Of a stretch of 41,004 bases of DNA, positions 1 through 41,004 are shown piece after piece. Each line of letters begins with the position of its first letter. Position 1 is the stretch's first letter. Source of the stretch: Clostridia bacterium (GTDB lineage Bacteria > Bacillota > Clostridia > Oscillospirales > Acutalibacteraceae). The stretch is taken from positions 1 to 41,004 of the forward strand of contig JAFQOJ010000030.1 in NCBI GenBank assembly GCA_017403265.1, written 5' to 3'. Made by a program: the position numbers and the translations under genes. Below the pieces are notes generated by a model. It saw nothing but the letters and a program-made list of their open reading frames with translations. It did not search any database and was not told where the DNA came from.

Positions 1-554
1 GCAATTATAGCAGGAAGCTTTGTGAAGTATGTAGAATAAGAAACTGTATTCCAAGTAACCTGAATACCTGTTTGCTTTTTGAAGGCTTCCATAACAGCAG
101 GAGCGCCCGTGTACTCGGTAGCAGGGTTCCAGTTATACATAGTAAGCTTGGTACCTCGAAGCTTTTTAGGCATTGAAGCTAAAACATCTCTCCAGCTTTT
201 ACCGCCTACTTGGTTCTCTTTAGGAACGGTAGTTGTTATATTACCTGAAGATGTAGTGCTTGAGCTTGTTTGAGTTGACGAAGAGGTTTTTCCGCCAGAG
301 CTTGTATTCGAATTGTTGTTTGAAGTAACATTCGAATTGTTATTTGAAGTAACATTTGACTGCGTACCTGTTGAGGTATTGGAGGGTGTGTCAGTTGAAG
401 TTACTTCATCCTGAGTTTGTGCATCAGCAAAGAAATCGTCAGATACTGCTTGCTCTGAAGAAGTTTCATTGCCCCTATCGCCGCAACCTGCTACTGTAAA
501 GAGCATACAAATTACCATTGCAAGTGCGATGATGGTTTTTAATGTGTTTTTCAT
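1..554 (-). CDS. ABC transporter substrate-binding lipoprotein (N-terminal part, cut by window edge)
   Basis: The first ~184 residues of an extracellular solute-binding lipoprotein are visible; the rest lies beyond the left edge. The start is the ATG at 554-552, preceded on the minus strand by an AAGGAAAG ribosome binding site. The N-terminus has a basic MKNTLK stretch, a hydrophobic core and a lipobox (VAGC, Cys at residue 24), so the mature protein should be lipid-anchored outside the membrane. Residues ~30-110 are a Ser/Thr/Asn-rich linker containing an eight-residue tandem repeat. After that, KLTMYNWNP and a following stretch on a fused peptide-free sequence (VMEAFKKQTGIQVTWNTV) match the start of family 1 sugar-binding proteins. 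It follows the dgoK-hydrolase pair on the same strand, so it probably imports the sugar handled by them. Family assignment is good; substrate is unknown. Confidence 0.85.
   Translation of the reverse strand, partial: MKNTLKTIIALAMVICMLFTVAGCGDRGNETSSEQAVSDDFFADAQTQDEVTSTDTPSNTSTGTQSNVTSNNNSNVTSNNNSNTSSGGKTSSSTQTSSSTTSSGNITTTVPKENQVGGKSWRDVLASMPKKLRGTKLTMYNWNPATEYTGAPAVMEAFKKQTGIQVTWNTVSYSTYFTKLPAII
307..354. repeat. Two 24-bp tandem repeats in the lipoprotein linker
   Basis: Positions 307-330 and 331-354 are direct copies that differ at one base (G/A). On the minus strand they encode Asn/Val/Thr/Ser-rich eight-residue units in the flexible linker after the lipobox of the solute-binding protein. 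Such in-frame repeats usually arise by slippage and change only linker length. Confidence 0.8.
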
Positions 555-736
555 ATTTTTCTTTCCTTTCTAAAATAATAGTTATAGTTTTGCCTTTGAT
601 ATTTAAAGTATATCACACCTTTAAGACTTTTTCCACACTTTTTTTTAAAAAAACAGAAAAAGTTTTATGCAAAAATTCAAAACCTCGAAAGTGTCCGTTT
701 CTAAAATATATTTTTACCCGCATTCGCAGGAATCCC

Positions 737-2353
737 TTAACCTACAATGCCGCCTGCATGTGCACCGCCGTAGTCACCGTTTTCATCTGCAAATCCAAAT
801 GCAAACAACTTTCCGTCTACCGTAAACTTAATTCTTATAACTTTACCGTTTAAGCTTTCAATATCAAAACTGTCAAAATCAAGTGTATAATTGGTGCTAT
901 CACCGTTAAATTCTTTAGAAGTAGCAATCAAATTACCGTCTTTATCTAAAATTTCGGCTTTCACTTTACCTATGGCGTTAATACCCATTGTCTTTTTGCC
1001 TGTAAACTCAAGCTTGCGAGTAAGTAATGTGCCGTTACCGCTCATTGAAACAAACCCGTCACGGCGCATAATGGCAATACCCGTAGCACCGCCGTAATAC
1101 ATACCTGTTATGTTGTCATCCATTTCTTCTACGGTTTTGCCAAGCTGCCTTCTTCCCATACTCTCATTACCTGAAAATGCAGAATAATAAATCCATAATT
1201 CGTCGCCGTGGATAATACATACTCCGCCTACAGCTTGAACATATCCCCTATCCCAAGAGCCTTTATAACGCGAAGCCCATACCAGCGGCTCACGGTTAGG
1301 GCGCGAGAAGTTAAAGCCGTCGCGGCTGTACATTGGAATTAGCTCGGTGATTTTAGGCGCACCGCTATCACCAAAATCACTATTATTTAAGCCTTGATGT
1401 ATTTCAAACATACCAAGCATAATGCTTTCGTAGCCTACCGCATCAACGCAGTAAAGACCAGGATAACCGCCATTGTTTTTACCTGTAGCATCATAACCTT
1501 TAAAGGCAGTAGTTGATAAAATATACGGGTCTAAAATATCATCCTTATCAGCGGCTAACCAATATTTGCGTTCTTTAGCGGTCCATTCTATATTTTCTGT
1601 AAAGCTGTCACTTTCAAAATAAGCGCGTGTTCTGCCTGTATAGAAATACGGGTCACCGTTAGTCCAGGCTTCACGAATACTGAATACCCATTTTTTACGG
1701 AAGGGGTTGTAAAAAGCACTGCAACGGTCACCGCCCTCACCCGTAAGTCCGTGAATTTTCCAATGAATACCGTCAGCCGAAGTGCCTACAACACCCGCTG
1801 CATCCCAACGCGGACCGTGGTGAGCCATTTTATAGCGTTCTTCTTTTGGCGCATCATAGTCGATAAAGAAAGTACAAGAGTCAGGTCGAAGAGCTACTAA
1901 CGGATCCTCTTCAAAGCTTACATCCTTAGGATAAAGACAGATTTTGTTTGTACCTTCCTCTAAGTGTAAATTAGGACGCACCCAATTTATACCGTCATCC
2001 GATTCGGCATAGCAAAGCTGACAAAGCCAGCCTGCTTCGTACCACATTTTATATTTTTTCTCGTCTTCATCATACCAAACGCCACCGCTTTTAGGGCAAG
2101 CAGAGGGTGAACATCCCTTTGTTTCCCAATCGGTTTCGGGATATAACACAGGGTTGCCATCAAATTTTTTAGCCTTATGGTATTCGGTTTTAAGGTCAGT
2201 TTTTTCAATAAGAAAATCATCTACAAAAAGCTGTCTACCAACCGTTACATTAATAACTTCGGGCGGGTTTTTTAAATACGGAACATCGTTAGGATAACTC
2301 ATACGATCCGAAAAATTGTCAGGTAACATTATGTTGTTATAAAGTTTTTCCAT
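737..2353 (-). CDS. Putative glycoside hydrolase with five-bladed beta-propeller fold (GH32/43-like)
   Basis: A 538-residue protein without a signal peptide, so probably cytoplasmic. It opens with an RQLFVDDFLIEKT segment, typical of a group of uncharacterised hydrolases with a GH32/GH43-type propeller. Repeated propeller-like strands follow: VWYDEDEKKYKMWYEAG (~90), YAESDDGINWVRP (~115), GTSADGIHWKIHG (~190), MYSRDGFNFSRPN (~345) and DELWIYYSAFSG (~385). Each pairs an aromatic W/Y strand with a short 'S-x-DG-x-x-W' turn. The last ~90 residues form a beta-rich accessory domain. The ATG overlaps the dgoK stop (TAATG), indicating translational coupling. The catalytic acids cannot be placed with confidence. 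The likely role is hydrolysis or phosphorolysis of an imported oligosaccharide. Other five-bladed families such as GH130 or GH117 remain possible. Confidence 0.65.
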   Translation of the reverse strand: MEKLYNNIMLPDNFSDRMSYPNDVPYLKNPPEVINVTVGRQLFVDDFLIEKTDLKTEYHKAKKFDGNPVLYPETDWETKGCSPSACPKSGGVWYDEDEKKYKMWYEAGWLCQLCYAESDDGINWVRPNLHLEEGTNKICLYPKDVSFEEDPLVALRPDSCTFFIDYDAPKEERYKMAHHGPRWDAAGVVGTSADGIHWKIHGLTGEGGDRCSAFYNPFRKKWVFSIREAWTNGDPYFYTGRTRAYFESDSFTENIEWTAKERKYWLAADKDDILDPYILSTTAFKGYDATGKNNGGYPGLYCVDAVGYESIMLGMFEIHQGLNNSDFGDSGAPKITELIPMYSRDGFNFSRPNREPLVWASRYKGSWDRGYVQAVGGVCIIHGDELWIYYSAFSGNESMGRRQLGKTVEEMDDNITGMYYGGATGIAIMRRDGFVSMSGNGTLLTRKLEFTGKKTMGINAIGKVKAEILDKDGNLIATSKEFNGDSTNYTLDFDSFDIESLNGKVIRIKFTVDGKLFAFGFADENGDYGGAHAGGIVG

Positions 2354-3234
2354 TATTTTTCCACCTCGAATATTTTAACCGCGCCTACTGCCGAAAAAGG
2401 AACGGTATCGTCAATTATATTAATTTCAGAATTGGTTTCCCGCTCTATTAAAATAGACATTGGCTCAACAAATTCCAATTTACCCGCAAGGGTTAAACTT
2501 TCAGGATTCATTTTAACAATAGCTGTAATTTCCTCACAAAGTATAACACCCATAAAAAACGAATAAATTTCTGCAGGAGTTTTATTTTCCAATTTATCCA
2601 AAATACGCACCTTGAAAAGAGCGTTATTAATTCCGTTTTGCTTGCAATAGTCAAACCCATAAAACAAAAATTCTTTATTTATTATGTTGGTTTTAATATC
2701 CACCGATTCATTCAAAATAGTAAACTTTGAAAGAACCGCCGCCATCTCACCCGTAAGCATAGTTTTTATATCGGTAATACGTCCACATTCATCAGTAGAC
2801 ATTATTTTAGAATGTGTGCCTGGAAGAATATATACTTTTCTTTGCCCGTTGTTAATACCTACAATTTCAGTTTCCTCACCGCGTATCATATCACAATCGG
2901 TTCTAACACCGCGGATAAAATAGAACGGGATTGCCGTTATTTCATCCATATCTGCCTTAACCATACCATTATGTAATTCTTTTATACCGGCAGGCGCGGT
3001 AATGTGAGGATAGCTTCTTGTAATCATTCCCGAAGCCAAAACCGCGATTATATCCTTTTCGGTTAAATTATTGTTTCTTAAAATTTCGGCAATACCGTTT
3101 TTAATTTCTTCCCAACGCTCATTTTCTTTATTAGCACCAATTGAAAACTTTATGCTATCAAATACCCTACGGTCTTGCACTAAATGAATACGGGTATTGG
3201 TGGTACCGCCGTCTATTGTTATATAATTTTTCAT
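2353..3234 (-). CDS. dgoK: 2-dehydro-3-deoxygalactonokinase family sugar-acid kinase
   Basis: A 293-residue protein of the DgoK family (actin-like ATPase fold). The N-terminal YITIDGGTTNTRIHLV (residues ~4-19) is the phosphate-1 loop of the family. VLASGMITRSYPHI (~65) and YILPGTHSKIM (~135) are further conserved blocks; family members carry 'PG-T-H-S-K' here. Known members phosphorylate 2-keto-3-deoxygalactonate at O6 before aldol cleavage to pyruvate and glyceraldehyde-3-phosphate. The ATG at 3234 follows an AAGGA site. The stop overlaps the start of the hydrolase gene by one base. A divergent AraC gene begins ~145 bp upstream and is the obvious candidate regulator. No DgoA aldolase is directly adjacent. 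The aldolase-family gene at 7430-8347 might serve, but that is inference. Activity on a related ketodeoxy sugar is possible. Confidence 0.8.
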   Translation of the reverse strand: MKNYITIDGGTTNTRIHLVQDRRVFDSIKFSIGANKENERWEEIKNGIAEILRNNNLTEKDIIAVLASGMITRSYPHITAPAGIKELHNGMVKADMDEITAIPFYFIRGVRTDCDMIRGEETEIVGINNGQRKVYILPGTHSKIMSTDECGRITDIKTMLTGEMAAVLSKFTILNESVDIKTNIINKEFLFYGFDYCKQNGINNALFKVRILDKLENKTPAEIYSFFMGVILCEEITAIVKMNPESLTLAGKLEFVEPMSILIERETNSEINIIDDTVPFSAVGAVKIFEVEK

Positions 3235-3379
3235 AAGCTTTGTATCCTTAAGGGTTTTAGTAATAACTTTCTTTTTACACTTTAAGTATAATATACTAAA
3301 ATATAAATATATATGGAAATTTTATCATATCATATTGATTTTTCTGCAAACTTATAGTAACATTAAGGGGGTGATACTT

Positions 3380-4159
3380 TTGGAAGAATTATTTTTGTTC
3401 GAACTAAACGGCAATAATATGTACTTTTATTATGCCAGCGGTAAAAGCAGAGCTATTGGAAAAGAGTTTCATACCTTCCACGAAATAATTTTATTTTTAG
3501 ATGGAAAAGCGCGACTTATTACCGATAAGCTTAATATGGAAATCAAACCTAATACTATTATTGTAATCCCAAAAGAAACCTTTCACCAACTGATTATAAA
3601 GGGAAACGCAAATAATTATTTGCGCTGCGTTATTCAGTTTGATAACACCCCGTTTTTGCAAGCAGAATTATCCGAAGTTAAGATTTTTAAAAGCAATCAA
3701 ATAATTGAGAATTTATTTGGCATTTTAATCGATAAAGCACAAAACGGAACAAAAACTGCCGATGTTATACTAAAATCGGCATTAGCTCTTATAACCGCCA
3801 ATTTACCGCAAAAAGAAACCACCATACCCGTAACCGAACATAGCCGTTTGGCTACTAATGCGATAGAATTTATTACCCAAAACATCGAAAAACCGTTTAC
3901 ATCCAGCGATATAGCAAGCTATTTACATGTATCGTTATCAACATTACAACACACCTTTAAAAAGGAAATGCAAATTCCGCTTTATCAGTACATTCTAAAA
4001 AAGCGATTACTTATTGCGCGACAAAGGATTTTAAACGGTATCCCTGCCACTAATGTTGCTATGGATTTAGGCTTCTCGGACTATTCGGGCTTTTATAAAC
4101 AGTATAAAAAACTTTTTGGTGTAACACCAAGCCAAACCGAAAAATCGTCAAAACTATAA
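3380..4159 (+). CDS. AraC family transcriptional regulator (cupin + double HTH), first of three in tandem
   Basis: About 259 residues. The N-terminal cupin-like sensor (FHTFHEIILFLDG ... NTIIVIPKETFHQLI) is followed by an AraC-type DNA-binding domain. Helix-turn-helix 1 is FTSSDIASYLHVSLSTLQHTFK. Helix-turn-helix 2 is IPATNVAMDLGFSDYSGFYK, ending in the family signature KLFGVTPSQ. I place the start at the TTG at 3380 because AAGGGGG sits 8 bases upstream; the reading frame stays open back to another TTG at 3335 that lacks a good ribosome binding site. It is divergent from dgoK and probably controls that operon in response to a sugar. A short weak hairpin plus T-run (4159-4182) follows the stop. 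Confidence 0.85.
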   Translation: MEELFLFELNGNNMYFYYASGKSRAIGKEFHTFHEIILFLDGKARLITDKLNMEIKPNTIIVIPKETFHQLIIKGNANNYLRCVIQFDNTPFLQAELSEVKIFKSNQIIENLFGILIDKAQNGTKTADVILKSALALITANLPQKETTIPVTEHSRLATNAIEFITQNIEKPFTSSDIASYLHVSLSTLQHTFKKEMQIPLYQYILKKRLLIARQRILNGIPATNVAMDLGFSDYSGFYKQYKKLFGVTPSQTEKSSKL

Positions 4160-4266
4160 CAAAATAAACTTGTTTTTTTTCATAAAATTACTATTTGCTT
4201 GATAATACAAAATTTTTGTTGTGTATTTAAAAAATATATGCTACTATATTTTCGGGAGTTGATTTT

Positions 4267-5070
4267 ATGGCTGATCTGATTGTAGAACGTAAGCCTCTAC
4301 AACGCGAAAGGGTTGAAAACAGCAAAAAATATCGATCTTTGCATTATCACACCAATATAGAACTTTACTATTTGCTAGAGGGTAATGTAAAATATTTTAT
4401 AAATAATAAATCGTTTTTATTAAACCCGGGCGACTTAATAATTGTACCCAAAAAAGCTTTACACAGTACCGACTATCAAGGCTGTCTTCACGGCGAACGC
4501 CTTTTACTTGTTTTTGACGAAAACCTTTATTTTGAGGATTTAATGCCAATAGTTAAAAATCTTTGTAAAGACAATATTATACATATCCCAAAAGAAAAAT
4601 TACCAATTATTGATGATATTTTCGGCAAAATTGAAAAAGAACTTAACAAACCATCGGAATATGAAAAACTTTTAATTAAAACCTATATAAGCCAACTACT
4701 TCTCTATCTTGATATTTATAGAATAAAACAACCACAAGACCAGGAATTTGACCACTTAATCACCAAGGTTGTTGATTATATATCGCAAAATTATACCAAA
4801 GACATTTCCCTACCGGTTTTAAGCAAAGCCTTTAATTTAAGTGACAGTTACCTTTCAAGACGCTTTAAATCAATAATCGGAACAAATATTAATGAATACA
4901 TTAACTACATACGCATTACAAAAGCGTCACAACTTTTGAAAAACGAAAAAATGCCAATAACAGAAATTGCAATAAAATGCGGTTTTAACGACCCAAACTA
5001 TTTTGCTTGCGTGTTCAAAAAACTAAAAGGCATAACACCATATAAATATATGAAAAAACACCATAAATAA
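4267..5070 (+). CDS. AraC family transcriptional regulator (second of three)
   Basis: 267 residues. A cupin domain occupies residues ~20-95, with metal/sugar-pocket-type HYHTNIE (26-32) and the NPGDLIIVP turn (53-61). The AraC DNA-binding domain covers ~165-265. HTH1 is LPVLSKAFNLSDSYLSRRFK and HTH2 is ITEIAIKCGFNDPNYFACVF, followed by KGITPYKY. Both helices keep canonical spacing, so it should bind DNA. The ATG has a GGGAG site 9 bases upstream. A plausible promoter lies at 4219-4247 (TTGTGT, 17 bp, TACTAT). The next AraC gene starts 11 bp after its stop, so the two are very likely co-transcribed. Confidence 0.85.
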   Translation: MADLIVERKPLQRERVENSKKYRSLHYHTNIELYYLLEGNVKYFINNKSFLLNPGDLIIVPKKALHSTDYQGCLHGERLLLVFDENLYFEDLMPIVKNLCKDNIIHIPKEKLPIIDDIFGKIEKELNKPSEYEKLLIKTYISQLLLYLDIYRIKQPQDQEFDHLITKVVDYISQNYTKDISLPVLSKAFNLSDSYLSRRFKSIIGTNINEYINYIRITKASQLLKNEKMPITEIAIKCGFNDPNYFACVFKKLKGITPYKYMKKHHK

Positions 5071-5081
5071 GGAATGATTTT

Positions 5082-6035
5082 GTGAAAGACGAGATTATAA
5101 AAAGTCTTTTAAAAAAGACAGATGAAGAACGCGAAATTTTAAAGCGCGGCTCTAAAATTGACCGAAGCCTTTATATGCAAAGCGAAAAAAATGTTATAAA
5201 CGCTGAAAAGCTTTTAAGCCAAGGCAAGCTTATAACCGTTCGCCCACACACACGCTTTGTCCATTTTCCTGAGCACACTCACGATTATATAGAAGCTATT
5301 TATATGTGTAGCGGTAAAACCGAGCATATTATCAACGGCGAGCATATTACCTTAAACCAAGGCGAGCTGTTATTTTTATCGCAAAACGCAAGACAGGAAA
5401 TTATGCCTGCCAGTCAAAATGATATTGCTGTAAATTTTATAATTTTACCCGAATTTTTTGATAAAACCCTTTTAATGCTTGAAAGCGAAGAAAGCCCTAT
5501 AAAAAAATTTATGATTGACTGTATTTTAAATAGTGAGTCCCATACCCCTTACCTGCATTTTAAGGTTGCGGATCTTTTGCCCATTCAAAACCTTGTGGAA
5601 AATCTTGTTTGGACACTGCTTAATAATGTACAAAACAAGCGAAGCATAAATCAATCTACTATGGGGCTTTTAATTTTGCAGCTTTTAAACCACACCGATA
5701 AGCTAACCTACATAAACCCTGATGAGCAATTAGTTATGCAGGTGCTAAGCTATATTGAAGAACATTATAAAAGTTGCTCTTTAAACGAGCTTGCAAACTC
5801 TCTGCACTACGATTTCACTTGGCTCTCGCGCGAAATTAAGCGCAGAACAGGTAAAACTTATACCGAGCTTTTACATAACAAGCGGATGTCACAAGCGGCA
5901 TATCTTTTAAGAAACACCCACATAAACATTGACGAAATTGCTCTTCAAACGGGATATGAAAATATAAGCTATTTTCATAGGCTTTTTTATAAAACCTATG
6001 GCAAAACCCCAAGAGCATACCGCTTTGATAAATAA
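5082..6035 (+). CDS. AraC family transcriptional regulator (third of three)
   Basis: 317 residues, larger than its two neighbours because of a helical, charged N-terminal extension of ~50 residues. The cupin core is VRPHTRFVHFPEHTHDYIEAIYM with a later GELLFL turn. The C-terminal domain contains HTH1 (CSLNELANSLHYDFTWLSREIK) and HTH2 (INIDEIALQTGYENISYFHRLF) ending in YGKTPRAYR, the canonical AraC signature. Translation starts at GTG 5082 behind a weak GGAATG site. It follows the second AraC gene by 11 bp. It converges on the beta-propeller gene at 6083, with a shared bidirectional terminator between them. Confidence 0.85.
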   Translation: MKDEIIKSLLKKTDEEREILKRGSKIDRSLYMQSEKNVINAEKLLSQGKLITVRPHTRFVHFPEHTHDYIEAIYMCSGKTEHIINGEHITLNQGELLFLSQNARQEIMPASQNDIAVNFIILPEFFDKTLLMLESEESPIKKFMIDCILNSESHTPYLHFKVADLLPIQNLVENLVWTLLNNVQNKRSINQSTMGLLILQLLNHTDKLTYINPDEQLVMQVLSYIEEHYKSCSLNELANSLHYDFTWLSREIKRRTGKTYTELLHNKRMSQAAYLLRNTHINIDEIALQTGYENISYFHRLFYKTYGKTPRAYRFDK

Positions 6036-6040
6036 ACAAA

Positions 6041-6078
6041 TTCCCAAAAGTGTTTTTTATACACTTTTGGGAATTTTT
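6041..6078. terminator. Bidirectional intrinsic terminator
   Basis: The inverted repeat TTCCCAAAAGTGT (6041-6053) / ACACTTTTGGGAA (6061-6073) has a short T-rich loop and is followed by TTTTT on the plus strand. It sits between the convergent third AraC gene and the 6083-7261 gene and can end both transcripts. Confidence 0.85.
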
Positions 6079-6082
6079 GCAG

Positions 6083-7261
6083 TTAAAGATATTTGCTAAG
6101 GGTGAATTTTGCAAGTCGTATGTGTTTTCTTGCTATGGTATACGACATTGCAAGCTCATTATTTTTATAGTAATCAACAAACGGATAGAAGCAGCTTGTA
6201 TGCATTTTTGCCTGTAAGAGAACTTGACTGTTTGTAATATCTTCGGTATCAATTTTAACTATGCCTATGTGATCGCGGTCAATAGGAGCGTGGAAAAGAA
6301 AAAGCTCACCACCGTAAAGAATAAAATCTCCGCGAGATTGACAGTCTTCAATTTCTATAGGCTTATCCCAAGTATTGTCAAGCAGGTTGTAAGCAGTTAA
6401 AAATCCGCATTTATTTTCAAACTGCTGCCTTACAAAATAAAAAACCTTATCCTCTAAAACATAGGTTGCGTTTTCCCATTTGGAATCGTTTATAAAATCA
6501 GGCTGTGAAACATACTCCCAAGTGATTAAATCATTACTTTTTATTATAGCTGTAAAATCACCGCTATATGTACCTGTATAATAATATCTTTCGCCGTTTT
6601 CAATTCGGCTGGACATTTTTTGCATAATACCAATATCCACATACATTTTTTTGCAAGGAATATCGTTTGCGGCTAGTGCTGTTTTAATTCCGCTTATTGA
6701 AAAATCGTTTACTGTATCCCCTACCTTAAATCTGTTTACTCCAATCTCGCCAAGAGTTTTGGTAGAAATAGTAAACGGGCAGTAAAAACGATAGTAATTT
6801 CCTTCGGTCTGGGCAGTCCACATTATGTATATGGTATCGTCGTCTTTTTTCATTAAAATAGTATCGTAAACCATATCAATAACCTTGCCGCCAACCGTAT
6901 CACCAGTGGTTTGCAAATCAATAAAGATTTTGTTTTCTATATCATCAATAGGTGCGTAGGCTAGTCGCGCAGTTTGATTTTTGGGGTCTTCTTCGGGTTC
7001 TTTTGTATTGGCGTAGTATGTCATATAAACATAATTATCTACCACAATAAAGGTTGATACGTGCGCCATCTTATCGCCCGGCTTTTCAAAATCCGAAACA
7101 AAACAGTCGGTTATCTCTTGAGCGAAGGCATCACCTTTTTTTATTGCAATATCACTAACCTCGGTCGTGATGGTTCTTGCAACATCGGCAATAGGAGCGC
7201 CTTCGGTTATTTTTAATTCTTTTGAGGTTAATATGTCATCTGTGAAAACCTTTTTGGTCAT
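6083..7261 (-). CDS. Uncharacterised beta-propeller protein (sialidase/glycosidase-like)
   Basis: 392 residues from ATG 7261, chosen because AAGGAG lies ~9 bases upstream; the frame is open to 7318 but that region holds the promoter. There is no signal peptide. The sequence is mostly beta: repeated blocks such as HVSTFIVVDNYVYMTYYANT, LMKKDDDTIYIMWTAQ, RYYYTGTYSGDFTAIIKS and LEDKVFYFVRQQ alternate hydrophobic/aromatic strands with turns, as in five-bladed propeller hydrolases. The DLITWEYVSQPDF piece resembles the 'SxDLxxW' blade of GH43/GH32-like proteins. I do not recognise a characterised family. It shares strand and location with the aldolase-family gene upstream, so a role in the same glycan pathway (hydrolase, lyase or epimerase) is plausible. 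Confidence concerns the gene and fold, not the function. Confidence 0.6.
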   Translation of the reverse strand: MTKKVFTDDILTSKELKITEGAPIADVARTITTEVSDIAIKKGDAFAQEITDCFVSDFEKPGDKMAHVSTFIVVDNYVYMTYYANTKEPEEDPKNQTARLAYAPIDDIENKIFIDLQTTGDTVGGKVIDMVYDTILMKKDDDTIYIMWTAQTEGNYYRFYCPFTISTKTLGEIGVNRFKVGDTVNDFSISGIKTALAANDIPCKKMYVDIGIMQKMSSRIENGERYYYTGTYSGDFTAIIKSNDLITWEYVSQPDFINDSKWENATYVLEDKVFYFVRQQFENKCGFLTAYNLLDNTWDKPIEIEDCQSRGDFILYGGELFLFHAPIDRDHIGIVKIDTEDITNSQVLLQAKMHTSCFYPFVDYYKNNELAMSYTIARKHIRLAKFTLSKYL

Positions 7262-7323
7262 ACTTGTTTTCTCCTTAATTTTTCTACTGTAAAGTAACAG
7301 AAAGTCTACTTTAAGCAATGTAA

Positions 7324-7352
7324 ATTATAATATAAAAAAGCCAAGCAATCAA
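7324..7352 (-). promoter_or_regulatory. Promoter for the 6083-7261 gene, overlapping the upstream terminator
   Basis: Minus-strand TTGATT (7352-7347), a 17-bp spacer and a perfect TATAAT (7329-7324). The -35 box lies in the distal arm of the terminator hairpin of the upstream aldolase-family gene, so termination and re-initiation share the same bases. Confidence 0.6.
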
Positions 7353-7374
7353 CTATAAAAATTGGTTGCTTGGC
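7334..7374 (-). terminator. Intrinsic terminator after the aldolase-family gene
   Basis: A 13-bp stem pairs 7362-7374 with 7340-7352 (GCCAAGCAAYCAA, one G-T wobble), with a 9-base loop. It is followed on the minus strand by six T (7339-7334). Confidence 0.85.
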
Positions 7375-7429
7375 AATAGGTAAATTATTTATTGGTGCAA
7401 TTATAAAACAACCAAATTTTATAAAACAT

Positions 7430-8347
7430 TTAGTCGATATAACCGTAATGCTTTAAAGTGGCCTTTAATCTTTCAACGGTTTCTTCAGGTAAATCATCAA
7501 GAACCGGCTTACGACAATAACCTGATTCAACACCACGAAGTTTCAAACCTTCCTTGATAATCTGGAGCCAAAGAATTTCTCCGTTTGAATCGGGTTCCAT
7601 AAATAAATGGAGATACGGCCACACTAATTCTTCTTGTGCTTTCATTGCTTCTTCGGTCTTTCTTGCTTTAGCAAGTTTGTAAACCTTTGCATTTTCTGCT
7701 GGGAAGAGGTTACCTGTACCGCAAATCCAACCGTCAGACCAACAAGTCATACATTCAACGGGGCATACATCAAATCCATAGAAAATACTGAAATTATCAT
7801 CAGTTAAACGACGGAGATTTTGTTGACGGTAAACATCAGCCTGACGCTCTTTAATAGCATCGATACAGCCTTCGTTATACATTTTAGCAATAAATTCGTC
7901 ATCAAGTAAAACTGTTGAATAATAAGGATTGTGATACATCATAACAGGAATGCTGATGCTTTCATGAATTGTTTTATAATGTTGATAAATCTGCTCTTTA
8001 GTGGGTCCCATATACCAAGGCGTTACAGCCATAATGCCATCCGCACCGTCTGCTTCAGCAGCCTGTGACATTTTAACAACATCGCAAGTACGATAAGCAC
8101 CTGTAGAAGCAACTACTTTAAGTCCGTTTGCGTGACCTGCTTCTATGTATGCCTTGTTAACAGCAATCTGTTCTTCAACTCTTAAAGCAATCATTTCACC
8201 TGTTGAGCCTGACGGAATAATACCTGTTACACCGTTTTCTCCAAGGAACTTAGCAATTTCCTTAATAGCCTCGAAATTAATCGACTCATCCTCGTTAAAT
8301 GGGGTGATTACGGGTATATAAATTCCCTCTAATTTAGTTCTTGCCAT
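7430..8347 (-). CDS. Dihydrodipicolinate synthase / N-acetylneuraminate lyase family aldolase
   Basis: 305 residues, a class I TIM-barrel aldolase. Key features are PSGSTGE (45-51), the catalytic-relay tyrosine in MYHNPY (Tyr138) and the Schiff-base lysine in CIDAIKERQ (Lys166), matching Tyr133/Lys161 of DapA. The family includes DapA, NanA, 2-keto-3-deoxygluconate aldolase, dehydratases and hydroxyproline-pathway enzymes. A TSGTGN-like block here reads WICGTGNLFP (~208), and CPVECMTCWSDG is cysteine-rich and unlike classic DapA. It stands alone rather than among lysine genes, between carbohydrate genes and AraC regulators. I therefore favour a catabolic keto-acid sugar substrate (sialic acid or ketodeoxy sugar) over lysine synthesis. 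ATG 8347 has an AAGGAGAAG site. Confidence 0.8.
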   Translation of the reverse strand: MARTKLEGIYIPVITPFNEDESINFEAIKEIAKFLGENGVTGIIPSGSTGEMIALRVEEQIAVNKAYIEAGHANGLKVVASTGAYRTCDVVKMSQAAEADGADGIMAVTPWYMGPTKEQIYQHYKTIHESISIPVMMYHNPYYSTVLLDDEFIAKMYNEGCIDAIKERQADVYRQQNLRRLTDDNFSIFYGFDVCPVECMTCWSDGWICGTGNLFPAENAKVYKLAKARKTEEAMKAQEELVWPYLHLFMEPDSNGEILWLQIIKEGLKLRGVESGYCRKPVLDDLPEETVERLKATLKHYGYID

Positions 8348-8414
8348 AATTCTTCTCCTTTATGTCTTTAATTTTACGCAATGTATATAAGACCTTTACC
8401 GCCTTACAATTTTA

Positions 8415-8442
8415 ATTATAGAAAGCAAATTAACATTTTCAA
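8415..8442 (-). promoter_or_regulatory. Promoter of the aldolase-family gene
   Basis: Minus-strand TTGAAA (8442-8437), 16-bp spacer, TATAAT (8420-8415), about 70 bp before the ATG at 8347. Confidence 0.6.
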
Positions 8443-8482
8443 CAAAAAAAGTGATAATTTTGTTTCATTTTGTTTGATAGTA

Positions 8483-8491
8483 TGGTATAAT
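8483..8491 (+). promoter_or_regulatory. Extended -10 promoter in the 8348-8653 intergenic region
   Basis: TGGTATAAT (8483-8491) is a perfect extended -10 (TGnTATAAT) with no good -35 box. A second TGGTATAAC lies at 8611-8619, closer to the AraC gene at 8654. CATATTTCA (8575-8583) and TGAAATATG (8604-8612) form an inverted repeat next to the second site and could be an operator. Confidence 0.45.
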
Positions 8492-8497
8492 ATCTTT

Positions 8498-8561
8498 AAA
8501 AAGTTGCCATAAATACGGCAATGCGCGTAAACGCGCAGAAAAATCTAAAATTTTTCTTTTT
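8498..8561 (+). ncRNA. Candidate small RNA or leader with three hairpins
   Basis: Just downstream of the extended -10 box, three stems follow in close order: TTGCC/GGCAA (8504-8521), TGCGCG/CGCGCA with a TAAA loop (8522-8537), and GAAAAAT/ATTTTTC (8538-8556) followed by TTTTT. The last resembles an AU-rich intrinsic terminator. No known riboswitch was recognised. Either a short RNA ends here or it acts as an attenuator before the AraC gene. Confidence 0.35.
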
Positions 8562-8653
8562 ACGATGTTATCATCATATTTCACACAACCGTTAGATTGC
8601 CTTTGAAATATGGTATAACAGACTAGCAATTTCAAATAAAAGAAGGATTAAAA

Positions 8654-9436
8654 ATGATCGGATATTTTGAAGTATATAATAAAAGAAAGCATCAACTCCT
8701 TTGCAAAGAACTACATAATACAGGCTGCCAAACACATTTTCACGGCGAGATGGAAATGTCTTATATACTAAACGGAGACCATGAAATAACTATCAACAAC
8801 CAATCCGTAACTCTTTCCAAAGACGATATTTATTTTTGCAATCCATATGAATTACACCAATGTTATTCACCTAACGAAGGAAAGCATATCCTTTTTACAA
8901 TTAGACCTTTTGAGTATGAAGCTCTTTCAAATTTAATTAAATCACCGCTTCAAAATTTTTTACTTGATAAAAAATTCAATTTAGAAATTCTTGACCTTCT
9001 TAACAAAATAATTGAAACCCAGAATACCCTTAACGGTCTTGAAAGACGGGGTTATATTGGTTTAGTTTTAGGTAAAGCGCTAAATCACTATGGATACCGT
9101 AAGGATGACGGAAAAGGGCGCAACCAACGTTTTGAAGAAATACTGCTTTATATAGATAATAACTATAAAACTCCCATAACTCGCGATGTCATAGCTAAAA
9201 AATTCGGCTACTCTCCAGCATATTTTTCTCGCATTTTTAAGGAGCATTTTCATTGCAGCTTTCTTGAGTATATTAATAATTTACGTTACGAACGAGCATT
9301 AACAGAAATTTCAATATCTAACAAAAGCAAGACAAATACCATTTTGAATCACGGATTTAACAACGTTCAAAGTTTTTATCGAATAGATCGAAAACGGAAA
9401 AAACAATATGAAACCCTTAAACGCTACCATAACTAA
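8654..9436 (+). CDS. AraC family transcriptional regulator with atypical C-terminus
   Basis: 260 residues. The cupin-like N-terminus has HFHGEMEMSYILNG (~27-40) and the turn LSKDDIYFCNPYELHQC. The AraC domain begins ~160. HTH1 (ITRDVIAKKFGYSPAYFSRIFK) is canonical. HTH2 (KTNTILNHGFNNVQSFYR) keeps the 'GF-N--SFYR' core, but the usual FKK-x-G-x-TP-x-YR ending is replaced by a lysine/arginine-rich tail (DRKRKKQYE). A frame change near the end does not restore a better match, so this looks like real divergence. ATG 8654 has an AGAAGGA site. It is divergent from the aldolase-family gene and may regulate it. Confidence 0.8.
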   Translation: MIGYFEVYNKRKHQLLCKELHNTGCQTHFHGEMEMSYILNGDHEITINNQSVTLSKDDIYFCNPYELHQCYSPNEGKHILFTIRPFEYEALSNLIKSPLQNFLLDKKFNLEILDLLNKIIETQNTLNGLERRGYIGLVLGKALNHYGYRKDDGKGRNQRFEEILLYIDNNYKTPITRDVIAKKFGYSPAYFSRIFKEHFHCSFLEYINNLRYERALTEISISNKSKTNTILNHGFNNVQSFYRIDRKRKKQYETLKRYHN

Positions 9437-9456
9437 ATATTTAATATTATAAAAAT

Positions 9457-9490
9457 AAAGGCTATCTCAACAAAAAGTGAGATAGCCTTT
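9457..9490. terminator. Terminator between convergent AraC gene and galK
   Basis: A perfect 13-bp stem AAAGGCTATCTCA (9457-9469) / TGAGATAGCCTTT (9478-9490) with an 8-base loop lies between the convergent genes. A T-rich tract follows on the minus strand, making it strongest for galK. Confidence 0.8.
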
Positions 9491-9501
9491 ACAATTACAT
9501 A

Positions 9502-10776
9502 TTATAACTCAATTTCATATCCACCAACGGGACGAATAGAAAGCACGCTACAGCTATCCTTACCGTAAACCGCTTCTATCATCTGCTTATACTCGGCAAG
9601 CTTTTCAGTTGGTATGTAGCACTGAATAGTACCTGCAAAACCGCCGCCATGAACACGGCAAGCGCCTTCTTCTCCCAAGAACTGCTTGGTAAGCGCAATT
9701 GCAAGCGACAAGCCTTGTTCCTTAACAGCGGAGACAGAGTAAAGGTTTTGCAAATAATCAAAAGACGACTGACCCGATTCATTAACAAGCTTTAAGAAGG
9801 CTTTAAAATCGCCTGCAAGCAATGCATCGCGTTGTTTTAAAACGCGCTCTTGTTCGTTAAAGAAGTGGAAAGCACGAAGCACCGCGCGTTCACCAAACTC
9901 TTTACGCAAGGCGGCTAAAGATTTATAAAACTTATCTACATCGGCATCACGCAAAAATTCAACACCTAAAGCATTGCTTATTTGCTTACACTCGATAGTA
10001 ATATCGGCATAATCCTGTGTTAAATTAGCGTGGTTTCCGCCTGTGTCTACAACACAAAGGGTGTAACCAAAATCTCTTATATCAAGATTAATGGTTTCGG
10101 TAATGGGTTCAGCAGGGTTATTAAAATCTGCATAAGTAAAGCCACCCAAGGATGAAGCCATCTGGTCAAGAAGACCGCAAGGCTTACCAAAGTATTCTCG
10201 CTCAGCAAACTGACCGATTTTTGCAAGCTCTATGGGAGCAAGCTCTTTATTAGCATATAAACCGTTAATAATGTTACCTAAAAGGGTTTCAAACGCAGCA
10301 GAAGACGAAAGCCCCGAGCCTTTAAGCACATTTGAAGTGGTATAAGCATTAAAGCCTTTTATAGAGTAACCAAGTTCGGCAAATTTATGGCAAATACCGC
10401 GAATAAGCGAAATTGCTCTACCAATTTCTTTGTCGCGCTTATCGAATTCCTGAACATTTACAACATCCATATCGTAGCCTTTAGACTTAACACGGATAAC
10501 ATTGTCATTGTTTTCAGCTACAATAGCAATAACATCCATATCAACACCGCCGGCGACAACACTTCCGTGTTGGTGGTCTGTATGGTTACCGCCCACTTCG
10601 GTTCTGCCAGGGGCAGAGAAAACGCGGATATTATCACTATCGCCAAAAAGACCTAAAAATTCATCACAAGCGTCACTATAACGCTTTTTTGCCTTTTCGG
10701 TTTCGCCGTAAAGCATTAAAAAGTCTTTATCATATTTACCGTTTCTAATATTAGTTTTTATTTCATTAAGTGTCAT
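9502..10776 (-). CDS. galK: Galactokinase (GHMP kinase) with variant sugar-binding signature
   Basis: 424 residues, GHMP kinase superfamily; it phosphorylates galactose at C1 with ATP in the Leloir pathway. The galactokinase signature is at 57-71 (GRTEVGGNHTDHQHG), the ATP-binding block at ~152-160 (KGSGLSSSAA), the catalytic Asp at GLLDQMAS (Asp204), and the C-terminal GHMP motif at VHGGGFAGTIQ (~376). Classic enzymes read 'G-E-H-T-D-Y-N' in the signature; here Asn replaces Glu and His replaces Tyr, a form that I recall from other clostridial members. Substrate specificity could be shifted. ATG 10776 has an AGGTGA site and starts 11 bp after the ackA stop, so the two form an operon. No galT or galE is nearby. 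Confidence 0.85.
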   Translation of the reverse strand: MTLNEIKTNIRNGKYDKDFLMLYGETEKAKKRYSDACDEFLGLFGDSDNIRVFSAPGRTEVGGNHTDHQHGSVVAGGVDMDVIAIVAENNDNVIRVKSKGYDMDVVNVQEFDKRDKEIGRAISLIRGICHKFAELGYSIKGFNAYTTSNVLKGSGLSSSAAFETLLGNIINGLYANKELAPIELAKIGQFAEREYFGKPCGLLDQMASSLGGFTYADFNNPAEPITETINLDIRDFGYTLCVVDTGGNHANLTQDYADITIECKQISNALGVEFLRDADVDKFYKSLAALRKEFGERAVLRAFHFFNEQERVLKQRDALLAGDFKAFLKLVNESGQSSFDYLQNLYSVSAVKEQGLSLAIALTKQFLGEEGACRVHGGGFAGTIQCYIPTEKLAEYKQMIEAVYGKDSCSVLSIRPVGGYEIEL

Positions 10777-10787
10777 TATATCACCTA

Positions 10788-11984
10788 TTACTGAGAAATA
10801 ATTTTTAAAGTATCTCTTGCGATAGCAAGCTCTTCATTAGTGGGGATAATGTAAACATCCACTTTACTGTTATCGGTAGAAATTTTAACTTCTTGACCGT
10901 TCTTCTTATTTTGCTCGGCATCGATTTCAACGCCGATATATTTTAAGTTATCGCAAACAAAAGCACGAAGTCCCGCATCGTTTTCACCTATACCGCCTGT
11001 AAATGCAATAGCGTCAACACCGTTCATAGCAGCAACATAAGAACCTACAAACTTTAAAATTTGATAACGCTGCATATCTATTGCCAGCTGTGCTCTGTGG
11101 TTTCCGTTTTCAGCAGCAGCCTGAACGTCACGGTTATCGTTAGATACACCCGAAACACCTAAAACGCCTGATTCTTTATTGCAAATACGGTTAATATCAG
11201 CAGGGGTAAGGTTTTCCTTTTCAGCAATAAAGGTTAAAGCGGAGGGGTCTAATGTACCTGTACGGGTACCCATCATAAAGCCGTCAAGGGGAGTAAAGCC
11301 CATAGAAGTATCAAAGCACTTGCCGTCCTTAACTGCAGTGATAGAGCAACCATTACCTAAGTGGCAGGTTATAATCTTCATATCCTTACGGTCTTTACCA
11401 ACAACCTCTGCCAAACGGTTAGATACAAAATCATGGCTTGTACCGTGTGCGCCGTACTTACGAACACTGTACTTTTCATAATATTCATAGGGAAGCGCAA
11501 ACATATAAACATGCTCAGGCATAGTTTGGTGGAAAGAAGTATCAAACACTGCAACCTGAGGAATTTTGTCACCAAAGGTTTTAATGCAAGCCTTTATAGC
11601 TAAAACATGTGCAGGGTTGTGAAGCGGTGCTAATGCGCCTAAATCGTCAATATCCTGTAAAGCCTTAGGGGTGATAAGGCAAGAGCCCTTGAATATAGCG
11701 CCACCTTGTACTATACGGTGACCAATAGCCGAAACCTCATCAAAAGAATCAATAACCTTAGCTTCGGACTTTGTAAGAGCATAAACTACTGCATTAAAAG
11801 CTTCTGTATGGGTGGGCATAGCGGTTTCTGCCGAATATACTCTGCCATCAGGTGTTTTGTGTGTGATAGCACCCGAAACACCTATACGCTCGCACAAGCC
11901 CTTTGCCAATACACTTTCATTCTCCATATCAATAAGCTGATACTTAAGAGAAGAACTACCTGCATTTACTACGAAAATCTTCAT
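10788..11984 (-). CDS. ackA: Acetate kinase
   Basis: 398 residues from ATG 11984, preceded by GGAGG; an in-frame start at 11999 would put the ribosome binding site inside the gene. AckA interconverts acetyl phosphate + ADP and acetate + ATP, the ATP-yielding step of fermentation. Visible hallmarks are VNAGSSSLK at the N-terminus, the arginine in GHRIVQGG (usual form GHRVVHGG), VFDTSFHQTMP (catalytic Asp), CHLGNGCSITAV, FTPLDGFMMGTRTG (catalytic Arg) and TNEELAIARDT with the metal-binding Glu. The partner phosphotransacylase is not pta but the pduL gene at 25842. galK follows in the same transcript. Confidence 0.95.
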   Translation of the reverse strand: MKIFVVNAGSSSLKYQLIDMENESVLAKGLCERIGVSGAITHKTPDGRVYSAETAMPTHTEAFNAVVYALTKSEAKVIDSFDEVSAIGHRIVQGGAIFKGSCLITPKALQDIDDLGALAPLHNPAHVLAIKACIKTFGDKIPQVAVFDTSFHQTMPEHVYMFALPYEYYEKYSVRKYGAHGTSHDFVSNRLAEVVGKDRKDMKIITCHLGNGCSITAVKDGKCFDTSMGFTPLDGFMMGTRTGTLDPSALTFIAEKENLTPADINRICNKESGVLGVSGVSNDNRDVQAAAENGNHRAQLAIDMQRYQILKFVGSYVAAMNGVDAIAFTGGIGENDAGLRAFVCDNLKYIGVEIDAEQNKKNGQEVKISTDNSKVDVYIIPTNEELAIARDTLKIISQ

Positions 11985-12044
11985 TTTTTCTGCCTCCAAA
12001 AAAACATTGAATTAAATACTAAAATATGGTATCATATAAATACT

Positions 12045-12073
12045 ATATTACTACATTCTGAAAGCTTTTTCAA
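12045..12073 (-). promoter_or_regulatory. Probable ackA-galK promoter
   Basis: Minus-strand TTGAAA (12073-12068), 17-bp spacer, TAATAT (12050-12045), about 60 bp upstream of the ackA ATG. It lies in the 113-bp divergent region shared with tmcAL. Confidence 0.5.
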
Positions 12074-12097
12074 GTTTTTTTATAAAGAAGTGATAAT

Positions 12098-13264
12098 TTG
12101 TCTACTGTAGGTATAATTGCGGAGTTTAATCCTCTGCATAATGGTCATAAATACCTAATAAATGAAGCTAAAAAATACGGCAAGGTTGTTTGCGTTATAA
12201 GCAGCAACTTTGTTCAGCGCGGCGATACCGCCATATACGATAAGTATATACGTGCAAAATCAGCTCTGTTATGCGGTGCGGATTTAGTAGCCGAGCTTCC
12301 TGTTTGCTATTCTATGTCTACTACGCAAAACTTTGCTTTAGGGGGAGTTTCGGTTCTTTGGGCACTCGGCTGTGACACCTTGATGTTCGGCAGTGAATGC
12401 GGCGATATTGAAAGCCTTATAAAAACCGCCGAAGTTTTAAAATCCCCTCAATTTGAAGCTAAACTTCCCAAATATTTACAAAAAGGCATTACCTTTGCTA
12501 AAGCCCGTCAGCTTGCCGCCGAAGAATGCGGTGCACCTAAAGATATTTTAAACGGTGCCAATAATAATTTAGCGGTGGAATACATCACCGCCGCTAAGAA
12601 TATAAATGCTAATATCTCCTTTAAAACTGTTAAAAGACTTGGTGCTATGCACGATAGCGCTACTGTAACCCAAAAATTTGCAAGCGCATCTACTTTAAGG
12701 GGAAAAATAAAGCAAGGCGCTTTACAAGAATATAAAAACCTTATTCCCTGTGAAGTTTTTCCGTTATTTGAAGGTAGCGATTATTCGGATATCAGCCGCC
12801 TTGATACTGCGATTTTGTCAAGTCTTCGTTCTAAACCACAAAGCTTTTTTAAAGACTTGCCCGATTTAAGTGAGGGTGTAGAAAACAAGCTATACTCTGC
12901 TATAAAAACCGCAAAAAGCTTAGACGAGCTTTATGCTAATATAAAGGTCAAGCGTTATACCCTTGCGCGTATACGCCGACTGGTACTTTCGGCATATTTG
13001 GAAATAGGCAACCGCCTGTTTTTAAAAACTCCACCTTATTTAAGGGTTTTAGGATTTACTAAAGGCGGCGAAAACATATTAAAACAAACGGCGCCCTTGT
13101 CTCCTATACCTATTGTACTAAGGGTTAGCGAAATTGAAAATTTAAGTAGTGATGCTAAATATATGTTTGAAACCGAATGCCGTGCGAGCGACCTTTACGG
13201 GTTATCCTTTAATACCCCCAAGGACTGCTCGACAGAATATACGCAAGCTATTATAAAGTTTTAA
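12098..13264 (+). CDS. tmcAL: tRNA(Met) cytidine acetate ligase (TmcAL / YlbM)
   Basis: 388 residues of the nucleotidyltransferase fold. The N-terminal VGIIAEFNPLHNGHKYLI carries the HxGH ATP-binding motif. FVQRGDTAIYDKYIRA and FGSECGD are family blocks, and the C-terminal half includes the YTLARIRRLVLSA and PYLRVLGF segments typical of the tRNA-binding region. The Bacillus subtilis homolog makes N4-acetylcytidine at the wobble position of elongator tRNA-Met from acetate and ATP. The start is TTG 12098 behind AAAGAAG; no in-frame ATG precedes the motif. It is divergent from ackA, and both enzymes use acetate, though this may be coincidence. The citrate synthase gene follows after 67 bp. Confidence 0.9.
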   Translation: MSTVGIIAEFNPLHNGHKYLINEAKKYGKVVCVISSNFVQRGDTAIYDKYIRAKSALLCGADLVAELPVCYSMSTTQNFALGGVSVLWALGCDTLMFGSECGDIESLIKTAEVLKSPQFEAKLPKYLQKGITFAKARQLAAEECGAPKDILNGANNNLAVEYITAAKNINANISFKTVKRLGAMHDSATVTQKFASASTLRGKIKQGALQEYKNLIPCEVFPLFEGSDYSDISRLDTAILSSLRSKPQSFFKDLPDLSEGVENKLYSAIKTAKSLDELYANIKVKRYTLARIRRLVLSAYLEIGNRLFLKTPPYLRVLGFTKGGENILKQTAPLSPIPIVLRVSEIENLSSDAKYMFETECRASDLYGLSFNTPKDCSTEYTQAIIKF

Positions 13265-13331
13265 AATTCAATTAACACCCTGTTAATAATTATATTTTAA
13301 AATAAACCAAACTACAGAAAGAAGATGTAAA

Positions 13332-14699
13332 GTGAAAAATATAAACGCAAACCTTAACTCGCAGATTGAGAAATATACTTCAATTTGTTTAAATAACTGT
13401 AAAATTGACCCCGAGCTTAATGTGAAGCACAAGGTGTTTAGGGGACTACGCGACTTAGACGGCCGCGGTGTTTTGACAGGTCTTACCGAAATTTCGGATG
13501 TAATTTCAAGAAAAACAGTAGACGGTAAAGAAATTTTTTGTCCGGGTGAATTATACTACCGCGGCTATGATATTAGAAATATTGTTGACGGCTTTACATC
13601 TCAAAACCGTTTTGGCTTTGAAGAGGTTACCTACCTACTTTTATTCGGCGTTCTTCCCAATAAGGAACAGTTGGCGGATTTTAACAATACCTTGGGTACA
13701 CTTAGAGCTTTGCCCGATAATTTTGTACGCGATGTTATTATGAAAGCACCGTCATCAGATTTAATGAACTCTTTAGCCCGCAGTGTGTTAACCCTTTATT
13801 CTTATGACAGCAAAGCCGACGACACAAGCATACCAAACCTTATTAAGCAAAGCTTACAGCTTATTGCGCGTTTTCCGTCCTTAGCGGTTTACGGCTATAA
13901 CGCACACAACTACCACCGAAAGAAAAGTGAAAGCTTTTTTATTCACGAACCCAAGCCTGAACTATCAACCGCAGAAAATATACTTTATCTACTGCGTATT
14001 GACGGAAATTATACCGAGCTTGAAGCAAAAGTACTTGATATGGCTTTGGTACTCCACGCTGAGCACGGCGGCGGTAATAACTCCACCTTTACCACTCATG
14101 TTGTATCTTCATCAGGTACAGATACATATTCTGCAATTGCGGCGGCATTAGGCTCATTAAAAGGACCTAAGCACGGCGGTGCAAACCTTAAGGTTGCTGC
14201 AATGTTTGAGGATATAAAAACGAATGTTAAGGATTGGAAAGACGATGACGAAATATCAGATTATATAAATAAAATTGTAAACAAGCAAGCCTTTGATAAA
14301 ACCGGTTTGGTTTACGGAATCGGTCACGCAATTTACTCGGTATCTGACCCACGTGCGCAGATCTTTAAAAGCTATGTTGAAAGACTTTCAGCTGCTAAGG
14401 GACTATGTGATGAATTTTCGCTTTACTCAAAGGTTGAAGAACTTGCGCCAAGGCTCATTGCAAAACAGCGCAAAATGTATAAAGGTGTCAGCGCTAATAT
14501 CGACTTTTACAGTGGCTTTGTTTACGATATGTTAGGTCTTCCGCACGAGCTGTTTACCCCTATTTTCGCAATAGCGCGTATTTCGGGTTGGTCGGCACAC
14601 CGTATTGAAGAAATCCTTAACGCAGGCAAAATTATCCGCCCTGCATATATGGCAGTAGAACCACACAGAGATTATATACCGTTGGAGAACCGTAAATGA
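13332..14699 (+). CDS. gltA: Citrate synthase (clostridial GHAxY type)
   Basis: 455 residues, longer than the ~370-430 of most bacterial enzymes because of an N-terminal extension. It condenses acetyl-CoA and oxaloacetate to citrate. The conserved histidine region is LHAEHGGGNNSTF (~235-250). It is followed by SLKGPKHGGAN, the second histidine in GIGHAIYSVSDPRA (where the classic motif is GFGHRVY), and the catalytic Asp in VSANIDFYSGF near 395. The C-terminal RISGWSAHRIEE and 'RP-Y' end are typical. The start is GTG 13332, with AGAAAGAAG upstream. The stop overlaps the next ATG as ATGA, so it is translationally coupled to the YitT gene. No aconitase or isocitrate dehydrogenase is in the window; the role is presumably glutamate precursor synthesis. 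Confidence 0.9.
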   Translation: MKNINANLNSQIEKYTSICLNNCKIDPELNVKHKVFRGLRDLDGRGVLTGLTEISDVISRKTVDGKEIFCPGELYYRGYDIRNIVDGFTSQNRFGFEEVTYLLLFGVLPNKEQLADFNNTLGTLRALPDNFVRDVIMKAPSSDLMNSLARSVLTLYSYDSKADDTSIPNLIKQSLQLIARFPSLAVYGYNAHNYHRKKSESFFIHEPKPELSTAENILYLLRIDGNYTELEAKVLDMALVLHAEHGGGNNSTFTTHVVSSSGTDTYSAIAAALGSLKGPKHGGANLKVAAMFEDIKTNVKDWKDDDEISDYINKIVNKQAFDKTGLVYGIGHAIYSVSDPRAQIFKSYVERLSAAKGLCDEFSLYSKVEELAPRLIAKQRKMYKGVSANIDFYSGFVYDMLGLPHELFTPIFAIARISGWSAHRIEEILNAGKIIRPAYMAVEPHRDYIPLENRK

Positions 14700-15556
14700 G
14701 AAAATTCAAAGTAATAGACTTCCTTATGCTTACAATTGCCGGCATTGTAAACTCTATTGGTGTTACAATGTTTTTAGCGCCTGTAAAGCTTTACGACAGC
14801 GGTATTTCGGGTACATCTATGTTATTATCGCAAATTACTCCCGAATATTTAACCCTTTCTATCTTTCTTGTAGCACTTAATGTTCCGCTATTCCTTTACG
14901 GATTAAAAAAGCAGGGACTTAGATTCACGGTTTATGCTATTTACACAGTTTGCATTTATTCGCTTTCGGCCTGGCTTATAACCGATATTTTACCTATAGA
15001 TGTAAGCATTGCTTCCCCACTTGCAGGTAAAGATTTGCTTCTATGCGCCCTTTTTGGCGGACTCATATCAGGTGTAGGCAGCGGTATGGCTATCCGTTTT
15101 GGGGGCGCTATGGATGGCATTGAAGTTATGGCGGTGATTTTCGCTAAAAAGCTTAATATCACCGTTGGCACCTTTGTTATGATATACAATGTGATTTTAT
15201 ATGTTTGTTGTGGTATTGCTATACATAGCTGGATTTTACCGCTTTATTCAATAGTGACCTACGCGGCAGGAATTAAAACGGTTGACTTCATAGTAGAGGG
15301 TCTTGACCGTTCAAAAGCGGCAATGATAGTAACCATTTGCCCCGATGAAGTATCAAACGCTTTAGCAGAGGAATTTGGTAGCGCGCCCACAAAAATCTCG
15401 GCAACGGGCGGTTATTCGGGCAGTGAAAAAACCATTATCTACTTTGTTCTTAACCGCTTCCAAATATCCAAAATGAAGGACATTGTACATGAAGCAGATT
15501 CCACCGCATACATCACTATTTCCGAAGTGGCAGATGTATTTAAATCAAATATGTAA
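14696..15556 (+). CDS. YitT family membrane protein (DUF161 + DUF2179)
   Basis: 286 residues. The first ~200 contain about five to six hydrophobic segments with the family's conserved NSIGVTMFLAPVKLYDSGISGTS start and an inner repeat with RFGGAMDGIEVMAV, typical of YitT proteins. The last ~80 residues are the soluble DUF2179 domain (AMIVTICPDEVSNALAEEFG, later ATGGYSGSEKTIIYFVL). Family function is unresolved; some members affect anion or amino-acid transport. It is read through an ATGA overlap with citrate synthase. Confidence 0.85.
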   Translation: MRKFKVIDFLMLTIAGIVNSIGVTMFLAPVKLYDSGISGTSMLLSQITPEYLTLSIFLVALNVPLFLYGLKKQGLRFTVYAIYTVCIYSLSAWLITDILPIDVSIASPLAGKDLLLCALFGGLISGVGSGMAIRFGGAMDGIEVMAVIFAKKLNITVGTFVMIYNVILYVCCGIAIHSWILPLYSIVTYAAGIKTVDFIVEGLDRSKAAMIVTICPDEVSNALAEEFGSAPTKISATGGYSGSEKTIIYFVLNRFQISKMKDIVHEADSTAYITISEVADVFKSNM

Positions 15557-15575
15557 ATTTGAATTATAAAATATT

Positions 15576-15613
15576 AATCCCACCAAAAGAAATTCTTTTG
15601 GTGGGATTTTTTA
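15576..15613. terminator. Bidirectional terminator between YitT gene and polC
   Basis: A near-perfect ~16-bp palindrome (AATCCCACCAAAAGAA / TTCTTTTGGTGGGATT) is followed by T6 on the plus strand and by a T/A-rich tract on the minus strand. It separates convergent genes. Confidence 0.9.
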
Positions 15614-15624
15614 ATTTACAAAAT

Positions 15625-18600
15625 TTAGAACATAGATATTTGATTTGTATCGGGGAGTGAGTCAAGCGCGCCTAAATCTGCAAGATTTTGAATAATGGTT
15701 TTAGAAACGCCTGCTTCAAGCTGGAAATCTTCTTTTGAAATAAAATCGCCTTTTTGCGCCGCTTCGTAAATGGAATATGCCGCCTTTTCACCTACGCCCG
15801 AAAGTGCACCAAACGGAAGACGCATTTTGCCATCTTCGGGTAGATACTTCATAGCGTGGGATTTTTCAAGGTCAATTGGCAATATTTCAATTCCCCTTGA
15901 CATCATTTCATTAAAAATAAGCATATTTTCATAAACATCAAGCTCTTTTTGGCTAGCTTCTCTACCCTTATTTTTAATCTCTTCCAAATAACGTCTTACT
16001 GCCGGTATTCCGCCCATTAAGGTAGGAACATCAACATCTTCGGGGCGCGCTGTAAAGTAAGCACAGTAAAATTCGAGCGGATGGTATACCTTATACCAAG
16101 CAAGCCGTAGCGCTCCTATAACATAAGCCGCCGCGTGAGCCTTAGGGAACATATACTTAATCTTATAGCAGCTGCCTATGTACCATTCGGGCACACCAAC
16201 AGCGCGCATATCTTCTTCCATTTGTCCCCATTCTTCTTTTGAAACCTTACCCTTAGCAACCAAGCCTTTACGCACAGTTTCGGTAATTTTAAAGGCTCTG
16301 CCTTCGTCCATGCCCTGATGTATTAAGTACACCATAATATTATCACGCGTACCTATAACTTCGGAAATGGTACAGGTGCCGTTTTCAATAAGGTCCTTAG
16401 CGTTACCAAGGTAAACATCGGTACCGTGGGAAAGACCTGAAATTTGCAACAAATCAGAGAAGTTTTTAGGCTTACAGTCCACAAGCATATCACGAACGAA
16501 CTTTGTTCCAAACTCGGGGATACAGAAGGTTCCCGTTTTAGAATCAATATCTTCGGCAGTAACTCCTAACGCTTCAGGTGAAGTAAATAGGCTATAAACC
16601 TTTTCATCACTCATTGAAACCTTGCTTACGGGTATGCCTGTATATTCTTCGAGATATTTATATGTTGTAGGCACTACATGACCGAGTTCGTCAAGCTTTA
16701 ATATTGTATCGTGGATAGAATGGAAGTCGAAATGGGTAGTAATTACGCCCGATTCCGCCTTGTTAGCAGGGTGTTGTATTGGGCAAAAATCGTAAATAGT
16801 ATTAGTACGCGGTACTACAATCATACCCGCAGGGTGTTGACCTGTAGTAGTTTTAATACCAGATTTTTCTACTAAAGACGCCAATCTTGACAGCTCGGCA
16901 TTACTGAGTGTTATGCCCTTTTTCTCGGCATAAGCCTTTGCAAAACCGAAGGCGGTTTTTTCGGCAACGGTAGAAATTGTACCCGCTTTAAACACATTTT
17001 CACTGCCAAAAAGGGTTTCGGTGTATTTCTGAACTTCGGTTTGGAATTCGTCCGAGAAGTTAAGGTCTATATCAGGCACCTTGTCGCCCTTAAAGCCTAG
17101 GAAGGTTTCAAACGGAATATCGTGACCGTCGCGGTTTAAGGGTGTGTTACAGTGCGGGCAGTTTTTCTCGGGCAAATCGAAGCCCGAGCCAACTTCACCC
17201 TTAGTAAAAAACTCGCTATGCTGACAGTTAGGGCAAACATAGTGCGGTGCTAGGGGATTAACCTCGGAAATACCCGCCATAGTAGCAACAAAGGACGAGC
17301 CAACCGAACCACGCGAGCCAACTAAATAGCCGTTTTCTTCGCTGTAAGCCACCAATTTTTGCGCCGAAATATACATTATAGAAAAGCCGTTGTTGATAAT
17401 TGAATTAAGCTCTTTATCAAGGCGCTTTGCTACAATTTCGGGAACATTCTCGCCGTATTTTTTGTGGGCATTATCCCAACAAATTTCGCGCAACATCTCA
17501 TCCGAGCCTTCAATTACAGGTGGATAGTTACCGTCAGGTACGGGTATAACATCACCGCTTACCATATCAGCAATTTTTTGCGGATTATCTATAACAAATT
17601 CTTTTGCGCGCTCACCAAAGTATGAAAAATCTTCCAGCATTTCCTTAGTGGTTTTAAAATAAAGCGGTGCCTGATAATCAAAGTCTTCAGCTTCGTAGCC
17701 TTGACCCGCCATAAGAATTTTACGGATAATATCGTCGCTCTTTTTAAGAAAATGAACATCCCCCGTAGCAACTACAGGCTTGCCCAGTTTATCGGCTATT
17801 TCTACAATTTTTCGGTTAAAGTTTTTAAGTATTTCTTCATTGGTAATATTACGGAACCTATTAGGTATAACATTGCCCTTTTTATCCTTTTTATCGGGTA
17901 GGCCCGATTCTCTAACCATAAAGTAGTTATTGCCAATAGGCTGAATTTCAAGATAATCGTAATAATCGGCAATTTTTAAAAGCTCTTCTTCGGGCTTGTT
18001 TTCAAGAATAGCCTGAAACAACTCACCCGCTTCACAGGCAGAGCCCACTATCAAGCCTTCACGCAATTCATTCAATTTGCTTTTCAAGGTTAAAGGTCTA
18101 CCTTTAAAGTTGTTCAAATGAGCGTCCGATACTAATTTATAAAGATTTTTAAGACCCACAAGGTCTTTAACCAAAATAATTTGGTGATAGCGCTTAATTT
18201 GCTTGGCATTAAGAGTTGCAACATCTATATCGGTATCGTCTACAAAGTAGCCCTCCATACCGTATATTACCTTAAAATCTCCCCCTGCTTTGCGGATAGA
18301 CTTAACCGCTCCCGCGGCGGCAGGATATGCCTGTACAACGCCGTGGTCGGTAATAGCAACCGCCTTGTGTCCCCATTTATACGCTTGGTTGATAATACTT
18401 TCCGCCGAGCATACCGCATCCTTTTCAGACATATTGGTATGGCAATGAAGTTCTACTCGCTTTTCACCGTCGTAATCGTCGGTCTCAGAGTAGCTTTGCA
18501 AAACCGCCATAGCGTTAGGCTTTAAAATAAAGTCTTTTTTATAGTTATCAAACTCGTAAAAGCCCCTTATAAGCAGAAATGCGCCATCCTTTAATTCGGC

Positions 18601-19437
18601 AATATCGCCCATACGCTTAGGGTCCATAAACATTGAGCAGTTTATGGAGTTTGTGTAGTCTGAAAAAGAAAAGCTTACAATATTACTTTCGCCGCGTTTG
18701 GTATTGATGGTGCGAATTTCTTTTTGGAACACTTCACCCCAACAACAAATTTCATTATCATCGGGAGACACCGAAATCATAGACCTTATATTTTCAAAGT
18801 TTGCACGCCTACCGTAAAACTGCTTAGGATTATCAAGATAAACTATACCGTTTTGTGGCTTGTCGTTGCGTTTTTCAAAAGTAACGCCCTTGCTTTCTTG
18901 CTTTTTTTGCGGTTTAGCCTCTGCTTTTACAGGCGGCTCGGGTAGCGGTATTTCCATTTCAACATCTTCAAGTTGTCCTGTGAATTCTAAGTCACATTCA
19001 ATACCGAAGCGGTTTTTAACAACAATTATAAAATTATTTATAAATCCACTTTCTACTATATGGGCATATCCGCCATGCTTTAAATCTATAAATACTTTAT
19101 TATCATATATTTCATATCCAGCGCCGTTTAAATATCCGTTAACTGCAGGACTTTTAAGCTTCAATTCGTCTGCAATATCCCTACAGGCTTCAACACTAAA
19201 GCTTGTAAAATCAACCTTTACATTACAAGAGTTAAGCTGAAGTGCTTTTTTAAGTGCTACATTAAGCTTTATTTGATTTTCGTGTGTTATGTAATTATCG
19301 CTTTTAATTTTTATATCCAGTGTGCGTTCATCAATATTCAACTTACATTTGCTTAAAAGAGCGTCCTGTAAATTATTCTTTAGTTCATCTTCTGTTATGA
19401 CTTGTGAAAACACATCTAAAAATCGGGGGGTAGCCAT
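15625..19437 (-). CDS. polC: DNA polymerase III alpha subunit, PolC type, lacking the inserted exonuclease domain
   Basis: 1270 residues; typical PolC is ~1430-1450. Order: N-terminal domain (1-165), Pro/Lys-rich linker, OB fold (~195-315), PHP domain (~327-560; VELHCHTNMS, AITDHGVV, YGMEGYFVDD, VVATGDVHFL), polymerase core with GSRGSVGSS (~708), a zinc module with CPNCQHSEFF ... CPHCNTP, the palm aspartates in PDIDLNFSDEF (~788) and LKLDELGH (~914), then fingers and the C-terminal duplex-binding region. In Bacillus PolC a ~160-170 residue DnaQ-like 3'-5' exonuclease interrupts PHP right after the GMEGY-VDD block. Here that point (~400-415) runs straight into YHQIILVKDLVGLKNLYKLVS, so proofreading residues are missing. 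GGAG precedes the ATG. It is the last gene of the pyrH operon, 13 bp after ispG. Confidence 0.95.
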   Translation of the reverse strand: MATPRFLDVFSQVITEDELKNNLQDALLSKCKLNIDERTLDIKIKSDNYITHENQIKLNVALKKALQLNSCNVKVDFTSFSVEACRDIADELKLKSPAVNGYLNGAGYEIYDNKVFIDLKHGGYAHIVESGFINNFIIVVKNRFGIECDLEFTGQLEDVEMEIPLPEPPVKAEAKPQKKQESKGVTFEKRNDKPQNGIVYLDNPKQFYGRRANFENIRSMISVSPDDNEICCWGEVFQKEIRTINTKRGESNIVSFSFSDYTNSINCSMFMDPKRMGDIAELKDGAFLLIRGFYEFDNYKKDFILKPNAMAVLQSYSETDDYDGEKRVELHCHTNMSEKDAVCSAESIINQAYKWGHKAVAITDHGVVQAYPAAAGAVKSIRKAGGDFKVIYGMEGYFVDDTDIDVATLNAKQIKRYHQIILVKDLVGLKNLYKLVSDAHLNNFKGRPLTLKSKLNELREGLIVGSACEAGELFQAILENKPEEELLKIADYYDYLEIQPIGNNYFMVRESGLPDKKDKKGNVIPNRFRNITNEEILKNFNRKIVEIADKLGKPVVATGDVHFLKKSDDIIRKILMAGQGYEAEDFDYQAPLYFKTTKEMLEDFSYFGERAKEFVIDNPQKIADMVSGDVIPVPDGNYPPVIEGSDEMLREICWDNAHKKYGENVPEIVAKRLDKELNSIINNGFSIMYISAQKLVAYSEENGYLVGSRGSVGSSFVATMAGISEVNPLAPHYVCPNCQHSEFFTKGEVGSGFDLPEKNCPHCNTPLNRDGHDIPFETFLGFKGDKVPDIDLNFSDEFQTEVQKYTETLFGSENVFKAGTISTVAEKTAFGFAKAYAEKKGITLSNAELSRLASLVEKSGIKTTTGQHPAGMIVVPRTNTIYDFCPIQHPANKAESGVITTHFDFHSIHDTILKLDELGHVVPTTYKYLEEYTGIPVSKVSMSDEKVYSLFTSPEALGVTAEDIDSKTGTFCIPEFGTKFVRDMLVDCKPKNFSDLLQISGLSHGTDVYLGNAKDLIENGTCTISEVIGTRDNIMVYLIHQGMDEGRAFKITETVRKGLVAKGKVSKEEWGQMEEDMRAVGVPEWYIGSCYKIKYMFPKAHAAAYVIGALRLAWYKVYHPLEFYCAYFTARPEDVDVPTLMGGIPAVRRYLEEIKNKGREASQKELDVYENMLIFNEMMSRGIEILPIDLEKSHAMKYLPEDGKMRLPFGALSGVGEKAAYSIYEAAQKGDFISKEDFQLEAGVSKTIIQNLADLGALDSLPDTNQISMF

Positions 19438-19450
19438 TTTTACAACTCCG

Positions 19451-20503
19451 TTACATTTTTTCTATTTCTTCTACTAATCTATCTAGCAATTCATTTTCTT
19501 GCAGTTTGCAAATAATTTCACCTTTTTTAAACAGTACACCGCAACCCTTGCCGCCGGCAATACCTATATCCGCCGAGGATGCTTCACCCGGACCGTTTAC
19601 AACACAACCCATAATTGCTACGGTAATGTTTTTGTTTACATTCCTAAGTCGTTCTTCTGCCTGTTTTGCAATACCGATTAAATCAATCTCGGTTCTGCCA
19701 CAGGTGGGGCAGGAAACAAATTTTATACCGTCCTGTCTTATTCCTATTGCGTTAAGAAGCCTCTTGCCAGCTTCTACTTCTTTAACAGGGTCGTCAGTTA
19801 AAGATACTCTTATGGTATTACCTATTCCGCGCAAAAGAAGACCTCCGATACCCGCCGCAGATTTTATAACACCCATACTCTCTGTGCCTGCCTCGGTAAC
19901 GCCCAAATGCAGCGGATAACGGCATTTTTCTGCCGCTAATTCGTATGCCTTATACATTTTAAAGGTATCTGATGATTTGAGCGAGAGTACAATATCGGTA
20001 AAATCAAATTTTTCAAGCAATGATATATGATAAAGACCGCTTTCAACCATAGCTTCGGGTGTAACCGCACCGTATTTTGCCAAAATTTCCTTCTCAAGCG
20101 AGCCCGAATTAACCCCTATTCTAATAGGCACTTTTGCATTTCTACAAGCATCGGCTACCATTTTAACCTTACTCTCGTCCCCAATATTACCTGGGTTTAT
20201 GCGTACCTTATCTACACCCGTAGCTACGCTTTCAAGCGCTAGGCGATAATCAAAATGAATATCGGCTACAAGCGGTATTTTAATATTTTCTTTTAATGCC
20301 TTTACGGTTTTAAGGGCCTCCTTATCAGGAACGGTAACACGCACAATATCGCACCCCGCGGCTTCGAGCCTAAGTGCTTGCGCTACATTACCCTTTATAT
20401 CGTGAACAGGCACACAAAGCATAGACTGCACGCTTACAGGTGCGTCACCGCCTATATAAGTGTTGCCAACCTTTACTTTTACAGTATCCTTGTTAGTGTA
20501 CAT
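19451..20503 (-). CDS. ispG: 4-hydroxy-3-methylbut-2-en-1-yl diphosphate synthase (flavodoxin) IspG/GcpE
   Basis: 350 residues. It reduces methylerythritol cyclodiphosphate to HMBPP in the MEP isoprenoid pathway, using a 4Fe-4S cluster. A TIM-barrel half is seen at VSVQSMLCVP, VADIHFDYRLAL and KVRINPGNIG. The C-terminal half has the three cluster cysteines in SCPTCGRTEID (Cys265, Cys268) and IMGCVVNGPGEA (Cys300), plus the conserved glutamate that follows. Length matches short, bacterial-type IspG. ATG 20503 has a clear AGGAGAT site, 8 bp after the rseP stop. Confidence 0.95.
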   Translation of the reverse strand: MYTNKDTVKVKVGNTYIGGDAPVSVQSMLCVPVHDIKGNVAQALRLEAAGCDIVRVTVPDKEALKTVKALKENIKIPLVADIHFDYRLALESVATGVDKVRINPGNIGDESKVKMVADACRNAKVPIRIGVNSGSLEKEILAKYGAVTPEAMVESGLYHISLLEKFDFTDIVLSLKSSDTFKMYKAYELAAEKCRYPLHLGVTEAGTESMGVIKSAAGIGGLLLRGIGNTIRVSLTDDPVKEVEAGKRLLNAIGIRQDGIKFVSCPTCGRTEIDLIGIAKQAEERLRNVNKNITVAIMGCVVNGPGEASSADIGIAGGKGCGVLFKKGEIICKLQENELLDRLVEEIEKM

Positions 20504-20511
20504 TTTATCTC

Positions 20512-21561
20512 CTAAAAAATTAAACCTAAAACATCTTTGACTAGTATTAGTATCATAAAGCCAATAAGCACCACAAAGCCTATCGTGTGTACTAATGACT
20601 CGTACTTTTGGGGTACCGGCTTTCTGAAAATCATTTCGTAAAGTATAAACATAAGTCTTCCACCGTCTAATGCAGGGATTGGAAGTAGATTGAATATTCC
20701 TAAATTTATGCTTATAAACGCCATTAACGGCAATAGGTTTTGTAAGCTTTGCCTTGCGGCATCGGCAATTACCACCGTAACACCCACAGGGCCCGAAACC
20801 TGACTTATTCCGTATTTTCCGCTAAGCAAATCTACTAAACTTCGCCATATAACCACCGTATATGAAGCAGAGGTTTTAACCGTATTTTTTAAGAAAGTTC
20901 CAAAAGTCTTTTTTTCACCGTAAACCTTAAAATCTACCGTTAAAAAATCCATACCTTCGTAATTCTCGGAATCAAACTTAACATCCTTTAGTAACTGTTT
21001 TTTGCCGTCGCGAAGCACCGTTATATCAATTTTACCGTCATCTACATTGGTAAAGGCATAGCTTAAATCGTAGGTTGAAAAAATTGTTCTGCCGTCTACC
21101 TTTAAAATTTTATCATTAACCTGTAAACCGCTTTGTTCACTTACCGCGTTAGGCATAAACTCAGCAATAGTGGTAGTTGCAAAGGTTTTTGTAGGCGTTA
21201 AAATAAGCATTACTATTATAAAGCCTAAAATTAAATTAAAAACTGCACCCATTACAACAATTAAAAATCTGCGCCAAGCCGCCTTGTTGCAAAAAGCCTT
21301 TTCGTCAGAACTGCCCTCATCTTCACCCTCCATAGCGCAATAACCGCCTAAGGGGATAAGGTTAAAAGCATAATTGGTTTCACCCAATTTTTTAGAAAAG
21401 AGCTTAGGACCAAAGCCTACTGCAAACTCGTTCACCCTAACACCCAAAAGCTTTGCGGCAATAAAATGACCGAATTCATGTATTATTATAAGCACTAAAA
21501 ATAAAAGTATTGCCACTAAATATGGCCAAACATTATTCCATAAATCTAAAATATCAATCAC
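20512..21561 (-). CDS. rseP: RIP metalloprotease RseP / site-2 protease
   Basis: 349 residues, integral membrane M50 protease. The zinc motif HEFGH is at residues 28-32 in the first transmembrane helix. A single PDZ domain lies at ~125-200 (NAVSEQSGLQVNDKILKVDG). The third zinc ligand is in LLPIPALDGGRL near 290, and a final hydrophobic helix closes the protein. Family members cleave anti-sigma factors and signal peptides within the membrane. The start is GTG at 21561-21559 with only a weak ribosome binding site, 19 bp after the dxr stop; re-initiation may help. It lies between dxr and ispG, as in many Clostridia. Confidence 0.92.
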   Translation of the reverse strand: MIDILDLWNNVWPYLVAILLFLVLIIIHEFGHFIAAKLLGVRVNEFAVGFGPKLFSKKLGETNYAFNLIPLGGYCAMEGEDEGSSDEKAFCNKAAWRRFLIVVMGAVFNLILGFIIVMLILTPTKTFATTTIAEFMPNAVSEQSGLQVNDKILKVDGRTIFSTYDLSYAFTNVDDGKIDITVLRDGKKQLLKDVKFDSENYEGMDFLTVDFKVYGEKKTFGTFLKNTVKTSASYTVVIWRSLVDLLSGKYGISQVSGPVGVTVVIADAARQSLQNLLPLMAFISINLGIFNLLPIPALDGGRLMFILYEMIFRKPVPQKYESLVHTIGFVVLIGFMILILVKDVLGLIF

Positions 21562-21580
21562 CAGCTAGTTTAATTCGTAA

Positions 21581-22717
21581 TTAAATGTTTTGCAAAACGC
21601 ATTCTCTTGCTTGCTTATCTGCATTTAGTATATCTTCTAAAGTGAAGTCTTTCTTATTATTAGCCGAAACGAGCGCTTTTTCCACAAGCTCGGCGATTTG
21701 TAAAAATTTTATTTTACCTTCTAAAAATAGTCCAACCGCCTGCTCGTTAGCACCATTTACTACGGTGGGTAAAAGTCCACCATCGGTTATCGCTTTCACG
21801 CAAAGCGGTAAGCATCTAAAAGTATCGGTATCGGGTTTTTCGAAGGTCAACGTACCCACCTTAAACAAATCCAAATGCTCAAAAGCGTATTTGCTTCTTT
21901 CGGGATAGGTTAAGGCGTACTGAATAGGCAAGCGCATATCGGGTGTGCCTAACTGTGCAATAACCGCACCGTCAGAAAACTCTACACCCGAATGAACTAT
22001 ACTTTGTCTGTGCACCAAAACTTCTATTTTACTGGCAGGAAGTCCAAAAAGATGCACCGCTTCAATCACCTCAAGACCCTTGTTCATAAGGGTTGCAGAG
22101 TCGATAGTAATCTTAGCGCCCATTGACCAATTTGGGTGGTTAAGCGCTTCCTTTACCGTAACATTTTCTAAATCCTTACGGGTTTTGTTATAAAATGGAC
22201 CGCCCGATGCTGTAAGCAAAATTTTTCGAATACTCTTTTGAGGTGAGCCTTGTAGGGACTGAAAAATCGCCGAATGTTCACTGTCTACAGGCAGTATTTT
22301 AACGCCCATTTCTTTTGCCTTAGCGTTTACAATATCGCCGCCTGTTACCAAGGTTTCTTTATTGGCAAGTGCAATATCCTTACCGCTCTCAATCGCCGTT
22401 AAGGTAGGGCGCAAGCCTGCAATACCAACAATTGAGTTAAGTGCTATATCGGCTTCAAGACTTGCAACAAAACAAACACCGTTTATACCGCTTAAAACCT
22501 CAATATCGGTATCGGCCAATTTAATTTTTAGTTCTTTTGCTCTTTCCTCATTAAAAACCGCCACCGCTTTTACATTAAATTCGCGAGCCTGTTTTTCCAA
22601 AAGCGTGATATTACCACCTGCTGCTAATGCTACAACCTTATATCCGTCGCGGCGGCATACTTCGAGTGCTTGTGTACCTATTGAACCTGTTGAACCTAAA
22701 ATAACTAAACTTTTCAT
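21581..22717 (-). CDS. dxr: 1-deoxy-D-xylulose 5-phosphate reductoisomerase
   Basis: 378 residues from ATG 22717, which overlaps the cdsA stop as ATGA and follows a GGAAG site; an in-frame start at 22741 lies inside cdsA and is less likely. The enzyme makes MEP from DXP with NADPH. The Rossmann motif is GSTGSIGTQAL at the N-terminus. The metal/substrate residues lie in VDSEHSAIFQSL (~145) and the signature in NHPNWSMGAKITIDSATLMNKG (~200). The C-terminal helical domain ends normally. It is the committed step of the pathway completed by ispG two genes downstream. Confidence 0.95.
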   Translation of the reverse strand: MKSLVILGSTGSIGTQALEVCRRDGYKVVALAAGGNITLLEKQAREFNVKAVAVFNEERAKELKIKLADTDIEVLSGINGVCFVASLEADIALNSIVGIAGLRPTLTAIESGKDIALANKETLVTGGDIVNAKAKEMGVKILPVDSEHSAIFQSLQGSPQKSIRKILLTASGGPFYNKTRKDLENVTVKEALNHPNWSMGAKITIDSATLMNKGLEVIEAVHLFGLPASKIEVLVHRQSIVHSGVEFSDGAVIAQLGTPDMRLPIQYALTYPERSKYAFEHLDLFKVGTLTFEKPDTDTFRCLPLCVKAITDGGLLPTVVNGANEQAVGLFLEGKIKFLQIAELVEKALVSANNKKDFTLEDILNADKQARECVLQNI

Positions 22718-23511
22718 TTTAAAACTTCCAAAACAATACAAATAAACATAAAGGGTGCTATCATTATTATGCTATCAAGTCTGTCCATAATACCGCCATG
22801 ACCTGGGATTAAATTGCTGTAATCCTTTAGCCCTACCGAACGCTTTATAGCGGAAGCAAATAAATCGCCTATCATACCCAAAATACAGAAAGGTATTGTA
22901 AGTAAAAGCACCGCAATGCTGAATTTATCAAACAAAAGTGAAATTACTACAGTAAATACAATACTTGAAACTATACCGCCAATAGCGCCTTCAACCGTCT
23001 TTTTGGGGCTTATTTCGGGGCAAAGCTTGTGCTTACCTATTGTAACACCTGTGAAATATGCACCCATATCGCAGATAGATGAAAAATTAAGCAACAGCAA
23101 TAAATAATATATTCCGTTATCGTTGTTTATTATTACATTGAGAAAATAGAAAGCAGCCGCGAAAGGAATCGGAAAACCATAAACCAGAGCAATTTTGCTT
23201 AAATCCATCTCCTTATGATTTACAAGAATCATAACCACAGCATAAATGCAATATAAAACAGTTGCGATTATAACGCCTGTAAAGAACATTAAGTAGCCCA
23301 ATATAATAGCAATTGCTGCATAAGCACAAGCGCCTATTACAACTGCTTTATTGGTGATACCTGCCGCATTGTGCACAAGCTCATATACAGCAGCCGCAGC
23401 TAAAAGAGCTATCGCAATAGTTATCACAATCGGTGCCCACAAATAGCCAACTACCAAAACAGCAGCTACAATAAGCGCCATAACAATACCTGAAATTATA
23501 CGAGTTTTCAT
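22714..23511 (-). CDS. cdsA: Phosphatidate cytidylyltransferase
   Basis: 265 residues, largely hydrophobic with seven to eight predicted membrane segments. It makes CDP-diacylglycerol from phosphatidate and CTP. The signature is seen near the C-terminus: SAIKRSVGLKDYSNLIPGHGGIMDRLDS, with the metal-binding D(x)2 pattern and 'PGHGG--DR-D'. SPKKTVEGAIGG (~168) is the other conserved block. ATG 23511 has GGAGTGAT. It is separated from uppS by 157 bp carrying palindromic repeats, unusual in this otherwise tight operon. Confidence 0.93.
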   Translation of the reverse strand: MKTRIISGIVMALIVAAVLVVGYLWAPIVITIAIALLAAAAVYELVHNAAGITNKAVVIGACAYAAIAIILGYLMFFTGVIIATVLYCIYAVVMILVNHKEMDLSKIALVYGFPIPFAAAFYFLNVIINNDNGIYYLLLLLNFSSICDMGAYFTGVTIGKHKLCPEISPKKTVEGAIGGIVSSIVFTVVISLLFDKFSIAVLLLTIPFCILGMIGDLFASAIKRSVGLKDYSNLIPGHGGIMDRLDSIIMIAPFMFICIVLEVLK

Positions 23512-23523
23512 AAATTATCACTC

Positions 23524-23660
23524 CGTTAACGGACAGTCGAGGACGCCTGTCCCTACATTATTAATGCAACTATACTTTGAAAGAAAATTGTTCACAGTGC
23601 CGTTTGCAGTGAGTGGTGCCGTACAAAAGTACTGCCCCAAACAAAAACGGTGCTGTGGGC
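23524..23660. repeat. Palindromic intergenic repeat between uppS and cdsA
   Basis: The stretch contains GGACAG...CTGTCC (about 23531-23552) followed by CCTACATTATTAAT. Its end resembles the CCCTACAATRTGTCAATA tails at 30383-30402 and 30550-30566. A second imperfect palindrome with GCAGTG/CACTGC-like arms follows. No coding content was seen. It looks like a small repeat element inserted in the operon. Confidence 0.5.
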
Positions 23661-23668
23661 AATTTTAC

Positions 23669-24379
23669 TCAAACTCCACCGAAACGGCGGTTACGCTTGT
23701 TATATTCTTCAATAGCCTTATCCAAATGCTTGGGTGTAAAATCGGGCCATAAAACATCCGAAAACCAAAATTCCGCATAAGCAGATTGCCAAATGAGATA
23801 GTTAGAAAGGCGGTATTCACCGCTTGGTCTAATAATAAAATCAGGGTCGGGCATATCCTTTGTATAAAGGTTTTGCGAAATTACGCTTTCATCAATATCA
23901 GCTTCTCTAATACCACTTTTAACAATGTTTTTAACTGCATTTGTAATCTCATCCCTACCGCCATAATTTATAGCAATATTAAGATTAAGACCTGTAGCGT
24001 CCTTACTCATTTCTTCGTTTTTATGAATAAGCTCTTTAATATCGTCTGCAAGCGGCTCTATATTACCTATAAAGCGAACGCGAATATTTTCGTCTTTAAA
24101 ATTTTCCGCATCCTTTAGGTAATCGCGAAGCAAATTCATAATTCCGTTTACTTCTTCCTGCGGTCTTTTCCAGTTTTCCGTGGAAAAAGCGTAAACCGTT
24201 AAATATTTAAGACCTATTTTGTTACAATAGCGCGCTATTGTTTTAAAATTTTTAGCGCCTGCTACATGGCCTGCACTTCTCGGCAATTTGCGTTTTTTCG
24301 CCCATCTGCCGTTACCGTCCATAATAATTGCGATATGCTGCGGTAAACTGATATCTACTTTATGCTTTTTTGAAAACAT
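23669..24379 (-). CDS. uppS: Isoprenyl transferase (undecaprenyl diphosphate synthase)
   Basis: 236 residues. It makes the C55 undecaprenyl diphosphate carrier from FPP and IPP. The catalytic-aspartate motif is HIAIIMDGNGRWAKKR (Asp21). YLTVYAFSTENWKRP (~78) and the C-terminal DPDFIIRPSGEYRLSNYLIWQ (~175) with YAEFWFSDVLWPDF are the family blocks. The ATG has an AGGGTGAT site. It uses MEP-pathway products made by dxr and ispG in the same operon, feeding peptidoglycan synthesis. Confidence 0.95.
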   Translation of the reverse strand: MFSKKHKVDISLPQHIAIIMDGNGRWAKKRKLPRSAGHVAGAKNFKTIARYCNKIGLKYLTVYAFSTENWKRPQEEVNGIMNLLRDYLKDAENFKDENIRVRFIGNIEPLADDIKELIHKNEEMSKDATGLNLNIAINYGGRDEITNAVKNIVKSGIREADIDESVISQNLYTKDMPDPDFIIRPSGEYRLSNYLIWQSAYAEFWFSDVLWPDFTPKHLDKAIEEYNKRNRRFGGV

Positions 24380-24396
24380 AGTATCACCCTGCGTAT

Positions 24397-24424
24397 AAAA
24401 GCGGTCTCACAAAAGTGGGACCGC
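24397..24424 (-). terminator. Hairpin between frr and uppS (possible attenuator)
   Basis: GCGGTCTCAC (24401-24410) pairs with GTGGGACCGC (24415-24424) around an AAAA loop, followed on the minus strand by TTTTAT. The T-run is short, so partial termination inside the operon or mRNA processing is likelier than a full stop. Confidence 0.55.
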
Positions 24425-24430
24425 AAAAAT

Positions 24431-24985
24431 TTAAATTTCTAAAATTTCTTTTTCCTTTACTGCCGATAAGTTGTCAATTTCTTTACAGTAGTTATCGGTA
24501 AGCTTTTGAATTTTTTTCTCTCCACCCGCTTGGTCGTCTTCGGTGATAGCATTTGATTTTTGCAAACCCTTAAGCTTTTCCAAAGCGTCGCGTCTTGTGT
24601 TACGGATAGCAACCTTGCTTTCTTCTGCGGTTTTCTTAACATCCTTAACAATTTCCTTACGGCGCTCTTCAGTAAGCGGCGGGAATGCAAGACGGATAAC
24701 TCTACCGTCGTTTTGTGGATTGATTCCGATATCGGAAACAAGGATTGCTTTTTCAATTTCTTTTAAGGTTGAAGCATCCCAAGGCTGAATCATTAAAATA
24801 CGGGGTTCAGGCACAGATACTGCCGCCATTTGCTGAATGGGAGTGGGTGCGCCGTAATAATCTACCGTAATTTTATCTAAAACCGAAGCATTGGCTCTAC
24901 CTGCACGGATAGACTTATACTCTTTTTCCAAAACCGCAACAGTTTTAGTCATTTTTTCTTCTGTAAGCTTTAGTAATTCGTTCAT
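24431..24985 (-). CDS. frr: Ribosome recycling factor
   Basis: 184 residues, the standard length. It splits post-termination ribosomes with EF-G. The sequence has the family features: SIRAGRANASVLDKI, VDYYGAPTPIQQMA, WDASTLKEIEKAI, GINPQNDGRVIRLAFPPLTEERRKEIV and the long coiled C-terminal helix with RRDALEKLKGL. It starts 9 bp after pyrH with AGGAGG overlapping the spacer, so the two are co-transcribed. Confidence 0.96.
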   Translation of the reverse strand: MNELLKLTEEKMTKTVAVLEKEYKSIRAGRANASVLDKITVDYYGAPTPIQQMAAVSVPEPRILMIQPWDASTLKEIEKAILVSDIGINPQNDGRVIRLAFPPLTEERRKEIVKDVKKTAEESKVAIRNTRRDALEKLKGLQKSNAITEDDQAGGEKKIQKLTDNYCKEIDNLSAVKEKEILEI

Positions 24986-24994
24986 AATAGCCTC

Positions 24995-25699
24995 CTATTT
25001 TACAACTGTTCCTATTGTTTCGCCAACCATAGCCGAAACAATATTATGTGGATTGTCAAGATTAAATACTAAAATTTCAATTCCGTTATCCATACAAAGC
25101 GAAGCCGCTGTGCTATCCATAACGTGTAAGCCTTTTTGTAAAACATCCAAATGTGATAAAGTGTTAAACTTTTTAGCATTGGGGTTTTGTTTGGGGTCGC
25201 TATCGTAAACACCGTCAACATTAGTAGCTTTAAAAATAACATCAGCGCCAATTTCAGCCGCGCGTAAAGCCGCCGCAGTATCGGTGGAGAAAAATGGGTT
25301 ACCTGTTCCGCAGCCGAAAACAACCACTCTACCCTTTTCTAAATGTCTTACCGCCTTATTTCTGATATAAGGTTCAGCTATTTGGCGCATCTCTATAGCG
25401 GTTTGAACGCGGGCTGTAACACCCAACTGCTCAAGCGCATCAGCCAAAGCCAAAGAATTTATAGAAGTAGCGAGCATTCCCATATGGTCGGCACGTGTGC
25501 GGTCCATTTTGCCGCTGCTTCTGCCACGCCAGAAATTGCCACCGCCAACAACTATAGCTACCTCTACACCCATATCTACACATTCTTTTACGCTCGCGCA
25601 AACCTCTAAAACCTTGTCAAAATCAATACCTACACCCTTTTGACCTGCTAAAACCTCACCGCTTAGCTTCAAAAGTACTCTTTTATAAACAGGCTTCAA
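24995..25699 (-). CDS. pyrH: UMP kinase
   Basis: 234 residues from the TTG at 25699-25697, which has GAGGTG six bases upstream. The longer frame opening at 25738 begins inside the -10/-35 region and is rejected. Amino acid kinase fold: [10 protein letters not shown] at the N-terminus, [12 protein letters not shown] (~50) and [15 protein letters not shown]; the late [19 protein letters not shown] binds phosphate and [14 protein letters not shown] is typical. It phosphorylates UMP to UDP. It is the first gene of the eight-gene operon; rpsB and tsf, often upstream, are absent here. Confidence 0.95.
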
Positions 25700-25729
25700 A
25701 CAAAACACCTCTTTCACACTATTAATTAT

Positions 25730-25758
25730 ATTGTACATTATAGTGATTATAAAGTCAA
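25730..25758 (-). promoter_or_regulatory. Promoter of the pyrH-frr-uppS-cdsA-dxr-rseP-ispG-polC operon
   Basis: Minus-strand TTGACT (25758-25753), 17-bp spacer, TACAAT (25735-25730). A short leader of ~25 nt would precede the TTG start of pyrH. Confidence 0.7.
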
Positions 25759-25781
25759 TCCAAAAATGTTTAAAAATACTC

Positions 25782-25809
25782 TTGAAAAGTCATGAAAATA
25801 TGATAGAAT
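25782..25809 (+). promoter_or_regulatory. Promoter of pduL-hemW operon
   Basis: TTGAAA (25782-25787), 16-bp spacer, TAGAAT (25804-25809), about 32 bp before the pduL ATG. Confidence 0.6.
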
Positions 25810-25841
25810 AGTATTAGTAATTTATTTAAGGAGTTTTGAAA

Positions 25842-26414
25842 ATGGCTAAAGAAGTAATGGTAGAAATTTCTGCCCGTCATCTACATGTGTCACAAAAAGA
25901 TTTAGAGATTCTTTTCGGTGAAGGTTATACCCTAACACATAAAAAGGATTTATCACAGCCTGGTCAGTTTGCTTGCGAAGAAAAGGTTACTATCGTAGGC
26001 GAAAAGGGTCAGCTTAAAGCTTCTATCTTAGGTCCTGTTCGTCCCGAAACTCAGGTTGAAATTTCTCTAACAGATGCACGCTCTATTGGTGTAGTAGCTC
26101 CCATTCGCGAATCGGGCGATGTTAAGGGTAGCGGCAAATGTAAGCTTATTGGTCCTAAGGGCGAGGTTGAATTAGAAGAAGGTGTTATCGCCGCTAAGCG
26201 TCATATACATATGACCGTTGCTGACGGCGAAAGATTTGGTATTAAAGATAAGCAAATCGTAAGCGTTAAAATCAATTCCGACGGCAGAAGCCTTATTTTC
26301 GGCGATGTTGTTGCTCGTGTAAGCGATTCTTACGCTCTTGCTATGCATATCGATACCGACGAAGCAAACGCTGCTAAGGTTGGCGGCAACTGCATTGGTG
26401 AAATTATTGACTAA
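25842..26414 (+). CDS. pduL: Phosphate propanoyl/acetyltransferase, PduL type
   Basis: 190 residues from ATG 25842, eight bases after AAGGAG. The frame is open to a TTG at 25836, which is too close to the site. PduL converts acyl-CoA and phosphate to acyl phosphate. Two halves repeat the family zinc-ligand pattern: VEISARHLHVS (~8-17) and IAAKRHIHMTVADGERFG (~119). PRPETQVEISLTDAR and the C-terminal HIDTDEANAAKV are also typical. It lacks the N-terminal encapsulation peptide of microcompartment PduL, and no shell genes are nearby, so it should be cytosolic. With ackA it would complete acetyl-CoA to acetate. hemW overlaps its 3' end by 8 bp. Confidence 0.9.
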   Translation: MAKEVMVEISARHLHVSQKDLEILFGEGYTLTHKKDLSQPGQFACEEKVTIVGEKGQLKASILGPVRPETQVEISLTDARSIGVVAPIRESGDVKGSGKCKLIGPKGEVELEEGVIAAKRHIHMTVADGERFGIKDKQIVSVKINSDGRSLIFGDVVARVSDSYALAMHIDTDEANAAKVGGNCIGEIID

Positions 26415-27471
26415 TATCGGTCTTTACATTCATATACCGTTTTGTCAAAAAAAATGCGCTTATTGTGACTTTTATTCGGCTATCATTACCGATAGTCTTA
26501 TAGACAGTTATGTTTCTGCGCTAAAAAGAGATATTAAACAATGGGGTGGCTATATTAACCGCCCCATTGATACTATTTACTTTGGTGGCGGTACGCCTTC
26601 GCTTTTAGGTAAGCGTTTAATACCGCTTTTAGAATGTATTAAAAATAATTTTAAGGTCTGTAGCGATGCCGAAATAACCTTAGAAGTAAATCCTCAAAAG
26701 GATATAGAAAATGTGCTTAAAAGCGCAAAGCAAGCGGGTGTCAACCGCCTTTCGATAGGTGCTCAAAGCGGAATAGACAGTGAGCTTTTAACCCTTGGCA
26801 GAACCCACACTAAAAGTGATACCAAAAATGCTGTAGCACTTGCACGAAATTTAGGATTTTCTAATATTTCGCTTGATTTAATGATAGGTCTTCCCCACTC
26901 CACCACCGATACGCTAAAGCAAAATCTTGACTTTTTGCTTGGTCTTAATCCCGAGCATATATCGGCTTATATTTTAAAAATCGAGCCTAAAACCTTATTT
27001 TTCAAAGAACGCGAAACCCTTAATTTACCCGATGAAGATGCCGTTTGCGACCAGTATTTATATATGTGCGATTACCTTGAAAATAGCGGTTTTTCGCACT
27101 ATGAAATATCTAATTTTTCAAAAGAAAAGAAAGAAAGTCGGCACAATTTAAAGTATTGGAAATGCGAAGAATATTTAGGGCTCGGTCCGTCAGCGCACTC
27201 ATTTTTAGACGGCAAGCGCTTTTATTTTGAGCGCGATTTAAAGGGTTATATAAACGGTGCTATCCCTACTCCTGACGGTGACGGCGGAAATGATAACGAA
27301 AAGCTAATGCTGGGATTACGTCTTAAAGACGGGGTAGATTATATCGCTTTACCCAAAAACAAAGCTGATTTATTTATAAAAAACGGCTTAGCCACCAAAA
27401 CAGATGGTAGATTTCACCTTACCAACAAAGGATTTTTAATTTCTAATGCAATAATTGGAGAACTAATATGA
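26407..27471 (+). CDS. hemW: Radical SAM heme chaperone HemW (HemN-like)
   Basis: 354 residues starting at TTG 26407, inside the last codons of pduL with GGTG just upstream. The frame is open further left, but that part is out-of-frame pduL. The N-terminal NIGLYIHIPFCQKKCAYCDFYS holds the CxxxCxxC radical-SAM cluster motif. YFGGGTPSLLG, LEVNPQKD, GVNRLSIGAQS and LDLMIGLPH follow, as in HemW/HemN. C-terminal HNLKYWKCEEYLGLGPSAHSF is a HemW family block. Members once called oxygen-independent coproporphyrinogen oxidases mostly act as heme chaperones. The stop overlaps the next ATG (ATGA). Confidence 0.9.
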   Translation: MTNIGLYIHIPFCQKKCAYCDFYSAIITDSLIDSYVSALKRDIKQWGGYINRPIDTIYFGGGTPSLLGKRLIPLLECIKNNFKVCSDAEITLEVNPQKDIENVLKSAKQAGVNRLSIGAQSGIDSELLTLGRTHTKSDTKNAVALARNLGFSNISLDLMIGLPHSTTDTLKQNLDFLLGLNPEHISAYILKIEPKTLFFKERETLNLPDEDAVCDQYLYMCDYLENSGFSHYEISNFSKEKKESRHNLKYWKCEEYLGLGPSAHSFLDGKRFYFERDLKGYINGAIPTPDGDGGNDNEKLMLGLRLKDGVDYIALPKNKADLFIKNGLATKTDGRFHLTNKGFLISNAIIGELI

Positions 27472-28073
27472 AAACACTTAAAATCCATTTAATAAGGCAC
27501 GGCGCTACCGATGCCAACTATAAAGGACAGTATATCGGCTGTAAAACCGATTTGCCGCTATCCCCCGAAGGACTAAATGAGCTTAGAATGATGAAAGAAG
27601 ATATAGACTATCCCGAAATCACAAGGCTTTATTCGAGTCCAATGCTTCGCGCTAAACAAACAGGCGCGGTTCTTTACCCCGATGTACCAATGTTTTTAGT
27701 AGAAAACCTAAAAGAGTACGATTTTGGCGAATTCGAGGGTAAAACCGCCAAAGAGCTTGAATTAAACCCCGATTTTAAGGATTGGGCAGCAGGAAAATTA
27801 TCCGCGCCCAAGGGTGGCGAAGACAACACCGAATTTATTAAAAGACTGTGTGTAGGTCTTAATGAAATTATTATTGATATGCTTAATAATGATGTTGAGC
27901 ATGCAGGTGTTATAATGCACGGCGGCGCTATAATGATGCTGCTTTCTGCCTGTGCAGTACCGCAAAGACGTTCGGTTGAGTGGAGCTGTGAAGCAGGGCA
28001 AGGCTATTCCTTATTAGTAACCCCATCCCTTTACCACAAAAGCGGTATTGTAGAAGTTTATGGTGTGATATAA
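27468..28073 (+). CDS. Histidine phosphatase family protein (phosphoglycerate mutase-like)
   Basis: 201 residues. The catalytic RHG motif is at residues 10-12 (HLIRHGATDANY). It is followed by GCKTDLPLSPEGLNEL, YSSPMLRAKQTG, the proton-donor region LKEYDFGEFEGKTAKEL and the second histidine at IMHGGAIMMLLS (~147). This fits the branch-1 superfamily (CobC alpha-ribazole phosphatase, PhoE-like). No cobalamin genes are nearby, so the substrate is unknown. Its ATG overlaps the hemW stop, making it the third gene of the pduL transcript. Confidence 0.85.
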   Translation: MKTLKIHLIRHGATDANYKGQYIGCKTDLPLSPEGLNELRMMKEDIDYPEITRLYSSPMLRAKQTGAVLYPDVPMFLVENLKEYDFGEFEGKTAKELELNPDFKDWAAGKLSAPKGGEDNTEFIKRLCVGLNEIIIDMLNNDVEHAGVIMHGGAIMMLLSACAVPQRRSVEWSCEAGQGYSLLVTPSLYHKSGIVEVYGVI

Positions 28074-28164
28074 AATCCTATAAGCTATTACACTAAATAA
28101 TTTGTGAAATTTTAAACCCTTATCACAACCTTATACTTATGATGCGACTATATGCTTATTAGAT

Positions 28165-28181
28165 CAAGGACATAGTCCTTG
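28165..28181. repeat. Short perfect hairpin CAAGGAC/GTCCTTG
   Basis: A seven-base stem with an ATA loop, 90 bp after the phosphatase stop. It lies in the ~500-bp non-coding stretch 28074-28579, which otherwise holds only further hairpins and the promoter of the membrane protein. Confidence 0.5.
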
Positions 28182-28235
28182 TCGTTTAAGGGGGATAAGG
28201 TGACAGAAATCTCACTTTAAAAAATTGTAAAACTT

Positions 28236-28280
28236 GCCGCCAAATTGAAAACTTAGTTTTCACTCTTTGGCGGCGGTTTT
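28236..28280 (+). terminator. Terminator of the pduL-hemW-phosphatase operon
   Basis: GCCGCCAAA (28236-28244) pairs with TTTGGCGGC (28266-28274), with an inner GAAAACT/AGTTTTC stem, followed by GGTTTT. It is 160 bp after the last stop. Confidence 0.65.
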
Positions 28281-28300
28281 ATGTGAATAAATCTTTGTCA

Positions 28301-28378
28301 CCTAAGGGGGAAATCGAAATTCCCCCTTAGGCGAATCTTTCCGCCCTTTCTTTTCGCCTACATAAGAAAGGGCGTGCC
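28301..28378. repeat. Two tandem palindromes in the 28074-28579 intergenic region
   Basis: A perfect 12-bp stem CCTAAGGGGGAA / TTCCCCCTTAGG (28301-28332) is followed by CGCCCTTTCTT / AAGAAAGGGCG (about 28341-28373). Neither has a clean T-run. They look like intergenic repeat units rather than terminators. Confidence 0.55.
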
Positions 28379-28483
28379 TGTCGCGGCACAAGCGACAAAC
28401 TATAATAATATATAAATTAAAAGGAACGACACATATGGGTAGTACTCTAGAGGACACTACCCATACTTTGTTATCCTAACACC

Positions 28484-28512
28484 TTGAATATTAAAGACAA
28501 AAATGTTATAAT
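28484..28512 (+). promoter_or_regulatory. Promoter of the small membrane protein gene
   Basis: TTGAAT (28484-28489), 17-bp spacer, perfect TATAAT (28507-28512), giving a ~60-nt leader before the ATG at 28580. Confidence 0.7.
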
Positions 28513-28579
28513 ATAACAAATCTAAAAGATAAGTATGTTGTATGAAGCTAAGTATTCGCTTCAATTGAGGGTGTTAAAT

Positions 28580-29299
28580 ATGTTTGATAATGTTTCTCAA
28601 GGACTTTTTACCACAGGTGCAACGGGGTATTTGATTATTGTTCCTGTTCTTCGTTCACTGGCTATCTTGTTTATGGTTATTTCGACATATAAACTTTTAA
28701 AAGAAAGACAGGACAATCACAAATTTTTATGGATAGTTGCAATTTGTTTTTTTCCAATTATAGCAAGAATTGCATTTGAAGTTTATCGTCGATGGATATC
28801 TAAAAAAGAAATTGTTAAAACTAAAGGAAGCACCTCGTTTCTAATAATATCAATTATAGCGTTTGTTCTTTCGGCTATTTTGATTGTTGTGTCGGTTATT
28901 TCTATGGGTGTAGGCTATTTAAAAAGCGAAATTGATGGTGAATCCCTTGCAACTTTTTATGATGTGCACGGAAATAAATATGACGATTTGTATGATGTCC
29001 CACTACACGATAAGCAAGGGAACATATATACTTATGAAAGCGCTTGGTTTACAGCAGGTTCTTATATAGATCAGAACGGCAAATCTTATGATGGTGACTA
29101 CTGCTATTTGAGTGAAGAAGGCTATTTTTATTTCGATGAAAATGAAGAATTGAAACCATATAACGATTCTTACGACTATTATACCAATGGCGAAACGATT
29201 TATTATAGTTTGTTTAATCGTGTATATTGGGAAGATGATGGCACAATTTATGAGAAATCAGGGAAAATGCATTTAAAATTATTTGATTTTGATAAGTAA
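28580..29299 (+). CDS. Membrane protein with N-terminal PLDc_N-like helices and C-terminal Tyr/Asp-rich repeats
   Basis: 239 residues from ATG 28580, chosen because GAGGG lies ~8 bases upstream; an open frame to 28535 overlaps the leader. Three hydrophobic segments: ~12-36 (GYLIIVPVLRSLAILFM), ~43-62 (HKFLWIVAICFFPIIARIAF) and ~82-110. The 'FFPI-ARI-FEVYRRW' ending of the second resembles the phospholipase-D N-terminal membrane anchor, but no catalytic HKD domain follows. The last ~120 residues form a soluble domain with repeated short units of Gly/Asn-x-x-Tyr and Asp/Glu-Asp patterns (GNKYDDLYD, GNIYTYES, GKSYDGDY, DGTIYEKSG), suggesting a beta-strand repeat. It is flanked by its own promoter, a terminator and inverted repeats. 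Function unknown. Confidence 0.75.
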   Translation: MFDNVSQGLFTTGATGYLIIVPVLRSLAILFMVISTYKLLKERQDNHKFLWIVAICFFPIIARIAFEVYRRWISKKEIVKTKGSTSFLIISIIAFVLSAILIVVSVISMGVGYLKSEIDGESLATFYDVHGNKYDDLYDVPLHDKQGNIYTYESAWFTAGSYIDQNGKSYDGDYCYLSEEGYFYFDENEELKPYNDSYDYYTNGETIYYSLFNRVYWEDDGTIYEKSGKMHLKLFDFDK

Positions 29300-29432
29300 A
29301 TTTTTCACTTGTTCAATGCCCTATCATAACATATTTGTTTGTCTTGATTTTGTAAAAGGGTTTTAGGTTCTCCTAAAGTTTGGAAAATGTGATATACGTT
29401 TTCCCTGCTTGTTACGGTATGAGACAAAGTTA

Positions 29433-29466
29433 AAAGCTGTGTAGAAATTTTCTACACAGCTTTTTT
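29433..29466 (+). terminator. Terminator after the membrane protein gene
   Basis: The stem AAAGCTGTGTAGAAA / TTTCTACACAGCTTT with almost no loop is followed by TTTTTT on the plus strand. A weaker T-run on the minus strand may also end the LOG gene transcript. Confidence 0.85.
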
Positions 29467-29541
29467 CTATCCTTAAGAGTACGCCTCTTACGTCGTTCCT
29501 TTTTTAATAATCGAGTAACATTTCAATAAACTATAATTTAT

Positions 29542-30123
29542 TTATCCGTTTTTCAAATCTCTTATACTACGTTTTACGGGTTTATCGTTTTCGATATAAT
29601 TTATCACTTCTTCGGGTGTGCCTGCACAGGCGTAAATTTCTTTGCAAACCTTATTTATGAAGCCTTCTTCCATCGAATACTCCATAAATTCTTCAAGCTT
29701 ATCATAATAACCGTCAATATCATAAAGTGCGATAGGTTTAGTATGTCGACCTAACTGCTTTAAGGTTAAAACTTCGTAAAATTCTTCAAAAGTGCCAATG
29801 CCACCGGGAACTATAATAAACGCATCGGCAAGCTCTTCCATTTTAGCCTTGCGCTGTGCCATAGTGTCGGTGAAAATCAATTCATCACATTCGGTAAAAA
29901 TTACTTCAACACATTCTTCTCTAAAAAAATGCGGAACAACACCACAAACCTTACCGCCCATACGCTTAAAACCGCGCGCCGCAGCGCCCATAAGACCGTT
30001 TGTACCTGCACCAAAAACAAGGTCGTGTCCTTTTTCGGCTAAAAATTCACCTAATTTTTCAACTTCGGCTATATATTTTTTATTTATAAAATTACTTGCC
30101 GCACCAAAAATACAAATCTTCAT
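29542..30123 (-). CDS. LOG family protein (YvdD-like nucleoside monophosphate phosphoribohydrolase)
   Basis: 193 residues, Rossmann-like LOG/TIGR00730 family. The N-terminus KICIFGAAS is followed by LVFGAGTNGLMGAAARG (~35-51) and the active-site signature PGGIGTFEE (106-114), with the adjacent conserved arginine in TMAQRKAKM. Members cleave nucleoside 5'-monophosphates, including cytokinin precursors, to free base and ribose 5-phosphate; older annotation calls them lysine decarboxylase-like. The length is standard. ATG 30123 has an AAAGGATGAT site. It stands alone, flanked by the membrane gene and a repeat island. Confidence 0.88.
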   Translation of the reverse strand: MKICIFGAASNFINKKYIAEVEKLGEFLAEKGHDLVFGAGTNGLMGAAARGFKRMGGKVCGVVPHFFREECVEVIFTECDELIFTDTMAQRKAKMEELADAFIIVPGGIGTFEEFYEVLTLKQLGRHTKPIALYDIDGYYDKLEEFMEYSMEEGFINKVCKEIYACAGTPEEVINYIENDKPVKRSIRDLKNG

Positions 30124-30254
30124 AATATCATCCTTTCATTCATACTATTATATTTACAAAATTATTATAACATACCGACATTTATTTTGTAAATAGGATT
30201 TCATCTACCACTACTAACGAGGCTTGTACCTACACCGTGTCATTATTGGTTGTG

Positions 30255-30389
30255 TGTAGGGCAGGGGTGCGGGTGTCCGGTGGACACCTCTGCTCAAGCA
30301 GAAGCACCGACCGAGCCGGCAGGTGAGACCTTGGTACTGCCGCTCAGTCAGATAAAATATTATCGGCGCGAGCATGCCCACGCCCTACA
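30255..30389. repeat. MITE-like palindromic unit with TGTAGGGC ends
   Basis: The unit begins TGTAGGGC (30255-30262) and ends with the complement GCCCTACA (30382-30389). Imperfect matching continues inward (AGGGGTGC vs GTGGGCATGC). An inner hairpin GGTGTCC/GGACACC lies near 30273-30290. It is in the 513-bp non-coding stretch between the LOG gene and rpoC, which contains only such repeats and the rpoC terminator. Confidence 0.6.
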
Positions 30390-30465
30390 ATATGTCAATA
30401 AAAATTTATAAAACATTTATATCCGTGCCGAAGGCACACATTAATTATTGATTATTTATTTTCCC

Positions 30466-30528
30466 TGTCACCCTGAGCGCAGTCGAAGGGTCTTAACGAA
30501 AGATTTCTCGCATACGCTCGAAATGACA
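30466..30528. repeat. 63-bp palindromic repeat of the 'CACCCTGAGCG..GTCGAAGGG' type
   Basis: It opens TGTCACCCTGAGCG and closes CGCTCGAAATGACA, so the ends are imperfect inverted repeats. This intergenic repeat sequence is one I recognise from many unrelated bacterial genomes. It has no coding content here. Confidence 0.65.
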
Positions 30529-30530
30529 AC

Positions 30531-30568
30531 GGGCGATTTGTGAATCGCCCCTACAATGTGTCAATATA
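30531..30568. repeat. GGGCGATT/AATCGCCC hairpin repeat with CCCTACA tail
   Basis: A perfect 8-bp stem (30531-30538 with 30543-30550) with a TGTG loop is followed by CTACAATGTGTCAATA. The tail repeats that of the unit ending at 30389 (CCCTACAATATGTCAATA), marking both as one repeat family. Confidence 0.6.
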
Positions 30569-30604
30569 GATTAGGCGAAAAACAATTCCGAATTACGAAT
30601 TAAC

Positions 30605-30634
30605 AAAAATCCACCTGCTTCCAGGTGGATTTTT
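30605..30634 (-). terminator. rpoBC terminator
   Basis: The perfect stem AAAATCCACCTG (30606-30617) / CAGGTGGATTTT (30622-30633) with a CTTC loop is followed on the minus strand by T-rich sequence, just past the rpoC stop. Confidence 0.88.
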
Positions 30635-30636
30635 AA

Positions 30637-33600
30637 CTATTCTGCGGTTGCTTCTATAGCTTCTTCAGTTACTTCTATAGAATCGTCTATTATTTCTTCA
30701 GAAATTTCAACTTCCTCTTCAAAAAGGTCGGGATGAATTTCCTTAGAACGCATACCTGTACCTGCAGGAACAAGCTTACCGATAATAACATTTTCCTTAA
30801 GACCGAAGAGCTTATCAGCCTTGCCCTTAATAGCGGCTTCGGTAAGAACACGTGTGGTTTCTTGGAACGAAGCGGCAGAAAGGAATGATTCGGTAGCAAG
30901 TGAAGCCTTGGTGATACCCAAAAGTGTTACCTTATAGGTAGCTTTAGTAAGACCTTCTTCACCTGCAGCAATGCGAGCATCAATCTCTGCATTTGCATCA
31001 GCAATTTCCTTATATTCATAACTTGCATTCTGAATAAGTGCAGTAGAACCGCTATCAACAATGCGAAGCTTTTTCATCATTTGACGGATGATAACTTCAA
31101 TATGCTTATCGTTGATATCAACACCTTGTGTACGGTAAGCATTTTGAATTTCGGCAATGATATATTCCTGAACTGCTTCAGGTCCCTGTGCTTCTAAGAT
31201 GTCCTGCGGATACTTAGCGCCAGGGATAAGCATATCGCCTGCTTTTACTTCGTCGCCGTCATTTACAAGCTGACGGATACCGTAAGGAATAGTTACCTTC
31301 TCCTCTTCCATTGTTTCAGGGTTAGTGATTACGATAACATTGCTCTTCTTTTCTTCGGTGATGCGAACACGGCCATCAATCTTAGCAATAAGACCGCAAC
31401 GCTTTGGACGTCTTGCTTCGAAGAGCTCTTCAACACGGGGAAGACCCTGTGTAATATCTTCTGTAGACGCGATACCACCGGTATGGAAGGTACGCATTGT
31501 AAGCTGTGTACCAGGTTCACCGATAGACTGAGCAGCAACGATACCAACTGCTTCACCAATTGTAACAGGCTTAGCTGTTGCAAGGTTTTTACCGTAACAC
31601 TTCTTACATACACCGTGGTGACTATGACAAGTAAGCACTGAACGGATGGTGATAGATGTGATTCCTGCATCAACAATCATCTTAGCAGCATCAGAGGTAA
31701 CCATATCATCCTTAGACCATAAAAGCTTGCCATCAACATAAAGGTCTTCCATAAGGTAACGACCTTCAAGACGCTCTTCTAACGGTTCAAGTACGTGGTT
31801 GCCATCCTTAATATCAGAAATTGTGAGACCTTCTTCAGTGCCACAATCGTCTTCACGCACGATAACATCCTGTGCTACGTCAACAAGACGGCGAGTAAGG
31901 TAACCCGAGTCAGCAGTACGAAGCGCAGTATCTGCAAGACCTTTACGCGCACCACGTGAAGAAATAAAGTATTCTAATACGTTAAGACCTTCACGGTAGT
32001 TAGCACGAATCGGAACTTCAATAACCTTACCTGCGGTATTTGCAATAAGTCCACGCATACCTGCAAGCTGACGAATCTGGCTCATAGAACCACGGGCGCC
32101 CGAGTCAGCCATCATAAAGATGGGGTTAAACTCGTCAAGGTTGCCCTTAAGTGCATCAGCAACATCTTCTGTAGCCTTGTTCCAGATTTCAATTATATGA
32201 CGGCTTCTTTCATCGTCGTTGATAAGACCGCGACGGTAGTTTTTGGTTACCTTGTCAATCTGTTCTTCAGCAGCTGCCAAAATTTCCTTCTTGGCAGGCG
32301 GAATTACAGCATCAATAACCGCAACCGTGATTGCACCCTTAGTAGAATACTTAAAGCCTGTTTGCTTAACATTGTCAAGAACAACAGCAGACTCGCTTGT
32401 ACCGTGAATTTCTATACATTTGTCGATAATCTTACCTAACTGCTTCTTGCCAACCTTGTTTTGAATTATATCGTCGTTATTTTCAACGAATTTCTTATTA
32501 GGGTCGCGGAGCTTAAAGCACCATTCAAGGTCAAAGACGTTGTCGGGGTTTGTTCTGTCAACAAATCCTAAGTCCTGAGGAATAGACTCATTGAAGATAA
32601 TAAAGCCGACAGTACACCAAACAAGCTTTTGGTCGCCGTTTTCATTGGTCATTCTAACCCTTATGGGTGCGTGAAGACCAATAATGCCGTCATTATAAGC
32701 CATAATAGCCTCGTTCTTATCACGGAACACCTTGTTAGTACCGTTTTCATCAGCCTTAACAAGTGTTAAATAGTATGAACCGAGAACCATATCCTGTGTA
32801 GGAACGGTTACAGGCTTGCCGTCAGAAGGCTTTAATAGGTTATTAGCCGCAAGCATAAGGAAACGAGCCTCTGCCTGAGCCTCTGCCGAAAGGGGTACGT
32901 GTACAGCCATTTGGTCGCCGTCGAAGTCGGCATTATATGCGGTACATACAAGTGGGTGAAGCTTAAGTGCCTTACCTTCTACGAGTACAGGCTCAAATGC
33001 CTGAATACCCAAGCGGTGAAGCGTAGGTGCACGGTTTAAAAGAACGGGATGTTCTTTAATAACAAGCTCTAATGCATCCCATACTTCTGCAGAAGCACGG
33101 TCTACCATCTTACGAGCGGTTTTAATGTTAGTAACAATCTTGGTTTCAACAAGACGCTTCATAACAAATGGCTTAAAGAGCTCGAGTGCCATTTCCTTAG
33201 GAAGACCGCACTGATACATCTTAAGCTCAGGACCTACTACGATAACCGAACGGCCCGAATAGTCAACACGCTTACCTAAAAGGTTTTGACGGAAACGACC
33301 CTGCTTACCCTTAAGCATATCCGAAAGTGATTTTAACGGACGGTTGTTAGGACCTGTAACAGGCTTACCGCGTCTGCCGTTATCAATAAGAGCGTCAACT
33401 GCTTCTTGAAGCATTCTCTTTTCGTTACGAACAATAATGTCAGGAGCGTGTAGCTCTAAAAGCCTTTTAAGGCGGTTATTACGGTTAATAACGCGTCTGT
33501 AAAGGTCGTTAAGGTCGCTTGTGGCGAAACGTCCGCCGTCAAGCTGTACCATAGGACGTAAATCGGGAGGAATTACCGGAATTACATCAAGAATCATCCA

Positions 33601-34269
33601 TTCAGGACGGTTGCCCGACTGTCTGAACGCATCTAAAACTTCAAGTCTTTTTAAAATACGAATACGCTTTTGACCTACGCAGTCTTCTAATTCTTCACGA
33701 AGCTGTGCACAGGTTTTTTCAAGGTCAATTTCGCAAAGAAGCTCTTTAATAGCCTCTGCGCCCATACCTGCTTTAAAGTCGTCCTCGTATTTTTCGCGCA
33801 TATCGTTATACTGCTTTTCGTTTAAAAGCTGCTTCTTTTCAAGCGGTGTAGTACCGGGGTCGGTAACGATATACTGGGAGAAATAAAGTACCTGCTCGAG
33901 TGCTTTGGGAGTAATATCAAGAACTAAGCCCATTTTTGAGGGAATAGTCTTGAAATACCATATATGAGATACAGGAGCTGCAAGCTCAATAGTACCCATA
34001 CGCTCGCGGCGTACTTTTGCACGGGTTACTTCAACTCCGCAGCGTTCACAAACCTTACCCTTATAGCGAATGCGCTTATACTTACCGCAATGGCATTCCC
34101 AGTCCTTTTGAGGTCCGAAAATACGTTCGCAGAAAAGACCGCCTTGCTCAGGTTTTAAGGTACGGTAGTTAATGGTTTCAGGCTTTGTAACTTCGCCATA
34201 AGACCAGCTTCTAATCTGTTCCGGAGATGCAAACCCGATTTTTATGGATTCAAATTCAATATCTGCCAT
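30637..34269 (-). CDS. rpoC: DNA-directed RNA polymerase subunit beta-prime
   Basis: 1210 residues. The N-terminal zinc ribbon [19 protein letters not shown] is at 59-77. Lid/rudder and clamp regions follow ([23 protein letters not shown] at ~322). The catalytic NADFDGD, with three Mg-binding aspartates, is at 446-452. The bridge helix/trigger loop region includes [28 protein letters not shown], and the second zinc site is [13 protein letters not shown]. The C-terminus ends in an acidic Glu/Ile/Thr-rich tail. ATG 34269 follows AGGAGGGG and is 18 bp after the rpoB stop. Confidence 0.98.
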
Positions 34270-34287
34270 TATATGCCCCTCCTAATA

Positions 34288-37200
34288 TCAGTCTTCAAAC
34301 TCGCTAGAGTCCTGTGCGTCTTCGATTGCGTCACCGTTTTCATCCTGAAGGGTATAACCGTCAAGACCGTCAACAACCGTTTCTTCTTCAAATTCACTTA
34401 CCTCAGCCAAAGCAGGTGTGCCTATTGCTAAATCATCGTCATCGAAGGTCTGTTTTAAATCGATTTCTTCATCGTACTTATCAAGAACCTTAATATCAAG
34501 ACCTAAGGATTGTAATTCCTTAATAAGAACCTTAAATGATTCAGGAATACCCGGTGCAGGAATGTTTTGACCCTTAACAATAGACTCATAGGTCTTAACA
34601 CGACCGACAACATCGTCCGACTTAACGGTCAAGATTTCCTGTAAGGTATAAGCCGCACCGTAAGCTTCAAGTGCCCAAACTTCCATTTCACCGAAACGCT
34701 GTCCGCCGAACTGAGCCTTACCGCCCAAGGGTTGTTGAGTAACCAATGAGTAAGGACCTGTAGAACGAGCGTGAATCTTATCGTCTACTAAGTGGTGGAG
34801 CTTGAGATAGTACATATAACCTACGGTTACAGGGTTATCAAACGGTTCGCCTGTGCGTCCATCATAAAGCTGAGTTTTAGCATCCTCGGTAAGCGGAATG
34901 CGCGAGAAGTCAAGCGCAGGTGAATTCTTATACTTATAGTCATCTGCCTTTGTTTCGCTTTCTGCTAATCTGAAGCACTCGCGGATATCCTCTTCGTGTG
35001 CGCCGTCAAATACAGGTGTACAAATATGCCAGCCAAGAGCCTTAGCCGCATAGCCTAAGTGAACTTCAAGTACCTGTCCAATATTCATACGTGAAGGTAC
35101 GCCCAACGGATTAAGCACGATATCAAGCGGAGTGCCATCAGGTAAGAACGGCATATCCTCACTCGGTAAAATACGGGAAACAACGCCCTTATTACCGTGA
35201 CGACCAGCCATCTTATCGCCGACAGAAATCTTACGCTTTTGTGCAATATAGCAGCGAACAACAACATTAACACCAGGGCTTAATTCTGAAGAATTTTCTC
35301 TTGTGAATACCTTAACGTCAACAATTGTACCGTATTCACCGTGGGGAACACGCAAGGAAGTATCACGTACTTCGCGTGCTTTTTCACCGAAGATAGCACG
35401 TAAAAGTCTTTCCTCGGCAGTAAGCTCGGTTTCACCCTTAGGTGTAACCTTACCAACAAGGATATCGCCTGCAGTTACCTCTGCACCGATACGGATTATA
35501 CCGCGTTCGTCAAGGTCCTTAAGCGCGTCATCACCCACATTGGGAATATCACGTGTGATTTCTTCAGGTCCAAGCTTAGTATCGCGGCATTCCATTTCAT
35601 ATTCTTCAATATGAATAGAAGTGTAAATATCTTCTCTTACAAGGCGCTCGTTAATTAAAACAGCGTCTTCGTAGTTGTAGCCTTCCCAAGTCATAAAGCC
35701 GATAAGGGCATTACGTCCAAGAGAAATTTCACCGCCACTTGTTGCAGGACCGTCAGCTATAACCTGCTTCTCGATAACCTCTTCGCCTACTTCAACAATC
35801 GGTTTCTGATTGATACAAGTACCGTGGTTTGAACGCAAGAACTTAATAAGCTCGTACTCATCAATTTCACCGTTTTTAGCGCGGATTTTGATTGTATCAG
35901 CTGATACGAAGGTTACAACACCTGCGCGTTTTGCGAGTACAACAACACCCGAGTCAACAGCAGCCTTGTATTCCATACCTGTAGCAACAAAGGGATTTTC
36001 GGGTTTTAAAAGCGGTACAGCCTGCTTCTGCATGTTCGAGCCCATGAGCGCACGGTTAGTATCGTCATTCTCAAGGAATGGAATCATAGCAGTAGCAACC
36101 GAAACTACCATCTTAGGCGAAACATCCATAAATTCAGCACGGCTTGCTTCTACTTCCTGGAAGCCGTCACGGAAACGGGCATTAACCTTTTTGTTAACAA
36201 AGTAGCCGTTTTCATCCAAGGGCTCGTTAGCCTGTGCTACAACATACTCGTCCTCTTTGTCAGCGGTCATATATACCACTTCATCCAAAACCTTGCCGTT
36301 TTCTACCTTACGGAAAGGTGTTTCAATAAAGCCATACTTATTTATTTTAGCGAAGGTAGCCAAATAAGAAATAAGACCGATGTTAGGACCTTCAGGAGTT
36401 TCAATAGGACACATACGTCCGTAGTGGGTGTAGTGAACGTCACGCACTTCGAAGGATGCACGATCTCTTGACAAACCGCCGGGACCGAGTGCCGATAAAC
36501 GACGCTTATGAGTAAGCTCGGATAATGGGTTTGTTTGGTCCATGAACTGTGAAAGCGGTGAAGAGCCGAAAAATTCTTTTATAGCGGCCACTACCGGACG
36601 GATATTTATAAGGAACTGAGGTGTAATATTTTCAGCATCCTGAGACTGAAGAGTCATTTTTTCACGAACAACCCTTTCCATACGGGAGAGACCTATACGA
36701 AATTGGTTTTGTAAAAGCTCACCAACAGAGCGGATACGGCGGTTGCCCAAGTGGTCGATATCATCAACCGAACCTACATTGTGGGGTAGGCCTAAGAAGT
36801 AGCTTATTGAAGCGAAAATATCATCAACGCAGATGCTCTTAGGGATAAGGTCGTCCGCGTTATCTAAAACAGCTTGCTTTAAGTCTTCTTTTTCAGGGTT
36901 AGCTTCAATCAAACTCATTAACACATCAAAGGAAACCTTTTCGTTAATGCCAAGGTCATCAAGCTCTGCTAATTCTTCAGCAGTAAAATCGGTAAAATCT
37001 TTGAGATTTACCATACCGTTTGAAAGTACCTTAACCTCGCTTACATTACCTTCATTATCCATAACATTGATATAAGCCTGATTTACACCCTTGATTTCGA
37101 TGGTATGAGCCAATTCTTTAGTAACGGTGGTTTCGGCATCAGCCAAAATTTCACCTGTTAAGGGGTCAATTACAGGACGTGAAAGCACGCCGCCTAAAAG

Positions 37201-38067
37201 ACGGTTGCCAATGCTTAATTTTTCATTATATTTATATCTGCCCACGCGTGAAATATCGTAACGGTGGGGGTCAAAGAACAACTGCTCAATATAGGTTTGA
37301 GCGCCCTCAACGGTTACGGGTTCGCTTGGACGAAGCTTTTTATAAACCTCAATTAAAGCTTCTTCGGTTGACTTTGTATCGTCTGCATCCAAGGTTGCAG
37401 CCAAGCGCTCGTCTTCACCGAAAAGCTCTCTTATTTGTTCATTAGAAGCAATACCTAAAGAACGGATAAAGGTTGTAATAGGAAGCTTGCGGTTTTTATC
37501 TATACGGACATAGAGTACATCGTTTACAGATGTTTCATATTCAAGCCACGCACCGCGGTTAGGTATAATGGTAGAGGAAAATAATTTTTTACCTGTTTTT
37601 TCGTCAATTTTTACGGCATAATAAGCGCCAGGAGAACGAACTAACTGGGATACAACAGCACGCTCAGCGCCGTTGATAACAAAGGTACCCGGTTCGGTCA
37701 TAATCGGGAAATCGCCCATTGAAACTTCGCTTTCCTTAATTTCGCCTGTTTCGTTGTTTACAAGACGCGCTGTTACACGCAATGGTGCGGCATAAGTAGC
37801 ATCGCGTGACTTGCATTCGGTAACATCATACTTCGGTTTTTCGTCAAAGCGGTAATCAACAAAGCTTAATTCTAAGTTTCCGCTATAGTCGGTAATAGCC
37901 GACATATCTCTGAAAACTTCTTTTAAGCCTTCTTCCACAAACCATCTGTACGAATCCTTCTGGATTTCAATAAGATTGGGCATATCAATTACTTCATTGA
38001 TTTTTGAAAATGTTTTTCTTACATTTTTACCCAACTGCACCGGTTTTACCATTGAAGTTGATTCCAT
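34288..38067 (-). CDS. rpoB: DNA-directed RNA polymerase subunit beta
   Basis: 1259 residues. The rifampicin-pocket stretch [29 protein letters not shown] is present with the usual susceptible residues at the Q, D, H, R and S positions, so no classic resistance substitution is visible. Further blocks: [61 protein letters not shown] and the C-terminal [24 protein letters not shown]. The last ~50 residues are acidic. ATG 38067 follows AGAGGAGTGA. A consensus promoter lies ~150 bp upstream with a long leader. The usual rplJ-rplL genes are not directly upstream. Confidence 0.98.
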
Positions 38068-38211
38068 AGGTATTCAATCACTCCTCTGTAAATTTTACGG
38101 TATAAACTACCGCAAGAGAGACATAAATAACGGGATTTTGCCTACTTTTAAAATCGCCTTAAAACATCCAAAAAGCGATATTTTCGCATAATACACCATT
38201 ATCATTAGTAA
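38068..38211 (-). promoter_or_regulatory. rpoB 5' leader
   Basis: About 144 nt between the predicted start of transcription and the rpoB ATG. It contains a CGGTA/TACCG hairpin near 38098-38112, an ATCGC/GCGAT pairing further upstream, and an in-frame-independent 13-codon open frame without a ribosome binding site. No known riboswitch or T-box was recognised. Confidence 0.35.
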
Positions 38212-38217
38212 TTTAGT

Positions 38218-38246
38218 ATTATATACCAAAAAAAAACAATAGTCAA
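38218..38246 (-). promoter_or_regulatory. rpoBC promoter
   Basis: Minus-strand TTGACT (38246-38241), a 17-bp T-rich spacer and perfect TATAAT (38223-38218). The upstream block TTTAAAAAGTGC continues into an A/T-rich UP-like stretch identical to that of the sialidase promoter. Confidence 0.85.
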
Positions 38247-38323
38247 GCACTTTTTAAATTTTTTTGTAATTTTTTGAAAACCGCATTATTTTAGTATGTT
38301 AAAGTGTTAACAATACGGCAAAA

Positions 38324-38357
38324 AATAAAACGGCTTCTTTTGTAAAGAAACCGTTTT
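38324..38357 (-). terminator. Terminator of the sialidase-like gene
   Basis: AAAACGG-TTCTTT pairs with AAAGAA-CCGTTTT (38327-38357; one bulged base), followed on the minus strand by TATTTTT. Confidence 0.8.
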
Positions 38358-38365
38358 GTCTATTT

Positions 38366-39712
38366 TTATTCTGCAATAATCTCTATTGTTTTAATGCCTT
38401 TGCGTTTAACACCGTTTTCATCAGGAATATAGAAATCACTAAACGCTAATAATGCGCAGTTATCGGCAATAGGGAGAATAGTGCAGTTACAGCAAGAACC
38501 TTCCCATCTATGGAAATGCGGACGTTCGGGTATAGTATTACCAAGATGTGTGCGGTCGTCCCCTGTCATAACTTCAAGTGGTTCTGACCAGGTTCTGCCG
38601 CCATCTTTACTTGCATATATGTATATGCCTGGGCGGGTAACAACAGCTAATGTTATGCCGTTTTTAAGGTGTAACAACTGAGGAAGTGCACCACGGTCTT
38701 TAAAATATTCAGGTTTTTCCCAGGTTTTACCGCCGTCATACGAGCGTGAAAGATAAATCGGACCCCATGATAGTGCACCATGGAAAGCATCATTACTACG
38801 AAGTATACATAACATTGAACCGTCTTCTTCCAAGGAAATACAAGGTTCTGCAAAACCTTCTACTAAATGAGCATATCTGTCCTTTGTATCATCAGGCTGA
38901 TAAGGAATATAACCGTGAAGCTTCCAAGTTTCACCGTTATCGGTAGAACGCAAGAAATATACATTACTGGTATTTTCGTAAACACCGGTATATGGGTTTG
39001 TACCATATGGGCGATAATGGGGTATTAAAAGCGAGCCGTCGGGCATTACAACAATATCACGGCAAGAGAACAAGCCTGCCTGACCGAGCATCTGACCGTC
39101 GGCAGTAAGACCGCCTTCGTGATTGTAAACAAAGGTTGTGCGGTGCTTCCAATCAACCGGAGCATAAAAATCTTCAGATTCGTTTGCTCCGTCTTTAATA
39201 CGCGTAAAACGTAGGCGTTTTTCTATAAGGTCATCAGGCAAGGTATCAAGCCAGAAAACTGTATAACGTCTACCAAAAATATCCGAAGTTGCAGTAATGG
39301 CTTCAGGTAGTCTTGTAGGGTCATCCGACATTTTGGGGGTTAAGTCATCACTTGGAACGTGCATATGATAGGCGCCCGAAATTGTCGACTCTTCAAACTC
39401 AATTCCATTAAGATAAACAGGATCGTTTGGTTGTGCGCGCAAAACATCGCCGCTCGGGAGTATTGTACCCATCATATTAACATCGCTTTTTTCTGCCTTG
39501 CGCCAGGTTTTACCGCAGTCTTCGGTTACAAACCATTTAACAGCAGCGTCACCAACAAGGTCATCCCAAGTATCTTCCCCATCATGAACCGACAAACCTA
39601 TATTGCCGTTTTTCATTTTGTAAAGCTTTGGAAACTGTATAGGTCCCCAGCCCAACTCTTCCCAAGTACCGCCTGTGTAGACAAGTGCTTCGTTTGCTTT
39701 TTTTAGTATCAT
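38366..39712 (-). CDS. Sialidase-like (BNR/Asp-box) exo-glycosidase family protein
   Basis: 448 residues from ATG 39712, behind AAGGGGG; the frame extends to 39784, but that part spans the promoter. Six-bladed propeller type: four Asp-box turns (S/T-x-D-x-G-x-T-W) are visible as TEDCGKTWRK (~66), STDNGETWKL (~265), SYDGGKTWEK (~325) and SKDGGRTWSE (~370). There is no signal peptide, so the enzyme is probably cytoplasmic or acts on imported substrate. Near the C-terminus is HRWEGSCCNCTIL, a cysteine-rich motif also present in the paralog at the right edge. The catalytic Arg triad and Tyr/Glu pair cannot be fixed by eye. It may be a true sialidase or a related hydrolase/phosphorylase. It has its own promoter and terminator. 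Confidence 0.75.
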   Translation of the reverse strand: MILKKANEALVYTGGTWEELGWGPIQFPKLYKMKNGNIGLSVHDGEDTWDDLVGDAAVKWFVTEDCGKTWRKAEKSDVNMMGTILPSGDVLRAQPNDPVYLNGIEFEESTISGAYHMHVPSDDLTPKMSDDPTRLPEAITATSDIFGRRYTVFWLDTLPDDLIEKRLRFTRIKDGANESEDFYAPVDWKHRTTFVYNHEGGLTADGQMLGQAGLFSCRDIVVMPDGSLLIPHYRPYGTNPYTGVYENTSNVYFLRSTDNGETWKLHGYIPYQPDDTKDRYAHLVEGFAEPCISLEEDGSMLCILRSNDAFHGALSWGPIYLSRSYDGGKTWEKPEYFKDRGALPQLLHLKNGITLAVVTRPGIYIYASKDGGRTWSEPLEVMTGDDRTHLGNTIPERPHFHRWEGSCCNCTILPIADNCALLAFSDFYIPDENGVKRKGIKTIEIIAE

Positions 39713-39754
39713 TTTTAAATCCCCCTTAAGAGAAAATCGACTTTTGTTGGTGTC

Positions 39755-39784
39755 ATTATAAAATGTTGAATATACCTTTGTCAA
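39755..39784 (-). promoter_or_regulatory. Promoter of the sialidase-like gene
   Basis: Perfect minus-strand TTGACA (39784-39779) and TATAAT (39760-39755), 18-bp spacer. Its position rules out the longer start at 39784 and supports the ATG at 39712. Confidence 0.85.
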
Positions 39785-39849
39785 GCACTTTTTAAAAAAC
39801 TTTTGGGGCCCTTAAAAATTGTGGAAATTTAGTACAAATAACAGACATA

Positions 39850-39884
39850 AAAACACCAACGGCTTCCGATTAACAGAAGCCGTT
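39850..39884 (-). terminator. Terminator of the YebC/PmpR gene
   Basis: AACGGCTTC (39858-39866) pairs with GAAGCCGTT (39876-39884), then GGTGTTTTTA on the minus strand. Confidence 0.8.
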
Positions 39885-39891
39885 TACTTTA

Positions 39892-40623
39892 TTATTCCTC
39901 GGGCATTTCCCAGTTATGCCATACTGCTTGAACATCGTCATTTTCTTCAAGCATATCAATAAGCTTTTCCATTTTTACAACCAAATCACTGTCATCAATA
40001 GAAGACATCGTTTGGGGCACGTAAGCCACTTCGGCAGATAAGAATTTATAACCCTTTCCTTCTAAAGCGTCACGAACTGCGCCTAAATCGTTAGGTTCGG
40101 TAGAAATTTCAAAAATCTCGCCGTCAAACTCAAAATCCTCAGCGCCTGCTTCTAAAGCATCCTCCATAACGGTATCTTCGTTTAAACCTTCGCCTTCTAT
40201 AACTATCATACCTTTGCGGTCAAACATAAACATAACCGAGCCTGACTGGCCTAAATTACCGCCGCATTTATCAAAATAGTGGCGCATCTCCCCTGCGGTA
40301 CGGTTGCGGTTATCGGTAAGGGTTTCTACAACAACTGCCACACCGCAAGGACCGTAGCCTTCATAAATAAGCTCTTCATAGCTTGTATTGTCGCCTTCAC
40401 CTGCGGCTTTTTTGATAATTCTTTCAATATTATCGTTAGGCACGTTAGCTGCCTTTGCTTTAGCGATTACATCCTTTAACTTACTGTTTTCATTAGGATT
40501 AGCACCGCCCTGCTTTACTACAACGGCGATTTCTCTACCTATTTTAGTAAAAACCTTAGCTTTAGCAGCATCGGTCTTTTCCTTTTTTCTTTTAATATTA
40601 CTCCATTTGCTATGTCCTGACAT
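39892..40623 (-). CDS. YebC/PmpR family protein
   Basis: 243 residues from ATG 40623, with AAAGGA upstream; the frame is open 18 bases further, but the family starts MSGHSKW. Hallmarks are SGHSKWSNIKRKKEKTDAAKAKVFTKI, NVPNDNIERIIKKA, YEGYGPCGVAVVVETLTDNRNRT and NLGQSGSVMFMF. The C-terminus is acidic. Family members are described as transcriptional regulators (PmpR) and, more recently, as relieving ribosome stalling at certain motifs. It is a single-gene transcript with its own consensus promoter, placed between two sialidase paralogs; there is no evidence that it regulates them. Confidence 0.93.
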   Translation of the reverse strand: MSGHSKWSNIKRKKEKTDAAKAKVFTKIGREIAVVVKQGGANPNENSKLKDVIAKAKAANVPNDNIERIIKKAAGEGDNTSYEELIYEGYGPCGVAVVVETLTDNRNRTAGEMRHYFDKCGGNLGQSGSVMFMFDRKGMIVIEGEGLNEDTVMEDALEAGAEDFEFDGEIFEISTEPNDLGAVRDALEGKGYKFLSAEVAYVPQTMSSIDDSDLVVKMEKLIDMLEENDDVQAVWHNWEMPEE

Positions 40624-40674
40624 AACACCATTTCCTTTCAAAATAAAGAGTTCCTTTTAAATATCACAAAAAGC

Positions 40675-40703
40675 ATTATACTGAAAATTTAGCACTATGT
40701 CAA
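40675..40703 (-). promoter_or_regulatory. Promoter of the YebC/PmpR gene
   Basis: Perfect minus-strand TTGACA (40703-40698), 17-bp spacer, perfect TATAAT (40680-40675). Confidence 0.88.
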
Positions 40704-40719
40704 TTTTTTTAAGCAAAAA

Positions 40720-40755
40720 ATATAAAACGGCTTCTAAATTAGTAGAAGCCATTTT
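40720..40755 (-). terminator. Terminator of the truncated sialidase paralog
   Basis: GGCTTCTA (40729-40736) pairs with TAGAAGCC (40743-40750), flanked by AAAA/TTTT, then TTTTATATTTTTT on the minus strand. Confidence 0.85.
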
Positions 40756-40770
40756 ACAAACTAAGAAAAT

Positions 40771-41004
40771 TTATTCAAGAGTAATTACACGCGTTTTTAT
40801 TGCTTTTCTGCGAATACCGTCGTCACATAAGTGATAAAAATCGGAATATGCAATCATAGCGTGGGTATCATCAAGCGCCAAAATATCGCAATTACAGCAA
40901 GAACCAACCCATTGATGGAAGTTAGGAGTTTCTACAGGATTATTCATTAAATGTGAGCGGTTACCGGGTGTCATAATTTCAACCTTTTCATCCCAGCTAA
41001 GCCC
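40771..41004 (-). CDS. Sialidase-like protein, C-terminal part (cut by window edge)
   Basis: The last 77 residues are visible; the 5' part lies beyond the right edge. GLSWDEKVEIMTPGNRSHLMN begins in an Asp-box-like turn and aligns with GRTWSEPLEVMTGDDRTHLGN of the 38366-39712 protein. Next come HQWVGSCCNCDIL and MIAYSDFYHLCDDGIRRKAIKTR, matching HRWEGSCCNCTIL and LLAFSDFYIPDENGVKRKGIKT. It is therefore a clear paralog, on the same strand, with a similar terminator. The real start cannot be seen. Confidence 0.8.
   Translation of the reverse strand, partial: GLSWDEKVEIMTPGNRSHLMNNPVETPNFHQWVGSCCNCDILALDDTHAMIAYSDFYHLCDDGIRRKAIKTRVITLE

Follow-up and report, generated by a model that had tools for sequence, protein, structure and literature searches.

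PolC is otherwise known as a replicase with a built-in DnaQ exonuclease. The polC gene described here encodes a PolC that does not have one, which raises the question of what, if anything, corrects the mistakes of this polymerase. The first-pass annotation of the sequence offered three options: proofreading is lost, a separate DnaQ-type protein supplies it, or the PHP domain of the polymerase does. The window (the whole stretch of DNA that was analysed, 41,004 nucleotides) is contig C26 in the genome of an uncultured gut clostridium, an assembly of 1.70 Mb in 74 contigs that is 87% complete.

The polC gene and its missing exonuclease

The protein encoded in the window is PolC by two curated NCBIfam models, PRK00448 (1397 bits, cut-off 873) and TIGR01405 (1263 bits, cut-off 1043). 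The gene, its parts and its upstream neighbour are:

15625..19437, minus strand: polC, PolC-type DNA polymerase III alpha subunit without exonuclease; an intact ORF of 1270 aa
18964..19425, minus strand: N-terminal domains NI and NII, residues 5–158 (Pfam)
18541..18711, minus strand: OB fold, residues 243–299, under the Pfam cut-off
18241..18453, minus strand: PHP domain, first part, with ligands H331, H333, D340, H365 and E395
18190..18234, minus strand: junction that replaces the DnaQ-type exonuclease, 15 residues (402–416)
17638..18189, minus strand: PHP domain, second part, with ligands H418, C468, D560 and H562; domain end approximate
17758..17760, minus strand: codon of D560, the PHP aspartate aligned with N in two solved PolC chains
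16948..17496, minus strand: polymerase catalytic region PF07733, residues 648–830
17053..17076, minus strand: palm motif PDIDLNFS, within the PF07733 region
16681..16701, minus strand: second polymerase motif LKLD, outside the PF07733 region
16204..16641, minus strand: finger domain, residues 933–1078 (Pfam)
15652..15894, minus strand: tandem helix-hairpin-helix, residues 1182–1262 (Pfam)
15628..15642, minus strand: C-terminal QISMF, putative beta-clamp binding motif by resemblance, read from the sequence
19451..20503, minus strand: ispG (GcpE), upstream neighbour of polC

NTD-I (PF14480) is above the Pfam cut-off; NTD-II (PF11490) is a weak match and, like the OB fold, falls under it. All of these lie N-terminal to the PHP domain. 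The putative clamp motif may be compared with the consensus QL[S/D]LF (PMC3919608). Further upstream of ispG, Pfam identifies an M50 peptidase, dxr, a cytidylyltransferase and frr, and ispG precedes polC in relatives too. The first-pass annotation took the rest of the polymerase to be intact, and this is borne out by the full-length ORF and by Pfam matches to the polymerase, finger and helix-hairpin-helix domains.

The window PolC has no built-in DnaQ-type exonuclease, as had been claimed. The PHP domain is a single continuous Pfam match (residues 329–493), and no RNase_T domain was found in the protein by Pfam up to E=1. Exonuclease motifs elsewhere in the protein had been considered, but a simple pattern scan found the DEDDh patterns DxET, HNxxFD and H[HR]AxxD nowhere in it. 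The block YFVDD ends at 18235 and the block YHQIILV starts at 18189, which confirms both the site of the junction and the spacing of about 15 residues first reported. Across an alignment of 198 PolC, the segment that begins five residues past E395 and runs to H418 is bimodal in length – 7–29 residues in 95 proteins and 192–220 in 103, with no intermediate insert length in the set. The missing piece is therefore nearer 190 residues than the 160–170 originally estimated. Fifteen loci were omitted from the 198: nine in which the longest frame was not PolC, five that were fragments or partly fetched, and the window's own (L005). Identical proteins were merged, and near-identical copies of the same species from two collections may remain.

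An alignment with relatives revealed the same gap. The junction is without an insert in 32 of 36 genomes of the same genus (31, and G002 by its frame), and the remaining four (G003, G005, G013, G029) give no sequence there. PolC was suspected to be absent from G013 and G029; the G013 contig stops 36 bases past ispG, G029 (like G003) has no ispG match, and missing sequence is the simplest reading for both. Those nearest among the named records are metagenome-assembled Clostridia and Oscillospiraceae; a number of them come from the guts of ruminants, and L035, from a sheep-rectum bin, is the closest (87% protein identity). An assembly error that dropped some 500 bp, or a deletion confined to this genome, might be suspected in a genome that is 87% complete and in 74 contigs, but the idea is already refuted by the relatives and can be given practically no weight: the junction recurs across the genus and in named records from other projects, and the reading frame is kept throughout.

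Probable exonuclease loss among the Clostridia

PolC of this kind has already been described. Timinskas 2014 reported that 6% of PolC have no Exo, that these proteins are confined to Clostridia and Negativicutes except for an extra copy in Thermotogae, and that 16% of the PolC + DnaE1 set have no internal exonuclease; the exo-less proteins were still counted as PolC (PMC3919608). The window gene fits this description: its PolC has no Exo insertion, and the clostridial genome around it encodes a DnaE as well. The published proteins share with it the NTD, OB, PHP, Pol3 and HhH regions, a DnaE1-like partner and a conserved PHP metal site, and no difference in kind between them and the window PolC was found (PMC3919608). 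What is added here is the window genus and a count of separate changes.

The count comes from a tree built on the polymerase core only (108 rows, 811 columns taken from residues 430–1270 of the window PolC; model LG+G4, quick search). The rows are a chosen subset in which the window and four others represent its genus, and 11 named near-copies were removed. On this tree the presence of the exonuclease needs 11 changes, of which at least 9 are forced by well-supported branches, and a topology that gathers every exo-less row into one clade is rejected (AU p 1.7e-5). A branch with 100% support unites the window genus with G178, from an exo-bearing genus in its family, and loss is therefore the parsimonious history for this lineage – most simply, an ancestor of the window lineage lost the DnaQ-type exonuclease, although the change counts alone fit loss or gain.

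By fetched sequence, the other exo-less groups are f1/g30 and g35, f19/g19, f24, f2, f26, f30, f35, f37, f46, f50/g221, f70, f71 and f81. Three of these families, f1 (that of the window), f19 and f50, include exo-bearing genera as well. Across 292 genomes drawn from the class, at least 39 had the exo-less pattern, a single match across the junction, among the matches listed.

Candidate proofreaders

The first candidate is the PHP domain itself. All nine of its metal ligands (HHDHEHCDH) are present in the window PolC, which answers the question of completeness raised by the first-pass annotation and, of its three options, favours an active PHP domain. The pattern HHDHEH[C/H]DH was called active by a 2026 survey, which credits most Clostridia with three proofreaders that appear active (PMC12926913). 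The nine ligands are intact in all 95 exo-less PolC and in all 103 exo-bearing PolC; D560 is D in 198 of 198, and D364 is likewise invariant among PolC. In the alignment, the position of D560 is N in two solved chains, 3f2b (Geobacillus) and 9qpc. By motif spacing, D340 is presumably the match of D23 of Mycobacterium tuberculosis DnaE1. That residue is named in PMC5636811, where the D226N change in the same enzyme is reported to abolish exonuclease activity, and where the PolC of Geobacillus kaustophilus (Gka PolC) is described as having one mutated PHP ligand and no exonuclease activity. By our reading of motif and alignment, D226 would correspond to D560, and the N at this position would be the mutated ligand of Gka PolC.

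The 3f2b chain aligns to window residues 215–1270 (E 0) and runs through the junction with a GSGSG stretch, and the Exo is missing from this chain (PMC3919608, legend of Figure 1). A PolC without the exonuclease thus folds. Unlike the window PolC, Gka PolC has a DnaQ-like exonuclease inserted in a loop of the PHP domain, beside the active site (PMC5636811), and the PHP domain of 9qpc is in two separated halves. M. tuberculosis DnaE1 shares with the window PolC the nine PHP ligands and the proposed way of working, but it is a DnaE rather than a PolC, its PHP loop is longer (29 residues), and its PHP exonuclease, the replicative proofreader of that organism, has been demonstrated experimentally (PMC5636811), whereas that of the window PolC is predicted.

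Ligand conservation is the same whether or not the exonuclease is present, and hence does not show a special reliance on the PHP domain after the loss, and the domain is possibly conserved for structure (PMC3666897). The ratio of PHP to polymerase divergence does not shift consistently after exonuclease loss either: it is 1.34 in the window genus vs 1.73 in exo-bearing kin of the same family, 2.68 in exo-less f19 vs 2.38 in exo-bearing f19, and 1.04 vs 1.05 (exo-less vs exo-bearing) with one representative per group.

The second polymerase of the genome provides the main rival to PHP proofreading by PolC. The window genome has one PolC and one DnaE, the latter one of the genes that the first-pass annotation had suggested searching for. 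All nine PHP ligands are present in this DnaE, which is probably of type DnaE1, to judge from the intact pattern. The DnaE search covered 38 genomes, chosen rather than random, of which one (G484) had no DnaE match at E<=1e-60. Thirty-seven DnaE were fetched, the window genome's own among them: 31 come from exo-less genomes and 6 from exo-bearing ones. The PHP pattern is complete in 36 of these, and the 37th is cut at a contig start. In the rival explanation, PolC proofreading is lost or weakened, DnaE1 with its intact PHP copies most of the chromosome accurately, and PolC plays a smaller part, its PHP domain being mainly structural. Timinskas 2014 raised this for PolC + DnaE1 systems, in which the role of PolC was called unknown, and took the exo-less PolC as a hint (PMC3919608). 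The complete ligands of the window's own DnaE and the absence of a consistently tighter constraint on the PHP domain of PolC agree with it. So does family f10 of the same order, where DnaE may suffice: no PolC was found at E<=1e-100, among the matches listed, in 12 of 12 genomes at least 85% complete. Against it, polC is kept beside ispG in G028, G033, G025, G054, G037 and G002, the polymerase motifs and N-terminal regions of PolC are retained, and the nine PHP ligands are invariant in 95 of 95 exo-less proteins, though the two solved chains show that one ligand can change. On balance we consider this explanation rather unlikely, if still a serious competitor.

Family f10, which includes G045, G068 and G085, may run on DnaE alone. 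ispG was found in all four f10 genomes searched for it, and G045 has no RNase_T-family match.

A separate DEDDh exonuclease that proofreads PolC in trans would fill the same role as E. coli DnaQ (epsilon). The window genome has only one RNase_T-family match, a KapD-like protein of 293 aa, and no other DnaQ-like gene was found in this 87% complete genome. KapD is the nearest model, but the score (50 bits) is far under the cut-off (169). The gene adjoins one read by eye as typA/bipA. The protein is presumably also Eri1-like. That it is the only such match in its genome counts in favour of proofreading in trans, as does its distribution in the genus – across 37 genomes, own included, there is exactly one RNase_T match in 32, two in G011 and none in 4. 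Four of the genus proteins were read and all are KapD-like; the others were judged by length and match range alone. Five KapD-like rows (four from the genus and one from G168), however, stand apart from the PolC exonucleases and other DnaQ with 100% SH-aLRT, and genes of similar size and score (length and score only) are also found in exo-bearing kin, so the KapD-like gene was probably not gained as a replacement. The suggestion of a separate DnaQ is not supported in the window genome, in whose 87% complete sequence the search for a stand-alone gene of this type came back with the KapD-like match only.

The RNase_T survey covered 75 clostridial genomes, chosen rather than random (49 exo-less, 26 exo-bearing). 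There is no PF00929 (RNase_T) match at E<=0.001 in 22 of the 49 exo-less genomes, including G403, which is one contig and 100% complete. G023 (97% complete) and G224 (99%), which likewise have an exo-less PolC, show no RNase_T match whatsoever, which also speaks against a proofreader in trans. Strong stand-alone DnaQ-like genes (70 bits or more, a line set after the table was inspected) are present in 16 of the 49 genomes without a PolC exonuclease and in 5 of the 26 with one. This is not an enrichment (Fisher p 0.28), and the comparison contains just 5 independent pairs, too few to decide. Certain exo-less groups do have such genes – f19/g19 (3 of 3 genomes), f2 (6 of 7) and f35 (2 of 2) – which counts in favour of a proofreader in trans; the proofreader may therefore differ among lineages. 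The stand-alone DnaQ of f19 and f2 do not nest with the PolC exonucleases of exo-bearing kin; fission of the domain into a gene of its own is possible in this short domain, where many forks are unresolved. For the window PolC, proofreading by the KapD-like protein seems quite improbable.

That the genome encodes an additional, exo-bearing PolC is less probable still, and the idea hardly deserves credence. The one observation in its favour is from G011 (same genus), where a 613 aa frame at a contig end has the exonuclease and PHP parts of a PolC, but that frame starts with an apparent phage terminase (by eye) and ends where the contig does, no second case of this kind occurs among 37 genomes, and the window genome itself shows a single PolC. 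Second copies that could be read whole in two other genomes of the genus (G031 and G020) have no exonuclease.

The G011 frame (L363:7337-9175, at the end of G011:C29), in which the terminase N-terminus is fused to the PolC exonuclease and PHP, is possibly chimeric and possibly real. The protein in G031 (L364:5079-7811, G031:C2) is a PolC-like protein of 910 aa that lacks the NTD, OB and exonuclease. Its PHP ligands HHDHEHCDH are perfect, while its palm (PDINLNIS) and its GSRGS stretch are changed; it looks polymerase-dead and PHP-intact. Its neighbours, a DnaB_C-type ATPase and a WYL-domain protein, may indicate a defence context; a viral-contig scan with this protein gave no relative. The G020 protein (L365:5122-7335, G020:C139), of 737 aa, has the palm PDIDINCD and has lost the PHP ligands. 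Nearby are a PD-(D/E)XK protein, with a match to the PADLOC candidate PDC-S26, and an ORF resembling a mobilisation relaxase (by eye). Among the matches listed there are further second PolC-like copies in two f8 genomes, L366:6652-9224 (G043:C2) and G067:C9:4316-6658; in the G043 copy the palm reads SPEFYFNF and the gene seems split over two overlapping ORFs. A PolC-like fragment at a contig end in G029 (L367:3541-4131, G029:C9) lies beside YpsA/SLOG and HAD_SAK_2 genes, perhaps an accessory setting. Outside these genomes, MT836562.1, an unannotated 9.7 kb "Bacteriophage sp." record from human faeces, has a match to PolC that runs unbroken over 3.7 kb. This PolC is therefore probably exo-less, and the record is perhaps a piece of bacterial chromosome.

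Probable PHP proofreading and the clostridial replisome

With the PHP ligands complete both in PolC and in the single DnaE, PHP proofreading is the favoured option. Proofreading by the PHP domain alone is the best reading for the window PolC, and we hold it to be more probable than not. Under this reading, clostridial PolC would usually carry two nucleases able in principle to proofread: the PHP domain, which depends on zinc, and the DnaQ domain, which depends on magnesium. If the PHP domain is able to proofread, the DnaQ domain would be dispensable and could be lost several times. In the window organism, PolC would use its own PHP site to remove the mismatched primer ends that it makes, DnaE1 would do likewise with its PHP, and MutS-type mismatch repair would stand behind both. 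MutS was found in 45 of 45 genomes, 28 of them from the window genus including its own, and mutS1 clears the cut-off in the window genome and in each of the 27 others searched in its genus.

An exonuclease-deficient PolC of Staphylococcus aureus is the subject of PMC3656037. A search of titles and abstract beginnings in the open-licence literature returned no experiments on a clostridial PolC that naturally lacks the exonuclease or proofreads through its PHP domain.

The broader claim, that whole clostridial lineages including the window genus have no DEDDh proofreader and that their PolC and DnaE1 rely on PHP alone, has in our estimate about an even chance of being right. If it is true, the PHP domain works beside a redundant DnaQ in most species, which would explain up to about ten losses. 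Inhibitors of PolC are being developed for use against Gram-positive pathogens (PMC12592400). Should PHP be the proofreader of clostridial PolC, the exo-less species are natural deletion experiments. They could show whether a zinc-dependent PHP nuclease alone keeps a two-polymerase replisome accurate, and, to take up a point raised by Timinskas 2014 as an open one (PMC3919608), whether PolC or DnaE1 copies most of the DNA.
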